Positions 1-64,000 of a DNA stretch of 64,000 bases are shown piece by piece. The position numbers and the translations under genes are program-made. Position 1 is the stretch's first letter. Every line of letters starts with the position of its first letter. The notes beneath the pieces were generated by a model. It was given only the letters and a program-made list of their open reading frames with translations. It was not told the DNA's origin and ran no database searches. The DNA comes from Melioribacteraceae bacterium (GTDB taxonomy: Bacteria > Bacteroidota > Ignavibacteria > Ignavibacteriales > Melioribacteraceae): assembly GCA_024103215.1 (NCBI GenBank), contig JAGFIY010000039.1, positions 1 through 64,000 of the forward strand. Reading direction: 5' to 3'.

Positions 1-2739
1 AGTGATTACTCAGAAAAAAATCTGAGCAAAAATATTAAGGAACTTGGATTTCTTCTTGGCGAGGTGTTAAAAGAACAAGAAGGCGAAAAATTGTTCAACA
101 CGGTTGAAAGATTGCGTTCATTAACAAAGGTTCTTAGATCCGATAAAACCGCAAAATATAAAATCCGAAAAATTGTGAATAATTTATCGGGAAATGAATC
201 ATATAATGTTATAAAATCATTTGCAATTTATTTTGCTCTGGTGAATGCTGCGGATGAGATTCATAAAATAGTTTATGAAAAAATAAATAGAGAAAAACTT
301 TCGATTGATCAAACCGGCTCGTTCAAGCAGGCAATCCAAGAATTAAAAAGACTTAAAGTCAGTTCAAAAGAACTTAGAGAAATAATGTCCAGACTTGAAA
401 TTATTCCAGTTTTTACCGCTCATCCTACCGAGGCCACTCGTCAGACAATCCTAAAAAAAATATTAAGAATAAGTAATCTCCTCCTGGAAAAGGAGTTTGG
501 ATTTATTTCAGATTTGGAAGAGGAAAGACTTAATAAAAAAATTAAAACCGAGATAACTCTGCTTTGGCAATCGAACGAAATAAGGTTTAGTAAAATCAAG
601 GTTGAAGACGAAGTAATGCGGGGTTTGTTCTTCTTAAAGAATGTAATATATAATATTCTGCCTGAATTATATGAATTGTTAAGCAACAGTCTCGGGGAAG
701 CCGGTTTCATGTCTAGCGATCTGCCTTCAATTGTTAAATTCGGTTCGTGGATCGGTGGAGATAGAGACGGACATCCATTTGTTTCAGTCGATCTTACGAA
801 AGAGACTTTCGCTATTCACAAAAAAGAAATCATAACTCTTTACTTGAACGAACTAAATGATATTTATGAACTTCTAAGCAGTTCAGTGAATCTTAAATCT
901 ATATCAAAATCGTTAAAGGCAAAAATTAACCGTTACGAAAACGAACTCAGAATTTTCCATGCTGAAGATAAATTACGTGAGCCTTCAGAGAAATACAGAA
1001 GATTTCTTTATTTGATATATCAAAAATTAGTTAACACAACAAAGGAGTTGAAACCAAGTTATCTAAACAGTGATGATCTGTTCGACGATATAAATCTTGT
1101 AAAAGAAAGTCTCCTTCAAAACGATGGAAAAGTAATTGCAGATAATTTGATTGACCCGCTTCTCAGAAAAATTCAAACTTTCGGCTTTCATTTTGCAAAA
1201 TTGGATATAAGACAGAATGCTTCATTGATCCGCAAAGCAATTTCTGAACTCTTAAGAGTGTCCGGAACTGCAAATAATTTTACCTGTATCAGCGAGGATG
1301 AAAAGATTACTATTATTTGTAATGAAATTATTAACCCTCGCCCGCTTGTAAATACAAACCTTCAACTTTCACAAGAGACAAGAAAAGTGCTGGATGAAAT
1401 TGAATTGATAAAATGGGGAATAGAAAATATTTCGCCCGAGGCTGTTTCGGATTATATTATAAGCAATTGTGAAAAGGTTTCGGATGTTCTATCGGTTCTG
1501 CTTCTCGCAAAGGAAAAGGGTTTGATTGTTACATCGAAAAATAGTGTGAGAGAATCAAATATAGATATTCTTCCTCTCTTCGAAACTATTGTGGATCTAA
1601 GAAATTCGTCTGAAGTGATGGATAAATTATTCTCGCTTAATGTTTATAAAAATCATTTAAAGAAGAGAAAGAACATTCAGAAAATAATGCTTGGTTATTC
1701 CGACAGCAACAAAGACGGGGGTATTGTAACATCAAACTATGAGTTGTACAAAACACAGATTGAACTTAAAAGAATTTGTTCTGATTATGAGATTGAACTT
1801 GTTCTGTTTCACGGAAGAGGCGGAAGCATTTCACGCGGCGGCGGACCGGTTTATCGTTCAATTCTTGCACAGCCTCCTATGACAATTAACGGTAAAATTA
1901 AGTTAACCGAACAAGGGGAGATGATCTCCGCTAAATATCTAATTCCTCAAAGAGCGGTAAAAAGTCTGGAAACTGTTACAAGTGCTGTTCTTCTTCATTC
2001 AGCAAAAAATTTCAAGAATAAAACTCAACCTGACATAGATAAGTTTATTGGATTGTTTAGTACTGTTTCAGAAAAGGCATTCGAACATTATAGGAACTTG
2101 GTTTCGGATAAATCCTTTATCGAGTATTTCAGGTCTGTTACACCGATCGATATCATTGAAAAAATTGAGATCGGTTCACGCCCGTCTTCAAGAAAAAAAG
2201 GGAATGACATTTCAATGCTTAGAGCAATTCCATGGGTTTTCAGTTGGACTCAGAACAGACAGATAATCTCAGGTTGGTACGGATTCGGAACTGCAATAAA
2301 AAATGCCGTTGACAAAAAAGCTATAACTCTGTCTCAATTGAAAACAATGTATAAAAAGTGGCAATTCTTTACAGCTTTAGTTCAGAATATCGAGATGGTG
2401 TTGACCAAAGTCGATATGTTAATTGGTGAAGAGTATACTAGGTTGAACAGCTCAACAGAAGTTGATAGAATTTTTAAAAAGATAAAAAGCGAGTATCGGC
2501 TTTCGGTTGAATGGCTGTTAAAAATTACCGGTGAAAATGAACTCCTTGAAAGTGATCCTCAGTTAAAAAAAACTCTATCGCTGCGTAACCCTTATCTCGA
2601 TCCGATTAGTTTCATTCAAGTTAATTTGATTCAAAAATACAGATCGAAAAAAACTGCTAAGAAAGAAAAGGCAGAACTGCTTAGACTGCTAAGGGCAAGT
2701 GTAAACGGAATTGCAGCTGGGATAAAAAATACGGGTTAG
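1..2739 (+). CDS. ppc: Phosphoenolpyruvate carboxylase, 5' end cut by the window edge
   Basis: Carboxylates phosphoenolpyruvate with bicarbonate to oxaloacetate, the anaplerotic entry to the TCA cycle; cytoplasmic. The frame is open from base 1, and its first codons (SDYSEKN..., then LGFLLGEVLKEQEG) match the normal PEPC N-terminus. The GTG at 64 is therefore an internal Val, and the true start lies upstream of the window. Catalytic motifs are intact: TAHPTE with the essential His at about codon 141, GYSDSNKDGG, HGRGGSISRGGGP and the RAIPWVFSWTQ block. The C-terminus NGIAAGIKNTG is the usual family ending. The stop codon overlaps the stop of the convergent RND gene, so no independent terminator separates them. 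The family assignment is certain; allosteric properties cannot be read. Confidence 0.97.
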   Translation, partial: SDYSEKNLSKNIKELGFLLGEVLKEQEGEKLFNTVERLRSLTKVLRSDKTAKYKIRKIVNNLSGNESYNVIKSFAIYFALVNAADEIHKIVYEKINREKLSIDQTGSFKQAIQELKRLKVSSKELREIMSRLEIIPVFTAHPTEATRQTILKKILRISNLLLEKEFGFISDLEEERLNKKIKTEITLLWQSNEIRFSKIKVEDEVMRGLFFLKNVIYNILPELYELLSNSLGEAGFMSSDLPSIVKFGSWIGGDRDGHPFVSVDLTKETFAIHKKEIITLYLNELNDIYELLSSSVNLKSISKSLKAKINRYENELRIFHAEDKLREPSEKYRRFLYLIYQKLVNTTKELKPSYLNSDDLFDDINLVKESLLQNDGKVIADNLIDPLLRKIQTFGFHFAKLDIRQNASLIRKAISELLRVSGTANNFTCISEDEKITIICNEIINPRPLVNTNLQLSQETRKVLDEIELIKWGIENISPEAVSDYIISNCEKVSDVLSVLLLAKEKGLIVTSKNSVRESNIDILPLFETIVDLRNSSEVMDKLFSLNVYKNHLKKRKNIQKIMLGYSDSNKDGGIVTSNYELYKTQIELKRICSDYEIELVLFHGRGGSISRGGGPVYRSILAQPPMTINGKIKLTEQGEMISAKYLIPQRAVKSLETVTSAVLLHSAKNFKNKTQPDIDKFIGLFSTVSEKAFEHYRNLVSDKSFIEYFRSVTPIDIIEKIEIGSRPSSRKKGNDISMLRAIPWVFSWTQNRQIISGWYGFGTAIKNAVDKKAITLSQLKTMYKKWQFFTALVQNIEMVLTKVDMLIGEEYTRLNSSTEVDRIFKKIKSEYRLSVEWLLKITGENELLESDPQLKKTLSLRNPYLDPISFIQVNLIQKYRSKKTAKKEKAELLRLLRASVNGIAAGIKNTG

Positions 2740-5700
2740 TCAATATCAAGATTTTGGATATTAACTTTCTTTGAAGAGAACAAAGAATAAACAGCCGGAA
2801 TAACAAACAAAGTTAATAAAGTTGCAAAAATCAGTCCGCCGATAACAGAAATACCCATTGGCATTCTGCTTTCAGCACCGGAGCCAAGTGCGAGTGCGAT
2901 TGGGAGAGTACCGAGAATTGTAGAAAGCGATGTCATTAAAATAGGTCTAAATCTTAGCACAGCAGCTTCTTTAACGGCTTCCATTAAAGCTAGTCCCTGA
3001 GCTTTTTTCTGGTTAGCAAATTCTACGATTAAAATACCGTTTTTTGTAACCAAGCCGATTAACATAATCTGTCCGATCTGGCTGAATATGTTTATTGTTT
3101 GATTGAAATACCACAGTGAAAATAGTGCACCGGCAATTGCCAAAGGAACCGTGAACATTATAATAAACGGATCGCGGAAACTTTCGAATTGTGCAGAGAG
3201 AACCAAGTAGATGAACACAAGAGCAAGCACAAAAACAAAGACTAAACTGGATGAACTTTCGGCAAAATCTTTGGATGGACCTTCAAGCGCGGTTGAGAAA
3301 GTTTCATCAAGTACTTCGGAAGCGATTCTATCCATCTCATCGATTCCGTCCCCAATCGTTTTTCCTTCGGCCAAACTTGCTGAAACCGTCGCCGCAACAT
3401 ACCTGTTGAAGCGAAACAATTGCGGTGGAGTTGAAGCCTCGGTTAAAGTAACCAACTGATCAAGTTGAATTAATTCGTTTTTCTGACTTCGTAAATAAAG
3501 TTTAGAAAGATCCATAGGCTCGTTTTGATTTTCTTTTGTTACCTGACCAATGATATAATACTGTTTACCGTCCTTAATAAAGAAACCATAACGCTGTTCG
3601 CTGAACGCAAGCTGAAGTGTTTGCGCAATATCCTGAACTGTTACTCCTGCTTCACGAGCTTTTGTTCTGTTAATTTCGACCACAAGTTCCGGACGGTTGA
3701 ACTTAAGGTTAACATCAACCATTGCAAAAACCGGACTTTGTCTTGCGGTGTTCAAAAATTCGGGAATCACTTCTTTTAATTTGTCAAGAGTTGGAGCTTG
3801 AAGAACATACTGGACGGGCAGTCCGCCTCTTGCTGTTCCGATCGATTGATCTTGGATAACGAAAGTTCTTGCGTCGTTAAAATGTGCGGCAATTTGAGTT
3901 ATTTGATTTGCAATTTCTGACTGCGATCTTTCTCTTTGATCCGCATCGACAAGTGATATTCTCACAAACCCGCTGTTAACTGATGATGATGCACCGAATC
4001 CCGGTGAAGTTATTGAAATTAGTGCTTTAAGTTCGGGAACTGTCTGCATTATTGAATCTACGACTTCCGTCATATACTTGTCCATCGCCTCGAAAGTTGT
4101 TCCTTCGGGTGCAGTAGCCGAAACTCTCATTCCGCCTCTATCCTCAAGCGGAGCCAACTCGGTTTGAAGCACACTCCCGAATAATCCAATCATAATCAAT
4201 GCCCCGGCAATTATTACAAAAGCAATCCACCGTTTGCTCATAAAAGAATTCAACAGGTTTCTATAGCCTTTTTCTAACGATTTGAAAAACGGTTCGGTTA
4301 AGTTATAGAATTTATTATGCTTTTGACGCTGCTTTAAAATTTTGGAACTTAACATAGGAGTAAATGTCAGCGCAACAAATGATGATATGATTACTGATCC
4401 GGCAATAACAACAGCAAATTCTCTAAACAATCTTCCCGTTAAACCTTCTAAAAACATTATCGGAAGAAAAACTGAAGCTAATGCAGCGGTAGTTGAAATT
4501 ACGGCAAAAAAGATTTCCTGAGTTCCTTTAAGTCCGGCTTGAATCGGTTCCATCCCGAGTTCGATCTTCTTATAAATATTTTCGAGTACAACAATCGCAT
4601 CATCAACAACAATTCCGATTGCTAGAACAAGCCCAAGAAGAGTAAGCACATTGATTGAATAATCGGCAAGATACATAATAAAGAACGATCCGATCAAAGA
4701 AATAGGAATAACAATGATTGGAATAAGCGTTGTTCTCCAGTCTCTTAAAAACAGGAAGATGATCAATATAACGAGGAAGAACGCAAGCAAAACCGTTTGC
4801 TCAACTTCGGAAATAGATTTTCTTATGTAATCTGTTACATCGAATCCGATTCCCAGTTCTATGTCCACGGGGAGATCTTTTTTTATCTGTTCTAATCTTC
4901 TGTAAAATTCATCAACTATTTCGATTTGGTTTGCCCCGGGCTGTGGAACCAATACAATTCCAACCATAGGAATGCCGTCGCGCTTTAACAATGTTCTAAC
5001 ATTTTCGGGGAACAACTCGGCTTTTCCTATATCACTAAAACGGACAAGTCGGCTGTTTTCTTCTTTTATTACAAGATTATTAAATTCTTCAACAGTGTTA
5101 AGTCTTCCGAGAGTTCTGATACTAAGTTCAGTGTTTTCACCCTCTATTCTTCCGGTAGGCAATTCAATATTTTCGCGTGAAAGAGCCGTTCGGACATCAA
5201 GCGGGGTGATTTTATAAGCAGCTAATTTTAGCGGATCCATCCATAAACGCATAGAGTAACGTTTTTCACCCCAAATCCAAACCTCGCTTACTCCTTCAAT
5301 CGTTTGAACACGTTCTTTAAATGTTCTTCTTGCAATATCGGAAAGTTCAAGAAGATCTCTCGAATCACTTTTCACATTTAGGAATACCAGTGGAATAGCG
5401 TCTGCATCTGCCTTTGTTACGATAGGAGGTTCTGTGTCGGGAGGAAGATTTCTCTGTGCTCTCGAAACTCTATCCCGCACATCATTTGCTGCATCTTCAA
5501 GATCGACTTCAATATTGAACTCAACGCGTATTGTACTTCTTCCGTCGCGGCTTACAGAAGTTAGTGTTCTAATACCGGCAATACCATTTATAGATTCTTC
5601 CAACGGTTCTGTGATTTGTGATTCGATTACGTCTGCATTTGCACCGGTGTAAGTAGTTGAAACTGTAATTATAGGTGGATCGACGCTTGGGTATTCTCTA

Positions 5701-5801
5701 ATTCCCAGAAAATTATAACCGATGAATCCAAATAAGATTATGGCAATTGCCATAACTGATGCAAGAACGGGGCGGCGAATGCTGATTGAAGATAAACTCA
5801 T
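2736..5801 (-). CDS. RND efflux pump inner-membrane subunit (HAE-1/AcrB type)
   Basis: Proton-driven exporter of the inner membrane, expected to form a trimer with an adaptor and an outer-membrane channel. Its 1021 residues match the family. An N-terminal TM helix (about 11-30) is followed by a large periplasmic loop, a TM block near 335-480, a second loop, and a final TM block near 850-1005. The proton-relay residues of AcrB are conserved: the Asp pair in VVDDAIVVLEN and the Lys in GLVTKNGILIVEF. It lies 10 bases downstream of its adaptor gene, so the two form an operon. No outer-membrane channel gene is adjacent, so the channel must be borrowed from elsewhere. Substrate cannot be predicted. 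Confidence 0.95.
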   Translation of the reverse strand: MSLSSISIRRPVLASVMAIAIILFGFIGYNFLGIREYPSVDPPIITVSTTYTGANADVIESQITEPLEESINGIAGIRTLTSVSRDGRSTIRVEFNIEVDLEDAANDVRDRVSRAQRNLPPDTEPPIVTKADADAIPLVFLNVKSDSRDLLELSDIARRTFKERVQTIEGVSEVWIWGEKRYSMRLWMDPLKLAAYKITPLDVRTALSRENIELPTGRIEGENTELSIRTLGRLNTVEEFNNLVIKEENSRLVRFSDIGKAELFPENVRTLLKRDGIPMVGIVLVPQPGANQIEIVDEFYRRLEQIKKDLPVDIELGIGFDVTDYIRKSISEVEQTVLLAFFLVILIIFLFLRDWRTTLIPIIVIPISLIGSFFIMYLADYSINVLTLLGLVLAIGIVVDDAIVVLENIYKKIELGMEPIQAGLKGTQEIFFAVISTTAALASVFLPIMFLEGLTGRLFREFAVVIAGSVIISSFVALTFTPMLSSKILKQRQKHNKFYNLTEPFFKSLEKGYRNLLNSFMSKRWIAFVIIAGALIMIGLFGSVLQTELAPLEDRGGMRVSATAPEGTTFEAMDKYMTEVVDSIMQTVPELKALISITSPGFGASSSVNSGFVRISLVDADQRERSQSEIANQITQIAAHFNDARTFVIQDQSIGTARGGLPVQYVLQAPTLDKLKEVIPEFLNTARQSPVFAMVDVNLKFNRPELVVEINRTKAREAGVTVQDIAQTLQLAFSEQRYGFFIKDGKQYYIIGQVTKENQNEPMDLSKLYLRSQKNELIQLDQLVTLTEASTPPQLFRFNRYVAATVSASLAEGKTIGDGIDEMDRIASEVLDETFSTALEGPSKDFAESSSSLVFVFVLALVFIYLVLSAQFESFRDPFIIMFTVPLAIAGALFSLWYFNQTINIFSQIGQIMLIGLVTKNGILIVEFANQKKAQGLALMEAVKEAAVLRFRPILMTSLSTILGTLPIALALGSGAESRMPMGISVIGGLIFATLLTLFVIPAVYSLFSSKKVNIQNLDID

Positions 5802-5811
5802 AGGTTCCCGG

Positions 5812-6870
5812 CTATCTAAAATTCCTAATTTTTACATCCAAGCCGGGGCGCATTTGAATGATAGCCGATGTAATTAAAGTATCACCGACTGAAACTCCAT
5901 TTAGAATTTCTACAGTGTTGTTGGTTCTTAAACCGATCTCGACCGGGAAAGGGAAAGCTTTGCCGTTTTTATAAATATAAACTAATTCACCGCCTATATC
6001 GGGCACTATAGCTTGAGAAGGAATTACAATTGCCTCGTTATTCTTTCCCAAAGCAAATTCGATTTCTGCATAAGAGCCGGGTATAAGTTCACCATTTGGA
6101 TTTTTTGCTTTTGCACGAACTTTTAGTGTTCTGCTTGCTGGATCTATCTTAGGATCCACCGCATAAACTGCTGCCGTGAATTCTTTATCACTATTTGGTA
6201 CTGTGAGTTTTATTCTATCTCCGGCTTGAACTTTAGAAGCATGTTTTACCGGCAATGAAAAATCTATTTTTACGGGATCTGTTTTTATTAACTGAGCAAC
6301 CACAACCGAACTGTTGATAATTGCGCCCTCGCTTACGCTTCTTAATCCGATTATTCCATCAAACGGAGCAATAATTTCCGTTTTTTCGATTTGAGCTTTT
6401 AGTAATTCTATTTCTGCATTTCTCGAATTTAATTCGGTGTTGATCACATCATAATCTTCTTGGCTTATCAATTCCTGCTCAAGAAGCTCCTGTGCTCTGT
6501 ATTCTTTCTCTTCCGCTAATTTCTTTTGGGATTCTGCTCTTAATAGTTGCGCCTGAAGATCCGAATCGTTTATTTTTACTAAAAGATCACCCTTATTTAC
6601 TTTGGATCCTTCATTAAAATTTATCGATACTACTTTACCAGCTGCTTCGGGGCGAAGCTCAATTTCCTCATCACCTAAAATCGAAGCATTTACATAGAAT
6701 GTTTCATTAAGCTCCCCCGATGAAATTATCATTGCTTCAACTTCGACAGAATTGCTATTTGTACTTTGACTTTCGTTTGAACTATCTTCCCCGGAAATTT
6801 TTGGTATTGCCAGTACGGCAATCAATAGAATCGGAATCAGCCAAAAGAGTAATTTCTTTTTGTTTTTCAT
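5812..6870 (-). CDS. RND periplasmic adaptor (membrane fusion protein)
   Basis: Membrane-fusion subunit that bridges the RND pump encoded just downstream to an outer-membrane channel. I place the start at 6870, 12 codons inside the longest frame. There ATG is preceded by AAAGAAG at normal spacing and directly begins a basic-hydrophobic anchor, MKNKKKLLFWLIP. After the anchor come a lipoyl/barrel-sandwich half (EIELRPEAAGKVVSINFNEG), a helical hairpin at about 100-155, the second lipoyl half (IIAPFDGIIGLRSVSEG) and the beta-barrel domain. About 352 residues, normal for the family. The first gene of a two-gene operon. There is no regulator beside it. Confidence 0.93.
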   Translation of the reverse strand: MKNKKKLLFWLIPILLIAVLAIPKISGEDSSNESQSTNSNSVEVEAMIISSGELNETFYVNASILGDEEIELRPEAAGKVVSINFNEGSKVNKGDLLVKINDSDLQAQLLRAESQKKLAEEKEYRAQELLEQELISQEDYDVINTELNSRNAEIELLKAQIEKTEIIAPFDGIIGLRSVSEGAIINSSVVVAQLIKTDPVKIDFSLPVKHASKVQAGDRIKLTVPNSDKEFTAAVYAVDPKIDPASRTLKVRAKAKNPNGELIPGSYAEIEFALGKNNEAIVIPSQAIVPDIGGELVYIYKNGKAFPFPVEIGLRTNNTVEILNGVSVGDTLITSAIIQMRPGLDVKIRNFR

Positions 6871-7017
6871 GTCTGCTTCTTTAAAAATAATGAGGCAAAT
6901 ATACAATTTAATAGGCTACATAAAAAGTCAATCTAGAATAATTCATTCCAGAAATCTAAATAATATAAATATCGCACAAATTAGTCTATTATAAATTTGT
7001 AGAATTGGTAAACATAT

Positions 7018-7329
7018 TTGGAAGAGATATTTCAACAAAATAATAAATCGGAACCGGATTTCATTCTAGGTAGGGCAGTTTATGTGTTGGACTATAATGA
7101 GTTCAATTTAAGAGTCACGTACTTTGGTCCCGAAAACAAATCGACCTACAAACCGAACGAAACTATTTTGATTAAAAGTTTTGTATCGTATGCCGACGGA
7201 ATTATTCTAGAAAACATAAAAACAGTTAGTCATCTCGAAAAAGCAATCTATAATTTAGCGATCAAGTGCCTTGTTGATAAGCGTGATCATCTAGGAAGAC
7301 TTGTATCAGATGTTTTTGTTGTTGGGTGA
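7018..7329 (+). CDS. Hypothetical small protein, TTG start
   Basis: A 103-residue predicted soluble protein that I do not recognise. It has no signal peptide, membrane segment or Cys pair; the only Cys is near the C-terminus. The middle (NLRVTYFGPENKSTYKPNETIL) looks like short beta strands. The only usable start is TTG at 7018, because a stop codon lies three codons upstream and no ATG occurs near the N-terminus. The Shine-Dalgarno is weak. Codon use resembles the neighbours and no overlapping frame competes, which supports real coding. It stands alone between divergent efflux genes and a repeat-bearing gap. Function unknown. Confidence 0.55.
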   Translation: MEEIFQQNNKSEPDFILGRAVYVLDYNEFNLRVTYFGPENKSTYKPNETILIKSFVSYADGIILENIKTVSHLEKAIYNLAIKCLVDKRDHLGRLVSDVFVVG

Positions 7330-7623
7330 TTTAAGAATGATTTTGTTTATATGGTTTCTTAAATATCATAAGAAACAATGAGTGGCGAAGATGTAAAGTG
7401 AACAGATTAAAAGGATCAGAAATATGAAGTTAGGGAAACTATAAAAGTTGCAGGTTGCAAGTTGAAGGATAAAAGGTTAAGAGGATAACCGATCGGCAAG
7501 CTAAAGCTCAAAATGCATTTTGTGATTTATTAAATCCGTCGGTTAAAACCGACGGCAATGGTCAGCAATTATAGATCAACACGTTGAGGGAATGGTTTGT
7601 AAATACTCTTCAAAATTCACAAC
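7330..7623. other. Non-coding gap with a copy of a mosaic intergenic repeat
   Basis: No credible gene. The stretch contains GGCAAGCTAAAGC at 7495-7507, which recurs exactly at 23674-23686. Upstream of it is a GGTTGCAAGTTGAAGG-like segment, also echoed near 23408, and a perfect hairpin follows at 7536-7555. The combination resembles the REP-like mosaic repeats scattered between genes in many Bacteroidota genomes. The family name is inference. Confidence 0.55.
7536..7555. repeat. Perfect 9-bp inverted repeat inside the mosaic repeat
   Basis: CCGTCGGTT and AACCGACGG are separated by two bases. No T-tract follows on either strand, so it does not look like a terminator. A REP-type hairpin fits better. 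Confidence 0.6.
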
Positions 7624-7648
7624 AAAAAACCCCGCAAGGTGCGGGGTT
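7624..7648 (-). terminator. Rho-independent terminator of the nifJ/DHOD-like operon
   Basis: Stem AACCCCGC / GCGGGGTT with a 5-base loop. On the minus strand it is followed by six T's. It lies 27 bases beyond the stop of the DHOD-like gene, in the right orientation to end that transcript. Confidence 0.85.
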
Positions 7649-7674
7649 AAATTTTGATAAAATGTTGGTTTGAA

Positions 7675-8673
7675 TTATGGAAGAATCTTAAAACTCTGAA
7701 GAGTTTTCATATAATTTGCTCTTTCAAAAGCAGCAGGTTCGGCTACAGCTTTTTGACTCATGCTTCCTTTCATCTGTTCAATAGATTCATATTCGTTTTC
7801 TTCCATCCAGGTTTTCATTCCATCTATTATTTGAGGGATTCGGTTTATTCCGTTCATCAACAATTCAGAGCAAACCATAGCGACATCGCCGCCAGCCATC
7901 ATAATTTTGATAACATCTTGGTGAGAATGAATGCCGCTTGTGGCAGCAAGGCTTGCTTTAATCTTTCCGTAAAGTATCGATATCCATCTCAAAGGAAGAC
8001 GCATTTCCCAATTTGTGCTTAGCACTAAATTTGGAACTACTTCAAGTTTTTCCAAATCGAAGTCGGGTTGATAAAACCTGTTGAAAAGTACTAATCCGTC
8101 AGCACCGGCATGATCCAATCTCTTTGCCATATTTGCCATTGACGAAAAGAAGGGGCTTAATTTTACTGCTACCGGGATTTTTAAATTTTTCTTTATCTCG
8201 GTGAGTGTGTCAATATACATTGTTTCAATTTCCGAACCGGTCAGATTAAGATCGGTAGGGATATAGTAAATATTTAGTTCTAAAGCATCTGCACCGGCAT
8301 CTTGGATTGACTTTGCATATTGAATCCATCCGCCTTGACTAACACCGTTCAAACTGCCGATTATCGGAATGTTGCACGCTTTTTTAAGGTTTGCAATATG
8401 ATCAAGATATTCATAAGGACCCATGTTATAATCTTCGGTTTCCGGAAAATAACTTGTGGCTTCCGCATAACTTTCTGTTCCGTATGAGAGATAATGATCC
8501 AGTTCGCCCGATTCGTGACTTATCTGTTCTTCAAACAATGAATAGACCACAACTGCAGAAGCGCCGGCATCTTCCATGCTCTTAACTCCGTCAACTGTCT
8601 GCGAAAGAGGTGAAGCTGATGGAACAACCGGATTCTTCAATTTAAGACCCAGATATGTTGTTGATAAATCCAT
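7675..8673 (-). CDS. Dihydroorotate dehydrogenase-like FMN oxidoreductase
   Basis: A TIM-barrel flavoprotein of the dihydroorotate/dihydropyrimidine dehydrogenase superfamily, 332 residues. The N-terminus ([19 protein letters not shown]) and the FMN/phosphate regions ([45 protein letters not shown]) are typical. The segment that in true PyrD reads ELN(x)SCPN is here [10 protein letters not shown], so the catalytic Cys/Ser loop is altered. I therefore avoid the symbol pyrD. Genes of this subfamily often sit beside nifJ. Here it follows nifJ by 54 bases on the same strand and shares its terminator, which suggests a redox partner role with reduced ferredoxin. That role is inference; the substrate is unknown. 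Confidence 0.85.
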
Positions 8674-8727
8674 TTTTACTCCGTTTTATTTTTTCTTAAA
8701 ATTATTTCTAATTTAATTTTGATTAAA

Positions 8728-11700
8728 CTAATTTGCTTCATCCTTTTCTTTTGCGGCAATTGAGTAATCGAAGTTTGCCATCTGTTCGTATAACTTCCAT
8801 TTCTTAACAACCGTTTCTTGAGCTGCCTTAAGCAGTTCTTTGGCAATTGCCGGATGCGATTTTGTCAACATTTTATATCTTGTTTCTGTATAGATATAAT
8901 CTTCAAGTTTAATTTTCGGTGGTTTTGAATCGAGTTTCAAAGGATTCTTTCCCTCTTTAATGTTTTCAGGATTATATCTGTACAAAGGCCAGTAACCGCT
9001 ATCAACGGCTAATTTCTGCTGATCCATTCCTTTTGCCATATTGATACCGTGTGCAATACAATGGCTGTAAGCAATGATGAGCGAAGGACCGTCGTAAGCT
9101 TCTGCTTCAAGAATTGCTCTCAGTGTTTGAGTATCGTTTGAGCCCATCGCAATTTGTGCGACGTATACGTTTCCGTAACTCATAGCCATCATACCAAGAT
9201 CTTTTTTACCGGTAGGTTTGCCGGCTGCAGCAAATTTTGCAACTGCACCGAGTCCTGTAGCCTTTGACATTTGACCGCCGGTGTTTGAATAAACTTCGGT
9301 ATCGAGGACTAAAATGTTAACATTTTTACCTTGAGCCAACACGTGATCCAATCCTCCGTAACCAATATCATAAGCCCAGCCGTCGCCGCCCATTATCCAT
9401 ACAGATTTTTTAACAAGGTAATCGGCAATTGCTTTAAGATTTGTTGCTTCATCACCTTCGATTTTTTCCAAGATTGATTTCAGTTCTGTAACTCTTTCTC
9501 TCTGTTCGTAAATATCAGCTTCTGATTTTTGTTCGGCTGCGAGAATCGATTCAACAAGTTGCACACCAATTTTGTCTTTCAGGCTTACAAGCAATTCTTT
9601 AGCGTATTCGTTTTGTTTATCTATTGATAATCTCATACCGAATCCGAATTCGGCATTGTCCTCAAAAAGTGAGTTTGACCAAGCAGGACCTCTTCCTTCC
9701 TTGTTTTTTGCCCAAGGTGTTGTAGGAAGATTTCCGCCGTAGATAGATGAACAGCCTGTAGCGTTTGCGATAATTGCTCTGTCGCCGAACAACTGAGAAA
9801 CTAATTTTACGTAAGGAGTTTCACCACATCCGGAGCAAGCGCCGGAGTATTCAAATAATGGTTCGAGCAGCTGACTTCCTTTAATTGTATTGACTTTGAT
9901 CTGAGTTCTATCAAATTCCGGGATATCAAGGAAGTAATCATAGTTTACTCTTTCTTTTTCGCGGAGCGGAATCTGCGGGACCATATTTATAGCTTTAAGT
10001 CCGGTTTCTCGTTTATTCTTTGCCGGGCATACTTCAACGCAAAGTTCACAGCCGGTGCAGTCTTCTACCGCAACTTGAATTGTGTAGGCAAGTCCGTCGT
10101 ATTCTTTTCCGATTGCTTCTGTCCATTTGAATGTTTCGGGAACATTTTCAGTGTACTTTTTATCGTATGCTTTAATTCGAATTGAAGCGTGAGGACAAAC
10201 CATAGCACATTTTCCGCATTGGATGCAGACTTCAGGATCCCATTCGGGTACCTGAAGAGCTATATTTCGTTTTTCCCATCTTGTTGTTGCGCTCGGGAAT
10301 GTACCATCTATAGGCATTTGGCTTACCGGGACATCATCCCCTTTTCCTTTCATCATCATGGCTAAAGTTTCTTTTACATAGTCCGGAGCTTTATCTGATA
10401 CAATTGGAGGCAATTCGAATTCGCTTGTTACACTAGAAGGTACATCTATTTTAACAAGGTGCTCCAATGTATGATCTACTGCTTCAAAGTTCTTTTTAAC
10501 TATTGCTTCGCCTTTAGCACCGTATGTTTTTTTGATTGCATTTTTTATTTGTGCTATCGCTTCATCTTTCGGAAGTATTCCGGAAATTGCGAAGAAGCAA
10601 GTCTGCATTATTGTATTTATCCTTGCACCCATTCCGCTTTTCTTTGCAACATCATAACCATCAATAACATAGAAGTTCAGCTTCTTATCAATAATTGTTT
10701 CCTGAACACTCTTCGGAAGTTTATCCCACACTTCATCTTTTCCGTAGGGCGAGTTAAGCAGGAATGTGCCGCCTTCTTTTACTTTTTCGAGTACATCAAA
10801 TTTTTCAAGAAGGTTAAATTGGTGGCATCCTACAAAGTCGGCAGATTGAATTAGATAACTTGATTTGATCGGTGATTTTCCGAAACGCAGGTGAGATACA
10901 GTAGTTGACCCGGATTTTTTAGAGTCATAAACAAAATATCCTTGTGCGTAATTTTCGGTTTCCTCACCAATAATTTTTATACTGTTTTTATTGGCTCCTA
11001 CAGTACCGTCCGCCCCTAGACCGTAAAACATGCTGCATTTTACATCATCACCTTCAGTAATAAAATTAGGATCGAAATCGAGACTAGTAAATGTAACATC
11101 GTCATTAATACCAACTGTAAAATGATTTTTTGGTTTATCTTTTTTAAGTTCGTCAAAAACTGCTTTAACCATTGCAGGTGTAAATTCTTTTGAGGAAAGA
11201 CCGTAACGACCACCTATAACTTTAGGCATCGCAAATTCTGCCTCGCCGTTGTCCATTGCTTCGTTCAGTGCAGTAACAACATCTTGGTAAAGCGGTTCGC
11301 CGATTGAGCCGGGCTCTTTTGTTCTGTCGAGTACAGCAATTTTCTCTACTGTTTTCGGAAGGGCTTGGAGTAAATGTTTTTTGCTGAAAGGTCTGTACAA
11401 TCTTACTTTAATAATTCCGACTTTCTCTTCCATTCGTTCGGTCATATAGTTAACGGTTTCTTCAGCGGTTTCTGCCCCGGAACCCATGAGGATAACTACA
11501 CGTTTTGCATCAGGGGCACCTATGTAATCGAAGAGGTGATATTGTCTTCCAGTAATTTCAAAAAGTTTATCCATTGCGCTTTGTACAACATCCGGAGCGG
11601 CATCGTAGAACCTGTTTACTGTTTCACGTCCCTGGAAAAATACATCGGGATTTTGAGCGGTTCCACGGATGAAAGGATTGTCCGGCGAAAGTGCACGTTT

Positions 11701-12312
11701 TCTATGTTCAATTACAAAGCTATCGTCAATCATCATTTTCAGATCTTGTACCGATAATTGCTCAATTTTATTCACTTCATGCGATGATCTAAAACCATCG
11801 AAAAAGTGAAGGAAAGGAATTCTTGACTCAAGAGTAGCTCTATGAGCAACTGAAGCTAAATCCATAACTTCTTGAACCGAGCCTGAAGCAAGCATCGCAA
11901 AACCGGTTTGACGAGCAGCCATAACGTCACTGTGATCACCGAAGATTGAAAGTGCGGAAGCGGCCAACGACCTTGCAGAAACGTGAAAGACTGCGGGGGT
12001 TAATTCACCGGCTATTTTGTACATATTCGGAATCATTAAAAGCAGACCTTGAGATGCAGTGAATGTAGTTGTTAATGCTCCGCTTTGAAGAGCACCGTGA
12101 ACCGCGCCTGAAGCTCCGCCTTCGCTTTGAAGTTCAGAAACTTTTGGAATCGTTCCCCAAATATTTTTTTCCCCTTGTGCAGCCCAGGCATCCGAAAGCT
12201 CACCCATACCTGATGAAGGAGTAATAGGATAGATTGCGATAACTTCGCTGTTGTGATAACCGACGTATGCAGCAGCTTCGTTTCCGTCGATCGTAATTTT
12301 CTTTCTGTCCAT
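8728..12312 (-). CDS. nifJ: Pyruvate:ferredoxin (flavodoxin) oxidoreductase, single-chain
   Basis: Interconverts pyruvate + CoA and acetyl-CoA + CO2 using ferredoxin or flavodoxin; the central oxygen-sensitive enzyme of anaerobic carbon metabolism, cytoplasmic. At 1194 residues it is the usual fused homodimeric form. Domains in order are: the pyrimidine-binding domain (YPITPSSGMGE, residues 27-37), a middle CoA-binding region, a two-cluster ferredoxin domain (CIQCGKCAMVCPH and CTGCELCVEVCPA, about 690-770), and the thiamine-diphosphate domain. That last domain carries CSGCGETPY, GCSSIYGGN and GGDGWAYDIGYGG followed by LDTEVYSNTGGQMS. The first gene of an operon with the DHOD-like gene, divergent from a Crp/Fnr regulator that may control it. 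Confidence 0.97.
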   Translation of the reverse strand: MDRKKITIDGNEAAAYVGYHNSEVIAIYPITPSSGMGELSDAWAAQGEKNIWGTIPKVSELQSEGGASGAVHGALQSGALTTTFTASQGLLLMIPNMYKIAGELTPAVFHVSARSLAASALSIFGDHSDVMAARQTGFAMLASGSVQEVMDLASVAHRATLESRIPFLHFFDGFRSSHEVNKIEQLSVQDLKMMIDDSFVIEHRKRALSPDNPFIRGTAQNPDVFFQGRETVNRFYDAAPDVVQSAMDKLFEITGRQYHLFDYIGAPDAKRVVILMGSGAETAEETVNYMTERMEEKVGIIKVRLYRPFSKKHLLQALPKTVEKIAVLDRTKEPGSIGEPLYQDVVTALNEAMDNGEAEFAMPKVIGGRYGLSSKEFTPAMVKAVFDELKKDKPKNHFTVGINDDVTFTSLDFDPNFITEGDDVKCSMFYGLGADGTVGANKNSIKIIGEETENYAQGYFVYDSKKSGSTTVSHLRFGKSPIKSSYLIQSADFVGCHQFNLLEKFDVLEKVKEGGTFLLNSPYGKDEVWDKLPKSVQETIIDKKLNFYVIDGYDVAKKSGMGARINTIMQTCFFAISGILPKDEAIAQIKNAIKKTYGAKGEAIVKKNFEAVDHTLEHLVKIDVPSSVTSEFELPPIVSDKAPDYVKETLAMMMKGKGDDVPVSQMPIDGTFPSATTRWEKRNIALQVPEWDPEVCIQCGKCAMVCPHASIRIKAYDKKYTENVPETFKWTEAIGKEYDGLAYTIQVAVEDCTGCELCVEVCPAKNKRETGLKAINMVPQIPLREKERVNYDYFLDIPEFDRTQIKVNTIKGSQLLEPLFEYSGACSGCGETPYVKLVSQLFGDRAIIANATGCSSIYGGNLPTTPWAKNKEGRGPAWSNSLFEDNAEFGFGMRLSIDKQNEYAKELLVSLKDKIGVQLVESILAAEQKSEADIYEQRERVTELKSILEKIEGDEATNLKAIADYLVKKSVWIMGGDGWAYDIGYGGLDHVLAQGKNVNILVLDTEVYSNTGGQMSKATGLGAVAKFAAAGKPTGKKDLGMMAMSYGNVYVAQIAMGSNDTQTLRAILEAEAYDGPSLIIAYSHCIAHGINMAKGMDQQKLAVDSGYWPLYRYNPENIKEGKNPLKLDSKPPKIKLEDYIYTETRYKMLTKSHPAIAKELLKAAQETVVKKWKLYEQMANFDYSIAAKEKDEAN

Positions 12313-12694
12313 TTATATACCCTGTATTTATTATAAAGTAATTTCTGACAATTTTGTTTTATTTTAGCAAATATCAGACCATACTAAACAGCTCGTTTTA
12401 TCTTGTTTTTAACACTTCTTATCCAATATTTGGGGAAAATCTTGCAGGTTCTACAAAAGTTTAGAAAGAAGTGGACGAAAAATCCTAAAATTAAGAATTC
12501 AGTATTTAGTCGAATAGTAAATTACAGATATTAAAAATAAAAATAAAGACTCAAATGTCGCTTTCATGAACAATATTTTAATGTATTGAGAGAAATATAG
12601 CATTTTCATTGAAATTCTAATTATGTTGAAATTGAATTGAAGATAGATTTTTTCTTATTTGTTTGCGATATTAAACATAAATTATAGGCGTCGA
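12313..12694. promoter_or_regulatory. Divergent nifJ / Crp-Fnr intergenic region
   Basis: 382 bases with no gene. It must hold the promoters of nifJ (minus) and of the Crp/Fnr gene (plus). I see no clean FNR palindrome (TTGAT-N4-ATCAA). An 8-base direct repeat, TTGAAATT, occurs at 12609-12616 and 12626-12633, 17 bases apart, just upstream of the regulator; its meaning is unknown. An AGGG about 8 bases before the nifJ ATG serves as its ribosome-binding site. Confidence 0.45.
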
Positions 12695-13366
12695 ATGGCA
12701 AAGATAAAATTATCAGAAATATTCCCATTCTTCGAGACTGCACCTTCCGAACTTCTCAATGATTTTGAAAATGCTGCAATGCTGCAGTCGGTAAGTAAAG
12801 GCAATTATTTGGCGATGGAAGGTGATATGTGCAGTTACTTTCCGATAGTTCTCTCCGGACAAATTCGCGTTTTCAAAATCGGGGACCGCGGACAGGAAAT
12901 GACTCTCTACAGAATCAACAAAGGTGAAAGCTGTGTTTTGACAATTGCTTGTCTGTTATCGAAAAAGACATTTCCAGCTTTAGCGTTTGTAGAAGAGGAC
13001 ACTGAACTTGTTCTTGTTCCTGACGAGTATTTTAGGGAATGGACACAGAAATATCAGATTTGGAACAACTTTATCTATGATTACTTTTCCGATGTTCTAA
13101 ACAAAGTTATTGCCTTGCTTGAAGATGTTACATTTAAACGAACAGATCTAAGAATAGTCGAAAAATTAGTCAAGGATTCGATTTTCTACGGAAATAAGAT
13201 AAAAACAACCCATCATACAATTGCAAGAGATTTGGGTACTGCAAGGGAGGTTGTGAGCAGATTCCTAAAAGAGCTTGAACACCAAAAATTAATAAAACTT
13301 TCGCGTGGAATGATTGAGGTTTTAAATCCAGAGGGATTGAAAAATCTCCTACTGGAACTCCAGTAA
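12695..13366 (+). CDS. Crp/Fnr family transcriptional regulator
   Basis: Two-domain transcription factor of 223 residues: an N-terminal cyclic-nucleotide-binding-like beta roll (about 1-115) and a C-terminal winged helix. The recognition helix TAREVVSRFLKELE is FNR-type. The start is set at the ATG at 12695, because the longer frame begins with a TTG and an atypical basic extension. The N-terminal Fe-S cysteine cluster of true FNR is absent, but Cys80 and Cys86 (GESCVLTIAC) flank the sensor core. A similar pair is seen in redox-associated family members. It is divergent from nifJ and upstream of a DUF2892 gene and a CxxCH-containing secreted protein, so control by oxygen, redox or nitrogen oxides is plausible but unproven. 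Confidence 0.92.
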   Translation: MAKIKLSEIFPFFETAPSELLNDFENAAMLQSVSKGNYLAMEGDMCSYFPIVLSGQIRVFKIGDRGQEMTLYRINKGESCVLTIACLLSKKTFPALAFVEEDTELVLVPDEYFREWTQKYQIWNNFIYDYFSDVLNKVIALLEDVTFKRTDLRIVEKLVKDSIFYGNKIKTTHHTIARDLGTAREVVSRFLKELEHQKLIKLSRGMIEVLNPEGLKNLLLELQ

Positions 13367-13449
13367 TCATTCCGGTTTTTCAACGTGATTTTGTTACATA
13401 TTTATTGGACACAATATCTTATTTTATTAACAATTAAAACGGAGGTAGT

Positions 13450-13641
13450 ATGAAAAAGAATATGGGAAGCTTAGACAGAACAGTCAGGTTAGTAATCGGG
13501 ATCGTTATAGCTGCTTTAGGAATTTATTATGAAAGTTGGTGGGGGCTTCTCGCATTGCCGCTTTTGATAACTTCTGTTGTTAGAGTATGTCCTGCATATC
13601 TTCCATTGGGTTTAAGTACATGTAAAACAAAAGAAGAATAA
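13450..13641 (+). CDS. DUF2892 small inner-membrane protein
   Basis: A 63-residue membrane protein of the YgaP-transmembrane/DUF2892 family. The N-terminus MGSLDRTVRLVIGIV is the family hallmark. Two hydrophobic helices follow (about 12-25 and 29-42), then the conserved VCPAYLPLG segment with its Cys. The ribosome-binding site GGAGGT seven bases before ATG is strong. Family members are often found with rhodaneses or Crp/Fnr regulators in sulfur or redox stress contexts; no rhodanese is present here. It lies 83 bases after the Crp/Fnr gene and 8 bases before the secreted CxxCH protein, so it is probably co-transcribed with that gene. Molecular role unknown. Confidence 0.9.
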   Translation: MKKNMGSLDRTVRLVIGIVIAALGIYYESWWGLLALPLLITSVVRVCPAYLPLGLSTCKTKEE

Positions 13642-13649
13642 GGAATAAG

Positions 13650-15281
13650 ATGAAAAAGTTCTTATTTGCAATTCTTTTTACGCTAGTATTTTTAACTTCT
13701 CAAGCAGAAGCAAGACCGCACAGAGTCGGCCAGATTCCAAACGGATCAAAAAACAGTTGTGCAAACTGCCATATTAACCCTGCTGGAGGTGGAGAGAGAA
13801 ACGATTTTGGAAAATTAGTTGAAGCCAGATTTCTTGATGTTGTTAGTCCGGCCGGAAATGTTCAATGGGGACCAGCAATTGCTCATCTTGATGCGGATGG
13901 AGACGGCGTATCTAACGGTCTTGAACTGCAAGATGAGTTTGGTATGTGGCAGAGCGGACAGGTAAATCCCGGAAATTCAAGTTTAGTCTCTCTGCCCGGT
14001 TTAAATTCGAGTAATCCGCTAACTCCGGTAACAATAAATTTTTCCGATATGGAACCGCATTTAAACCAAACTTTATTTATAAGAATTGTAGATATAGCTA
14101 ATTCATCTGAAATGGGGAGGAGGAGCGAGAGTATAAATTCATCGGAATTTGATGTTGTTCTGCAGGCAATTATCCCCGGCAGAAGTTATTTCATTGATTT
14201 TTTTGCAGATGCAAACTCAAATGGTTTCTACGATCCTCCTCCAACAGATCATACTTGGAGGTTAGAGCTTAACAATGCCTCGGGAAACGATGTTCTTGAT
14301 TTTTCACATAATACTTCCTTCACGGATATAGATTGGCAATATACTGCAACAATAAATTTCTCATCGATGAACCCTCATTTAAATCAACTTATTGAATTAA
14401 GAGCAGTCGATCAACTGACCGGTACAGAAGCGGGGAGAAGCAGATTAGAAAGAATTACTACAAATGAATTCTCCATGTTACTTACAGGTCTTGAGGCTGA
14501 TAGGGATTATGACATTGAATTTTATGCGGATTTAAATGGTGACGGTAATTATGATCCTCCGCCGGTTGATCATGCTTGGAAGATTAACACTTCTACTAAT
14601 CTCGGCAGCACTGAAATAAACTTTTCTCATAATACGGATTTTCATGATATCGCTTGGGACTATGTTATCACTGTTGATTTCACTGAAATGTCTCCTCACA
14701 TAGATCAGCTTTTTGAGTTAAGAGTTGTGGAACAAGCTTCAGCAACAGAGATTGGGAGAACAAGATTTGATAGGGTTCCGGGTTCAGCTTTTTCTACCAC
14801 AGTCAGCGGAATCGAACCCGGTAAATCGTATAATATTGATTTTTATGCAGACTTAAATGCTAGCGGTCAGTACGATCCTCCGCCGACAGATCACGCTTGG
14901 AGAATTAACTTTAATGCTGCAGAAGGAAATAATTTTAAGATCTTTTCCCATAACACAAACTTTACTGATATTGAGTGGCCTGATGTTACATCCGTTGATG
15001 GAGATGAATTTACGGTTAATGAATTCAAACTTTTTCAAAATTATCCAAATCCTTTTAATCCGGAAACAACAATTAAATTTGTACTGAATAAAAATCAACA
15101 CACATCATTAGCTATCTACGATATGCTCGGGCGAGAAACAGTTGTGCTGCTGAATGAATTTTTAACTTCAGGTAATTATTCAATACGGTTTAGCGCTGAA
15201 AATTTACCAAGCGGCGTCTATTTGTACAGATTAAAATCGGGAAGTTCAACAAAATCAAAGAAAATGATTTTATTGCGATAA
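13650..15281 (+). CDS. Secreted CxxCH protein with three 106-residue repeats and T9SS sorting domain
   Basis: Exported protein of 543 residues with a Sec signal peptide (1-21). The mature N-terminus has one heme-c type motif, CANCH (37-41), followed by NPAGGGERNDFG. Next comes a calcium-binding loop, DADGDGVSNGLE. Three tandem repeats follow (127-232, 233-339, 340-446), each ending in DLN..G.YDPPP.DHAW and then FSHNT.F.DI.W. The C-terminus carries a type A T9SS sorting domain (NYPNPFNP, then LYRLKSG and a basic end), so it should be exported to the cell surface. Heme attachment would need periplasmic maturation before T9SS export, which is not demonstrated. It lies 8 bases after the DUF2892 gene. 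Biochemical role unknown. Confidence 0.88.
   Translation: MKKFLFAILFTLVFLTSQAEARPHRVGQIPNGSKNSCANCHINPAGGGERNDFGKLVEARFLDVVSPAGNVQWGPAIAHLDADGDGVSNGLELQDEFGMWQSGQVNPGNSSLVSLPGLNSSNPLTPVTINFSDMEPHLNQTLFIRIVDIANSSEMGRRSESINSSEFDVVLQAIIPGRSYFIDFFADANSNGFYDPPPTDHTWRLELNNASGNDVLDFSHNTSFTDIDWQYTATINFSSMNPHLNQLIELRAVDQLTGTEAGRSRLERITTNEFSMLLTGLEADRDYDIEFYADLNGDGNYDPPPVDHAWKINTSTNLGSTEINFSHNTDFHDIAWDYVITVDFTEMSPHIDQLFELRVVEQASATEIGRTRFDRVPGSAFSTTVSGIEPGKSYNIDFYADLNASGQYDPPPTDHAWRINFNAAEGNNFKIFSHNTNFTDIEWPDVTSVDGDEFTVNEFKLFQNYPNPFNPETTIKFVLNKNQHTSLAIYDMLGRETVVLLNEFLTSGNYSIRFSAENLPSGVYLYRLKSGSSTKSKKMILLR
14028..14987 (+). repeat. Three tandem in-frame repeats of about 318-321 bases
   Basis: Protein-level repeats with starts at 14028, 14346 and 14667. 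The units are diverged in DNA but clearly aligned in protein, for example FADANSNGFYDPPPTDH, YADLNGDGNYDPPPVDH and YADLNASGQYDPPPTDH. The Asp/Asn-rich core resembles a calcium-binding loop. The unit looks like a beta-sandwich adhesin or carbohydrate-binding module, but I cannot name the family. Confidence 0.85.
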
Positions 15282-15284
15282 AAA

Positions 15285-16043
15285 TCAAAATCTGAACTGT
15301 ACTCCAAAATTCATCTTTGTATCAGTCTTTTTTATCCCCTCGGGTGGAAGTGAATCATGGCGGATTTTCAAATCGACACTGAACGAAAATGTTTCCGAGA
15401 GAATGATGTTTAAACGGTTTTCGTTAAGAATTCGGTAATCCTCAAAATCCGAGAACATTGGCTGAAAGTAAACTACTCCACCAAAATTAAGAACCTCATT
15501 TATTTTGATATACAAAGAAAGATAATTGCTCCACCGACTTGTACTTATGTTTGATTCGTGAATTGAATTTTCCGGCAGATCATATTTCTCATGTTCAAAC
15601 ATATATGCCGTACCAAATGCTGCATCGCTGTCTTCATTGTGAAATAACAATATTCTAATCCCAGCTCCGGCAAGTTCTCTGTTGTTTATCAGAAGATTCT
15701 TATCATAATTAATTTGTCCGAAAATCTCCGACTTAAATCTTTCGCTGAGTTGGATTATGTTTCTTATATGGAAAAGACCGAGGTTTGAAAATCTATCACC
15801 GTTTATCCATTCGTGTTCGCTTTCAAAAATAAAAAATGTTGTTGTATTGCCGGATTTCCAGTCGAGTCTTCCGTCAACGTTCCCCTCTGTTTTTTCGGAG
15901 TTGCCTGTTTTAACCGTTCCGCTTAGTTCCAAGTAACCTGCGATTCCGTTAAACTCTTCTGGGGTTCTAAATTTTTCTGTGTTAACTTGTGCATTAACAA
16001 CCGCAGCAAGCATCAATATGTTTATAACTATATTTTTGATCAT
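15285..16043 (-). CDS. DUF481-family outer-membrane beta-barrel protein
   Basis: A 252-residue protein with a cleaved signal peptide (1-18, ending VVNAQ). Alternating amphipathic strands and a C-terminal aromatic residue (FGVQFRF) are typical of an outer-membrane barrel. The opening GYLELSGTVKTGNSEKTEG and the following strands match the DUF481 (YdiY-like) family, whose function is unknown. It is convergent with the T9SS protein; the stops are three bases apart with no hairpin between. Upstream at 16112-16139 is a TTCGAA-containing direct repeat resembling the TetR operator arms of the efflux operon, so shared control is possible. Confidence 0.8.
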   Translation of the reverse strand: MIKNIVINILMLAAVVNAQVNTEKFRTPEEFNGIAGYLELSGTVKTGNSEKTEGNVDGRLDWKSGNTTTFFIFESEHEWINGDRFSNLGLFHIRNIIQLSERFKSEIFGQINYDKNLLINNRELAGAGIRILLFHNEDSDAAFGTAYMFEHEKYDLPENSIHESNISTSRWSNYLSLYIKINEVLNFGGVVYFQPMFSDFEDYRILNENRLNIILSETFSFSVDLKIRHDSLPPEGIKKTDTKMNFGVQFRF

Positions 16044-16111
16044 AATATTTTTACGATTTTTTTGAAATGCGAAGATAAAAATAAATGAGATTTTAGAAAA
16101 ATATAAAACTG

Positions 16112-16139
16112 GTTCGAACGAAGAAATTTTTGTCCGAAC
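16112..16139. promoter_or_regulatory. Possible regulator site upstream of the DUF481 gene
   Basis: GTTCGAAC at 16112-16119 is a perfect palindrome. It is followed one 20-base step later by GTCCGAAC (16132-16139). The cores and spacing resemble the arms of the TetR operator at 23310-23340. Weak, but the position about 70-95 bases before the DUF481 start suits a regulatory site. Confidence 0.3.
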
Positions 16140-16227
16140 AATGATGAATGAATTACTTCAGATAACTAAAAAGATATTTTTATAAAAATTAAAATTTAAT
16201 CCAAAATATATTATATATTCGATATTT

Positions 16228-17004
16228 CTACTTAAGCGTATAGTTTGATTCGATGGAAAAATAATTCTCCAATTCTTTTGTGTTGAAATTCAACAATGCT
16301 TTTGTGCTTCTCATTGTACCGAAACTTACATTCAAATATTCCGCGGCTTTTTTAATTGCAATCTCTTCGAAATTATCATCGGGAATTATCTCATTGATAA
16401 GATTTTTTTTCAATGCTTCCTCCGCCTGAATTGTTCCTCCGAGCAGGAGATACTTTGCAGCCTCCTGCCGGTTCAGATATTGAGGCAGAAGCAATGGAAG
16501 CGCGCCACTGGGATGAAGTCCATATTTTGCGTGTGAAAACAATATCTTAAAACTTTCACTCCCGATTCTAAAATCGCTGACTAAGTTTAATCCTAAAAAC
16601 GGTGTCACGACTTCTCCATAAACAGCCGAAATAAAAATCTTCTTAAACGAATAAATTTTTCTAATAAGGTTCATAAGCATGTTTATCTCTATTGCACGGA
16701 TATCTGTCTTCTCAAACTTTGTTATTTCAGACTCCTTATCGGTTTCAATTTTTCTGCCGGTTATCTCGCTTAAAAATTGTTCGTACGATCTTTGTCCAAG
16801 ACAATCTTTATCCGTGATTCCCAAAATTCCTTTAATCGACTTTTCGTTTTCAATACGATCAAACCACGGAAGCACCTTATTTGCTTGATCCAAATTTGTA
16901 AGCGTGTCGAAGGCATTGCAGGACATTTTCAGCACCGCCAATTTACCGGAGATAAAACATTTAATATGTTCCGACTCAAATTCTATTTTAAGTGGCTCTT
17001 TCAT
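16228..17004 (-). CDS. Crotonase-fold (enoyl-CoA hydratase/isomerase-like) protein, catalytic Glu residues missing
   Basis: A 258-residue protein of the crotonase superfamily. The C-terminal half is recognisable: FLGLNLVSDFRIGS for the CoA/oxyanion region, GLHPSGALPLLLPQYLNRQEA, then KYLLLGGTIQAEEALKKNLINEIIP. Aligned by eye with enoyl-CoA hydratase, both catalytic glutamates are absent. The Q-P-E segment is missing, and the second Glu falls on Lys in EAAKYLL. The GGG oxyanion loop is reduced to PFLG. It may therefore perform another crotonase reaction or be non-catalytic. It is the last gene after the RND operon, 75 bases downstream, and may be read through from it. An unusual companion for an efflux pump. 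Confidence 0.75.
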   Translation of the reverse strand: MKEPLKIEFESEHIKCFISGKLAVLKMSCNAFDTLTNLDQANKVLPWFDRIENEKSIKGILGITDKDCLGQRSYEQFLSEITGRKIETDKESEITKFEKTDIRAIEINMLMNLIRKIYSFKKIFISAVYGEVVTPFLGLNLVSDFRIGSESFKILFSHAKYGLHPSGALPLLLPQYLNRQEAAKYLLLGGTIQAEEALKKNLINEIIPDDNFEEIAIKKAAEYLNVSFGTMRSTKALLNFNTKELENYFSIESNYTLK

Positions 17005-17079
17005 AATAATCCTCCCGCAGTTATTTTTTTCGCTATTGAATGATATTATTTAATTTTTGAAAAATCTTGTTTTCTAAAA

Positions 17080-20000
17080 TTATATTTTTTCTTTTATAAC
17101 TCCTTCTTTATGTTTTCGTGAAGTTACATAATAGAAAGACGGAATTACGAAGAGTGTTAAGAAAGTTGAAACCAACAGTCCACCTATACTGACAACACCA
17201 AGCGGAATTCTCATCTCTTTACCTGCATCACCTATACCTAGTGCCATAGGCAGCATACCAAGTATGATTGCAATTGTTGACATAAGAATTGGTTTTAGTT
17301 TTGTCGGGCAAGCTTCAATCAAAGCCTCTCTTACCGGGGTTCCTTCTTCTCTAACCAGTTGGTTTGTGTAATCCAGCATAAGGATAGCATTGTTCACAAC
17401 AATACCGATAAGCATAATCAATGCCATCAACGATGTTATTGCAAATGAAATATTTGTATGATATAATGAAGCAAACACGCCGATCATTGCAAGCGGAATT
17501 GTTAGAAGTATAAAGAACGGCTGCAGAAAGCTTTCAAGAATTGCGGCAAGAAGCATATAGGTAAGTATAATCGCAAGAACAAAAGCAAACAGCATATCGG
17601 AGATCATAGCATTCATCATTTTTACGTTGCCACCCCAGCTGAATGAATATCCGGGAGGGAAATCCATTTCATTTAACCGGCTCTCAATTTCTGAAGTCAC
17701 ATTACCTAGAGGGACATCGGGGGCCGGGGAACCTGTAAATTGAATTGTTGTGTATTTGTTTCTGTGAAGAATTTTTGTGTAACCAACTGTAAAATCAACA
17801 TCTGCTAATTGTGAAATTCTGTAAACCATTCCGGATTGTGTTACTATAGGAATATTCCCGACTTTTTCAGGTGTGTCAACGTTGCTGTCCTTCATAGTGA
17901 TAGTTATGTCGTATTCGTCTCCTTCTTCCCGATACTTCGAGAATTCAAGACCAGCAATCGCTGCTCGTAAAGTTAAAGCAAGCTCTTGGACAGAAACGCC
18001 TGCTTCAGCAATTTTATCTCTTTTGGGAAAAAGAGTAATTTCCGGTTTACCCGCTCGTGACGAGTTATCGAAATTTATCAATCCAGGAATATCTTTACAT
18101 TCCTCAACTATACTGTCTTTCCACTGCTCCAGAATATCGAGGTCCTGTCCAAGCAAATAGAACTGGATCGGGGCTCCTCCCATACCCATTCCGGAACCAT
18201 AATCGACTACGATTTTTGCATTAGGGATAGATGATAGTTTTTTCACGAAACCTGCGATCATCTTGTCAAGTCCGGCTTCCCGCTCACTTTCATCAACGAG
18301 CTGTACGTCCATTCGAGCCATATTTGACCCGGTGTTAAGATCGCTTATCTTTCCCAAATTTGTTAGAATATATTCAACTTCATCGTAGGATTTTAAACGG
18401 TTTTCGATTTCAGCAAGAACGTTCGCCGTTTCATACAAATTATATCCTTCGGGGAGTTCTACCTCTACTTTAATTTTTCCATCGTCGAGATTGGGCATAA
18501 ATTCAAACCCGATATTTGGAGCATAGATAATAATTGATAAAACAAATAATACAAACGCCGTAACAATCACCAATATTGATCGTTTCTTACTTCTCAATAC
18601 ATTTGTTAAAAGTTTTCTATAATATTCGTCCCAACTAAGAAAAACTTTGTGGAGTGCATCGCTTAATTTGCCGCTTGTAAGTTTTTGAGGAAGAATTATT
18701 GATGCAAGCATCGGTGTAAGAGTAAACGAGAACAATAGAGAAAAAATTGTTGCAAAACTTGCGGCAAGGGCAAGCTCGCTTAGAAATCTTCCTACCATTG
18801 AAGACATACTTGCAATTGGGAGAAACACAACAATGTTTGTCATCGTTGCAGCTAGAACTGCAACAAGCACTTCCGTTGTACCTATATAAGCAGCTCGTTT
18901 GTTCTCAAGTCCAAGCCGTTTGTGCCTGAATATATTTTCCAGCACAACAACGGAATTTGCAACGAGAACACCAACAGAAACCGAAAGTCCCATTAATGTC
19001 ATCATGTTTAGAGTCAACCCAAATGCCTGAAGAAGCAGAAACGTGGAGATTATTGAAGTCGGCATCGAAAGTGCAACAATAATCGTAGAGCGAATATCCG
19101 TAAGAAATACAAACAACACAATTGATGTGAAGATAATACCGAGTATTATGTTGCTCATCGTATCTTCAACGGTGGAGCGTATAAACACCGATCTATCGTT
19201 TACCATTTCAAGATTGGTTCCCGAGGGAAGTGATGCTTTAATTTCCGGAAGCGCTTCTTTAACCGCATTGGCAACTTCAACGGCATTGCCCTCAGAACTT
19301 TTTACAATTCCCAAACGGACAACGTTTTCATTTCGAAACTGTTTTTCAGCATCGAAGAAAATAGTACGCTGGCGAATGTCTTTTCCGGAATCCGAAACCG
19401 CTGCAAATTGTCTCAGCTTTTTGTAACCGAAAGAAGTTGGAACTTGCAGTTCTTCAAGTTCTTCCAAGCTTTCGAATTCCCCGTCCAATCTCACCGTGTA
19501 TTCTTGATCGTCAATTTGAAAATAACCTCCCGGCATTTTCATATTGTGAGCAGCCAAAATCTGCATCAACTGGGGGATAGAAATAAAATTATGAAAAATA
19601 TCTTTGTTATCAAGAACAACACGAATTTCGCGTTCCTGTCCGCCTGTTATATCAACTCTTGCAACACCTTGAATTTGAGAAAATCTATCCTTCAGAGTTT
19701 TGTCGGCAATCCTGAAAAGTTCACGCGGGTCCATATCTCCGCTGAGTACCACATCGATAATTGGGAAGGCACGGATATCGACCTTTTGAACAATTGGTTT
19801 TTCGGCATCGTCCGGCAGTTCGTTCAATATTTGATCCACCTTATCCTTTACTTCCTGGTTTGCAACGTCCACATTCTTATCAAGATTAAATTCAATTATG
19901 ATAATCGATACGCCGTCGAGTGAATAGGATTCAATGCTTTCTATCTGACTAACTGTAGCTATAACATCTTCAATTCTTTTTGTTACAAGAGTTTCAATTT

Positions 20001-20172
20001 CCTTCGGGCCTGCTCCTGGATATACTGTTTGTACGGTCACATAAGGAACTTCTACATCCGGCATTTGATCAAGATTAAGTCCAATAAAAGCCAGTGCACC
20101 GAAGATCAGGAAAACCAAAATTCCCATTGTTGTAAGAACGGGACGGTTTATTGATGTTTTTGCAAGAATCAT
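17080..20172 (-). CDS. RND efflux pump inner-membrane subunit with altered proton relay
   Basis: A 1030-residue RND transporter with the normal two-fold layout of TM helix, periplasmic loop and six-helix block, repeated once. It belongs to a different subfamily from the pump at 2736-5801. At the TM4 position where AcrB has the Asp pair (VDDAIVVVEN), this protein reads LVANSVVVLEN, so both acidic residues are lost. At the TM10 Lys position it reads GIVVNNAILMLDY. Asn at that second site is common in some RND subfamilies, but loss of the acidic residue in TM4 is unexpected. The gene follows its adaptor by 9 bases in a four-gene TetR-OMF-adaptor-pump operon. The substrate is unknown. Confidence 0.95.
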   Translation of the reverse strand: MILAKTSINRPVLTTMGILVFLIFGALAFIGLNLDQMPDVEVPYVTVQTVYPGAGPKEIETLVTKRIEDVIATVSQIESIESYSLDGVSIIIIEFNLDKNVDVANQEVKDKVDQILNELPDDAEKPIVQKVDIRAFPIIDVVLSGDMDPRELFRIADKTLKDRFSQIQGVARVDITGGQEREIRVVLDNKDIFHNFISIPQLMQILAAHNMKMPGGYFQIDDQEYTVRLDGEFESLEELEELQVPTSFGYKKLRQFAAVSDSGKDIRQRTIFFDAEKQFRNENVVRLGIVKSSEGNAVEVANAVKEALPEIKASLPSGTNLEMVNDRSVFIRSTVEDTMSNIILGIIFTSIVLFVFLTDIRSTIIVALSMPTSIISTFLLLQAFGLTLNMMTLMGLSVSVGVLVANSVVVLENIFRHKRLGLENKRAAYIGTTEVLVAVLAATMTNIVVFLPIASMSSMVGRFLSELALAASFATIFSLLFSFTLTPMLASIILPQKLTSGKLSDALHKVFLSWDEYYRKLLTNVLRSKKRSILVIVTAFVLFVLSIIIYAPNIGFEFMPNLDDGKIKVEVELPEGYNLYETANVLAEIENRLKSYDEVEYILTNLGKISDLNTGSNMARMDVQLVDESEREAGLDKMIAGFVKKLSSIPNAKIVVDYGSGMGMGGAPIQFYLLGQDLDILEQWKDSIVEECKDIPGLINFDNSSRAGKPEITLFPKRDKIAEAGVSVQELALTLRAAIAGLEFSKYREEGDEYDITITMKDSNVDTPEKVGNIPIVTQSGMVYRISQLADVDFTVGYTKILHRNKYTTIQFTGSPAPDVPLGNVTSEIESRLNEMDFPPGYSFSWGGNVKMMNAMISDMLFAFVLAIILTYMLLAAILESFLQPFFILLTIPLAMIGVFASLYHTNISFAITSLMALIMLIGIVVNNAILMLDYTNQLVREEGTPVREALIEACPTKLKPILMSTIAIILGMLPMALGIGDAGKEMRIPLGVVSIGGLLVSTFLTLFVIPSFYYVTSRKHKEGVIKEKI

Positions 20173-20181
20173 TTTTACCCC

Positions 20182-21222
20182 TTATTGAACTTCGTTTACT
20201 TTTTGTCCGTTTACTAACATTTCCGACCCTTTAACTATCAGTTTATCGCCCGGATTAAGTCCATCCAAAATTTCTACCCAAATTGCGTTTCTTTGCCCGG
20301 TTTTAACCTCCTGAAGCTTTGCACTATCATCGACGGAAACGAAGAGATATTCTTTTTTGTTCTGCTGCTTTATTAAATGTTTTGGAACTATTAACGCTTC
20401 CTTGTTTTCGTAAATCTTTATCGCAATTTCAACCGAAGTTCCCGGACGAAGTTCTTTTGAGGAATTATCGAATTCAACTTCAGCATAAAAAGATCTTGTG
20501 CGCGGATCAACCGAAAGTGATACGTGAGTTACTTTGCCTTTATAAACTTTCCCGAGATGATTGATCTCCGAATCCATGCCTTTTTTAATTAAACGAATTT
20601 CCTCTTCGTTTGCCCAAACCTTTGCTTTCATCCTGTTCATTTTTGCTATTGTAAAAAGCGCGGCTTTAGAATCAACTCCGTCACCTTCGTTAACCTTTAT
20701 CTCCGTTATAATTCCATCATAAGGAGCATCAATAAACAAAGCTTGACGAGCCATTTCATAATTTCTTTTGTCAACCAGATACTTCGTTTCTGCTCCGTCG
20801 AAATTTGCTTGTGAGGTTTCTCCGGCAGTCAAAAGTGATTTCATTCTTTGATAAGTTTTAAGCGAGTTATCATAAGCGGCTTTTGCCTGTTCGTACTGAA
20901 CTGCCGGGTTATCTTCTGGGAATTGAACAACAATATCATCTTCTTTTACAAAATCACCTACTCTGAAATTTATCTTCTCAACTCTTCCGCCGACAGCCGC
21001 GGCACGTGTGGTCTGCATTATTCCCGATAGTGTTGAATAGAAGGTAAGTTCTTTCTTGAAGTATTCTGGCTTAACAATTTCGACAGCAACAGGGACACCG
21101 TTATTGTTTTGAATATCCGACATGCTTTCGCTTGCATCCGACTCTTCTTCCCCGCAGCCGGAAATGGCAAAAAGCGAAACCACCGTGATAAGTAAGATCA
21201 GCAGTTTTAATTTTAATTTCAT
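20182..21222 (-). CDS. RND periplasmic adaptor, lipoprotein
   Basis: Membrane-fusion subunit of 346 residues that pairs with the RND pump encoded 9 bases downstream. The N-terminus is a lipoprotein signal: KLLILLITVVSLF, then the lipobox AISGC with Cys near 22, followed by an acidic Ser-rich linker. Barrel-sandwich halves (RVEKINFRVGDFVKEDD and FIDAPYDGIITEIKVNEG) flank a short helical hairpin (about 108-145). The barrel region contains VDPRTRSFYAEVEF, typical of HlyD_D23-type adaptors. It follows the outer-membrane factor gene by 15 bases. Confidence 0.94.
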   Translation of the reverse strand: MKLKLKLLILLITVVSLFAISGCGEEESDASESMSDIQNNNGVPVAVEIVKPEYFKKELTFYSTLSGIMQTTRAAAVGGRVEKINFRVGDFVKEDDIVVQFPEDNPAVQYEQAKAAYDNSLKTYQRMKSLLTAGETSQANFDGAETKYLVDKRNYEMARQALFIDAPYDGIITEIKVNEGDGVDSKAALFTIAKMNRMKAKVWANEEEIRLIKKGMDSEINHLGKVYKGKVTHVSLSVDPRTRSFYAEVEFDNSSKELRPGTSVEIAIKIYENKEALIVPKHLIKQQNKKEYLFVSVDDSAKLQEVKTGQRNAIWVEILDGLNPGDKLIVKGSEMLVNGQKVNEVQ

Positions 21223-21237
21223 TGAATTTATAACTCC

Positions 21238-22659
21238 TTAATCATTTATAAATTTCATTTCGTTTACATCCAAGGTACCGATAAGTTTTTCAAGTTTGGC
21301 GATAGCAATAATATATTCGTAAACAACTTGAAGTCTGTTAGTTCTTGCGGTTTGGAGTTCTATATTCGCATTTTTAATTTCGAGTTGAGTTCCGCTTCCT
21401 TCGTTGTATCTTGTGTTTGCTATTTCGTAAGCCTTTTCAGCAAGCTTAACGTTACGTTCAACCGCATCCACTTGAATTTTTACAAATTTGATTTCGTTGA
21501 TAGTGTTCTTAACTTCAGACACAATAAAATCTTTTAGATTTCCTAACTGTTCCTCGGTTTGACGAAGTCCAATCAGCGACTGTTCAACTTTGTTTTTCGT
21601 CCTTCCGCCATTGAAAAGATTCATCGAAAAAGAAAGCCCAACCGTGGTGGATGAATAATTTTGGAAATTCCAATCATCGGCAGAACCGGCATAGGTGTAA
21701 TTTCCGAATGCTGCAAGCTGCGGCCAATATTCCGACCGGTCAAGTGCGATAAATTCTTCGTCTATCTGTTGTTTCACCTTCAATGAACTAATATCAAAAT
21801 TTTTCTTTAGCGCTTCAGAAACTGCATCATCAACTTCGGGAATATCATAATCAGAAAATTCAATTTCACCTACTGCTTCAAGTTCGGAGGTTTGATCAAC
21901 ACCAAGTACTATCTTAAATTTATTCAAAGCATCCGAATACATATTCTCGAGTTCATAAACTTTCGGTCTGATATTTTCAACCATCACTTCAGCTTGCATC
22001 ATTTCGTAGTCTGAAGTAAGACCTTGTTTGTGATAAGAAGATACATTACTTAAGTTTTCTTCGGAATTCCTAAGCGATGCTTTAGAAATCTCAAGCATCT
22101 GCTGTGAGAGAAGAGTACCATAAAATGCCTGCTTAACACTCAAGATTACCTCCGCAACTTTTGCTTTCAACTGTTCGCGTGATAATTCCAAGTAAATCTG
22201 TGATGCACCTATACCTCTGAAGACTGCCGAGTTAAATAAAATCTGAGTTACTTGTGCACTTGCTTCATAATTATTTGTCTGTGCAAAAGATTGAAGTTTT
22301 GTCTGCATCGGAAGCAGTTTTGATTCATCCCTCGGAATCACATTCTCACTAAATAAAATATTGTAAGTAGCATTTGTTAAGAGTGATTCAAAATCGGGGA
22401 ATGCCATTTTTGGTTTAGCTAGAAAGTGAGAAAACCCGGCTGAAACATCCAGTGAGGGTAGTGCGTATCCGAATGCTTCATCAACTGCTTCCTCCGCTTT
22501 TTGAACTTCCATCTTAGCTATTTTAATTTCACGGTTATTCTCAAGCGCAGTCTCAATAGCCTGTTCAAGCGTGAAGGACTGTCCGTTTGTATTACTCATA
22601 AGAATAATAAAAAAGAGTAATGTCAAACTGATCAGCCTTGTCAAATCATTTTTTTTCAT
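21238..22659 (-). CDS. TolC-like outer-membrane efflux channel
   Basis: Outer-membrane factor of 473 residues that provides the exit duct for the tripartite pump. The signal peptide runs to about residue 27 (SNTNGQS). Two OEP repeats follow, each beginning with a family-type motif: SFTLEQAIETALENNREIKIAKMEV near the N-terminus, and in the second half GLSFSMNLFNGGRTKNKVEQS. Long heptad-rich helices (about 165-260 and 370-450) form the periplasmic alpha-barrel. NTRYNEGSGTQLEIKNANIEL is the usual second-repeat signature. The gene starts 23 bases after the tetR-like gene. Confidence 0.93.
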   Translation of the reverse strand: MKKNDLTRLISLTLLFFIILMSNTNGQSFTLEQAIETALENNREIKIAKMEVQKAEEAVDEAFGYALPSLDVSAGFSHFLAKPKMAFPDFESLLTNATYNILFSENVIPRDESKLLPMQTKLQSFAQTNNYEASAQVTQILFNSAVFRGIGASQIYLELSREQLKAKVAEVILSVKQAFYGTLLSQQMLEISKASLRNSEENLSNVSSYHKQGLTSDYEMMQAEVMVENIRPKVYELENMYSDALNKFKIVLGVDQTSELEAVGEIEFSDYDIPEVDDAVSEALKKNFDISSLKVKQQIDEEFIALDRSEYWPQLAAFGNYTYAGSADDWNFQNYSSTTVGLSFSMNLFNGGRTKNKVEQSLIGLRQTEEQLGNLKDFIVSEVKNTINEIKFVKIQVDAVERNVKLAEKAYEIANTRYNEGSGTQLEIKNANIELQTARTNRLQVVYEYIIAIAKLEKLIGTLDVNEMKFIND

Positions 22660-22682
22660 TAGCAGCTCTATCTTTTGTTAAC

Positions 22683-23303
22683 TTATTTTCTAATTCCGTC
22701 GAATACCAGATCGATAAGTTTATCGATGGTATTCTTAAGCTTATTAACTGTTTGTTCGTCTATATATTTTTTATCAATTTTCGAGTATTCGAATACTTCA
22801 ATTGCCTGCAAGTAACGAAGTATTGTTCTTGCAAAATCGCGAGCATCAATTCTTTTCAATTGGCTCGATCGGATTCCTTCTTCAATTATTGTCGTAACAT
22901 AGAGTTCGGCGCTGTCATAAAATTCTTTAAAAGATTCTTCAATAACTCTCGAAATTTCTATAAAGGCATGCGGTGTAATGTTATACTTTTTATTTTCGTT
23001 ATAAGTATGTGCGATAAGGATGGTTAAGAAAAGTTTAAGTTTTTGTTTTGTTGATTTTTCTTTTGCTGCCTCGCTTTCGAAGGCGGAAATCTTTGATTTA
23101 TAATAACGTTGAATTATCTCGTTTAGGAGAGCTTCTTTGCTTTCGAAATAATAATATATGCTGTTTTTTTTAATACCAACTTTTCTTGCGATATCTTCAA
23201 GAGTTGTCTTATGATAACCGAAGTAAGCAAATTGTTCTTCCGCCGCTTCAATTATTAGTTCTTTCTTTTGATCGTAGTTTTCCGAAATCTTTTTCTGTGC
23301 CAT
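22683..23303 (-). CDS. TetR family repressor of the efflux operon
   Basis: A 206-residue regulator. The N-terminal helix-turn-helix spans about residues 15-60: IIEAAEEQFAYFGYHKTTLEDIA, then GIKKNSIYYYFESKEALL, which is the TetR hallmark. The helical ligand-binding half is diverse, as usual. It is the first gene of the operon and probably represses it, including itself. A 31-base inverted repeat sits seven bases before its start codon, in the right place for its own operator. An inducer cannot be predicted. Confidence 0.95.
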   Translation of the reverse strand: MAQKKISENYDQKKELIIEAAEEQFAYFGYHKTTLEDIARKVGIKKNSIYYYFESKEALLNEIIQRYYKSKISAFESEAAKEKSTKQKLKLFLTILIAHTYNENKKYNITPHAFIEISRVIEESFKEFYDSAELYVTTIIEEGIRSSQLKRIDARDFARTILRYLQAIEVFEYSKIDKKYIDEQTVNKLKNTIDKLIDLVFDGIRK

Positions 23304-23309
23304 TTAGTA

Positions 23310-23340
23310 TTTTCGAACATTGGAACTAATCGTTCGAAAA
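23310..23340 (-). promoter_or_regulatory. Probable TetR operator: 9-bp inverted repeat
   Basis: TTTTCGAAC at 23310-23318 and GTTCGAAAA at 23332-23340 form a perfect inverted repeat around a 13-base spacer. It lies immediately upstream of the tetR-like start codon. The two TTCGAA cores are 21 bases apart, two helical turns, as expected for a TetR dimer pair. Autoregulation is inference. Confidence 0.7.
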
Positions 23341-23822
23341 ATAGACAAACTTGTTGATCTATTCAAGTGCAAAATTTTGAGTAGCAGTATTTCATAGGGA
23401 TTTAAATTGTAGGTTGAAGGCAAAAAGTTAAAAGTGAACGATAATCAGTAAAAGAAAATGAATTATCAATTAAGAAACATAAACTAAGAAATGGCGATAC
23501 ATTACTGATAAAGAATGAATGGAGTCCAGTTTGTTATTATTTTCGTCTAAGGTTAAAGAGTCTGTGTGATAATTCATAATTACCCATGGCTTCATCCACG
23601 GGATGGCATAACCTCAAAATACCACAGGACTTTAATCCAATAAAATGTTGAAAATGAGGCATGCTTGCCGGTAGGCAAGCTAAAGCCAAAAGATGGGTTT
23701 GTAATCTTAACCCCCGACTTAATATTCGGGGCAATAAAAGTTCTCCACATACTCTGAAGCGGACAGAAATACTCATACTTATTCAACATACTCTGAATCA
23801 GTGAGTGATTGATGCAAGAAAA
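23341..23822. repeat. Gene-free gap made of mosaic REP-like hairpins
   Basis: No credible gene; the short open frames here are repeat-derived. Three hairpins line up: CCCATGG/CCACGGG at about 23583-23602 (one mismatch), GCTTGCC/GGCAAGC at 23663-23680, and CCCCGA/TCGGGG at 23712-23731. GGCAAGCTAAAGC at 23674-23686 is identical to 7495-7507. A TAGGTTGAAGG-like segment near 23410 echoes the other gap as well. ATACTCTGAA also recurs twice (about 23749 and 23789). The element resembles the mobile-like intergenic repeats of Bacteroidota. No transposase gene is present in the window. Confidence 0.6.
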
Positions 23823-24287
23823 TTATTTTGCGGATTTAACCGCGTCGACAACTTTTGTAAGTAAATCAATAAATTGTGCATCATCCAAATAACCTGGAAT
23901 AACTCCCATAAAATCAACGCCGTTGTGAAAAAATCCGGTAGAGGGATAACCGCTCACTCCAGCCATTTGAGCGAACTGTGCGCCAGTAAGATTTTGTCCC
24001 TCGTAAACCAAACCTTTGTCCTTTTCCGGATTGAGTTTTACAACCACAAAATATTTGTTCAAATAATCTATTACTTTTTTGTTCGTGTAAGTGTTGGCAT
24101 CCATTTTTTTACACCAGCCGCACCAATCTGTATAAAAATCTATTAAGAGAATTTTCTTTTCGTTTTTTGCCTTATTCAGTCCATCGTTGTATGAAAGCCA
24201 TTCGAGTTCGCTACCTTTGGCTGAAATTGAGATAAATGAAATAAAAAATAATACTACTGCAATTCTATTTAAAATGATCCGGTTCAA
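23823..24287 (-). CDS. Periplasmic thioredoxin-like protein (CGWC), TTG start
   Basis: A 154-residue exported thiol-disulfide protein. The signal peptide covers about 1-25. The thioredoxin-fold active site is DWCGWCKKM with Cys56 and Cys59, and the cis-Pro loop is SGYPST. The fold and the insert after the active site resemble the thioredoxin_7/DsbD-gamma type, so a reductant or folding role in the periplasm is likely. The start is TTG at 24287, supported by AGGAG six bases upstream. It appears monocistronic, following a terminator on the same strand. Confidence 0.88.
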   Translation of the reverse strand: MNRIILNRIAVVLFFISFISISAKGSELEWLSYNDGLNKAKNEKKILLIDFYTDWCGWCKKMDANTYTNKKVIDYLNKYFVVVKLNPEKDKGLVYEGQNLTGAQFAQMAGVSGYPSTGFFHNGVDFMGVIPGYLDDAQFIDLLTKVVDAVKSAK

Positions 24288-24372
24288 ATTTTTCTCCTTT
24301 GTGTTGATTACTTTTATTATTCAATGTAATGAAAATGAGATAAAAATATTTCGAAATGGGTTCAAAATTTCC

Positions 24373-24409
24373 AAAAAAAAACAGCCGTCAAAAACTTAAT
24401 TGACGGCTG
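24373..24409 (-). terminator. Rho-independent terminator of the S9 peptidase gene
   Basis: A 10-bp stem (CAGCCGTCAA / TTGACGGCTG) with an 8-base loop, followed on the minus strand by nine T's. It lies just beyond the peptidase stop at 24436. Confidence 0.9.
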
Positions 24410-24435
24410 ATACAAATCCAAATAATCATTTATCG

Positions 24436-26586
24436 CTATAAATTATCGAAGAAATATTGTGAAATTTTTGTATAGAGATGCAGCACATCTTTTCCTCCTA
24501 CACCATGTCCATGTCCTACATAGGGGAAATAATCTAGAGGTTTATTCAAATTTGCCGCTTTCTTTGCAAATTCAAGCGTGTTTTGCCAAACAACCGTAGG
24601 GTCCGATGTTCCGTGAACCAGTAGTAGTTTCCCGTTCAGGTTATCAACATAATTGAGAAGCGAACTTTCTTCATAACCTTCTGGATTTTTCTGCGGAGTG
24701 TCCATATATCTTTCGGTATACATAATCTCGTAAAATTTCCAATCGATAACTGCTCCTCCGCCAACACCTACTTTGAAAGCATCCGCAGTTCTCAACATCA
24801 ATGATGTTGTCATAAAACCGCCGTAACTCCAACCGAAAACTCCGACTCTTTCTGCATCAACATAATTTTTGGTTTTAAGATAATTTAATCCCGCAAGTTG
24901 ATCTTGAACTTCTACTGTTCCCAATCTTCCAAATGTAGCTTGTTCAAATTCCAAACCTCTGTTAGCGGAGCCTCTGTTATCGAGAGTAAAAATTATATAA
25001 CCATTCTGCGCCATGTAATGAAACCAAAAATCATAACGCCCGTACGGGAATGAATTTTTTATTAACTGTGCGTGAGGTCCGCCGTAAACATAGAATATCA
25101 CCGGGTACTTTTTCGATTCATCAAAATCTGGCGGGTAAATCGTTCGGGAGTAAAGATCTGTTCCGTCATCAGCCTTAATAGTATTTATTTCTGTTTTACC
25201 TAATTTGAATTCAGTCAATGGATTAGCAGAGTTTAATAAATTTTTCTTTGATTCACCATCAGCGGAAAGAACATCAATAATCCTAGGGGTTTCCATATTT
25301 TGATATGTATCTACAAAAAGATCTTTCCCATCAAACTTATCAATTGAATGATTATAGCCTGGCTTTGTTAGTCGCTTAATTTCCGATGTTTGTAAACTCA
25401 CTTTATACAAGTGAGTTTCAAGAGGGGAATCTTTTGTGGCGGTTATAAAAATATTTTTCCCAGTCTCATCAAATCCAACAAAACTAAGTACGACCCATTT
25501 TCCCTTGGTGACTTGGTTTATCATATTTCCTTCTACATCGTAAAGGTAAAGGTGATTCCATCCATCTCTTTCCGAAAACCAGAGGAATTTTTCGTTGTTT
25601 TCCGGAAGAAAAATCAGCGGGTTTTCCGGCTCAACAAACTCATCATCTTTTTCTTCGAATAATGTTTTAATTTTCTCACCGGTTAACGCATTATACTTAA
25701 TCAGCCTCAAATGATCTTGATCTCTGTTAAGATGTGCAACAAAAATAAATTTTGAATCTGGACTCCAAGTAACTGCTGTTAAATATTGATCAGCCGGTTC
25801 TCCCGTGTTAAGCCAAACAGTATTTTTCGTCTCGATATTGTAAACTGCAATCTTTACATACTCGCTGGTTTGACCTGCCATAGGATATCTAATATTCTTT
25901 AATTCTGCCGGCGTACTTCCCATTTCAACAAGAGGGTATTGTGTGACCATTGTTTCGTCTTTATGATAGTAAGCGAGCAGTTTACTATCCGGTGAGAAGA
26001 ATATTCCTTTGTTAATTCCAAATTCGTTTCGGTGCACTGACTGCCCCGAAATGATTCCATCTCCGTTATCTGTAAGTTTTCTTAGATCAGTTTCGCTTAC
26101 TGCTAAGTATAAGTTATTATCAATCGTGAAGGCAGTTGTCTTATTATCACCTGCAGTTCTAATATTTGAAGCATTTTCGCTAATCGAATTAAGAAATTGA
26201 ATCGATAGATTTTCAGTGTTAACACGGAACAATTTTTGTTTCGACCAAAAATTGAAATGATTCTTATCAATCCAAGTAATCCGAGATATTCGAGTAAGTT
26301 CTTCCTCATTTATCTTTCCTAAGATTACATTCAAATCATTCAACCCAAGTAATTTTTTGCTTTCTTTTTCAGTTACGGAACCAAGCATCAAAAAATCTTC
26401 ATCATCGATTTTTTCGACAAATGAGTATTTGTCAGTGTTTGGTATTGGTGATAGTTGGTTGATTCTTTCGGGAGCTAGTTTTGAATAAGAATTAAAAACA
26501 ACATCTTCGAGGGTAAGTAGTTTTTCCTGTGCAGAAATTTGCAATGAAACAAACAGAATGATAAATAACAATGTGATTTTTCTCAT
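24436..26586 (-). CDS. Exported S9 family peptidase (dipeptidyl-peptidase IV-like)
   Basis: Prolyl-oligopeptidase-family serine peptidase of 716 residues, exported by a signal peptide (1-19, ending ISAQ). The N-terminal half is a DPP-IV-type beta-propeller. The C-terminal alpha/beta hydrolase domain has the nucleophile motif GWSYGGF (Ser at about 587), the Asp in HGTSDPTV and the His in VGHGHGVGG. GGPHAQLI and YIIFTLDNRGSANRG are typical of DPP-IV. The start at 26586 is preferred over the GTG nine bases earlier, because AAGGTG is then correctly spaced. It cleaves dipeptides or oligopeptides in the periplasm, probably for peptide nutrition. Single gene between two terminators. Confidence 0.93.
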   Translation of the reverse strand: MRKITLLFIILFVSLQISAQEKLLTLEDVVFNSYSKLAPERINQLSPIPNTDKYSFVEKIDDEDFLMLGSVTEKESKKLLGLNDLNVILGKINEEELTRISRITWIDKNHFNFWSKQKLFRVNTENLSIQFLNSISENASNIRTAGDNKTTAFTIDNNLYLAVSETDLRKLTDNGDGIISGQSVHRNEFGINKGIFFSPDSKLLAYYHKDETMVTQYPLVEMGSTPAELKNIRYPMAGQTSEYVKIAVYNIETKNTVWLNTGEPADQYLTAVTWSPDSKFIFVAHLNRDQDHLRLIKYNALTGEKIKTLFEEKDDEFVEPENPLIFLPENNEKFLWFSERDGWNHLYLYDVEGNMINQVTKGKWVVLSFVGFDETGKNIFITATKDSPLETHLYKVSLQTSEIKRLTKPGYNHSIDKFDGKDLFVDTYQNMETPRIIDVLSADGESKKNLLNSANPLTEFKLGKTEINTIKADDGTDLYSRTIYPPDFDESKKYPVIFYVYGGPHAQLIKNSFPYGRYDFWFHYMAQNGYIIFTLDNRGSANRGLEFEQATFGRLGTVEVQDQLAGLNYLKTKNYVDAERVGVFGWSYGGFMTTSLMLRTADAFKVGVGGGAVIDWKFYEIMYTERYMDTPQKNPEGYEESSLLNYVDNLNGKLLLVHGTSDPTVVWQNTLEFAKKAANLNKPLDYFPYVGHGHGVGGKDVLHLYTKISQYFFDNL

Positions 26587-26656
26587 TGGCATCACCTTAT
26601 TTTATAAAGAGTATCAAAAGTTAATTTGCTCTGTTTCAAACTGCAAATTTACTTTA

Positions 26657-26686
26657 AAATAAAAAAGCCGGCATAAACCGGCTTTT
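26657..26686 (-). terminator. Rho-independent terminator after clpP
   Basis: Stem AAAAGCCGG / CCGGCTTTT with a 6-base loop. On the minus strand it runs into a T-rich tail. It lies 18 bases past the clpP stop and ends the tig-clpP transcript before the S9 peptidase gene. Confidence 0.88.
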
Positions 26687-26703
26687 ACAAAAAAAAAAAA
26701 AAA

Positions 26704-27354
26704 TTATTTATCCTTTTTTGAATCTTTCTTTTCCTCCTTACTCAAAGGAGCAATTCTTTTTTCGAGAACGTTATCTATAAGTTTATATTCTTTTGCTTCT
26801 TCGGACGTCAAATAATAATCTCTGTCACAGTCCTTCGCGATTTGTTCAAGACTCTTTCCCGTATGCAATGAAAGAATTTGGTAAAGTTTTTCGCGGGTCT
26901 TTACCATTTCTTTTGCATGGATTTCTATGTCTGCAGTCTGCCCCTGCAAACCGCCGATCCAAGGCTGATGAATCATTATTTTGGAATGGGGGAGTGCTGA
27001 ACGTTTACCTTCGTCACCGCCGGCAAGAAGAACGGCTCCCATGCTAGCAGCCATTCCAACACAGATGGTAGCAACCTTAGGTTTGATGTATCTCATAGTG
27101 TCATAAATTGCTAACCCTGCAGAAACACTACCGCCGGGAGAATTTATATAAAGATTGATATCCTTATCGGGATTCTCGGCTTCGAGAAAAATAAGTTGTG
27201 CAATCGTCAAACTTGCGATATGATCATCAATTGCGGTACCCAAAAAAATAATACGCTCCCGCAGAAGTCTTGAAAAAATATCCATCCCGCGTTCGCCGCG
27301 TCCGGTCTGTTCGATTACGTAAGGAACCAGCTGATTATAAATTTCAGTTTTCAT
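26704..27354 (-). CDS. clpP: ATP-dependent Clp protease proteolytic subunit
   Basis: Barrel-forming serine peptidase that degrades proteins unfolded by ClpX or ClpA. The catalytic triad is visible: Ser in [11 protein letters not shown], His in MIHQPWIGG and Asp in [26 protein letters not shown] is a family signature. The start is taken at 27354 ([17 protein letters not shown]); the 14-residue extension upstream lies wholly inside tig and lacks a ribosome site. About 216 residues, normal. The gene overlaps the end of tig by 11 bases, the classic tig-clpP pair. ClpX, which usually follows, is absent: a terminator and an S9 peptidase gene come next. Confidence 0.96.
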
Positions 27355-28651
27355 CTTTATTTTCCTTTGCTTCTTTCGATTTTTGTTCAGGATCAACTTC
27401 TATAACCTTGCTATTCTCAACGAGAAAATCAATTACTTTTTCTTCCAACATTGCAGTATCCCGTTTTGAATCTTTATAGTATTTCACAAGTTTTTCAACC
27501 GGAATTCCTGTGCTTTCGGCATCTTTTTTGGCAAGCTCTTCTAGATCAGAATCTTCAACTTTAATTTTTTCTTTATTCGCAATCTGTTCCATAATAATCT
27601 GCCATTTAGCGTTCCATTCAGCTCTAGGATAAAGCTGTTTCTTAAGTTCATCATCGCTCATTGATGGATGGTTGTGCCTTTTTGCATGTTCTTTTTCGGA
27701 ATCAACCATTCGTGTTGCGAGCAAATCAACATAACCTTTCGGAGGATCGAATTCGTTATTATCGACAACTTTCTTAAGAAGATTATTTTTGAAAATGCTT
27801 TCAGCTTGCTGATCGAAATATTTTTGATAGTTTTCGGTAATGTGAGCTTTCAGTTCGTCGTAATTTGCTGCTTTATTGTTCGAAACGTTTTTAAAGAATT
27901 CTTCATTCTCTTCAGGGAAAACAAGTTTCTCAGTTTTCTTGATTTCAGCATCGTAGAAAAACTCTTCTTTGTGAGTTTCTTCACCGTGCTTATGTTCGTC
28001 CACAAAATTAAACTCGAACTTTTCTCCTATTTTCTTACCGATTGCGCCTTCAACAATTGACGGTGCAACACCTGGGTCAGAAAGATCTATTGCGATGTTT
28101 TCACTCTTGCTTCCGATTATAGGTGTTCCGTCTTTATCTTTTCTTTGAAGATCAACGGTGATTCTATGGAATTTATCACCAACGGTATCGGTTTCTTCGA
28201 ACATTGCTTTTGATTTTTTTATGTGTTCGATTTCAGCTTCAATATCAGAATCTTTAACTTTGAATTTCGGTTTCTCAATTTCAAGTCCAGTATAATCTTT
28301 TAGTTCGAGAACAGGTTTAACTTCGTATTTAATTTTGAAGGATAATTTTTCGTCACGCACAAAATCCAAGTCTGTCATCGAAGGAGTGCTTATAGGTTCA
28401 AGTTTCATTTCATCGACAATTTCCCAGAATTTTTTGTTTGCTATATCTTCGCTGGCTTTATACTCAATGGCATCGCCATAGGTTTTTTTGAGAATGTGCA
28501 TCGGCACTTTACCTTTTCTAAACCCAGGCATAGAAATAGCTTTGCCTTCCTTCTTATATGCATCTTTTATTTCGTTCGAAATCTCATCATATGAAAGAGT
28601 AACTTCCAATTCGTGTTCTACGTTTGATAGTACGTTTACTTTTGTATCCAA
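27344..28651 (-). CDS. tig: Trigger factor, ribosome-associated chaperone
   Basis: Chaperone and prolyl isomerase that binds the ribosome exit tunnel. The N-terminal ribosome-binding signature is clear ([19 protein letters not shown], about 41-59). A central FKBP-like PPIase region and a long helical C-terminal substrate cradle follow, with an acidic-basic tail. Length 435 is normal. The start codon is TTG at 28651, with GAGG five bases upstream; no in-frame ATG is available. It sits 55 bases downstream of a tRNA-Leu gene on the same strand, so the tRNA may be processed from a longer transcript. Confidence 0.95.
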
Positions 28652-28705
28652 TTTAGCCTCATTAAAGTGATAAAAACTTCAAATGGGGAAAAACGAACAG
28701 CGCAT

Positions 28706-28792
<87 letters not shown>

Positions 28793-29145
28793 AAAACCAC
28801 AAAAATAAACCATTTACCTATGATATTCAATAGAATTAGTCATATATTCATTACTTCCTTCAAATGAGGACTATTCTAATTATGGGGTTTTGCAGAAAAG
28901 ATTAATTGTTCTTATCCAAATTTATAGAACCGAGTTTATGAGATCGCTTTTAAATTTTAAAACAATTGAGTAAAATTTCATTTTTAGTGAATTTTTGCCT
29001 CTCAGCAAAGTTTTCTATTGTTTTTTAATGACTTGAAATTTTCCAAGTAATTTTTTGGCAAATTTTGCTTTACTCCAAAACAATGACTGCCAATTTTCTT
29101 ATATTTTACGTTCAATAAATTCTTCAGTCACTTTGTTTCGAGTTT
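28793..29145. promoter_or_regulatory. Divergent tRNA-Leu / kinase intergenic region
   Basis: 353 bases without a gene, very AT-rich. It should contain the minus-strand promoter of the tRNA-tig-clpP unit and the plus-strand promoter of the kinase operon. I see no convincing consensus, operator or hairpin. Confidence 0.4.
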
Positions 29146-31047
29146 ATGGAAGATCTTATAAATAAAACGATTGAGAACTACAAATTTGTTTCCATTCTCG
29201 GCAAAGGCGGAATGGGAGTGGTCTATAAGGCCTATGATGTCCGCCTTGATCGATTTGTTGCGATAAAGGTACTAAGTTCGAGGATTCTTCACAAAAAAAA
29301 TTCGGTTGAAAGATTCAAAAGAGAAGCACGTCATCAAGCGCAATTGATTCATCCTCAAATTGTGACAGTTTTCGGTTTCCTGGAAGTGGATGAATTTTTG
29401 GGAATTGTTATGGAGTACGTCGAGGGAGAAAGTTTAGAGAAGCTTATTCACAGAATGAAAAAACTACACGTTAATGATGCTGTTTATATTCTTAGGCAGC
29501 TTCTTATGGGTGTAGGTTATGCACATCAAAAAGGTTTTGTTCACAGAGACATAAAACCCTCGAACGTTATAATCAACAAGGACGGCGCTGTAAAAATAAT
29601 GGATTTCGGGATTTCGAAATCTTTACTCGATCAAAGTGTTACAAAAACCGGCTCAAAAATCGGCACGGTTTTGTATATGAGTCCAGAACAAATTCGTGGC
29701 GATGATGTAGATCATTTAAGTGATATCTATTCACTTGGTTGTACTTTCTACGAGATGATTTCAGGCGAACCCCCTTTCTATGAAGAAAATGAATACAAAG
29801 TGATGGAAGCCCACTTGAAGCAGAATCCCAAAAAACTTTCTTCATTTATAACAGGCATTACCTCAGAAGTTGACAAAGTGATCGATCTTTCTCTTAGAAA
29901 GAATTCGGGTGAGAGATACCCAAATTGTGATCTGTTTTTAAGGGATGTAATTCAACTTGAAAACCATTTAGCGAAACTTCAATCGGAAATCTTCAGGCAC
30001 AAACATCCCAATCCAAAAAGGAAAAAAGTATTTTCGGTCCTCGGTTTTTCGGTACTACTCGTATTTGTTGCTTCAATAGTTTATTTGGCATACGTGCAGA
30101 CCGGCAAATTCCTTAAAAGCGATTCGCTGTATGAACTAAAAAAATACAGCATACAAAATTTATTTGAATCCGATAACCGCAAACTTGAATATGCAAATTT
30201 TATTGTCCTTAATTCGGGAATAAGCCGCAATATAAATGCAATTAAAATGATAAACGACAGTTACGGCTTGGCTGTTGGAGATAACGGCGGGATATATAAA
30301 ACTGTAGACAGCGGAAGTACATTTTCGAAAATTGAATTAAAGCTGTCCGGTAATCTTCAGGATATTGATGTATCCAAAGCTGGGAATAGTGTTGCGGTTG
30401 GTGACAACGGTATAATCTTATTTTCTTACGATCAGTTTAATTCTTACACTGAAGTGAGTTCCGGGACCAAAGAGAACTTGCTTCAAGTAAAATTTATTAA
30501 CGATAAAACTGCATTTGCAATCGGTGTAAACGGAACAATTTTAAGAAGTAACGATTCTGGATTTTCGTGGGATCTTCTCACCCACAACAATCCCGAAACA
30601 TTTTTCGACATTCATTTTGTGAACAACGATAAAGGATTTATTGTCGGAAGGAACGGGACCCTGCTTTCTACTTCCGATGGTGGAACAACTTGGATAACAG
30701 CAGAAAGTTTTACGGATAAGTACTTGAAATCAATTGATTTCTTTGACGCAAAAAGCGGAGTGGTTGTTGGAGGGGGAGGAACTGTTTTTGTTACGGAAAA
30801 TAGCGGTTCGAGTTGGAAGGAAAGATCATTGAGCGGGGTCAGCGGTCTTCAGAAGGTTAAATATATAACTGAAGATTTTATCGTTGCTGTAGGAACCCGC
30901 GGTACATTGGTTGTTTCTGAAAACGGGGGCGATGATTGGAAACAACTGCAAACTAATTTGTATGTACTTCTAACGGACATAACTGCAACACCCGCAAAGA
31001 AAATTATAATTTCCGGTCATAACGGTACTCTCATCAACTTAAAATAG
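29146..31047 (+). CDS. Transmembrane Ser/Thr protein kinase with Ycf48-like beta-propeller
   Basis: A 633-residue Hanks-type kinase. The cytoplasmic kinase domain (12-270) is complete: the Gly loop GKGGMGVVY, ATP-anchoring Lys41, HRDIKPSN with catalytic Asp135, DFG at 153-155, and an activation segment TKTGSKIGTVLYMSPEQ. A single TM helix follows a basic stop at about 295-317. The extracytoplasmic part (350-633) is a run of roughly 45-residue repeats of the form GLAVGDNGGIYKTVDSGSTF, matching the Ycf48/BNR propeller of photosystem II assembly factors. The repeats would form a sensor propeller in the periplasm. First gene of an operon with murA (9-base gap), so it may sense the envelope. Ligand unknown. 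Confidence 0.93.
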   Translation: MEDLINKTIENYKFVSILGKGGMGVVYKAYDVRLDRFVAIKVLSSRILHKKNSVERFKREARHQAQLIHPQIVTVFGFLEVDEFLGIVMEYVEGESLEKLIHRMKKLHVNDAVYILRQLLMGVGYAHQKGFVHRDIKPSNVIINKDGAVKIMDFGISKSLLDQSVTKTGSKIGTVLYMSPEQIRGDDVDHLSDIYSLGCTFYEMISGEPPFYEENEYKVMEAHLKQNPKKLSSFITGITSEVDKVIDLSLRKNSGERYPNCDLFLRDVIQLENHLAKLQSEIFRHKHPNPKRKKVFSVLGFSVLLVFVASIVYLAYVQTGKFLKSDSLYELKKYSIQNLFESDNRKLEYANFIVLNSGISRNINAIKMINDSYGLAVGDNGGIYKTVDSGSTFSKIELKLSGNLQDIDVSKAGNSVAVGDNGIILFSYDQFNSYTEVSSGTKENLLQVKFINDKTAFAIGVNGTILRSNDSGFSWDLLTHNNPETFFDIHFVNNDKGFIVGRNGTLLSTSDGGTTWITAESFTDKYLKSIDFFDAKSGVVVGGGGTVFVTENSGSSWKERSLSGVSGLQKVKYITEDFIVAVGTRGTLVVSENGGDDWKQLQTNLYVLLTDITATPAKKIIISGHNGTLINLK

Positions 31048-31056
31048 AAGAATAAA

Positions 31057-32322
31057 TTGGATAAATTTTTAATTCACGGCGGAAAAAAATTAAGCGGTAA
31101 AGTCAAAATAAGCGGTGCTAAAAATTCAGCATTAGCATTAATCCCTGCTGCACTTCTTAATTCCGGGAAAAATCGACTGACAAATATTCCCGAAGTTAAC
31201 GACATTTACACTATGTGTAAACTTATGCAGCATCTCGGTGCACAAATTGAATTCACCAATGATGTGATAGAGGTCGATACCTCATCGGTTAATACTCAGA
31301 CAGCACCATATGAATTGGTTAAAAAAATGCGTGCCTCAGTCTATGTTTTAGGACCGCTTCTCTCTCGTTACGGAAGAGCAAAAGTTTCTCTGCCCGGGGG
31401 ATGCGCCTGGGGTCCTAGACCAATTAATCTTCATCTTGAATCGATGAAGAAAATGGGAGCGGAAATTGAATTAGTTGAAGGGTACATTGTCGCAAAAACA
31501 GAAAAACTGAAAGGCGCAAAAATCAATTTTGATGTTTCCACTGTTGGAGCAACCGGAAATGTTCTTATGGCTGCTGTGCTTGCAAAAGGGGAAACTGTTA
31601 TCTCCAATGCTGCAATAGAACCTGAGATAACTCATCTAGCAAATTTTTTAGTAAAAATGGGAGCACGAATTGAGGGTATCGGGACGAAAGTGCTTAACAT
31701 CGAAGGTGTAAACGAACTGCAAGCGGCTGAACTGAGCAATATTGATGATAGAATTGAAGCTGGTACTCTTTTACTTTCGGGAGCTATGCTGCGAAGTAAT
31801 ATTTCTATTGAATACAATAACTTAGAGCATTTAACTGCAGTGATCTCTAAGCTGGAGGATACAGGGGTTAAATTAAAGGTAAATAATAACTTAATAGATA
31901 TTATCTCAGTTCCCGATGAACCGAACGCCATTGATGTTTCAACTGCTGTATATCCCGGTTTTCCGACTGATTTACAAGCACAGTGGACTGCTTACATGAC
32001 ACAATGCTCCGGAGAAGCAACAATTACAGACACGATCTATTTGGATAGATTTAAACACATTCCTGAGCTGAATAGGTTGGGAGCAAGTATTGTGGTTAAG
32101 AATAACAGCGCTATTGTGAAGGGGAGCACGAGACTGAAGGGAGCAAAAGTTATGTCAACCGATCTGCGAGCCAGTGCTTCACTTGTTTTAGCAGGGCTTG
32201 CCGCCGAAGGAACTACCGAAGTACTCAGAATTTATCATCTTGATAGAGGCTATCAAAGGATAGAGGAAAAACTTCGTTCTTTGGGAGCCGATATTCAAAG
32301 AATTAAAACCGAAGAGTTCTAA
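31057..32322 (+). CDS. murA: UDP-N-acetylglucosamine 1-carboxyvinyltransferase
   Basis: Catalyses the first committed step of peptidoglycan synthesis, transfer of enolpyruvate from PEP to UDP-GlcNAc; cytoplasmic. The N-terminus FLIHGGKKLSGKVKISGAKN is diagnostic. The active-site loop is GGCAWGPRPINLH with the Cys at about 116, the residue alkylated by fosfomycin, so the enzyme should be sensitive. FPTDLQAQ and the closing DRGYQRIEEKLRSLGA are conserved. The start is TTG, nine bases after the kinase gene. At 421 residues it is full length. The kinase-murA pairing suggests envelope-linked control, but no direct evidence is visible. Confidence 0.97.
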   Translation: MDKFLIHGGKKLSGKVKISGAKNSALALIPAALLNSGKNRLTNIPEVNDIYTMCKLMQHLGAQIEFTNDVIEVDTSSVNTQTAPYELVKKMRASVYVLGPLLSRYGRAKVSLPGGCAWGPRPINLHLESMKKMGAEIELVEGYIVAKTEKLKGAKINFDVSTVGATGNVLMAAVLAKGETVISNAAIEPEITHLANFLVKMGARIEGIGTKVLNIEGVNELQAAELSNIDDRIEAGTLLLSGAMLRSNISIEYNNLEHLTAVISKLEDTGVKLKVNNNLIDIISVPDEPNAIDVSTAVYPGFPTDLQAQWTAYMTQCSGEATITDTIYLDRFKHIPELNRLGASIVVKNNSAIVKGSTRLKGAKVMSTDLRASASLVLAGLAAEGTTEVLRIYHLDRGYQRIEEKLRSLGADIQRIKTEEF

Positions 32323-32327
32323 TAGAA

Positions 32328-34529
32328 ATGAAATCGAAAAAAATATTTTCAACCGTAAATGTATGGTTGAGCATATCTATCTGTATTAATCTCTATCTGC
32401 TTTCATTACCTCTAACAAGTATTTTGGGTTACGAATACTCAGCAGTAAACGGAATTATTCAATCCTTCATCTCGGGAATCTTTTTCCTTCATTTTAATGG
32501 TTCCTCAAAAAACATTTTGGGTGCGGTAAAAAAAACAGCGGTTTATTCGTTACTTAATTTTGTTTTAATTTTTTTTCTCGGAGTAATGTCTACTGTTTTC
32601 TTTCAAGGTTGTCCTTTTGATGTAACAGCATTTTTCTATTTTTTAATTCCCCCTGTTTCAATTTTATTGGGGGTTTCAATCGCCGTTCTAGTTTCAAACA
32701 GATCAAAATTATTGAGTTATTTGTTTTTCATAGTAGTTTGGTTATTACTGCTGGCGTCGGCAATTTTGGAATTTTATTTTTATTCACAAATTTATTTTTT
32801 TAATCCAATCATAGGTTATTTCCCGGGAACTATTTATGACGAAGATATGCAAATTACTTCCCAATTTGTTTTATACCGAACTTTTTATCTCTTATTTTCC
32901 TTTACGTTTCTTGTATTAGTAGTCAAAATTAAAAGTGTAAAATTCAACAATCTTATACATCTCATAAAAATCAGCTTTATTTTATTCCTTCTAATTTTTG
33001 AATTCCTTAAACCGGAATTAAATATGGCAACAAGCTCCGCAAGGTTGAAAAGTGTATTATCAAAACAGTTTACCACAGAGCATTTTGAAATTTTTGCTGA
33101 TCCTACTGTTTCGAAAGATGATCTTAATTATTTAAGCTTGCTTCACGAATATTATTATACTGATTTAGTTGAGAACATAAATGTCCAACCTTCGCGAAAA
33201 ATTGCTTCATTCATATTTAAGGATTCATTTCAGAAAAGAGAATTTTTCGGAGCAGGAAATGCAAACGTAGCAAAACCGTGGATGAGTCAAATTTTTCTCA
33301 ACCGGGAGCAAGTAGAATCATCATTAAAGCACGAAATAGTTCATATATTTGCTGCAGAATTCGGGTGGAGCATATTCGAGGTTGCTAAATATTTTAATCC
33401 TGCTGTAATAGAAGGATTTGCGATGGCATTTGAAGATGAATACGCCGGTCACTCAGTGGATTATATGGCAAAACTAGCTCGTACCAACGGATATGATTTT
33501 AAGATAAGTGATTTGTTCAGCGGATTAAATTTCTACACCGTAACTTCTTCTATTTCATATATTTATGCCGGTTCTTTCATAAAATATTTGAAGGATTTTT
33601 TTGGAGTTGAGAAGATTAAGAAACTTTATTCCGATGGAAATTTTGAGCAGATATTTGATACTGAAATCATCGAAATACAAGAAGCGTATTATGATAATCT
33701 CGACAGTTTAGAATATGAGTTTCCTTCTGCAGAATCTCATTATTTTTTCGGTAGACCGTCGATTTTTACAAAATATTGTGTGAGATATACGGCTAATCAA
33801 ATTAAGGGAGCATGGTCTGATTATTCTGCGGGAGCATATGAATCAGCTCTCGAAAAATTTACCCGGATCTTTGAAAATACAAGCAACCACTCTTCACTAA
33901 GAGGAATGATTTTATCGCTGGGTAAGTTGGAAAGGTATTTCGAAGCATCTGAAATAATTGAAAATAATTTTGTCAACTTTAAAGGAACAGCGTACGAATA
34001 TGATCTAAAGTTGACTTTAGCAGTGTACTCGATTCGATTGAATGATTTAGATAAAGCAAAAATCCTTTTAAAAGAAATTATTGATAATCCACCTACAGAC
34101 GAATACTTTTTCGCGGCCTACAGATGGTTTAAATTAATTAGTTGGAAAGCCGACTTTATAAATAATTTTGTAAACGGAAGCGAATTTGATAAATATCTAA
34201 TCTTATCTGAAATGTATAAACAAGAAAATGATTTGTTACTGCTTCCGTCAGTTGTTTCACTGAGCAAGTTTCTTGATGAAAGTGTTAAAAATTTATTGAA
34301 TAATTTGAATGAAATTCTGGTTCCGCAAACCGCATATGAAAGCAAAGCTATTTATGAGTTAAGCGAGTATTTGAAAAACAAGTATTATTATAAAGAGTCC
34401 TTACACTATTTGCAGAAAGCAAAAATATTTGCAAATGATTCCGAGTTAAATAAAAAATATTTAGAATCTGAAAAAGTATTAAACTGGTTAATTGCACATT
34501 ATATTTCGGGATGGAGTTGGAAAAAATAA
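32328..34529 (+). CDS. Polytopic membrane protein with HExxH gluzincin-like peptidase domain
   Basis: A 733-residue protein I cannot assign to a named family. The N-terminal third (about 10-230) has roughly seven hydrophobic helices. After it comes a peptidase_MA/M1-like domain: FEIFADPTVS, then HEIVH (His335, Glu336, His339), and the likely third zinc ligand Glu362 in VIEGFAMAFED, 23 residues later. The C-terminal 250 residues are helical and TPR-like. Zinc peptidase activity is inferred from the motif spacing only. It sits 5 bases after murA and overlaps the next gene by 19 bases, so the genes are translationally coupled. A role in envelope or lipoprotein processing is a guess. Confidence 0.8.
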   Translation: MKSKKIFSTVNVWLSISICINLYLLSLPLTSILGYEYSAVNGIIQSFISGIFFLHFNGSSKNILGAVKKTAVYSLLNFVLIFFLGVMSTVFFQGCPFDVTAFFYFLIPPVSILLGVSIAVLVSNRSKLLSYLFFIVVWLLLLASAILEFYFYSQIYFFNPIIGYFPGTIYDEDMQITSQFVLYRTFYLLFSFTFLVLVVKIKSVKFNNLIHLIKISFILFLLIFEFLKPELNMATSSARLKSVLSKQFTTEHFEIFADPTVSKDDLNYLSLLHEYYYTDLVENINVQPSRKIASFIFKDSFQKREFFGAGNANVAKPWMSQIFLNREQVESSLKHEIVHIFAAEFGWSIFEVAKYFNPAVIEGFAMAFEDEYAGHSVDYMAKLARTNGYDFKISDLFSGLNFYTVTSSISYIYAGSFIKYLKDFFGVEKIKKLYSDGNFEQIFDTEIIEIQEAYYDNLDSLEYEFPSAESHYFFGRPSIFTKYCVRYTANQIKGAWSDYSAGAYESALEKFTRIFENTSNHSSLRGMILSLGKLERYFEASEIIENNFVNFKGTAYEYDLKLTLAVYSIRLNDLDKAKILLKEIIDNPPTDEYFFAAYRWFKLISWKADFINNFVNGSEFDKYLILSEMYKQENDLLLLPSVVSLSKFLDESVKNLLNNLNEILVPQTAYESKAIYELSEYLKNKYYYKESLHYLQKAKIFANDSELNKKYLESEKVLNWLIAHYISGWSWKK

Positions 34530-35929
34530 AATCGAAAATAGAATTATTACCTTTTGTTAAAGTAATCTCCGAAATTGCCGATGAGAGTAAATTAGAAGTA
34601 TATATCGTCGGCGGATTTATTCGTGATGTGATCTTGAATAGGAATCGATCAGATATTGATATTCTTGTTGTAGGTGACGGACTTTCATTCGCAAGAAGAT
34701 GTGCTGATAAATTGGGAGTCGAAAATATTAACATCTTCAAAACTTTTGGCACGGCGCATTTTAATTATAAAGGCTACGAGATTGAATTCGTTGGTGCAAG
34801 AAAGGAATCGTATACACGTGAAAGCAGAAATCCTGAAGTAAGTTCCGGAAGTTTTTTGGATGATATTAATAGAAGAGATTTCACTATCAACTCGATTGCT
34901 GTCGCGGTTCATCCTGCGGAGTTTGGAAAAGTGATTGATACTTTTGATGGTTTAAATGACATAAAAAATAAAATTATAAAAACTCCGCTTGATCCTAAAG
35001 TGACTTTTAATGACGATCCGCTTAGGATTTTGAGAGCATTCAGGTTTGCATCACAACTTCAGTTTGAAATTGATAGTACGTTATTGGATGCTGCCCGTGA
35101 ACTTGCTGAAAGATTAAGCATAATTGCTCAAGAAAGAATAACTGATGAGTTTATGAAGATACTTGCTTCGCCTAAACCTTCAATCGGATTGAGATATCTT
35201 TACGATACACGAGTTATGGAAATCATCTTTCCGGAAATTGCAGATTTGGGAGGCGTTGAGCAAAGACTTGATTATCATCATAAAGACGTGTTTCTTCATA
35301 CTTGCCAAGTTGTTGACAACATTGCGCCGAATACCGATGATGTGTGGCTCCGTTTTGCCGCATTAGTTCATGATATAGCAAAACCCAAGACGAAGAAATT
35401 TGTCGATGGAATTGGCTGGACGTTTCACGGTCATGAAGAATTGGGTGCGAGGATGATGAAACCAATTTTCAAACGGATGAAATTACCGCTTTCAAAACTT
35501 CATTATGTCGAAAATCTTATTCGTCTACATCTCAGACCAATAGCTCTAGTAAGTGATGAAGTTACTGATTCGGCAATTAGAAGATTTGTGGTTTCTGCCG
35601 GTGAGGATTTGGATGATTTAATTACATTGTGCAGAGCGGATATAACTAGTAAAAACATCAAGAAGGTTGAGAAATATCTCGATAACTATGAAAAGGTTAT
35701 GCAGAAAGTTAAGGATGTTAAAGAGAGAGATAAATTAAGAGCTTTCCAATCCCCTGTAAGCGGAGAACTTATTATGAAGGAATTCGGGATTTCTCCATCG
35801 AAAAAAGTCGGTGAGATTAAAAAAGCAATTGAAGAAGCAATATTGGATGGTGAAATTCAAAATGACTTCGAAGCTGCATACCAATACATGCTGAAATTGA
35901 AAAACCAAGATTACGGATCAAATAATTAA
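34511..35929 (+). CDS. CCA-adding/poly(A) polymerase-family nucleotidyltransferase with HD domain
   Basis: A 472-residue class II tRNA nucleotidyltransferase/poly(A) polymerase relative. The head domain has VYIVGGFIRDVIL and SDIDILVVGDG (the catalytic Asp pair), then RRDFTINSIAVAV. The neck has DPLRILRAFRFA. A C-terminal HD domain is present (HHKDVFLHTCQVVDN, then AALVHDIAKPKTKKF). This gene layout occurs in enzymes that add CCA to tRNA or polyadenylate RNA; the sequence cannot separate the two. The only tRNA seen in the window has an encoded CCA, so a repair role would suffice. It overlaps the upstream gene by 19 bases. Confidence 0.92.
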   Translation: MELEKIKSKIELLPFVKVISEIADESKLEVYIVGGFIRDVILNRNRSDIDILVVGDGLSFARRCADKLGVENINIFKTFGTAHFNYKGYEIEFVGARKESYTRESRNPEVSSGSFLDDINRRDFTINSIAVAVHPAEFGKVIDTFDGLNDIKNKIIKTPLDPKVTFNDDPLRILRAFRFASQLQFEIDSTLLDAARELAERLSIIAQERITDEFMKILASPKPSIGLRYLYDTRVMEIIFPEIADLGGVEQRLDYHHKDVFLHTCQVVDNIAPNTDDVWLRFAALVHDIAKPKTKKFVDGIGWTFHGHEELGARMMKPIFKRMKLPLSKLHYVENLIRLHLRPIALVSDEVTDSAIRRFVVSAGEDLDDLITLCRADITSKNIKKVEKYLDNYEKVMQKVKDVKERDKLRAFQSPVSGELIMKEFGISPSKKVGEIKKAIEEAILDGEIQNDFEAAYQYMLKLKNQDYGSNN

Positions 35930-36105
35930 CCGCGATTTATATTCATTTAATGGAATATCTTCATATTTAAAATTGTCTCAAAAGTATTGAAATCAAATTA
36001 TTAAATAAAAATGTTCGCCAAATTGTAACTTTTTTGCGGAACCGAACGTCAAACGTGTGAAAGTTTTGCAGAAATTAAAATTTTGGAGCGACTTAAGGAG
36101 TAAAA

Positions 36106-37455
36106 ATGAAAAAATATTTTAGCTTGTTCTTGATTATTGTTCTTTCGATTAGTTCTTCGGTCATCGCACAGAAAAAACTAACACTGGAAGATGCAATCAG
36201 CATAGCTCTTCAAAGAAATTCCACACTGGCTAAAAGTTATAATAATTTAATTGGAAATGAATCCGATGTGAAAAGTGCATACGGTGGATTTCTTCCTACT
36301 TTTGGAGTTTCCGGAGGCTGGAGCTGGTCGAAAACTCAGGATGCGGGGGGTCAGCAAGTTAACTTTTTAGGCGATGTGGTTGATGTTCCCGAAAGCAGTT
36401 ACGATACTAGAAATTATTCCCTGCGAGCCGGCGGAGGAATAACTTTATTCAATGGTTTGAGTAACTATGCAAATCTTGAATCTAGTAAAAATGATCTTGA
36501 AGCCGCTAAATACAGCTTGGATAGATTAAAAGAAGATATTATAGCTCAAACTTCAGAGTATTATTATAACATACTCGCAGCACAAGCTCTTGTTGAAGTT
36601 CGAAAAGAAAATCTTGTTTACAACCAAAAGTTTTTCGAAACAGTTGAAGCTATGAATAATTTAGGTTCAGTACCATTGGCGGATGTTTACAATCAAAAGG
36701 TTCAATTGGGTAATGCAGAACTTAGTCTCATCGAAGCACAAAATATGCTTGATGTAGCAATAAACACTCTAATTACTTATTTGGCATTGGATGTATTGGA
36801 AGAATACACATTTGATATGCCGAGTTTGGAAGCACAAAGCTCTGAACAGCTTCTGTCAGATTATAAAAATTTGGAAGAAAAAGTAGGTCAAGCTCTTAGA
36901 GAAAGAAAAGATTATAAAGCACAAATGCTGACTCTTGCAAGCCGAGATTCTAGAATTACAAGCGCGATGGGTGGATTATTCCCAAGCTTATCCGGTGATT
37001 ACGGATTTTCAACATCCGCAACTGAACCCGGAAAATTGTTCGACAGAAAAGTTTACAGCCTTGGTTTAACTTTAAGCTGGAATTTGTTCAACGGATGGAA
37101 TACTGAAAATGCGATTCAGTACGCTGAAATTGCTGCTAAAAATGCAGAAGAAGATCTTTTAGTTCTCGAAAGAAATATAAAAGTTCAGGTAAAACAAGGA
37201 TATTTGAATTTGATTGCTGCAAGGAAAGGTTTGGATGTAAGCAGAAGCAATGTTGAAGCCGCAAGTGAAAACAGAAGAATTGCTCAAGAAAGATACAACC
37301 TCGGGTCAGCAACTATTTTGGATGTTCTTCAATCAAACCGTGACTACCAAGAGGCTCAGCGCGGAAGAATTGATGCCGAGTTCAATTATCATATTTCGAG
37401 AGAAAGACTCCTTAATTACCTCGGAAAACTTGATTTTTCTAAATATGAAAATTAA
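36106..37455 (+). CDS. TolC-like outer-membrane efflux protein
   Basis: A 449-residue outer-membrane factor with a signal peptide (1-21, ending SVIAQ). Two OEP repeats are visible: KLTLEDAISIALQRNSTLAKSY at the N-terminus and LGLTLSWNLFNGWNTENAIQYA in the second half. RYNLGSATILDVLQSNRDYQEAQ closes the second helix pair. Strong ribosome site AAGGAG. It heads an operon with a MacA-like adaptor (28 bases downstream), an ABC ATPase and three permeases, so it is the exit channel of a MacAB-TolC-type exporter. Confidence 0.94.
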   Translation: MKKYFSLFLIIVLSISSSVIAQKKLTLEDAISIALQRNSTLAKSYNNLIGNESDVKSAYGGFLPTFGVSGGWSWSKTQDAGGQQVNFLGDVVDVPESSYDTRNYSLRAGGGITLFNGLSNYANLESSKNDLEAAKYSLDRLKEDIIAQTSEYYYNILAAQALVEVRKENLVYNQKFFETVEAMNNLGSVPLADVYNQKVQLGNAELSLIEAQNMLDVAINTLITYLALDVLEEYTFDMPSLEAQSSEQLLSDYKNLEEKVGQALRERKDYKAQMLTLASRDSRITSAMGGLFPSLSGDYGFSTSATEPGKLFDRKVYSLGLTLSWNLFNGWNTENAIQYAEIAAKNAEEDLLVLERNIKVQVKQGYLNLIAARKGLDVSRSNVEAASENRRIAQERYNLGSATILDVLQSNRDYQEAQRGRIDAEFNYHISRERLLNYLGKLDFSKYEN

Positions 37456-37483
37456 TAAAGGAAACAATTAAAGGAGATATATA

Positions 37484-38800
37484 ATGGGGAAAGGTAAATC
37501 TAAAAAATCTAAAAAGAAAGTATTTATCTTAGGTGCAATAGTATTACTTCTGTTTGTGGTTGTTGGTCTGCTTGCCTTCAGCGGAGATAAGGAAGAAATA
37601 ATCACCGTCCAAACCGAAGAAGTAAAATCTAGAACTATTACACAGGTAGTTACCGCAACAGGCAAAATTAATCCTGAATTTCAGGTCGAACTTCGTCCGG
37701 AAGTTACAGGAGAGATAGTTGATCTGCCAGTTGAAGAAGGCGATATTGTGAAGAAGGGTCAACTGCTAATAAGGCTTAAACCGGAGCAGTACATTGCAAG
37801 AAGAAACCGGGCACGCGCTAGTCTCGAAGCTGCTAAAGCAGGATTAAAGGTTAGAGAGGCAGCTCTTAATCAGGTAAAACTAGAATACGAACGCATAAAA
37901 GGGTTGTACGAAAAAGGATTGGTGAGTGATAAAGAACTTGAATCTTCAGAAGCCTTGTTCTTGCAAAGTCAAGGTCAGTACGAGGCAGAAAAGGCTCAAG
38001 TAATGCAAGCTACTGAAAGTTATAACGATGCCGTAGTAGAACTGGAAAAAACTGCAATATATTCACCGATAGACGGTACAATCATTGCATTAAATGTTGA
38101 ATTGAGTGAACGTGTTTTGGGAAGTTCGTTCAGTCAAGGAACGCATTTAATGACAGTAGCTGACTTGAGTAAAATCGAAGCTCAAGTTGAAGTTGATGAA
38201 AACGACGTAGTTCTTATTTCGATTGGTGATACAGCAAAAGTAGAAATAGACGCATTTAAAGATAAAGTATTTTTAGGAACAGTAACACAGATAGCCAACA
38301 GTGCAAAGACAACAGGTTTAGGAACACAGAACGAAGTAGTCAATTTTGAAGTAAAAATTAGATTGCTGAATCCTGATCAAACTATTAGACCTGGAATGTC
38401 CTGCGATGCAGACATTCAAACCGAAACGCGATTCAATGTAATATCGGTCCCAATTCAAAGTGTTACTGCAAGAGTTGAAAAACCTCAATTGGAAGAGGTA
38501 AGTGATGATGAAGAAGGCAACGGTGTTATTGCGGTTACGGACAAAGCTAAAACAAACGGTAAAACTAAAAAATCGGACGAAGTTGTATTTGTAGTGGATA
38601 ATAATTCCGTGAAACAAGTAAAAGTAACAACCGGAATTAGCGACGATAATTATGTTGAAATAATGGAAGGTCTTTCCGGTGGTGAAAAAGTTGTCAGCGG
38701 TCCTTACCGAGCAATATCCAAAGATCTTGAAGAAGGAAAGAAAATTTCGGTTAGAAAAGGCAGCGGGTCTGCAAGCACAGAACAGGTTAGTGACAAATAA
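37484..38800 (+). CDS. MacA-like periplasmic adaptor
   Basis: A 438-residue membrane-fusion protein with an N-terminal TM anchor (about 11-28). The first lipoyl half (ELRPEVTGEIVDLPVEEGD) is followed by a helical hairpin (about 105-185) and the second half (TAIYSPIDGTIIALNVELSE). A beta-barrel domain follows, then a long charged Lys/Glu insert near 335-360 (DDEEGNGVIAVTDKAKT) before the membrane-proximal domain. It pairs with the ATPase encoded 15 bases downstream. Ribosome site AAAGGAGAT is ideal. Substrates of such systems range from macrolides to lipopeptides and cannot be inferred here. Confidence 0.93.
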   Translation: MGKGKSKKSKKKVFILGAIVLLLFVVVGLLAFSGDKEEIITVQTEEVKSRTITQVVTATGKINPEFQVELRPEVTGEIVDLPVEEGDIVKKGQLLIRLKPEQYIARRNRARASLEAAKAGLKVREAALNQVKLEYERIKGLYEKGLVSDKELESSEALFLQSQGQYEAEKAQVMQATESYNDAVVELEKTAIYSPIDGTIIALNVELSERVLGSSFSQGTHLMTVADLSKIEAQVEVDENDVVLISIGDTAKVEIDAFKDKVFLGTVTQIANSAKTTGLGTQNEVVNFEVKIRLLNPDQTIRPGMSCDADIQTETRFNVISVPIQSVTARVEKPQLEEVSDDEEGNGVIAVTDKAKTNGKTKKSDEVVFVVDNNSVKQVKVTTGISDDNYVEIMEGLSGGEKVVSGPYRAISKDLEEGKKISVRKGSGSASTEQVSDK

Positions 38801-38815
38801 AATAACGGATAAAAC

Positions 38816-39541
38816 ATGAATATTATAAATATAGAACATATTGCAAAAATTTATCAAGTTGGTTCTGAAGAAGTTCATGCTTTAGCCGATGTTTCACTCA
38901 AGATTGATAAAAACGAATACGTTGCAATCATGGGTCCTTCGGGGTCTGGCAAATCTACGCTGATGAATATTTTGGGATGTTTGGATACCCCGACTAAGGG
39001 TCTTTACGAGTTTACCGGTGTAAACGTCAGCGACATGAACGATAACGAACTTGCCGTAATCAGAAATAGACAGATAGGTTTTGTGTTTCAAACCTTTAAC
39101 TTACTTCCACGCTCCGATGCGTTGCATAATGTGGAACTTCCGCTAATTTACTCCGGAATTCCATATCAAGAAAGAAGAGATCGAGCAAAGGAAGCACTGG
39201 GACAGGTTGGTCTTGCTGATAGAATGGATCATAAACCAAACGAACTTTCGGGAGGTCAAAGACAGAGAGTAGCAATTGCGAGAGCACTTGTTACGGATCC
39301 TTCTATCATTCTTGCCGATGAACCGACAGGAAACCTTGATACTAAAACCGGTGAAGATATAATGCACCTTTTTCATCTTCTGCACGAACAAGGAAATACT
39401 ATTATTCTTGTTACACACGAAGAGTATATTGCCGAGCACGCTGCGAGAATCATAAGAATAAGAGACGGTCTAATTGAAAGCGATACGCCGGTTGTGAATA
39501 GAGTCGAAACAAAAAGTAACGGCATTTCACTGCAATCATAA
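38816..39541 (+). CDS. ABC exporter ATPase (MacB/LolD type)
   Basis: A 241-residue ATP-binding subunit of the MacB/LolCDE class, which powers mechanotransmission rather than transport through the membrane. All motifs are intact: Walker [10 protein letters not shown] (40-48), Q-loop [11 protein letters not shown], signature [15 protein letters not shown], Walker [13 protein letters not shown] and H-loop VTHEEY. It is encoded apart from any permease; three separate permease genes follow, starting 15 bases later. One ATPase for three permeases implies shared use or heterodimer formation. Confidence 0.96.
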
Positions 39542-39556
39542 AGAGAGGATGCATTT

Positions 39557-40795
39557 ATGAATTCATATCTGTTTGAGTTGAAAGAGGGATTAATTATCTC
39601 CTTTAAAGCTATTAGAGCAAATAAGGTGAGATCGATTCTAACAACTCTCGGAATAATTATCGGTGTCTGGGCAGTAGTTACAATGTCAACCGCTATAAAA
39701 GGAATTGATCTGGCTTTTCAAAGCGGTGTTTCCTCCCTCGGATCCGATAATTTATACATAGATAAATGGGCTTGGTTTACTAACGACACTCCATGGTGGG
39801 AATTAAGAAACAGAAAGAATCTTGACATGGAGGATTATGAAAGATTTGTTAGTCTTGCCGAACTTCCACTTGCAGTTGCACCAAGTATGTTTTCGAGAGA
39901 AACGGTTAAACATGAAGATAAAGCTTTGGAGTTTATAAATATTACTGGTACAACTCACAACTACTTGGAAACAACAAACCTAGTAATGGAAGAAGGAAGA
40001 TTTTTTAACGAACTCGAAAGCGACGGAAACAGAAACGTCATAGTTCTTGGCAGCGAAGTGAATAAGAAATTGTTTCCGCTGGGGAATGGATTGGGAAATT
40101 ATGTGAGAGTAAAAGGTCAAAAATTGAAGGTCGTCGGCATCCTCGAGGAACAAGGAAGCTGGGTTATGGGGAACTTCAATCCCGATAATCAGGTTTTTGT
40201 ACCTATAGGATTTGTTTTCAAATATCTGCAAAGGGAATCTTTCGGTAGTATTACAATAAACGTCCGCGCACCAAACAGTACTATGGTTGAACCCGTTAAG
40301 GAAGAAGCTATTGGTATTATGCGCCGCGTCCGAGGATTGTCCTACGATCAACCCGACGACTTTTCAATCAATCAACAAGAAGGTCTTTTGTCCGAAATCA
40401 ATAGCACGATAGGTGTGATTCAAATAGCTGGTTTATTCATTACAGGACTTTCACTTTTCGTTGGAGCAATAGGAATTATGAATATTATGTTCGTTTCGGT
40501 CAAAGAAAGAACAAAAGAAATTGGTATCCGAAAAGCAATAGGCGCTAAGAGGCGAACAATTCTCGGTCAGTTTATTTCCGAATCGGCAGTTATTTGTCTT
40601 TTAGGCGGCACAATAGGATTAGGCTTGGCTGTGCTTACTAGTTTTATTATTAACCAATTTCTCCCCACAGCGGTTCAAATTGATGCGGTTTTCCTTGCAA
40701 TAATCATTTCAATATTGACGGGAGTATTATCGGGATTTGCTCCAGCATATACCGCTGCTAAAATGGATCCCGTAGATGCATTGAGGTATGAATAA
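39557..40795 (+). CDS. MacB/FtsX-type ABC permease, paralog 1
   Basis: A 412-residue permease with the four-TM MacB layout. TM1 lies near 22-45 after SFKAIRANKVRSILTTLGIIIG. A large periplasmic MacB_PCD domain (about 50-270) follows, and three TM helices sit near the end. VKERTKEIGIRKAIGAKRRTIL is the cytoplasmic coupling segment. The C-terminus DPVDALRYE is characteristic. The periplasmic domain differs clearly from the next two paralogs (it has a Trp-rich DNLYIDKWAWFTNDTPWWE stretch), suggesting a distinct role. Its stop overlaps the start of the next gene by one base. Confidence 0.94.
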   Translation: MNSYLFELKEGLIISFKAIRANKVRSILTTLGIIIGVWAVVTMSTAIKGIDLAFQSGVSSLGSDNLYIDKWAWFTNDTPWWELRNRKNLDMEDYERFVSLAELPLAVAPSMFSRETVKHEDKALEFINITGTTHNYLETTNLVMEEGRFFNELESDGNRNVIVLGSEVNKKLFPLGNGLGNYVRVKGQKLKVVGILEEQGSWVMGNFNPDNQVFVPIGFVFKYLQRESFGSITINVRAPNSTMVEPVKEEAIGIMRRVRGLSYDQPDDFSINQQEGLLSEINSTIGVIQIAGLFITGLSLFVGAIGIMNIMFVSVKERTKEIGIRKAIGAKRRTILGQFISESAVICLLGGTIGLGLAVLTSFIINQFLPTAVQIDAVFLAIIISILTGVLSGFAPAYTAAKMDPVDALRYE

Positions 40796-42027
40796 TGAAA
40801 ATAACTGAAACTGTAAAAGTTGCAATATCTTCGCTGCACGCCAATAGATTGCGTTCAACATTAACTATGCTTGGAATAATCGTTGGAATCTTTTCGATAA
40901 TTTCTATAAGCACTGTTATAAGTATGCTTCAGTCCAGCATTGAGGATGGAGTATCTGCGCTTGGGAAGAATGTTTTTCAGATTCAAAAGTGGCCTATTGT
41001 TCAGATGTCCCGGCAAGAACGAATGAAGTTGATGCGCAACAGAAGCGATATAACGATAGAAGAATTTTATAGACTTAAGGAATCCTTAACAGCCGCAAAA
41101 GCCGTTGGAGCCGAACAGTGGGGATTCGGCAAGCGGTTTGAATACGGCAACAAGGAGACAAATCCTAATGTCAGTTTATCCGGAACTTCACCCGAGGCTT
41201 TTGCCAATAACGGTTGGGTTGTTAGAGATGGCAGAGAATATAATTACCGTGACATAGAAAGAAGCGAGCGAATAATTGTTCTTGGTGCCGATGTTGCAAA
41301 AACATTGTTCCCGTTTGAAGATCCGATCGGCAAAGAGGTTAAGGTTGACGGACATAAACTTAAGGTAATAGGAGTTCTCGAAAGCCAAGGTGCATTCTTT
41401 GGGCAGAGTCAGGATAATTTTGCACTTATGCCTCTTTCGACTTTTCAGAATTTTTACGGCAAACGTAACAATAGCATTAACATTACCGTGTCTTCCTTCG
41501 GGAAAGAGGATTATGAGGAACTGATTGAAATTGCTACAGGTCATTTCAGAACAATAAGAAAAGTACCTCCGGGTGAACCGGATGACTTTACGATAAGAAC
41601 AAACCAGGCAATACTTGATCAAATCAACGAAACTACAGCTGGTGTTCGAATAGGTGCGTTCGTTGTTGCGGGTATTGCACTTCTCGCCGCGGGTATTGGG
41701 ATAATGAACATTATGCTTGTCTCTGTCACCGAAAGGACAAAAGAGATCGGAATAAGAAAAGCGATAGGTGCTAAAAGGAAAAATATCCTAACTCAATTTT
41801 TAGTTGAGGCAGTAACACTCTCGATTTTGGGTGGATTAGTTGGTATCTTCCTGGGTGTATTAGCGGGAAACATTGCAGGAAGCTTTCTGCAAGCTGCGGC
41901 AGTAGTGCCTGTAGACTGGATTGCAATAGGAGTAACATTATGTGTCGCGATCGGTGTTACTTTCGGAACCTATCCTGCATATAAAGCTGCTAACCTGGAT
42001 CCGATTGATGCTCTTAGATACGAATAA
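40795..42027 (+). CDS. MacB/FtsX-type ABC permease, paralog 2
   Basis: A 410-residue MacB-type permease. The coupling motif is VTERTKEIGIRKAIGAKRKNIL and the end is NLDPIDALRYE. It starts at the ATG overlapping the upstream TAA (TAATG), so translation is coupled. It is strikingly similar to paralog 3 throughout, including the periplasmic domain (FGQSQDNFA, KVPPGE). The two probably arose by a fairly recent tandem duplication. It may form a heterodimer with paralog 1 or 3 on the shared ATPase. Confidence 0.94.
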   Translation: MKITETVKVAISSLHANRLRSTLTMLGIIVGIFSIISISTVISMLQSSIEDGVSALGKNVFQIQKWPIVQMSRQERMKLMRNRSDITIEEFYRLKESLTAAKAVGAEQWGFGKRFEYGNKETNPNVSLSGTSPEAFANNGWVVRDGREYNYRDIERSERIIVLGADVAKTLFPFEDPIGKEVKVDGHKLKVIGVLESQGAFFGQSQDNFALMPLSTFQNFYGKRNNSINITVSSFGKEDYEELIEIATGHFRTIRKVPPGEPDDFTIRTNQAILDQINETTAGVRIGAFVVAGIALLAAGIGIMNIMLVSVTERTKEIGIRKAIGAKRKNILTQFLVEAVTLSILGGLVGIFLGVLAGNIAGSFLQAAAVVPVDWIAIGVTLCVAIGVTFGTYPAYKAANLDPIDALRYE

Positions 42028-42065
42028 CCAGATCGAAAGGATAATTTAAAATCGTTAAAATATAA

Positions 42066-43289
42066 ATGGAAATTTTAAGACTTGCTCTAAGCTCTCTTAG
42101 AGTAAATAAATTAAGATCCTCACTTACAATCCTTGGAATTGTAGTGGGGATTTTCTCAATTATTACTATAAGTACAGTTATTGAGATGCTTCAGAACAGC
42201 ATCGAATCCGGTGTCTCCCAGCTGGGTAAAAATACTTTTCAAATTCAAAAATTTCCCGTTATGCTTGAAGGTGGGCATGGGGCAAGAGCCAAGTATCGAA
42301 ACAGAGCAGATCTTACTATCGAACATTACGAACGCTTAAAAACACTTCTTCCCGAAGCAAAATCTATTGGTGCGGAACAATGGAATTTTGGGAAAGTTTT
42401 TAAGTATTTAAGCAACGAAACCAATCCAAATGTTTCGTTTTGCGGCGCAACTCATGAATCATTTGAAAACAATAATTGGGTAATTTCTTCAGGAAGAGTT
42501 TTCAATGAAAGAGATTTACACCGTTATGAAAAAATCGTGATACTAGGGGCTGATGTTGCTAAAACTTTGTTTGAATACCAAGACCCTATTGGGAAAGAGT
42601 TAAGAGTAGATGGTTATAAACTTAAGGTGATAGGCGTGCTCGAAAGTCAAGGTGCGGTTTTCGGTCAAAGTCAGGATAACTTTGCGGTTACTCCCATTAC
42701 TACTTTTCAAAACATATATGGAAAACGGAACCGGAGCATTAACATTACAGTTACCGCCTGGGATAAAGAATCTTACGATGAACTTATTGACCGGGCAACT
42801 GGTGCAATGCGAATTATAAGGAAAGTTCCACCGGGAGAAGATGACGATTTCGGTATCTTCTCAAATGCATCAATACTTGAACAGATAAACGATATAACCG
42901 CGGGCACCCGAATCGGCTCGATTGTTGTCGGGATGATTGCGCTTCTCGCGGCTGGTGTGGGTATTATGAACATTATGTTGGTCACTGTAACCGAAAGAAC
43001 TAAAGAGATAGGAATTCGGAAAGCAGTGGGAGCAAAAAAATCAAATGTTCTTTTTCAATTTTTGTTTGAAGCCATTTTCTTATCACAGATCGGTGGATTT
43101 ATTGGTATCGTACTCGGGGTTATTGCTGGAAATTTAGCAGGATCATTCCTTAACGCGGCAGTAGCAATTCCTTTGGATTGGATTATTATTGGAGTAATTC
43201 TTTGTGTTATTATCGGAGTTACTTTTGGAACATACCCGGCATATAAAGCTGCAAATCTTGATCCGATCGAAGCCCTTAGATTTGAATAA
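42066..43289 (+). CDS. MacB/FtsX-type ABC permease, paralog 3
   Basis: A 407-residue MacB-type permease, close paralog of the gene just upstream. Shared features include LGIVVGIFSI, ISTVIEMLQNSIESGVS, GKNTFQIQKFPVM, KVPPGEDDDF and the end NLDPIEALRFE. The gap of 38 bases and weak ribosome site suggest lower or separate translation. It is the last gene of the efflux set. About 97 bases separate it from the large surface-protein gene; an imperfect hairpin near 43350-43377 could attenuate read-through. Confidence 0.93.
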   Translation: MEILRLALSSLRVNKLRSSLTILGIVVGIFSIITISTVIEMLQNSIESGVSQLGKNTFQIQKFPVMLEGGHGARAKYRNRADLTIEHYERLKTLLPEAKSIGAEQWNFGKVFKYLSNETNPNVSFCGATHESFENNNWVISSGRVFNERDLHRYEKIVILGADVAKTLFEYQDPIGKELRVDGYKLKVIGVLESQGAVFGQSQDNFAVTPITTFQNIYGKRNRSINITVTAWDKESYDELIDRATGAMRIIRKVPPGEDDDFGIFSNASILEQINDITAGTRIGSIVVGMIALLAAGVGIMNIMLVTVTERTKEIGIRKAVGAKKSNVLFQFLFEAIFLSQIGGFIGIVLGVIAGNLAGSFLNAAVAIPLDWIIIGVILCVIIGVTFGTYPAYKAANLDPIEALRFE

Positions 43290-43386
43290 AAAAGATCAAG
43301 CATTTCTTCGGCTTCATAAATACCTTGCAATAAATTTGCTTACGGTTTAGATTTCTTCTTTAATTAAGAAAAATCTCCTAATCTAT

Positions 43387-46300
43387 TTGCAAAAATTCTC
43401 GAATATATTTCCAGTCATTATTATTTTGATCTTAGCATTTGTTTCAAAAAGCTATGCTCAGAACGAACTGATTACGAAAAGTATAACCGACACATTCAAA
43501 ATAAATTTTCAGAACAAATATTTATTAAGTTCAATATCGATCATACCATTTACTGAAAAGGTCATTGTTGGGAAAAAAATAGTAACCGGGAAAGATTATG
43601 AATTAAATTTCGAACACGGTTATATTTCGCTTTCGGATACACTTTCATATTCAATATTCGACACATTATTCGTTTCGTATAAATCCCTCGATATTTCATT
43701 TAGGAAAGAATATAGGAATAGAAAACTTATAACTGCTTATGACGAGACTACGAAAGACTCGATTAGTATCTTACGGTCGGATTTATCGTCGCTTAGTTCG
43801 GACGATATTTTCGGAAAAGGAATTCAAAGAAGTGGATCAATAACAAGAGGGTTTACAGTCGGAACTAACCGTGATTTGACTGTCAACAGTGGACTAAGAT
43901 TACAACTCTCGGGAAGACTTTCGCAGGAGATTGAAATAGTTGCTGCACTAACGGATGAGAATACTCCAATTCAGCCTGAAGGAAACACAGAAAGCTTGGA
44001 TGAATTAGACAAAGTTTTTATTGAAGTTCGTCATCCAAATGCAGTAGGAACTTTCGGTGATTACGATATGAAGGCAAACATTGGTGAGTTCGGTTATCTC
44101 GACAGAAAACTACAGGGCTTGAAAGCCGAAACAATCTTGGATAACTTTAACGCGGCCGCAGCATTGGCAAGCTCAAGGGGAAAGTTCAATACAAATCAGT
44201 TTCAAGGACAAGATGGTGTTCAAGGTCCTTACCGTCTGACGGGAGCAAATAATGAACGTGCAATAATTATTATTGCCGGAAGCGAAAAAGTTTATGTTAA
44301 CGGTGAAGAAATGCGGAGAGGAGAAAATAACCAATATGTTATAGATTATGCTGTTGGGGAAATTACTTTTACATCCAATAAATTGATTACATCTGCAAGC
44401 AGAATTACTATCGATTTTGAGTACACTGATCGTCAATACCAAAGAAACTTCTTCGGCACAAATTCTTCGGCATCATTCTATGGTGAAAAATTGAATTTAA
44501 AATTCTCATTTATGCAGGAAGGCGATAACCAGGACAGTCCAATCGATCTCGTGCTTTCCGAAAATGAGATAAAAATTCTTGAAGAAGCCGGAGATGATCT
44601 GTTCAAAGCAGCTCGTGACGGTGCAACTCTTATTGAACCGGATTCAAACGGGGTGAGACGCGGCAGTTACGCTCGAAGGGATACAGTTATTAACGGTGTT
44701 GAGCAATTTTATTATCTATATAGTCCCGGTGCAGACAGCGCAATTTACAATGTTATTTTCTCACACGTGGGAACCGGCAACGGAAGTTACCGCCGTGAAA
44801 GTGCCGGAAAGTACACATTCGTAGGTGAAAGTCTTGGTTCGTATTTACCTATCAAACTGCTCCCGGTTCCGCAGTTAAAGCAGATGGGAAATCTATTTTT
44901 ATCAGCAAAACCTTTTTCGAATTTAACTTTCAATTTTGAATTGGCTGGTAGCAGTTGGGATAAAAATAGATTTTCAAATTTGGATGATGATGATAACTAT
45001 GGTTATGCTAGAAATATTTTTATTCAGTATGATGAACAAAAACCCGAATTTCTTGGAGTGGAATTAAACGACCTTAAGATGAGTTTTAAAGATCGTTATA
45101 TTGAAGATCGTTTTACTTCCCTCGACCGAATAAACAGTATTGAGTACAACAGAGATTATAACATTTCAGACAGTGATTCCGAAAATGAAACATTGAGGGA
45201 ATTTCGATTAAATGTTTCGCCGTTTCAACAGTTTAGAATTCAATCTATGTATGGAAAAATTAAAAGAGGTAATTCGTTTTCATCAGACAGATTTTTAAAT
45301 GAAATTTCTCTTAAGGAAGATATGTCTTACAACATCACTTATAATATAGATTTTGTTTCATCTAAATCTAATTTTGTTGATTCGGATTGGCTGCGTCAGA
45401 AAGCAGATGCAAATTATAAGATAGGAAAAATTACTCCCGGTTTTTACTTTGAAGCCGAAGACAGAAAAGAATTTATGCTGGATTCTGATTCTTTGACCTC
45501 ACTCAGTCTCAAATTTTTTGAGTATAAACCTTACTTGACCATCGAGCCAATTTTCGGTTTAGGTGTTACGGCGTTTATCTCTCAGCGTGATGAATATGTT
45601 CCACTTCGAGGAGTAATGGTTAAAGAATCAAAAGCGTTGACACATAGTTATAAATTGAGCTACAATGAATTAAAAGAATTCTCCTCAAATTTGAATGTCA
45701 CTTTCAGGAATAAAAAGTTTACTCCTGAATTGACAGAAAGAGGGTTTCTTGATAACGAAACAATACTTTTAAGATCCGAATCAAGATTTAATTTTTGGGA
45801 TAGATTCCTTGACGGAAATCTATTTTATGAAGCTGCTACCGAACGAGCCGCAAAATTGGAGAAGATTTTCATTCAAGTTCCTGTTGGTCAAGGCAGTTAT
45901 AGATATTTGGGTGATTTGAACAATAACGGGATTGCAGATGAGGAAGAGTTTGAACCCACGATTTACGACGGCGATTTTATCTTAACTAACTACCCTACCG
46001 ATGAACTCTTCCCTGTTATAAATCTTAAAACAAGTACAAGATGGAAAATTGAATTTGATAAAATGTTTGATAAATCGACCTTTCTAAGTTCGGCAATGAA
46101 TGCTCTTGCTACAGAAACTTTCTGGAGGATTGAAGAGAAAAGCAGTTATCCGGAAACCGAAAAAATTTATCTGCTTAATTTTAATTATTTCCTCAATGAT
46201 TCTTCTACAATAAGCGGGTCAAATCTATTTCAGCAGGACTTGTTCCTTTTTAAGAACAGCAGTGAACTATCGTTTAGATTTAGATACAGTCAAAGAAAAA

Positions 46301-46860
46301 ATCTTTCTCAATATTCCGGCGGATTAGAAAAGGGATATTTTCGTGAAAGGAGTTTAAGGATTCGATTCAGGTTGATAAAAGAATTAAATAATCAAACCGA
46401 TATATCAAATACTACCGATCTTGTTGCAGCGCCACCGAGCACAAGAAGTTCTCGCAGCGTAAACTCAAATGATATTGTCTCGGATTTTTCATATCGTCCA
46501 ATAAGTAATTTAGAATTTGGTTTTAAATTTCAAGTAGGAAAAATTGAGGATCTTTATCCGGAAGAACCGACAGAAATTAATTTAAACGCGCAAACTATCC
46601 GATTGACACTATCTTTTGCCGGAAAAGGAAGATTAAGATTTGAAGCTGAAAGAAGCGAATTAAATGCTAATACTTCAACAAATTTTATACCTTTTGAAAT
46701 AACAAATGGAAAAACCATCGGAAAAAACTATTTTTGGAGGTTGAATTTTGATTATCGTATCGCAAGCAATCTTCAAACAACAGTCAGTTACGATGGACGA
46801 AAGCAAGGTGAAAGTAGAATTATTCATACAATGCGTGCCGAAGCACGAGCATATTTTTAA
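43387..46860 (+). CDS. Large surface/outer-membrane protein of unknown function, TTG start
   Basis: A 1157-residue exported protein with a signal peptide (1-25, ending SKSYAQ). The body is rich in alternating strands and aromatic residues and ends in ARAYF, consistent with an outer-membrane barrel. A conserved block near 150-220 reads [12 protein letters not shown], then [33 protein letters not shown]. This looks like a block I associate with large surface proteins of FCB-group bacteria; the recollection could not be checked. No catalytic motif, repeat or T9SS sorting domain is visible. Start TTG at 43387. Function unknown; a translocon or assembly role is only a guess. Confidence 0.8.
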   Translation: [1157 protein letters not shown]

Positions 46861-46866
46861 TGCATA

Positions 46867-47331
46867 ATGAAAATAATATCCAATCTTGTTGAAGCACATA
46901 TCGTACGAAAGGTTAACAATAATCTTGAGTTTCTTCTTCTAAAAAGAGCGAACCACGAAACTTATGCAGGCATTTGGCAAATGGTAACAGGTTCCATCAA
47001 TGAAGATGAAACTGCTTATGAGACCGCAGCTCGTGAAATTAAAGAGGAAACGGGATTGTCAATTAAAAAGCTTTGGGTTGTACCGAGGATAAATTCTTTT
47101 TATTATCCGAAAAATGACAGTGTTTGTCTTGTCCCGGTTTTTGCGACGTTGATAGATGAGAATCTCGACATCAATATTTCTGCCGAACATTCCGAGTTTA
47201 TGTGGGTAAAAAAAAATGAAGCAATAACAATGCTTGCTTGGGACGGTCAGCGCAAATCAGTCGAACTGATTGAAGAATATTTAACGAACAAATCGAGCGC
47301 GATTCATTTTAATGAAATTGAATTGAAATAA
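46867..47331 (+). CDS. Nudix hydrolase
   Basis: A 154-residue pyrophosphohydrolase. The Nudix box is complete (residues 42-64): G-x5-E-x7-REIKEETGL, containing the metal-binding REXXEE. The general type is that of NudB/dATP pyrophosphohydrolases (EFLLLKRANHETYAGIWQMVTG), so a nucleoside triphosphate or dihydroneopterin triphosphate substrate is possible. It starts 6 bases after the surface-protein stop and is 33 bases from the kinase start, so it belongs to the run of genes ending at the HtrA terminator. Confidence 0.92.
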   Translation: MKIISNLVEAHIVRKVNNNLEFLLLKRANHETYAGIWQMVTGSINEDETAYETAAREIKEETGLSIKKLWVVPRINSFYYPKNDSVCLVPVFATLIDENLDINISAEHSEFMWVKKNEAITMLAWDGQRKSVELIEEYLTNKSSAIHFNEIELK

Positions 47332-47352
47332 TTATTAGATGTGCAAAAAAAT

Positions 47353-47357
47353 AGGAG
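47353..47357 (+). promoter_or_regulatory. Ribosome-binding site that selects a TTG start
   Basis: AGGAG lies only 1 base before an in-frame ATG (47359) but 7 bases before TTG at 47365. Proper spacing favours the TTG, which also matches the family N-terminus MSLLVVGSVAYD. Confidence 0.65.
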
Positions 47358-47364
47358 AATGATT

Positions 47365-48270
47365 TTGAGTTTATTAGTAGTCGGTTCTGTTGCATATGAT
47401 ACAATTGAAACTGTCCAATCGAAAGTTGTGGATGCATTAGGCGGTTCGGCGACTTATATCTCGCTGGCTGCAAGCTATTTTACCCATCCGGTGCATCTCG
47501 TTGGAGTTGTAGGGAGCGATTTTAAGAAAGAACATATCGATTTGTTAAGTAAAAAAAATGTCGATCTTAAAGGACTTCAAATTGTAGAGGAAGGAAAAAC
47601 TTTTAGATGGTCGGGACGTTATCATAAAAATTTTAACGACCGTGATACTATCTCAACCGATTTAAATGTTTTTGAAACTTTTAATCCAATTATTCCGGAT
47701 GAACTAAAAAATGATGATTTCATTATGCTGGGCAATATCGATCCTCCGCTTCAATTGAATGTTCTTGAACAAATAAACAAACCCAAACTTACAGTGCTCG
47801 ATACAATGAATCTTTGGATTAACATCAAGAAAGCGGAACTTCTTGAAGTCTTGAAAAATATTGATGTACTTATTATCAATGATTCTGAAGCTGAATTATT
47901 AACTGGTGAAGCAAACCTTGTAAAAGCGGCGAAGCAAATTCTGAATATTGGTATGAAATATTTGATAATAAAAAAAGGCGCTCACGGTGCAGTATTATTT
48001 AATTGTGATAAAGTTTTTTCTGCTCCGGCATATCCTCTTGAGAATTTGGTTGATCCAACCGGTGCAGGGGATACTTTCGCCGGAGGATTTCTCGGATATC
48101 TTTCCATGCAAAGCGAAATAAACTTTGAGGTTATGAGAAAAGCTGTTGTTTACGGATCTGTTATGGCTTCCTTTTGCTGCGAAGATTTCAGTACCTCGGC
48201 GCTCGAAAATTTGACCGAAGAAAAAATTCGAAATCGTTTCAATGAATTTGCGGAAATTGCGAGGTTCTAA
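47365..48270 (+). CDS. PfkB-family carbohydrate/nucleoside kinase
   Basis: About 301 residues of the ribokinase/PfkB fold. The N-terminal LLVVGSVAYD and the GGSATYISLAA substrate-binding segment are typical. The C-terminal signature DPTGAGDTFAGGFLGYL carries the catalytic base Asp at about 236. The start is TTG at 47365, chosen from ribosome-site spacing. It lies 3 bases before mtnA. A kinase beside methylthioribose-1-phosphate isomerase could phosphorylate methylthioribose, adenosine or a sugar in the same salvage route. True MtnK belongs to another fold, so the substrate is open. Confidence 0.9.
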   Translation: MSLLVVGSVAYDTIETVQSKVVDALGGSATYISLAASYFTHPVHLVGVVGSDFKKEHIDLLSKKNVDLKGLQIVEEGKTFRWSGRYHKNFNDRDTISTDLNVFETFNPIIPDELKNDDFIMLGNIDPPLQLNVLEQINKPKLTVLDTMNLWINIKKAELLEVLKNIDVLIINDSEAELLTGEANLVKAAKQILNIGMKYLIIKKGAHGAVLFNCDKVFSAPAYPLENLVDPTGAGDTFAGGFLGYLSMQSEINFEVMRKAVVYGSVMASFCCEDFSTSALENLTEEKIRNRFNEFAEIARF

Positions 48271-48273
48271 GAG

Positions 48274-49284
48274 ATGAACGGATTTAAAAGTATCGAGTTC
48301 GATGAGGAAAAACTTAAATTTATTGATCAGTCGAAATTACCTCTTGTTGAAGAATATATAGTCACCGATGATTATGAACGAATCGCAGAAGCAATAGAAA
48401 AACTTGAAGTGCGTGGCGCTCCGGCAATAGGAATCGCTGCGGCTTATGCTCTTGCACTTTCGATTAAAAATGTTTCTGATGAGTATGAGATTGTTTTTAG
48501 TAAAGCTTATGAAAGACTTGCTTCAACAAGACCAACAGCAGTAAATCTATTTTGGGCATTGAATGAGATTAAATCAGAATTTGAGAAAAACAGAGACACT
48601 AAAAAATTATATGATAAGCTGATTCATAAAGCCAATGAGATTTATTTAGATGATTTTGATAAATGTGAAAAGATGGCAGAATTCGGGCTGCAGATATTTC
48701 AAAAAAAATCAAAAGTATTAACACACTGTAACACGGGACATCTTGTAACAGCAGGCAGAGGAACAGCGTTCGGAATTATTCAGCGCGCATTTGATCTCGG
48801 TTTAGTCGAACATGTTTTTGCAGATGAAACAAGACCGCTTCTTCAAGGCTCGAGATTAACTGCTTTTGAACTTGATAAGTCCGGAATTCCTTTCTCGATC
48901 ATTACCGATTCAACCGCAGCATTTCTGATGAAAGAAGGCAAAGTAGATTTAGTAATTACCGGTGCGGACAGGATAACTTCAAACGGTGATGCGGCAAACA
49001 AAATTGGCACTTACAGCTTGGCGGTCAATTGTAAACACCATAATATTCCGTTTTACATTGCAGCACCTACTACAACTATCGATGTAAATCTAAGAACCGG
49101 TGAAGATATAAAAATTGAGGAAAGAGATAAATCGGAAATAAATTCCATTGGAGGGGTACAAATCACAAAGCAGAATTACGCTGTCTTTTCTCCGGCATTC
49201 GACGTAACTCCAAATTTTCTAATTACGGCAATCATTACGGAAAAAGGTTTTCACTTACCACCATTTGATTTTTTGAATGTCTGA
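48274..49284 (+). CDS. mtnA: S-methyl-5-thioribose-1-phosphate isomerase
   Basis: Isomerises methylthioribose-1-phosphate to methylthioribulose-1-phosphate in methionine salvage; cytoplasmic, eIF2B-alpha fold. Motifs are clear: VRGAPAIGIAAAYALAL, THCNTGHLVTAGRGTAFG with catalytic Cys152, ADETRPLLQGSRLTAFEL and TGADRITSNGDAANKIGTY with catalytic Asp232. Length 336 is usual. The rest of the salvage pathway (mtnB, mtnC, mtnD) is not in the window. Related isomerases can also act on 5-deoxyribose-1-phosphate, which would fit if the upstream PfkB kinase is a sugar kinase. It overlaps recO by 8 bases. Confidence 0.94.
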   Translation: MNGFKSIEFDEEKLKFIDQSKLPLVEEYIVTDDYERIAEAIEKLEVRGAPAIGIAAAYALALSIKNVSDEYEIVFSKAYERLASTRPTAVNLFWALNEIKSEFEKNRDTKKLYDKLIHKANEIYLDDFDKCEKMAEFGLQIFQKKSKVLTHCNTGHLVTAGRGTAFGIIQRAFDLGLVEHVFADETRPLLQGSRLTAFELDKSGIPFSIITDSTAAFLMKEGKVDLVITGADRITSNGDAANKIGTYSLAVNCKHHNIPFYIAAPTTTIDVNLRTGEDIKIEERDKSEINSIGGVQITKQNYAVFSPAFDVTPNFLITAIITEKGFHLPPFDFLNV

Positions 49285-50011
49285 AATAATAAAAACTCGC
49301 GCGCTTGTTCTGTCAAAATTAAATTACGGTGAAACCAGCAAGATCGTCGCTTTTTACACCGAGGATAACGGAAAATTTACCGGAATCATCAAAGGTGCGC
49401 GGTCGCCAAAGTCAAAGATCGGAAAAGCTGCTGATGTTCTTAACTTGGTTGAAATTCAATATTATCAAAAGGAGAACAGAGAAATTCAACTTGTTTCAGG
49501 CGTTGAAATTCTGAACTATTTTCCCAAGATAAAAAGTGATTTGGATAAACTTAAATATGCTTCTACAATTATTGAACCGCTTATTTATTTGACGGTTGAA
49601 CATGAAGTAAACGAAAAACTTTTCCGCGGAGTTATAAAAATTTTGGAATTGATGAACGATTCAGCCGATGATCTTAAAGTATTAGCTATCAAATTTCTCA
49701 ATTTTTTCATCAAGGAACTTGGTTTCGAATTAAAATTCGATTCGTGCAGTTTGTGCGGTACTGAAATAAATCAAAATGAAGATTTGGCGTATGACTTTTC
49801 CCACGGACTTCTTTGTCCCGATTGCAGCCATAATTCAAAAGGTAATTACTTTATTCAAAAGGAACTTTTAAAAATTCTATACTGTATAAAGCACCGGAAA
49901 TCGTTCAAATATAATGACTCTGATCTGATAAAACTTATTAAATTTTTCGAAAGATTTTTGATGTTTCAATTCAGCGAGTTCAAGGGTTTTAGAACGTTAA
50001 ACATGATTTAA
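49277..50011 (+). CDS. recO: DNA repair protein RecO
   Basis: Recombination mediator that anneals single strands and loads RecA with RecR. The N-terminal OB fold begins TRALVLSKLNYGETSKIV and contains FTGIIKGARSPKSK. The C-terminal zinc site has two CxxC pairs, Cys157/Cys160 (CSLCG) and Cys180/Cys183 (CPDCS). At 244 residues the length is normal. It overlaps mtnA by 8 bases, so it is translationally coupled. Confidence 0.93.
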   Translation: MSEIIKTRALVLSKLNYGETSKIVAFYTEDNGKFTGIIKGARSPKSKIGKAADVLNLVEIQYYQKENREIQLVSGVEILNYFPKIKSDLDKLKYASTIIEPLIYLTVEHEVNEKLFRGVIKILELMNDSADDLKVLAIKFLNFFIKELGFELKFDSCSLCGTEINQNEDLAYDFSHGLLCPDCSHNSKGNYFIQKELLKILYCIKHRKSFKYNDSDLIKLIKFFERFLMFQFSEFKGFRTLNMI

Positions 50012-50036
50012 GGATTGTAATAGAAGGAGATATAAA

Positions 50037-51542
50037 ATGAAGTCTCGTAATTTTTTGGGAGCGCTTTCGTTAATAATCATCGGTGTTGTTTTCGGAGCAA
50101 TTTTAGTATCAAGTTTTGGATGGGTTCGTCCGGGAATGGCGGAGGTAAGAATCGGCGCGGAGAATGCTCCCGTTGCTTCAATTAGTATGGATGCTGCTGC
50201 GGTTAACGATCAATTTGTACAAGTAGCCGAGATTGTAACCCCATCGATAGTTCAAATCAGAGTTATAACAACAACAAAAACAAATTTTGAAGATAGTCCT
50301 TTCAAATTTTTCTTTGATCATCCGGATTTAGGTGAAAGAAAAGAACAAGGCGGTGGTAGCGGAGTTATTATCTCCGATGACGGTTATATATTAACTAACA
50401 ATCACGTAGTCGAAAATGCAGAAAAAGTTACTGTTACTTTAAGTACGAAAGAATCTTTCGAAGCAGTTGTCGTCGGCACTGATCCACTTACTGATCTTGC
50501 TGTTGTAAAAATTGATAAAGAAAGTCTCCCTGAGGTTTATTTCGGAGATTCGGATAAACTTCATGTTGGGCAGTGGGTAATGGCAATCGGTAATCCGCTC
50601 GGTTATTTAACATCAACTGTTACTGCTGGAATTGTTAGCGCGAGGGGACGAAACCTTCAGCTTATTCGCGATGCAGAAGGTTACGGCATTGAAGATTTTA
50701 TTCAAACCGATGCGGTGATCAACCCTGGCAACAGCGGCGGCGCATTGGTTGATCTCTCAGGCGCAGTTGTAGGAATTAATACGGCAATCGCAACTAACGG
50801 TTTCTCCAGAAATTATATTGGCTATGGTTTTGCAATCCCGATTAATATAGCTAAAACCGTTGCTGAAGATCTTATCGCTTACGGAAAAGTTCACCGCGGG
50901 TATATTGGTGTAAGAATTAAAGAAGTTGATGATGCTCTCGCAAAAGCTGTCGGACTTGAAAAACCAATGGGAATTTTAATTACAGATATTGTCCTGGACG
51001 GTTCCGCTGCAACCGAGGATATTCAAGCCGGGGATATTATCCTTAAAGTTGATGACCGCGAACTTTATCAGCCCAATGAACTTCAAAGCTATATTGCTAC
51101 AAAAAGAGCAGGAACAACGGTAACGCTTGAACTTTATAGGGACGGTGATAAGATAAAAAGAAGCGTAACCTTAAAATCTCGAGAAGGTGAATTAAAGGAA
51201 AACCCCGTTGTAGCGGATAAAAAATCTGAGAAGAAAGATACATCACCACGTGAAGTTTCATTCAAAGAAATCGGATTAACGGTTAAAGATATTTCTGAAA
51301 AAGATAAAGATTCTTACAATGTATCAAACGGAGTTATGATTTTAAATGTGGAAAGATTCAGTCCCGCAAGTGATCAGAATTTACAACCAGGATTCATCAT
51401 TACTGAAGTGAATAAATCACCCGTGGAATCTACCGTCAAGTTCAAGGAAATGATTGAAGATAATCGAGGCAAAGCAGTTTTGATGAGAGTTGTAATGTCG
51501 AAGGATAATGTTAATTTCGTCGGACTTGAAATTCCGGAGTAA
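50037..51542 (+). CDS. HtrA/DegP-family periplasmic serine protease
   Basis: Do-family protease/chaperone, 501 residues, with an N-terminal signal anchor (about 6-26). The trypsin-like domain has the triad His123 (NNHVVENA), Asp153 (TDLAVVKI) and Ser233 (NPGNSGGALVDL). Two PDZ domains follow (about 280-390 and 410-500), with a Lys/Glu linker near 385-410. It degrades or refolds damaged envelope proteins. Ribosome site AAGGAGAT is strong. The gene ends the run that starts at the surface protein, closed by a terminator 40 bases later. Confidence 0.95.
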   Translation: MKSRNFLGALSLIIIGVVFGAILVSSFGWVRPGMAEVRIGAENAPVASISMDAAAVNDQFVQVAEIVTPSIVQIRVITTTKTNFEDSPFKFFFDHPDLGERKEQGGGSGVIISDDGYILTNNHVVENAEKVTVTLSTKESFEAVVVGTDPLTDLAVVKIDKESLPEVYFGDSDKLHVGQWVMAIGNPLGYLTSTVTAGIVSARGRNLQLIRDAEGYGIEDFIQTDAVINPGNSGGALVDLSGAVVGINTAIATNGFSRNYIGYGFAIPINIAKTVAEDLIAYGKVHRGYIGVRIKEVDDALAKAVGLEKPMGILITDIVLDGSAATEDIQAGDIILKVDDRELYQPNELQSYIATKRAGTTVTLELYRDGDKIKRSVTLKSREGELKENPVVADKKSEKKDTSPREVSFKEIGLTVKDISEKDKDSYNVSNGVMILNVERFSPASDQNLQPGFIITEVNKSPVESTVKFKEMIEDNRGKAVLMRVVMSKDNVNFVGLEIPE

Positions 51543-51582
51543 AGTTTCCAAATCTGAAATTTCATTAAATAATTTATTTTGA

Positions 51583-51608
51583 AGCGTCTCTTTGAGACGC
51601 TTTTTTTA
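51583..51608 (+). terminator. Rho-independent terminator after htrA
   Basis: A 9-bp stem AAGCGTCTC / GAGACGCTT with a TTT loop, followed by a run of seven T's. Confidence 0.95.
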
Positions 51609-51647
51609 TATTTTATATTTGCAAATCAATAATTAAAAATCGAACTG

Positions 51648-52859
51648 ATGATCAGATTTCTTACGGCAGGAGAATCGCACGGAAAAGCTTTAACCGTAAT
51701 CGTTGATGGTTTCCCGTCAAACTTTGAGCTCACGACAGATTACTTAAATCTTCATCTTAAGAGAAGACAAATTGGATACGGCAGAGGTCTTCGGATGAAA
51801 ATTGAAACCGATACAGCGGAAATTCTCAGTGGGATAAGGTTAGGCAAAACTCTCGGCTCGCCAATAAGTATGCTAATAAAAAATAAAGATTGGGGAAACT
51901 GGATTAATATAATGTCCGTGGATGAAGTATCTTCAAAAACTGAAAAGATAAGCATTCCCAGACCGGGACACGCAGATCTTACAGGAGTTATAAAATACGG
52001 TTTTGACGATATAAGAAATTCAATCGAAAGATCAAGTGCGCGGGAAACTGCTGCCAGAGTTGCTGCCGGAAGTGTTGCTCGTTCGTTCTTGGAAAAATTC
52101 GGAATTAAAATCGGAAGTTTTGTTGAAAGTATAGGTGGAATTTATCCGGGAGAAAATTTTTTAAACTCACTTCTCGAGAATAATATCACTTCAAAATTTG
52201 ATGCATGGAAGTTGTCCCAGAAAGCAGATATTAGCAGTGTTAGAGTATTGGATAAGAAACACGAAGTGAAAATAATAGGGAAAATTAAAACAGCAAAAAA
52301 GAACGGAAATACTTTAGGCGGAACAATGGTTACTGTTGCAACTGGCGTTCCAGCAGGATTAGGAAGTTTTGTTCATTACGACAGAAAACTGAGCACTTCA
52401 ATTGTTCAATCAATTATGTCGATAAATGCAATAAAAGGTGTTGAGATTGGAAGCGGATTTCAGTCAGCGGATAGTTTCGGTTCCGAATCTCATGATGAAA
52501 TAATAACGAAGCGGGGAGTTTTAACTCGCAGGACAAACCGTGCCGGTGGAATTGAGGGCGGGATTTCGACAGGTCTTCCAATTATTGTTAGATCTGCAAT
52601 GAAACCGATCGCAACATTAATGTCACCCATTGGAACTGTCGATCTAAGTACGGGGAAAAATATTTTGGCAAGAAGGGAGAGGAGCGATTTTGTAGCAGTT
52701 CCCGCTTGTGCCGTAATCACTGAATCGATGCTGGCATGGTCTTTAGCTGAACACTTTATTAGAAAATTTGGCGGTGATTCACTTGAAGAAACGTTGGATA
52801 ATTTCACATCTTACACAAAAAAAATCGATTCTAGAATTAAGAAAAACTTCAGGAACTAA
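51648..52859 (+). CDS. aroC: Chorismate synthase
   Basis: Last shikimate-pathway step, converting EPSP to chorismate with reduced FMN; cytoplasmic. Diagnostic motifs are present: the N-terminus FLTAGESHGKALTVIVDG, RRQIGYGRG, then RPGHADLTGVIKYG and RSSARETAARVAAG, and in the middle NRAGGIEGGISTG. Length 403 is normal. The gene follows the htrA terminator, so a promoter lies in 51609-51647. No other shikimate gene is near. The next gene starts one base after its stop. Confidence 0.97.
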   Translation: MIRFLTAGESHGKALTVIVDGFPSNFELTTDYLNLHLKRRQIGYGRGLRMKIETDTAEILSGIRLGKTLGSPISMLIKNKDWGNWINIMSVDEVSSKTEKISIPRPGHADLTGVIKYGFDDIRNSIERSSARETAARVAAGSVARSFLEKFGIKIGSFVESIGGIYPGENFLNSLLENNITSKFDAWKLSQKADISSVRVLDKKHEVKIIGKIKTAKKNGNTLGGTMVTVATGVPAGLGSFVHYDRKLSTSIVQSIMSINAIKGVEIGSGFQSADSFGSESHDEIITKRGVLTRRTNRAGGIEGGISTGLPIIVRSAMKPIATLMSPIGTVDLSTGKNILARRERSDFVAVPACAVITESMLAWSLAEHFIRKFGGDSLEETLDNFTSYTKKIDSRIKKNFRN

Positions 52860-52860
52860 T

Positions 52861-53499
52861 ATGTTGAAAGTCCAGCATTTTGTATTTAGTATGTTTTATG
52901 AAAACACATATTTAATTTGGGATGATGAGAGTAAAGAAGCTGCAGTAATTGATCCGGGCTGCTTGGAAACTTTCGAGGAGAAAAAACTTGCGGAAGAAAT
53001 CGAAGTTAACGGTCTCAAAGTTAAATATCTTATAAACACTCATTGTCATATCGATCATATATTCGGCAATCAATTTGTCAAAACAAAATTCAATTGTGAG
53101 TTCTTGGCTCCAAAAGAAGATATTCCATTATTGAGTGATGCTGAAAATCAAGGTAAGATGTTTGGGGTAGTGGTGAAAAAATCACCAAAGCCCGACCGCT
53201 TTATTGATGAAAATACAAATATAAATATGGGAAATATCAAACCGAAATTTTTGTTCACTCCCGGACATACACCAGGTGAATATTCTATCTATTTCGAGGA
53301 TGAAAAATTATGTTTTACGGGCGATGTGCTTTTTCGCGAAGGAATCGGAAGAACAGATTTATGGGGAGGGGACACGCCGACGCTCTTGAATTCAATAAGG
53401 GAAAAATTATATGTTCTGCCGGACGAAGTTGTTATTTATCCCGGACATGGTGAACCCAGTTCCATGGGTTATGAAAAAGCGAATAATCCGTTTACTTGA
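52861..53499 (+). CDS. Metallo-beta-lactamase-fold hydrolase (glyoxalase II-like)
   Basis: A 212-residue enzyme. The zinc motif is HCHIDH (His61, His63, Asp65, His66). Further ligands lie in TPGHTPGE and TGDVLFREGIGRTD, and a final His in IYPGHGEPSS. This is the YcbL/hydroxyacylglutathione hydrolase type; substrate unknown. The start is the ATG at 52861, one base after the aroC stop. The longer frame extending upstream lies inside aroC and is an artefact. Confidence 0.94.
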   Translation: MLKVQHFVFSMFYENTYLIWDDESKEAAVIDPGCLETFEEKKLAEEIEVNGLKVKYLINTHCHIDHIFGNQFVKTKFNCEFLAPKEDIPLLSDAENQGKMFGVVVKKSPKPDRFIDENTNINMGNIKPKFLFTPGHTPGEYSIYFEDEKLCFTGDVLFREGIGRTDLWGGDTPTLLNSIREKLYVLPDEVVIYPGHGEPSSMGYEKANNPFT

Positions 53500-53561
53500 T
53501 TCAAAATTGCATTCCACTATCTGATTAGATATATTGCGAATAATCAATTCCCATTCAATAA

Positions 53562-54320
53562 ATGACGCACGAAGATCTTAATACTAACAAATCGAGAGTG
53601 ATTTTCTTTTCACGGCTTATTTCAGTTTTAATCTTTATTTATATTCTGTTATTTGAGTTTATTTTACTGCCGAATCAATTTTTACCGAAACCAACAATTT
53701 TAATCGAATCCTTTCTTTCATTGTTTAGTGATTATAATTTTAGGTATGCTCTGCTGCATACTACTTCCATCATCTATGCTGTCATTTTTCTGCTTTATTG
53801 GATGTATCGTTTTTTGAATTCGGTCACAATAAAATTCAGCAGTTTAATTCCGTTCAAATTAAATTATACTTCTTATGCAGTGATCTTTGCCCCGCTTTTC
53901 TTCTCCTTCTGGTTGGACATACCTCTTTGGGGCGAGGTGCTTTATGTGTTCATAGTCGTGGATTTTCAATTTTTCAAAACCATTCATAATTCACTTAGGG
54001 ATATCAAACCGGAGTATATAATTGCTTCAAAAAGTCTTGAAATTTCACAGAAGGATGCCGAGACTACAATAATTTGGAATTTATTGAAGCCGGAAATTTT
54101 TAAGAGTTATAAGCAGATAAACATTACAACTTGGATGTCCGTAATTTTATTTGAGTATTTTACTGCATTAGATGGAACCGGTTCGGTGTTGACAAGTTTG
54201 GTGTTGTACCACGATTTCTCAGGGATCATTGCGTTTATGATTGTGATAACTCTCTTGATCTTCGTCGCAAATTTAGTGATCGGTTACCTGCATAAAAAAT
54301 TTGCTGATTGGGAGCAGTGA
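53562..54320 (+). CDS. ABC transporter permease, divergent SsuC/TauC-like
   Basis: A 252-residue integral membrane protein with about six TM helices. The overall form and coupling-loop position suit the nitrate/sulfonate/taurine permease family. The EAA loop, however, reads EYIIASKSLEISQKDAETTIIWNLLKP. The conserved Gly of EAA-x3-G is replaced by Glu, and the usual LP is KP. No periplasmic substrate-binding protein is encoded beside it. It overlaps the ATPase gene by one base (TGATG). Either a diverged importer that uses a distant binding protein, or a transporter repurposed for another task. Confidence 0.75.
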   Translation: MTHEDLNTNKSRVIFFSRLISVLIFIYILLFEFILLPNQFLPKPTILIESFLSLFSDYNFRYALLHTTSIIYAVIFLLYWMYRFLNSVTIKFSSLIPFKLNYTSYAVIFAPLFFSFWLDIPLWGEVLYVFIVVDFQFFKTIHNSLRDIKPEYIIASKSLEISQKDAETTIIWNLLKPEIFKSYKQINITTWMSVILFEYFTALDGTGSVLTSLVLYHDFSGIIAFMIVITLLIFVANLVIGYLHKKFADWEQ

Positions 54321-55075
54321 TGAATTTAACCGAACGAAAATATTTTGTGAATAATCTTACTAAAGTTTATACGGATATATCGGGATTTCGGATTAAGCTC
54401 TTTGAAAAACTTTCGTTTAATATTTTGGAAAGCGGAGTCACAGTTCTTCTTGCACCAAAGGGAAGTGGAAAATCAACTTTGCTTAAAATAATTTCGGGAT
54501 TGGAAAAGCCTACGGAAGGATCGGTAAAATTGGACGGCACGATTCATTTCATTCCTTCGAAAGGAAATTCATTCCCATGGATGAACGTTAAAGAAAATTT
54601 ATTGTTCGGGTTAAACGAAAAAGATAATAACAAAATTAATGAGATAATTTCATTTGTCGGTCTAGATGGATATGAATCTCACATTCCGCATAATAAAAGC
54701 AGAGGATTTAGATTTAGAATCGAACTCGGCAGATCGCTGATAAGAAAACCAAAATTTATTGTGATAGACGAACCGTTCGACAATGTAGATTCTAAAACAA
54801 AAATAGATTTGATAAAACTAATAAGAAAGATAACTGAAAAAGGAATAAGCATAATTTTAACCTCGTCAAATATCACCGAAGCATTATTTGCGTGCGACAA
54901 GCTAATTCTGCTTTCTGCTCCACCATCCTCGATACTTGACCAAATCGATAATAATTTATCGAGTGAAAGGGACGATAATATTTTTGAATCCGTTGAATTT
55001 GTCGAGAAGAAAAAATATATAGAATCAAAATTTGATTATGTACTTTCCGGCAGTGAATTTCTATTAACAATCTAG
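54320..55075 (+). CDS. ABC ATPase with degenerate signature and H-loop
   Basis: A 251-residue ATP-binding subunit coupled to the permease just upstream. Walker A (APKGSGKST) and Walker B (FIVIDEPFDNVD) are intact. The LSGGQ signature is replaced by KSRGFRFRIEL. The switch His is missing (LTSSNITEAL in place of THDxxEA). The Q-loop Gln is not visible (FIPSKGNSFPWMNV). Position and context still suit the SsuB/TauB type (PWMNVKENL). The start is the ATG at 54320 within TGATG. Hydrolysis may be weak or depend on a partner. It is followed after 6 bases by the carboxylase gene. Confidence 0.82.
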   Translation: MNLTERKYFVNNLTKVYTDISGFRIKLFEKLSFNILESGVTVLLAPKGSGKSTLLKIISGLEKPTEGSVKLDGTIHFIPSKGNSFPWMNVKENLLFGLNEKDNNKINEIISFVGLDGYESHIPHNKSRGFRFRIELGRSLIRKPKFIVIDEPFDNVDSKTKIDLIKLIRKITEKGISIILTSSNITEALFACDKLILLSAPPSSILDQIDNNLSSERDDNIFESVEFVEKKKYIESKFDYVLSGSEFLLTI

Positions 55076-55081
55076 GTTTTG

Positions 55082-56626
55082 ATGAAAGAGAAAATTGAAC
55101 ATCTTGAAAAATTAAAAAAGAAAGCTCTTAAAGGGGGCGGCGAAGATAAGATAAAGGTTCAACATGAAAAAGGGAAATTAACAGCAAGAGAAAGAGTTGA
55201 ACTGCTTGTTGATAAAGGTTCGTTTGATGAACTGGATATGCTTGTTACTCACCGCACAAATAATTTCGGTCTTAACGACAATAAAATTCTAGGTGATGGA
55301 GTTATCACCGGATTTGCGAGAATAAATGAACGACCGGTTGCTGTTTACAGTCAGGATTTTACGGTGTTCGGCGGTTCACTTTCCGAAGCACATGCAGAAA
55401 AAATCTGTAAACTTATGGATATGTCGATGAAGATGGGAATTCCGGTTATCGGGCTTAACGATTCCGGTGGTGCAAGAATTCAGGAAGGTGTTGTCAGTTT
55501 GGGAGGATATGCCGATATATTTTTACGCAACACACTCGCATCGGGAGTTATTCCTCAGATCTCTGCAATCCTTGGTCCTTGTGCCGGGGGTGCTGTATAT
55601 TCCCCGGCGATTACGGATTTTATAGTGATGGCTAAGAACACAAGTCATATGTTCGTAACAGGGCCCAATGTAGTAAAAACTGTCACGCACGAAAATGTTT
55701 CCTTCGAAGAATTGGGCGGGGCAATTACCCATTCGACAAAAAGCGGCGTTGCTCATTTTGCATTCGACAACGAAATAGAAGTATTGGAATGTATAAGAAA
55801 ACTTGTTGATTATATTCCGCTTAACTGGAAAGATCAACCGCCGATAAAAGAATTTAATTTTGATCAGGATTTTTCGATACCCGAGCTTGATTCAATAATT
55901 CCCGAAAACCCAAATAAACCATACGATATGAAATCCATAATTCATCATCTTGTAGATAATGGTGAATTTTTGGAAATTCATGAAAATTTTGCAGAAAATT
56001 TGATTGTTGGTTTTGCAAGAATAAGCGGGTTGTCGATTGGAATTGTTGCAAACCAGCCTTCTGTTCTTGCTGGTGTGCTTGATATTAACGCAAGTATTAA
56101 AGGTGCTAGGTTTATTAGGTTCTGCGATGCATTCAACATTCCTTTACTCGTTCTTGAAGATGTCCCGGGTTTTATGCCCGGAACCGAACAAGAATGGAAT
56201 GGAATTATAAGGAACGGTGCTAAACTCCTTTTCGCATTCTGCGAAGCAACTGTTCCAAAGGTAACGGTTATAACAAGAAAAGCATATGGCGGTGCTTACG
56301 ATGTGATGAACTCAAAACATATAAGAGGTGATTTCAACTTTGCATGGCCTTCAGCAGAAATAGCAGTGATGGGACCAAAAGGCGCAGTTGAAATCATTTT
56401 CAACAAAGAAATTAAAAAAGCGAAAAATCCGGAAAAAGAACTTGAGAAAAAATTAGCTGAATATATTGAGAAGTTTGCAAATCCATATATTGCCGCTGAA
56501 AGAGGTTATGTAGATGATGTTATTGTTCCTTCGGCAACTCGTACTAAACTAATTAATGCGTTTCAACTTCTCCGTTCAAAAGTTGATGCAAATCCAAAGA
56601 AAAAACATAATACGATGCCTGTTTAA
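55082..56626 (+). CDS. Acyl-CoA (propionyl-CoA type) carboxylase, carboxyltransferase beta subunit
   Basis: A 514-residue carboxyltransferase. It transfers CO2 from carboxybiotin to propionyl-CoA or another acyl-CoA. The N-terminus has [19 protein letters not shown]. Conserved blocks are [42 protein letters not shown] and, in the C-terminal half, [21 protein letters not shown]. The match is closest to PccB. The biotin carboxylase/biotin carrier alpha subunit is not in the window. The start is ATG at 55082, 6 bases after the ABC ATPase stop. It probably serves propionate or odd-chain/branched amino-acid breakdown. Confidence 0.94.
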
Positions 56627-56629
56627 TAA

Positions 56630-57550
56630 ATGGCTTTAAAAGGAAAAAAAATAATTATTGCAGGGGGAAGCGGACTTATAGGATCTGCTCTTACTGAACA
56701 TTTTTTAGCAAACGATAATAATGTTATTATTCTTTCGAGAAGTGAACCTTTCAAAGAACAAATGCTTGAATCCGTTTATTGGGACGGAAGCACTTTTGAC
56801 AAATGGATAAACTCTATCAATGGGGCTGATTACTTAATAAATCTCACCGGGAAGAATTTAAACTGCCGATGGACGAAACCCAACCGAGAAGAAATAATCG
56901 AAAGCAGAACCTCAAGTGTAATTGCTCTAGGCGAAGCATTGAAAAAAATTCAAGCTCCGCCTAAAAAGTGGATTCAAGTGAGTGCAGTAGGATATTACGG
57001 TGATACGGATGGTAATTCTGCCGATGAGGAGTCTCCTTCCGGTGAAGGTTTTGTTGCTGAGGTATGCAGAAAATGGGAAGACACGTTTAATAAATATTCC
57101 TTCGATAAGATAGAGACAAAAATTGTTCGGATTGGGAATGTGTTGACGCGAAAACGAGGAATGCTGGAGCCTCTGATCTTGCTTACTAAGTTTTTCCTCG
57201 GAGGAAGAACCGGAAGTGGTAATCAATTTATAAGTTGGATTCACATTGATGATTTAGTATCAATCTTTGAATTTTTACTCGAAAATCAGAATACTGGAAA
57301 AGTATTTAATGCGGTTTCGCCTGAACCTGTGACAAATAACGATTTTATGGCAGCATTGAGAAAAGTATATTCGCGTCCATGGTCACCCCCTGCACCTGCA
57401 TTTGGAGTAAAACTTGTATCAAAGATCATTGGTGTTCCTGGAGATTTAATTTTAGACAGTTCAAAAGTAGTCCCCAAAAACCTTCTTGAAGAGAATTTTA
57501 ATTTTCATTTCACCGAACTTCAAACAGCGCTGAATGATTTGAAAACTTAA
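56630..57550 (+). CDS. TIGR01777-family NAD-dependent epimerase/dehydratase-like protein
   Basis: A 306-residue SDR-type Rossmann protein (YfcH/SulA family). The nucleotide loop IAGGSGLIGSALTEHF is at the N-terminus. LINLTGKNLNCRWTKPNREEII is the family hallmark. QVSAVGYYGDTDG carries the usual Ser and Tyr. RIGNVLTRKRGML and the GSGNQFISWIHIDD block follow, and the tail is a DUF1731-like segment. Activity is unknown for the whole family. It starts 3 bases after the carboxylase stop. The 75-base gap that follows ends this run of genes. Confidence 0.92.
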   Translation: MALKGKKIIIAGGSGLIGSALTEHFLANDNNVIILSRSEPFKEQMLESVYWDGSTFDKWINSINGADYLINLTGKNLNCRWTKPNREEIIESRTSSVIALGEALKKIQAPPKKWIQVSAVGYYGDTDGNSADEESPSGEGFVAEVCRKWEDTFNKYSFDKIETKIVRIGNVLTRKRGMLEPLILLTKFFLGGRTGSGNQFISWIHIDDLVSIFEFLLENQNTGKVFNAVSPEPVTNNDFMAALRKVYSRPWSPPAPAFGVKLVSKIIGVPGDLILDSSKVVPKNLLEENFNFHFTELQTALNDLKT

Positions 57551-57613
57551 TACCAACCATTCAGTATCAAAAGATGATTTTAAAACTTATTTTGCAACAT
57601 CAACAATTTTAAT

Positions 57614-57619
57614 GAGGGT
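57614..57619 (+). promoter_or_regulatory. Ribosome-binding site supporting the TTG start of the fusion gene
   Basis: GAGGGT with a 6-base spacer before TTG at 57626. No ATG with a better site exists nearby. Confidence 0.65.
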
Positions 57620-57625
57620 CACTTT

Positions 57626-59812
57626 TTGAAATTCCGCTATTCTATAATTATACCTACTTATAATAGAGCTAACTCGCTTTTGCCGCTTGTAAATACAATT
57701 ATTGAATTGAATAAGGATAATCAAGAGGTAGAGATAATAATTGTTGATGATGGAAGTACAGACAATACATCGGAGATAATTAGTAAGATCGAATACGACC
57801 ATTTACGTTATCTTCAGATTGAAAACAGCGGGCCAGCTTTTGCAAGAAACCGCGGCGCAGAAATCGCTAAAGGAGATTTTTTAATTTTTATTGATGATGA
57901 TTGCATACCTGCGAAAAATTATTTTTTAATATTGAATCAAACAATTGAATCAAATTCTTACGATGCTTTCGGCGGACAAAGCAAGAATAAAATCGCAGAA
58001 AATAAATTAGCAGAGTTCTACGATAAAATTAACTCTTTCTATTTTTCGAATCAGCACAACAATAACAAATTTTTGATGTCGAATAACATGATCTGCAAAC
58101 GCGATATTTTTTGGGAAGAATCTGGTTTTGACGAAAGATTTACTATCGGTGCGGAGGACAGGGAACTCGCTATCAGGCTAGCGGATAAGCAATATAAAGT
58201 TGGATTTGTTGAAGAGCTTTCTGTGAATCATTACCATGATTTTTCGCTGCGGTCATTTTTGTTTCAGTATTATAAATTCGGTAGAGGATCTTATTTGCTT
58301 TATGATGTAATCTCAAAGGAGAATAATTACAAGATTGCGCGAATAAATCATCTCAAACAATTCTTCAATATTTATTGTGCGTTAAGGAAAGATCAAAACA
58401 TCACGGAAAAGTTCACATATTTTTTAATATTACTTCTTTCACAACTGTTTACAGCTTTCGGCTATGTGAGTGCAAAATGGGAGGGCATTAAAGACTTAAG
58501 GGATGAGAAATCTGACTCTGCCAAAACATTTACATCCGGCAGAAAAGGTACAGTTATAGGACTTTTCTCCTTTCTCGGTGGAAATCTTTTTAGCTCGGTG
58601 CTGGGATTTGCAACATTTATAATTTTGGGAAAATACCTGGAACTTGAGCAATTCGGAAATTTTATGATTGCCTTTTCTCTACTTACTATTATAAGCAAAT
58701 TTACGAATTTCGGGTTACCGATTAGTGTTACAAGATATGCCTCCGATTCAGTCAAATTACGCGACAAAGAAAAAACTTCCTTTATACTAAAAAATGGAAT
58801 TTTTATTCAAAGCATTGTACTGTTTTTATCTCTTTTGATTTTTCTTTTACTTAATCATTTTCTTGAAGGTGAAATTGAAGCCTTCAAGCTTCCTGTGATG
58901 ATTAAGTACGGAATAGCTATCGGTATTGTTTCGACAACTTTGTTTGATTTTTTCTTGATTATTTATTCTATTCAATTGGAGTACTTAAAAATTGCTTTTA
59001 TAAATAACTTAGTTGCCTTCCTTCGACTTACGTCTGTCCTATTGCTAATAATCATTCTGAAACCGAATGCCGGAATATTATTTTGGGCATATGCCGGGTC
59101 CGGGCTTATTGGTGCAATAATTTTAAGTATAAAATATTTCTCTAATATTGTACCTTCTTCAAAGATTAATTTCGAAGAAATCAAAAAACTTCTGAAATAC
59201 GGAAGCTTTGAGACAGTAACAGGAATTTCGAGACAGATAATAAGCAACGGCGGGCCATTGATACTCGCATCACTCTCTACTAAAGCCGAAGCCGGACTAT
59301 ACGGTATTGGCATGAGTTTAAGTTTTGTTTACAGTGTTATCGCATTGAATATAAGATCATATTTTTTCCCTATCGGGTCACGTTTAATTTCGAATGATAC
59401 AATAATCCCTTTTATAAGACGTACTGTTAGATTGACACTTCCTCTTTTCTTTTTGGGAATTATAAGTTTAATTATTGCTAAACCTATTTTGGAAAGTTTC
59501 TATTCCGAATCAAAAGCCGAAGCTTATCCTGTATTCGTACTTTTATCATTACCGGCAATTCTTAAGCTATTTTTCAGTTCGCTGCTTATTTTACTTCATT
59601 ACTACTTTAAGCCGCAATACATAGCATACGAAGCTTTCGGCAGATCGATTTTATTTTTAATCATTGCTTTTATTGTCTCGGGTTATGGGGCAATTGGTGT
59701 TGCATCGGCATTGCTGTTAACAAGTTTAATCGGAGTGGGGGTTATACTTTATTTGGTTCACAACGAATTAAAAAAGAATTACTTGAGGCTGAAGGACGGA
59801 TTAAGATTTTAA
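57626..59812 (+). CDS. Fusion of family-2 glycosyltransferase and polysaccharide flippase
   Basis: A continuous 728-residue frame with two distinct parts. Residues 1-290 are a GT-A glycosyltransferase: SIIIPTYNR, VDDGSTDN (Asp41/42), ARNRGAE, IDDDCIP (metal site Asp90-92) and GAEDRELAIRL. Residues about 305-728 are an MVF/Wzx-like flippase with about 12-14 TM helices (GLFSFLGGNLFSSVLGFATFIILGK, LEQFGNFMIAFSL). A single chain would add a sugar to a lipid carrier on the inner leaflet and flip the product. The start is TTG with a good ribosome site. It overlaps the convergent sulfotransferase gene by 4 bases. Independent, separately encoded proteins are the usual arrangement, so a frame-check is worthwhile. 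Confidence 0.88.
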   Translation: MKFRYSIIIPTYNRANSLLPLVNTIIELNKDNQEVEIIIVDDGSTDNTSEIISKIEYDHLRYLQIENSGPAFARNRGAEIAKGDFLIFIDDDCIPAKNYFLILNQTIESNSYDAFGGQSKNKIAENKLAEFYDKINSFYFSNQHNNNKFLMSNNMICKRDIFWEESGFDERFTIGAEDRELAIRLADKQYKVGFVEELSVNHYHDFSLRSFLFQYYKFGRGSYLLYDVISKENNYKIARINHLKQFFNIYCALRKDQNITEKFTYFLILLLSQLFTAFGYVSAKWEGIKDLRDEKSDSAKTFTSGRKGTVIGLFSFLGGNLFSSVLGFATFIILGKYLELEQFGNFMIAFSLLTIISKFTNFGLPISVTRYASDSVKLRDKEKTSFILKNGIFIQSIVLFLSLLIFLLLNHFLEGEIEAFKLPVMIKYGIAIGIVSTTLFDFFLIIYSIQLEYLKIAFINNLVAFLRLTSVLLLIIILKPNAGILFWAYAGSGLIGAIILSIKYFSNIVPSSKINFEEIKKLLKYGSFETVTGISRQIISNGGPLILASLSTKAEAGLYGIGMSLSFVYSVIALNIRSYFFPIGSRLISNDTIIPFIRRTVRLTLPLFFLGIISLIIAKPILESFYSESKAEAYPVFVLLSLPAILKLFFSSLLILLHYYFKPQYIAYEAFGRSILFLIIAFIVSGYGAIGVASALLLTSLIGVGVILYLVHNELKKNYLRLKDGLRF

Positions 59813-60822
59813 ATCATCTTTTTAATTTTATTTGAAGTATTAATTAACCCAATTCTCTTAAATAAATCGACTAAAAAATATTTGACTTTATTTTTCTTTT
59901 TCTGAGGAATTCTCGAAAGTAAGTATGTGGAGAAATAATAATCTACTACATCAAAAATTCCAATTTTTTTTACTCGGCTATGTTTTAATTTTTCATTAAG
60001 TTTTTCTTTCGTCAAGTCGCATTCGAGGATGAAACTTTCATCGATTCCTTTTAGATACTTAATTGCGTTTGATTTTTTGTACTTCGAATCAAATGTTGAA
60101 ATCCATTTATCTATCGATTTAGTGTTAACTTCTGAACCTGGAGTGTTTCCAATTTTTTCCCAGTTATACTTACCGCCCAACTTAACATTCGAAAAGTTTT
60201 GTAATATTTCATCTTCAAATTCTAGTTTGAGATAAGAAAAAATTTGTCGCAAAGTTTCTTCAGGTGATTTTACAAGTTCATCATAAACTACTTTCAATGA
60301 ACGACTACTTAATTTTCTGTAAGCTGCCGCTAAAAATTTTGGGGCTGCTTTTATGTCACGAATCAAATATTTGCTTGAAATAAATTTTCTATTGTACCAT
60401 GTATTCATTATCGAAGCATATACCGAGAGCGGGTTCCTAAACAAGAAAATGAACTTTGCTTCAGGAAATACCTTCGCAATTTCATCAATTTTGTGATAAT
60501 AATTAGGAGTTTTGTCAACAAAATAAATTTCTCCGGATTCCCTTTTTTTTAAATATACGTTTGAAATAAATTTTCCCAATTCACTAAGGTAATCATCACG
60601 ATTTCCGGGAAGACTTTCTAAAAACTCTTTTATTGCATTTCTTGCACGTTCTTCGTTGTAATATAAATTTTTCCCAAGTTCATCAGGATTCAACAATGGG
60701 AGAAGCAACCACGGCTCTGCAAAAGTAGCTATCTTTGAGTGTGCGGCAAGCAGTTTTTGAAGCAGGGTCGAACCTGATCGCGGCATAGAAAAGATGAAAA
60801 TAATGTTAGCATCCTGCTGCAA
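59809..60822 (-). CDS. Sulfotransferase, paralog 1
   Basis: A 337-residue PAPS-dependent sulfotransferase-fold protein. The 5'-phosphosulfate loop is MPRSGSTLLQKLLAAH near the N-terminus. The 3'-phosphate loop is FLFRNPLSVYASI, preceded by FVDKTPNYYHKID. It carries a sulfate group from PAPS to a sugar hydroxyl or similar acceptor. The start is TTG at 60822, whose ribosome site AGAGGT overlaps the end of paralog 2. It is the third gene of a three-gene run and overlaps the convergent fusion gene by 4 bases. It is of a different subtype from paralogs 2 and 3. Confidence 0.9.
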   Translation of the reverse strand: MQQDANIIFIFSMPRSGSTLLQKLLAAHSKIATFAEPWLLLPLLNPDELGKNLYYNEERARNAIKEFLESLPGNRDDYLSELGKFISNVYLKKRESGEIYFVDKTPNYYHKIDEIAKVFPEAKFIFLFRNPLSVYASIMNTWYNRKFISSKYLIRDIKAAPKFLAAAYRKLSSRSLKVVYDELVKSPEETLRQIFSYLKLEFEDEILQNFSNVKLGGKYNWEKIGNTPGSEVNTKSIDKWISTFDSKYKKSNAIKYLKGIDESFILECDLTKEKLNEKLKHSRVKKIGIFDVVDYYFSTYLLSRIPQKKKNKVKYFLVDLFKRIGLINTSNKIKKMI

Positions 60823-60824
60823 TT

Positions 60825-61670
60825 TTACCTCTTATTCCAAAACTTATTTTCGATACCAAGAAAATTAAAAAGATTTTCATTTGGCACTTTAAAATAATCA
60901 TAAAGCAAAAATTCTGTCTCACTGTTCATTACATCTGTTGAATATTTGGTCAGGAGAAAATCATGCGCACGTCTAAAAAATTTTATCTTTCCGAGTGGAC
61001 TATTTTTAAAAATATAATTTTCCTTCAAACTCAAAGGCATCTTTCCAACATATCTCGGAGATTTATAAATCCTTGTTAATTTTATTCCCGGATCAACATC
61101 CAAAAAATTGAATATCCGCTTCATCACTTTTTCGGGATTGTTTTTCATTTCTTCAAGAATTACAAAATGCATCTGTTCCCGATCGAAAAATTTTAAGTAT
61201 CTCTCAATCTGTTCTAAATATAAACCTCGAGTTTTATAGGAAAAATATTTCTTTTCGTATAATCCCTTTAAAATTCTTTCTTCTTCGAAATTAAGAGCAT
61301 CGGCAAAATTTTTTGTTTCTCTTCCGGCACGCACTTCCATTTTGTAGTGCGATAAAGCTCTGTTAACCGGATTACGCAGCATAAAAATCAATTTGATTTC
61401 GGGAAACATATCAAAAATTCTTTTAGGTACATTTTTGAGATACATATATAGCGGTGAACATTCTCCGATTGCTTTTTCATTTTTGCGTTTAATAAATTGC
61501 TTTTCGTACCAATTTCTGCCGAGCGCATATCTTTCGTCGTTGTCAAAAAAATGAATTTCCTTTTTTGGATACAAAAATATATCGGGATGTTCCCTTAAGT
61601 AAAAATCCATGGAAGTTGTACCGGCTTTTTGTGCCCCGACAATTAAAAATGTGGGTGAATGTGTGCTCAT
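60825..61670 (-). CDS. Sulfotransferase, paralog 2 (heparan-sulfotransferase-like)
   Basis: A 281-residue sulfotransferase of the type related to heparan N-/3-O-sulfotransferases. The P-loop is VGAQKAGTTSMDFYL with the invariant Lys-Ala-Gly-Thr-Thr. KKEIHFFDND follows, the usual catalytic-region block. The 3'-phosphate loop is IFMLRNPVNRALSHYKMEV. RGLYLEQIERYLKFFDREQ is also typical. It is encoded two bases before paralog 1 and one base after paralog 3. The acceptor is probably a polysaccharide or glycolipid made by the neighbouring glycosyltransferases; that is inference. Confidence 0.93.
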   Translation of the reverse strand: MSTHSPTFLIVGAQKAGTTSMDFYLREHPDIFLYPKKEIHFFDNDERYALGRNWYEKQFIKRKNEKAIGECSPLYMYLKNVPKRIFDMFPEIKLIFMLRNPVNRALSHYKMEVRAGRETKNFADALNFEEERILKGLYEKKYFSYKTRGLYLEQIERYLKFFDREQMHFVILEEMKNNPEKVMKRIFNFLDVDPGIKLTRIYKSPRYVGKMPLSLKENYIFKNSPLGKIKFFRRAHDFLLTKYSTDVMNSETEFLLYDYFKVPNENLFNFLGIENKFWNKR

Positions 61671-61671
61671 G

Positions 61672-62505
61672 TTATTTCCAACCGCTTAAATCCCGGTTGA
61701 TCATAATCGATAATTCTTCGTTTGATTGGCGAAACATGTTCTGAAGATATTCTCTTGCCTTTTGAGGTATTTCTACTTTTCCCGGTTTGAGAGCAAATTT
61801 ATCAAATACTTTATAAAAGCCCGGAATACGGTTAAGGAAACTTTTTTTTACCCTTCTTGCTAACACAGGATTTTTTGAAATTTTTGCTTCATTGTACCGA
61901 GACGAAAACATATCCTCCGAAAAAATTTCTTTTACGTTTAGGAAAACAAAAATCTCATTCATCGCTTTTAATATATTTCCTCTTAAATCCTCTAATAATA
62001 AAATCTTGATTTGATCTTCGTTGAAAATTTCCAGATAGCGACTTATCTGTTTTGCATACATTCCTCTCTCAACATAAGAAAATTTTCTTAGCTCTCTTTC
62101 GTTTTTAACTATTCTTTTCTTTTCCGAAATTAATGCGTTCAGAAAATCTTTATCCTCTAGTCCTCTTCTCACCATATGCTGATAATGAGACCAGGCTCTT
62201 TCAATAGGGTTTCTAACGATAAAAATAAGTTTTACGTTTGGGATGATTTTCTTAATCCGTGGCGGAACTTTTTCCAATAGCATATATCCCGGTGTTATTT
62301 CACCGTTAATTATATCACTTCCGAAAAACTTGAAATGCTTTTTATACCATTCGATTCCTTTGCCAAAATTTTTATCATCATCGAAAAAATGTACTTCCTT
62401 TTTTTTGTACATAGAAATCTGCGGATGCTTGTTCAAATAATGAAATAATGAAGTTGAACCTGCTTTCATTGCACCGCAAACCAGAAAATCGGGAAGCTTT
62501 CTCAT
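61672..62505 (-). CDS. Sulfotransferase, paralog 3 (heparan-sulfotransferase-like)
   Basis: A 277-residue paralog of the gene just downstream. The P-loop is CGAMKAGSTSLFHYL, KKEVHFFDDD follows, and the 3'-phosphate loop is IFIVRNPIERAWSHYQHMV. The shared order and spacing of motifs with paralog 2 suggest a tandem duplication followed by divergence. The two may therefore sulfate different positions. First gene of the minus-strand run, divergent from the family-4 glycosyltransferase across an 83-base gap. Confidence 0.93.
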   Translation of the reverse strand: MRKLPDFLVCGAMKAGSTSLFHYLNKHPQISMYKKKEVHFFDDDKNFGKGIEWYKKHFKFFGSDIINGEITPGYMLLEKVPPRIKKIIPNVKLIFIVRNPIERAWSHYQHMVRRGLEDKDFLNALISEKKRIVKNERELRKFSYVERGMYAKQISRYLEIFNEDQIKILLLEDLRGNILKAMNEIFVFLNVKEIFSEDMFSSRYNEAKISKNPVLARRVKKSFLNRIPGFYKVFDKFALKPGKVEIPQKAREYLQNMFRQSNEELSIMINRDLSGWK

Positions 62506-62588
62506 CTCTAATCGTAATTTGTTTATATTAGTAATAGATTTTATAAGTGGATTCTAATCTAATAAAATAGTCAGAACATAAACAGAAG
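62506..62588. promoter_or_regulatory. Divergent promoter region for the sulfotransferase run and the GT4 gene
   Basis: 83 AT-rich bases between divergent starts, so promoters for both directions must lie here or overlap the coding ends. No clear consensus, operator or hairpin was seen. Confidence 0.4.
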
Positions 62589-63788
62589 ATGGCGTTAAAA
62601 AGAAAAATCTTATTTGTTTACAGCGACTTGAACAGCGGTGGAATAACAAAAGTTATAAAAAATATATTGAGGTATATGGATTATAACACATTTGAAATCA
62701 CACTTCTTCTGTATAATCTTCCGGACTACAATCCTTTTCCGACTCAAGTTAGAATTATAAGCATCAATAAACCTCAGCGAAGAGGGATTGGACAAGTAAT
62801 TGATTTTTTTTTACGTGCGAGAGCTATTGCAGAAAAAATAGAAAGTTTGGATCCGGAAATTGTCTTTTCACATTTTAACAGGGTAAACGTAAATGTTTTG
62901 TTTGCAAAACGTTACTTGAAGTTTATTAAGCCGAAATTTATCGCGGTCGAACATACATCTCCCGCTGCGGAGTTTAGTTATTCTCTCTCTGAAATGTTTA
63001 AGAGAATTTATCATTATCCGGACAACGGGATGTTGATAAATTTACTCTATATCCTATCAAATAAATTATTAAAACAATTTATAAAGAGATATTATCCAAT
63101 AGCGGATTTAATAATATCAGTCTCAGAGGGTATCAAAGCAGAACTAGAAAACTCATTTCATGTTGATGGGGAAAAGATAAAAGTTGTTCATAACCCCGTG
63201 GATAAAAACGAAATTGAAAATCTTTCCGAGGAAGTTACTGGGATCAGTCTAGAAAAGGGAGTTATAAATATTGTAACTGCCGGCAGATTAGAAAGACAGA
63301 AGGATCACAAAACATTGATAGAAGCGTTTTCAATTTTCGCCAAAGAATATAATTCTCATTTGTTTATTATCGGTGAAGGAAGTTATAAGAAATTTCTTCG
63401 AGAGCTTATTGAAAAAAAGCAGCTGAACGAGAAGGTGACATTAACGGGATATCTCGATAATCCGTATCCTTTAATCAAAACTGCGGATATATTTGTTTTA
63501 AGTTCAATTTATGAAGGTTTCGGCTTAGTACTTGTAGAAAGCATGTTTTTGGGCACACCTGTTATATCCACTGACTGTAAGTCAGGTCCGGGAGAGATAG
63601 TGCAGAACGGTGAAAACGGAATGTTGGTCACGGTTGGAAAGCCGGCTGAAATTTATCAAGCATTAAAGCAGATTGCAGAAAATTCCGAACTGTCTAAAAC
63701 AATTGTCGAAAATGCGAAGAAACGAGCAGATGATTTCAGTGCTGAAAAAATAACCTCCGATTATGAAGAAATTTTAAAGTTATTATGA
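62589..63788 (+). CDS. Family-4 glycosyltransferase
   Basis: A 399-residue GT-B retaining glycosyltransferase. The N-terminal domain begins KILFVYSDLNSGGITKVIKNIL. The C-terminal nucleotide-sugar domain is diagnostic: TAGRLERQKDHKTLIEAF, then FVLSSIYEGFGLVLVESM with the EX7E motif, and GTPVISTDCKSGPGEIV. It builds a surface glycan from nucleotide sugars. Its stop overlaps the next gene by four bases (ATGA), so the sulfotransferase that follows is translated with it. Confidence 0.94.
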   Translation: MALKRKILFVYSDLNSGGITKVIKNILRYMDYNTFEITLLLYNLPDYNPFPTQVRIISINKPQRRGIGQVIDFFLRARAIAEKIESLDPEIVFSHFNRVNVNVLFAKRYLKFIKPKFIAVEHTSPAAEFSYSLSEMFKRIYHYPDNGMLINLLYILSNKLLKQFIKRYYPIADLIISVSEGIKAELENSFHVDGEKIKVVHNPVDKNEIENLSEEVTGISLEKGVINIVTAGRLERQKDHKTLIEAFSIFAKEYNSHLFIIGEGSYKKFLRELIEKKQLNEKVTLTGYLDNPYPLIKTADIFVLSSIYEGFGLVLVESMFLGTPVISTDCKSGPGEIVQNGENGMLVTVGKPAEIYQALKQIAENSELSKTIVENAKKRADDFSAEKITSDYEEILKLL

Positions 63789-64000
63789 AAAAAGTTATAC
63801 TTAAAAATAAGTTTGACCAATTCCGGAAATATTCGCCGCTGGCTGTTAAGCGTGGTTTAATCTCCCTCAAACTTCTTAAAGGGAAAAACCTTCTAACCAA
63901 ATTTGTAATCATCGGCGCTCCACGTACGGGTTCAAATTTGCTGATGTCACTTTTAAACTCACATCCCAACTGCCTGTGTTACGGTGAGATCTTCACAAAT
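63785..64000 (+). CDS. Sulfotransferase, 3' end cut by the window edge
   Basis: An open frame of 72 codons from ATG at 63785 to the window end, not closed by a stop. Residues 44-60 read IIGAPRTGSNLLMSLLN, the 5'-phosphosulfate loop of sulfotransferases, followed by SHPNCLCYGEIF. It starts inside the GT4 stop (ATGA), so it is coupled to that gene. A fourth sulfotransferase in this locus, on the other strand from the first three. The family call is good, but only the first loop is visible. Confidence 0.82.
   Translation, partial: MKKVILKNKFDQFRKYSPLAVKRGLISLKLLKGKNLLTKFVIIGAPRTGSNLLMSLLNSHPNCLCYGEIFTN

Follow-up and report, generated by a model that had tools for sequence, protein, structure and literature searches.

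Very few pathways for sulfated polysaccharides have been characterised genetically in bacteria, and synechan is the model case. The synechan (xss) locus of Synechocystis sp. PCC 6803 contains two sulfotransferases (STs) of distinct subfamilies together with Wzx/Wzy (PMC8205485, PMC13125312). In Pontiella sulfatireligans F21, a sulfated exopolymer was shown chemically and a putative sulfated glycosaminoglycan cluster was reported (PMC7356697). The producers of the sulfated glycosaminoglycan-like polymers of microbial granules are not assigned (PMC7356697, PMC10483923). Literature searches on sulfotransferases in Ignavibacteria gave no lead. The locus described here begins at the right end of the window, the whole 64,000-nt stretch analysed, in a 3.2 Mb draft genome of a Melioribacteraceae bacterium.

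All features named in the first-pass annotation, a GT2-flippase fusion, three packed STs, a GT4 enzyme and a fourth ST, are present with their Pfam domains. The first gene (57626..59812, + strand, 728 aa) joins a GT2 glycosyltransferase (Glycos_transf_2, E 1.4e-30, residues 6-163) to a Wzx/MATE-type flippase (Polysacc_synt, E 6e-18, residues 313-586). A full-length homolog in G311, a genome from another family of the class (34% identity, residues 4-722), rules out an assembly artefact as the origin of the fusion. Three STs follow on the - strand with intergenic gaps of 1-2 bp: ST-C (59809..60822; Sulfotransfer_3, E 2.3e-35), ST-B (60825..61670; PF00685, E 8.6e-20) and ST-A (61672..62505; PF00685, E 1.5e-16). 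Divergent from this operon is a GT4 glycosyltransferase gene (62589..63788, + strand; Glycos_transf_1, E 2.1e-41), which is overlapped by 4 bp by the start of ST-D (63785..64624 of the contig, + strand, 279 aa; Sulfotransfer_3, 46 bits against a cut-off of 27). The first 72 codons of ST-D lie in the window (63785..64000), and its end is reached 0.6 kb beyond.

The locus was expected to continue past the window, and it does. On the + strand of the contig, ST-D is followed by GT2b (about 64710-65702), a TMEM260-like GT-C enzyme (65644-67662), MBOAT1 (67680-69137), a first SGNH-like gene (69137-70144), an acyl-CoA ligase (ACSL; 70181-71653), MBOAT2 (71650-73062) and a second SGNH-like gene (73064-74116). 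The two SGNH-like proteins, neither of which has a Pfam match, were assigned from motifs and position only, and the second also has no match in a PDB search. The ligase has no close relative in 293 genomes of the class at E 1e-70. The rightward extension therefore yielded more glycan genes, none of which encodes a polymerase, a chain-length protein or nucleotide-sugar synthesis; a priming transferase and a co-polymerase are likewise missing from the locus genes, including those beyond 64 kb. Promoter and terminator scans of the locus gave no more than chance. Its GC content is 31-36%, compared with 37.1 +/- 2.5% per kb on the left side, a difference too small to serve as proof of transfer.

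A Pfam sulfotransferase domain scores above the cut-off in all four STs, and a genome-wide search with PF00685 and PF13469 found no match besides these four. All four STs of the 3.2 Mb genome thus fall into one 4.8-kb segment, an arrangement that chance does not explain. The first-pass annotation had assigned all four to the KAGTT type, and this holds for one half of the set: ST-A (KAGST) and ST-B (KAGTT) carry KAG[ST]TS, whereas ST-C has PRSGST and ST-D has PRTGSN, so the assignment was rejected for these two. The accompanying statement that ST clusters are uncommon in bacteria did not hold, as 18 of the 80 loci retrieved with the KAGTT pair contain at least two STs and six contain three. The 5´-phosphosulfate loop was found in every one of the four enzymes and the 3´-phosphate motif in ST-A, ST-B (RNPxxRAxSHY) and ST-C (FRNPLSVYAS). 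A hydropathy scan detected no membrane segments, as expected for STs that use cytoplasmic PAPS. The four predicted soluble, PAPS-dependent STs fall into three subfamilies.

ST-A and ST-B are paralogs (47% identity over 187 aa). ST-B matches 3-OST and NDST by sequence, and its predicted structure (pLDDT 93.5) agrees in fold with NDST1 and with PAP-bound 3-OSTs. Foldseek hits of this model to 3-OST/NDST1 range from E 2e-12 to 4e-9, and those to TPST/SULT are 7e-6 or weaker. By its modelled fold, ST-B resembles heparan-sulfate STs and is closer to 3-OST/NDST than to TPST/SULT. A different Synechocystis strain has a plasmid-borne ST of this family (29% identity to ST-B), whose gene neighbours O-antigen-ligase and LPS glycosyltransferase genes.

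ST-D matches Stf0/NodH weakly. The NoeE model hits ST-C at E 1.8e-19, short of the model cut-off, and the predicted structure of ST-C, a moderate model built from six sequences (pLDDT 70.8), aligns with TPSTs (best Z 17.2). The closest PDB entries to ST-C are natural-product STs, with matches to CurM, olefin-synthase and tyrosine STs. At least one ST, above all ST-C, might accordingly sulfate a lipid or small metabolite, with the nearby glycan genes only partly linked to it. The STs found inside NRPS-like giants of relatives point the same way, as does the best plasmid match of ST-C, which sits in a gene set with an amidinotransferase and a carbamoyltransferase. However, no NRPS/PKS gene occurs in the locus. 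ST-C is also encoded in one operon with the heparan-sulfate-type pair, and G032, a genome of another genus, has kept that operon together with GT4. This makes the explanation quite improbable. ST-C need not act on a sugar, given the NRPS-type STs of relatives and the natural-product STs in the PDB.

The divergent GT4 and ST-A, ST-B and ST-C are kept in G032 in the same order (ST identities 50/55/50%; 49-50% for the ST-C ortholog), with the GT4 homolog in the same divergent place. Both genera retain the P-loop, the RNPxxRAxSHY motif and, within KE[IV]HFFD, the E and H, and 31 homologs largely share these features. At 1e-15, no relative of ST-C turned up in a sample in which G032 was not reported. 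In G311, the GT2-flippase, GT2b and TMEM260 genes are contiguous and no STs accompany them. Together, the GT4/ST-A/B/C set of G032 and the ST-free glycan module of G311 give the locus, by gene order and sequence, the look of a sulfation cassette set into an older glycan module. The gene identities, their co-localisation, the conservation of these two sub-modules and the two ST folds come directly from the computation. In another relative, G031, two STs flank an MBOAT gene (47% identical to MBOAT1) and an SGNH-like gene, and this ST locus reads as CDP-sugar synthesis.

These data are best explained by a locus that makes a surface glycan carrying sulfate and probably O-acyl groups, with sulfation taking place in the cytoplasm ahead of the flippase step; we consider this reading likely. 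An exported sulfated glycan had already been proposed for the locus, and the gene content, the ST-B fold, the conserved GT4/ST-A/B/C set and the enrichment of APS kinases described below fit it. As the locus has no polymerase, chain-length or nucleotide-sugar genes, the glycan may or may not be a polymer. We infer the order of steps, the substrates and the division of labour among the STs as follows. At the inner membrane face, a lipid-linked oligosaccharide would be assembled by GT4, the GT2 domain of the fusion and further glycosyltransferases, and the four soluble STs would sulfate it from the cytoplasmic side. Probable targets are amino sugars or adjacent hydroxyls for the KAGTT pair and other hydroxyls for the NoeE-like ST-C and the Stf0-like ST-D, so that each ST may serve a different position. 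The sulfated product would then be flipped across the membrane by the Wzx-like domain of the fusion. On the outer side, a sugar could be added by the TMEM260-like GT-C enzyme from a polyprenyl-phosphate sugar supplied by GT2b, and acyl groups by the MBOAT/SGNH pairs. Genes on other contigs (a Bac_transf/Wzy/MurJ-like cluster and Wza/Wzz) would provide for priming, polymerisation and export through the outer membrane, or the product may stay a short glycan on lipid or protein.

The last possibility has a stricter form, in which no polysaccharide is made and the sulfated product is a short O-glycan attached to proteins that are secreted or sit in the outer membrane, or else serves to anchor cargo of type IX secretion. 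Animal TMEM260-like GT-C enzymes are protein O-mannosyltransferases (PMC11292533), and Halobacterium glycoproteins carry sulfated short glycans and involve two different STs (PMC11980604). The module also lacks a polymerase, and a window protein (13650-15281) has a C-terminal sorting-type domain, as judged by eye. However, no oligosaccharyltransferase was found in the locus, and the genome holds Wza, Wzz, Wzy-type and priming-type genes on contigs C99, C132 and C135. In addition, loci of family f23 with homologs of GT2b and of the GT2-flippase GT2 contain an apparent ABC-2 polysaccharide exporter, which fits O-antigen or EPS. A purely protein-bound short glycan is hence rather unlikely.

Sulfation by any of these routes depends on PAPS, and the evidence on its supply is divided. 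The absence of any PAPS-making enzyme had been named as an observation that would refute the sulfated glycan, and it applies here by half: CysN´ and CysQ are present in the draft, but CysD, CysH and a true CysC or other intact APS kinase were not found in it. The sole APS-kinase domain of the assembly is part of CysN´ (CysN/C), and it is conserved yet degenerate. APS kinases are marked by a P-loop GK[ST], an LDGD motif and a lid segment (PMC4373884), and this domain departs from all three, with GKK for GKS, LGIG for LDGD and the lid deleted, in four genomes. From these substitutions the domain looks inactive. The four STs could thus be non-functional in this organism, with no PAPS made. Against this, none of the four ST frames is interrupted, and their motifs are retained. 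The CysN´ frame is also intact and 67-68% identical to its homologs, although CysN´ is useless without CysD, and G004 and G057 have this CysN´ in one operon with CysD and a true CysC. CysN´ and CysQ are encoded together on contig C135 with nucleotide-sugar-type genes and a PiT-type permease; less than 1 kb separates cysN´ from the end of this contig, and the G032 contig stops just upstream of cysD. Assembly gaps are a likely explanation for the missing CysD and CysC, and a PAPS-free cell is very improbable. Within the family, a full-length APS kinase was observed in 10 of 15 ST-bearing genomes and in 6 of 55 others (Fisher P 3.7e-5, uncorrected for kinship). G031 has a true CysC, and KAGTT ST genes of Henriciella adjoin a CysN-like gene. 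The present draft, with neither CysD nor a true CysC, does not settle the source of PAPS.

An undescribed architecture is a bolder and rather doubtful reading: a multi-position sulfated, acylated glycan outside cyanobacteria, built on a GT2-flippase and TMEM260-like core with an inserted GT4/four-ST cassette, and with a pseudo-APS-kinase CysN regulating the PAPS branch. If it were true, cells of this sort could be among the producers of the granule polymers mentioned above. With four STs from three subfamilies plus a defined export module, the locus is compact and testable; it would let the position of each ST be assigned and would supply new relatives of heparan-sulfate STs; its usefulness is limited by the draft genome and a host without culture.

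Compared with the individual enzymes of known systems, ST-A and ST-B resemble heparan sulfate 3-O- and N-sulfotransferases in sequence motifs, and ST-B also in predicted fold, but they are bacterial and soluble, and identity by structure alignment is 21-26%. ST-C and ST-D recall rhizobial NoeE/NodH and mycobacterial Stf0, and both remain below the family cut-offs, which makes them relatives rather than members. The MBOAT with an SGNH-like partner, present twice and accompanied by an AMP ligase, resembles DltB/DltD-type O-acylation. Unlike that system, the MBOATs score 139.5 and 144.6 bits against a DltB cut-off of 375, no DltC-type carrier was noticed, and the ligase ranks with acyl-CoA ligases. 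The cluster of P. sulfatireligans F21, an anaerobe, similarly places an ST gene among GT2/GT4 genes; there, one of three noted ST genes lies in the cluster, whereas here all four do, and the phylum is different. The closest comparison is with synechan. Both loci combine more than one ST of distinct subfamilies with many glycosyltransferases and a Wzx flippase in one surface-polysaccharide locus, and both depend on a separate part of the genome for an outer-membrane export gene. The xss locus has two STs, eight glycosyltransferases, Wzy and a co-polymerase, whereas the present locus has four STs, a GT2-flippase fusion, a TMEM260-like enzyme and two MBOAT/SGNH pairs, and lacks Wzy, the co-polymerase and the priming glycosyltransferase. 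It is a known kind of system with an altered make-up.

The glycan locus was found on a contig of 94,720 bp (C95), of which the window is bases 1–64000, in a 3.2 Mb draft genome that comprises 186 contigs and is 99.9% complete. Every part claimed in the first-pass annotation is present: a GT2-flippase fusion, three packed sulfotransferase genes, a GT4 gene and a fourth sulfotransferase gene. The fusion gene (57626–59812, plus strand) encodes a 728 aa protein with GT2 and Polysacc_synt domains, each far over the cut-off. ST-C (59809–60822), ST-B (60825–61670) and ST-A (61672–62505) lie on the minus strand with 1–2 bp spacing; ST-C and the fusion gene are tail to tail, and ST-C ends 4 bp within the end of the fusion gene. 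ST-A and the GT4 gene (62589–63788, plus strand) are divergently oriented, and the latter overlaps ST-D (63785–64624, plus strand) by 4 bp. In a profile search of the whole genome, both sulfotransferase families were matched at this locus only. The genes left of 57,550 are housekeeping genes by reading. Elsewhere in the window, three MacB-like ABC permease genes stand in tandem (39557–43289), the last two near-alike by eye. A secreted protein (13650–15281) carries CxxCH close to the N-terminus and three repeats, and it shows, by eye, a sorting-type domain at the C-terminus, which suggests a type IX secretion cargo in this Melioribacteraceae organism.

None of the four sulfotransferases has a membrane segment. 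ST-A and ST-B are paralogs (47% identity over 187 aa) that contain the motifs KAG[ST]TS, KE[IV]HFFD and RNPxxRAxSHY. Their closest solved relatives are the Alicyclobacillus sulfotransferase 3rnl, the human heparan sulfate 3-OSTs and NDST1. The predicted ST-B model (31 sequences, pLDDT 93.5) matches 3rnl (E 1e-16), the 3-OSTs (mostly ~1e-12 to 1e-11) and NDST1 (~1e-11 to 4e-9), whereas tyrosine or cytosolic sulfotransferases are far behind (E 7e-6 or weaker). ST-C, a Sulfotransfer_3 protein, has NoeE, CurM and TPST among its relatives, and its model (pLDDT 70.8) aligns best with TPSTs and CurM/olefin-synthase sulfotransferases (Z 17). ST-D is a remote Stf0/NodH relative. A KAGTT sulfotransferase with 43% identity to ST-B also occurs on a contig labelled Thermofilaceae archaeon (L144:9989–10816), through transfer or mis-binning. 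Sulfotransferase domains were further observed within NRPS-like giants (PP-binding, two sulfotransferase stretches, a condensation domain), one at L108:5963–8962 (minus strand) and others in frames of 2000–3400 aa in other g3 genomes.

As the first-pass annotation proposed, the locus continues beyond 64 kb, with further glycan genes on the plus strand to 74116. The first encodes a second GT2 with membrane segments (GT2b). Its start is probably the CTG at 64710 (L004:8710) rather than the listed GTG at 64806, because homologs are 337–340 aa long and the frame is open upstream to this CTG, suitably spaced after GGAG. Starting at the GTG would clip the conserved N-terminus. A TMEM260-like (PF11028) GT-C protein with a TPR tail (65644–67662), an MBOAT (67680–69137), an SGNH-like protein (69137–70144), an acyl-CoA ligase (70181–71653), a second MBOAT (71650–73062) and a second SGNH-like protein (73064–74116) follow, both SGNH-like proteins being assigned by motifs and position. 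The locus is then closed by a gene for a DUF5698/DUF2179 protein, downstream of which lie, by reading, genes for protein-L-isoaspartate methyltransferase, MiaA and other housekeeping functions. The polymerase, chain-length and nucleotide-sugar genes that the first-pass annotation proposed to look for are absent from the locus, its extension included. Contig C99 has at its end Wza together with a Wzz-like gene and a gene of the UDP-sugar epimerase/decarboxylase type; a cluster on C135 contains Bac_transf, DegT, GT2, GT4, Wzy_C, methyltransferase, GT9 and MurJ-like flippase genes, and a second Wzy_C protein is encoded on C132.

Parts of the locus recur in relatives. A single 3.2 kb contig from another genus of the same family (G032; JAADIR010000140.1, Chlorobiota bacterium isolate M_MetaBat.63) holds a partial cluster with ST-A, ST-B and ST-C orthologs in identical order (50, 55 and 50% identity) and a divergent GT4 homolog (39%). 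In another family of the same class (G311), the fusion has a full-length homolog (34%) that forms an unbroken run with homologs of GT2b (46%) and of the TMEM260-like protein (32%); no sulfotransferase interrupts it. Thus, a sulfation unit and a GT2-flippase/GT2b/GT-C unit exist separately; both are joined in the window genome, and the direction of joining is a matter of inference. In one family (f23), a GT2 akin to the N-terminal half of the fusion and GT2b bracket, by reading, an ABC-2 type exporter with its ATPase and further GT2s, which points to glycan export. An MBOAT near a sulfotransferase is a recurrent pairing: in G031, an MBOAT gene (47%) with an SGNH-like companion lies between two sulfotransferases, adjoining CDP-sugar synthesis genes by reading, and on a Saprospiraceae contig (L123) the distance is 2.6 kb.

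A survey of PAPS synthesis genes, proposed in the first-pass annotation, recovered part of the set: a CysN-type GTPase (CysN'; L013:6844–8634, minus strand, on C135) is present, but the draft genome yielded no match to CysD/CysH (PF01507) and no APS kinase other than the C-terminal part of CysN'. The neighbours of CysN' are CysQ, a DegT aminotransferase, an Rrf2-type regulator and a PHO4/PiT-family permease. In alignment with the true CysC of relatives, its kinase domain has GKK for GKS and LGIG for LDGD and lacks the lid; these changes are common to four genomes, and the remainder of the domain is well kept. The P-loop, LDGD and lid elements of APS kinase function in ATP and Mg binding and catalysis (PMC4373884). 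Because the altered elements are those serving these roles and the changes are shared, the domain is most likely a conserved pseudo-kinase rather than a decaying one. It calls to mind fungal ATP sulfurylase, whose APS-kinase-like domain is non-catalytic. In G004 and G057, the operon that contains CysN' also encodes CysQ, a true CysC, a DUF2061-APS-kinase fusion and CysD, so PAPS there is independent of the CysN' kinase domain. The DUF2061 fusion (L101:3540–4259, minus strand; L102:4839–5558), beside normal CysC and CysD, is a second, membrane-linked APS kinase in relatives. CysN needs CysD to work, and C135 terminates less than 1 kb from cysN'; an assembly gap is therefore likelier than true absence. 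A G032 contig likewise stops just upstream of cysD, which is flanked there by two small four-helix-bundle-type genes (S23-like by eye; L100:192–554 and 1536–1895). Of 70 family genomes, 15 carry sulfotransferases, and full-length APS kinase is present in 10 of these and in 6 of the other 55 (Fisher P 3.7e-5, uncorrected for kinship, some sulfotransferases being NRPS domains), which links the two in the family and is no proof for the window genome itself.

Since the sulfotransferases are predicted to be cytoplasmic and PAPS-using, sulfation would precede export, and the sulfated unit would be built at the inner membrane face. The Wzx-like domain of the fusion may then flip this unit across the membrane, GT2b and the TMEM260-like enzyme may use a polyprenyl-phosphate donor to attach a sugar on the outer side, and the MBOAT/SGNH pairs may acylate the glycan. 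We infer this order from the general Wzx scheme as described for synechan (PMC8205485). The product could be a polymer, an O-antigen or a protein glycan.

A sulfated exopolymer is made by an anaerobe, Pontiella (PMC7356697). The closest characterised system is the synechan xss locus, which has two sulfotransferases of distinct subfamilies and Wzx/Wzy (PMC8205485). In contrast, the locus described here lacks a polymerase and combines four sulfotransferases of three subfamilies with a fused GT2-flippase, GT-C and acylation genes.
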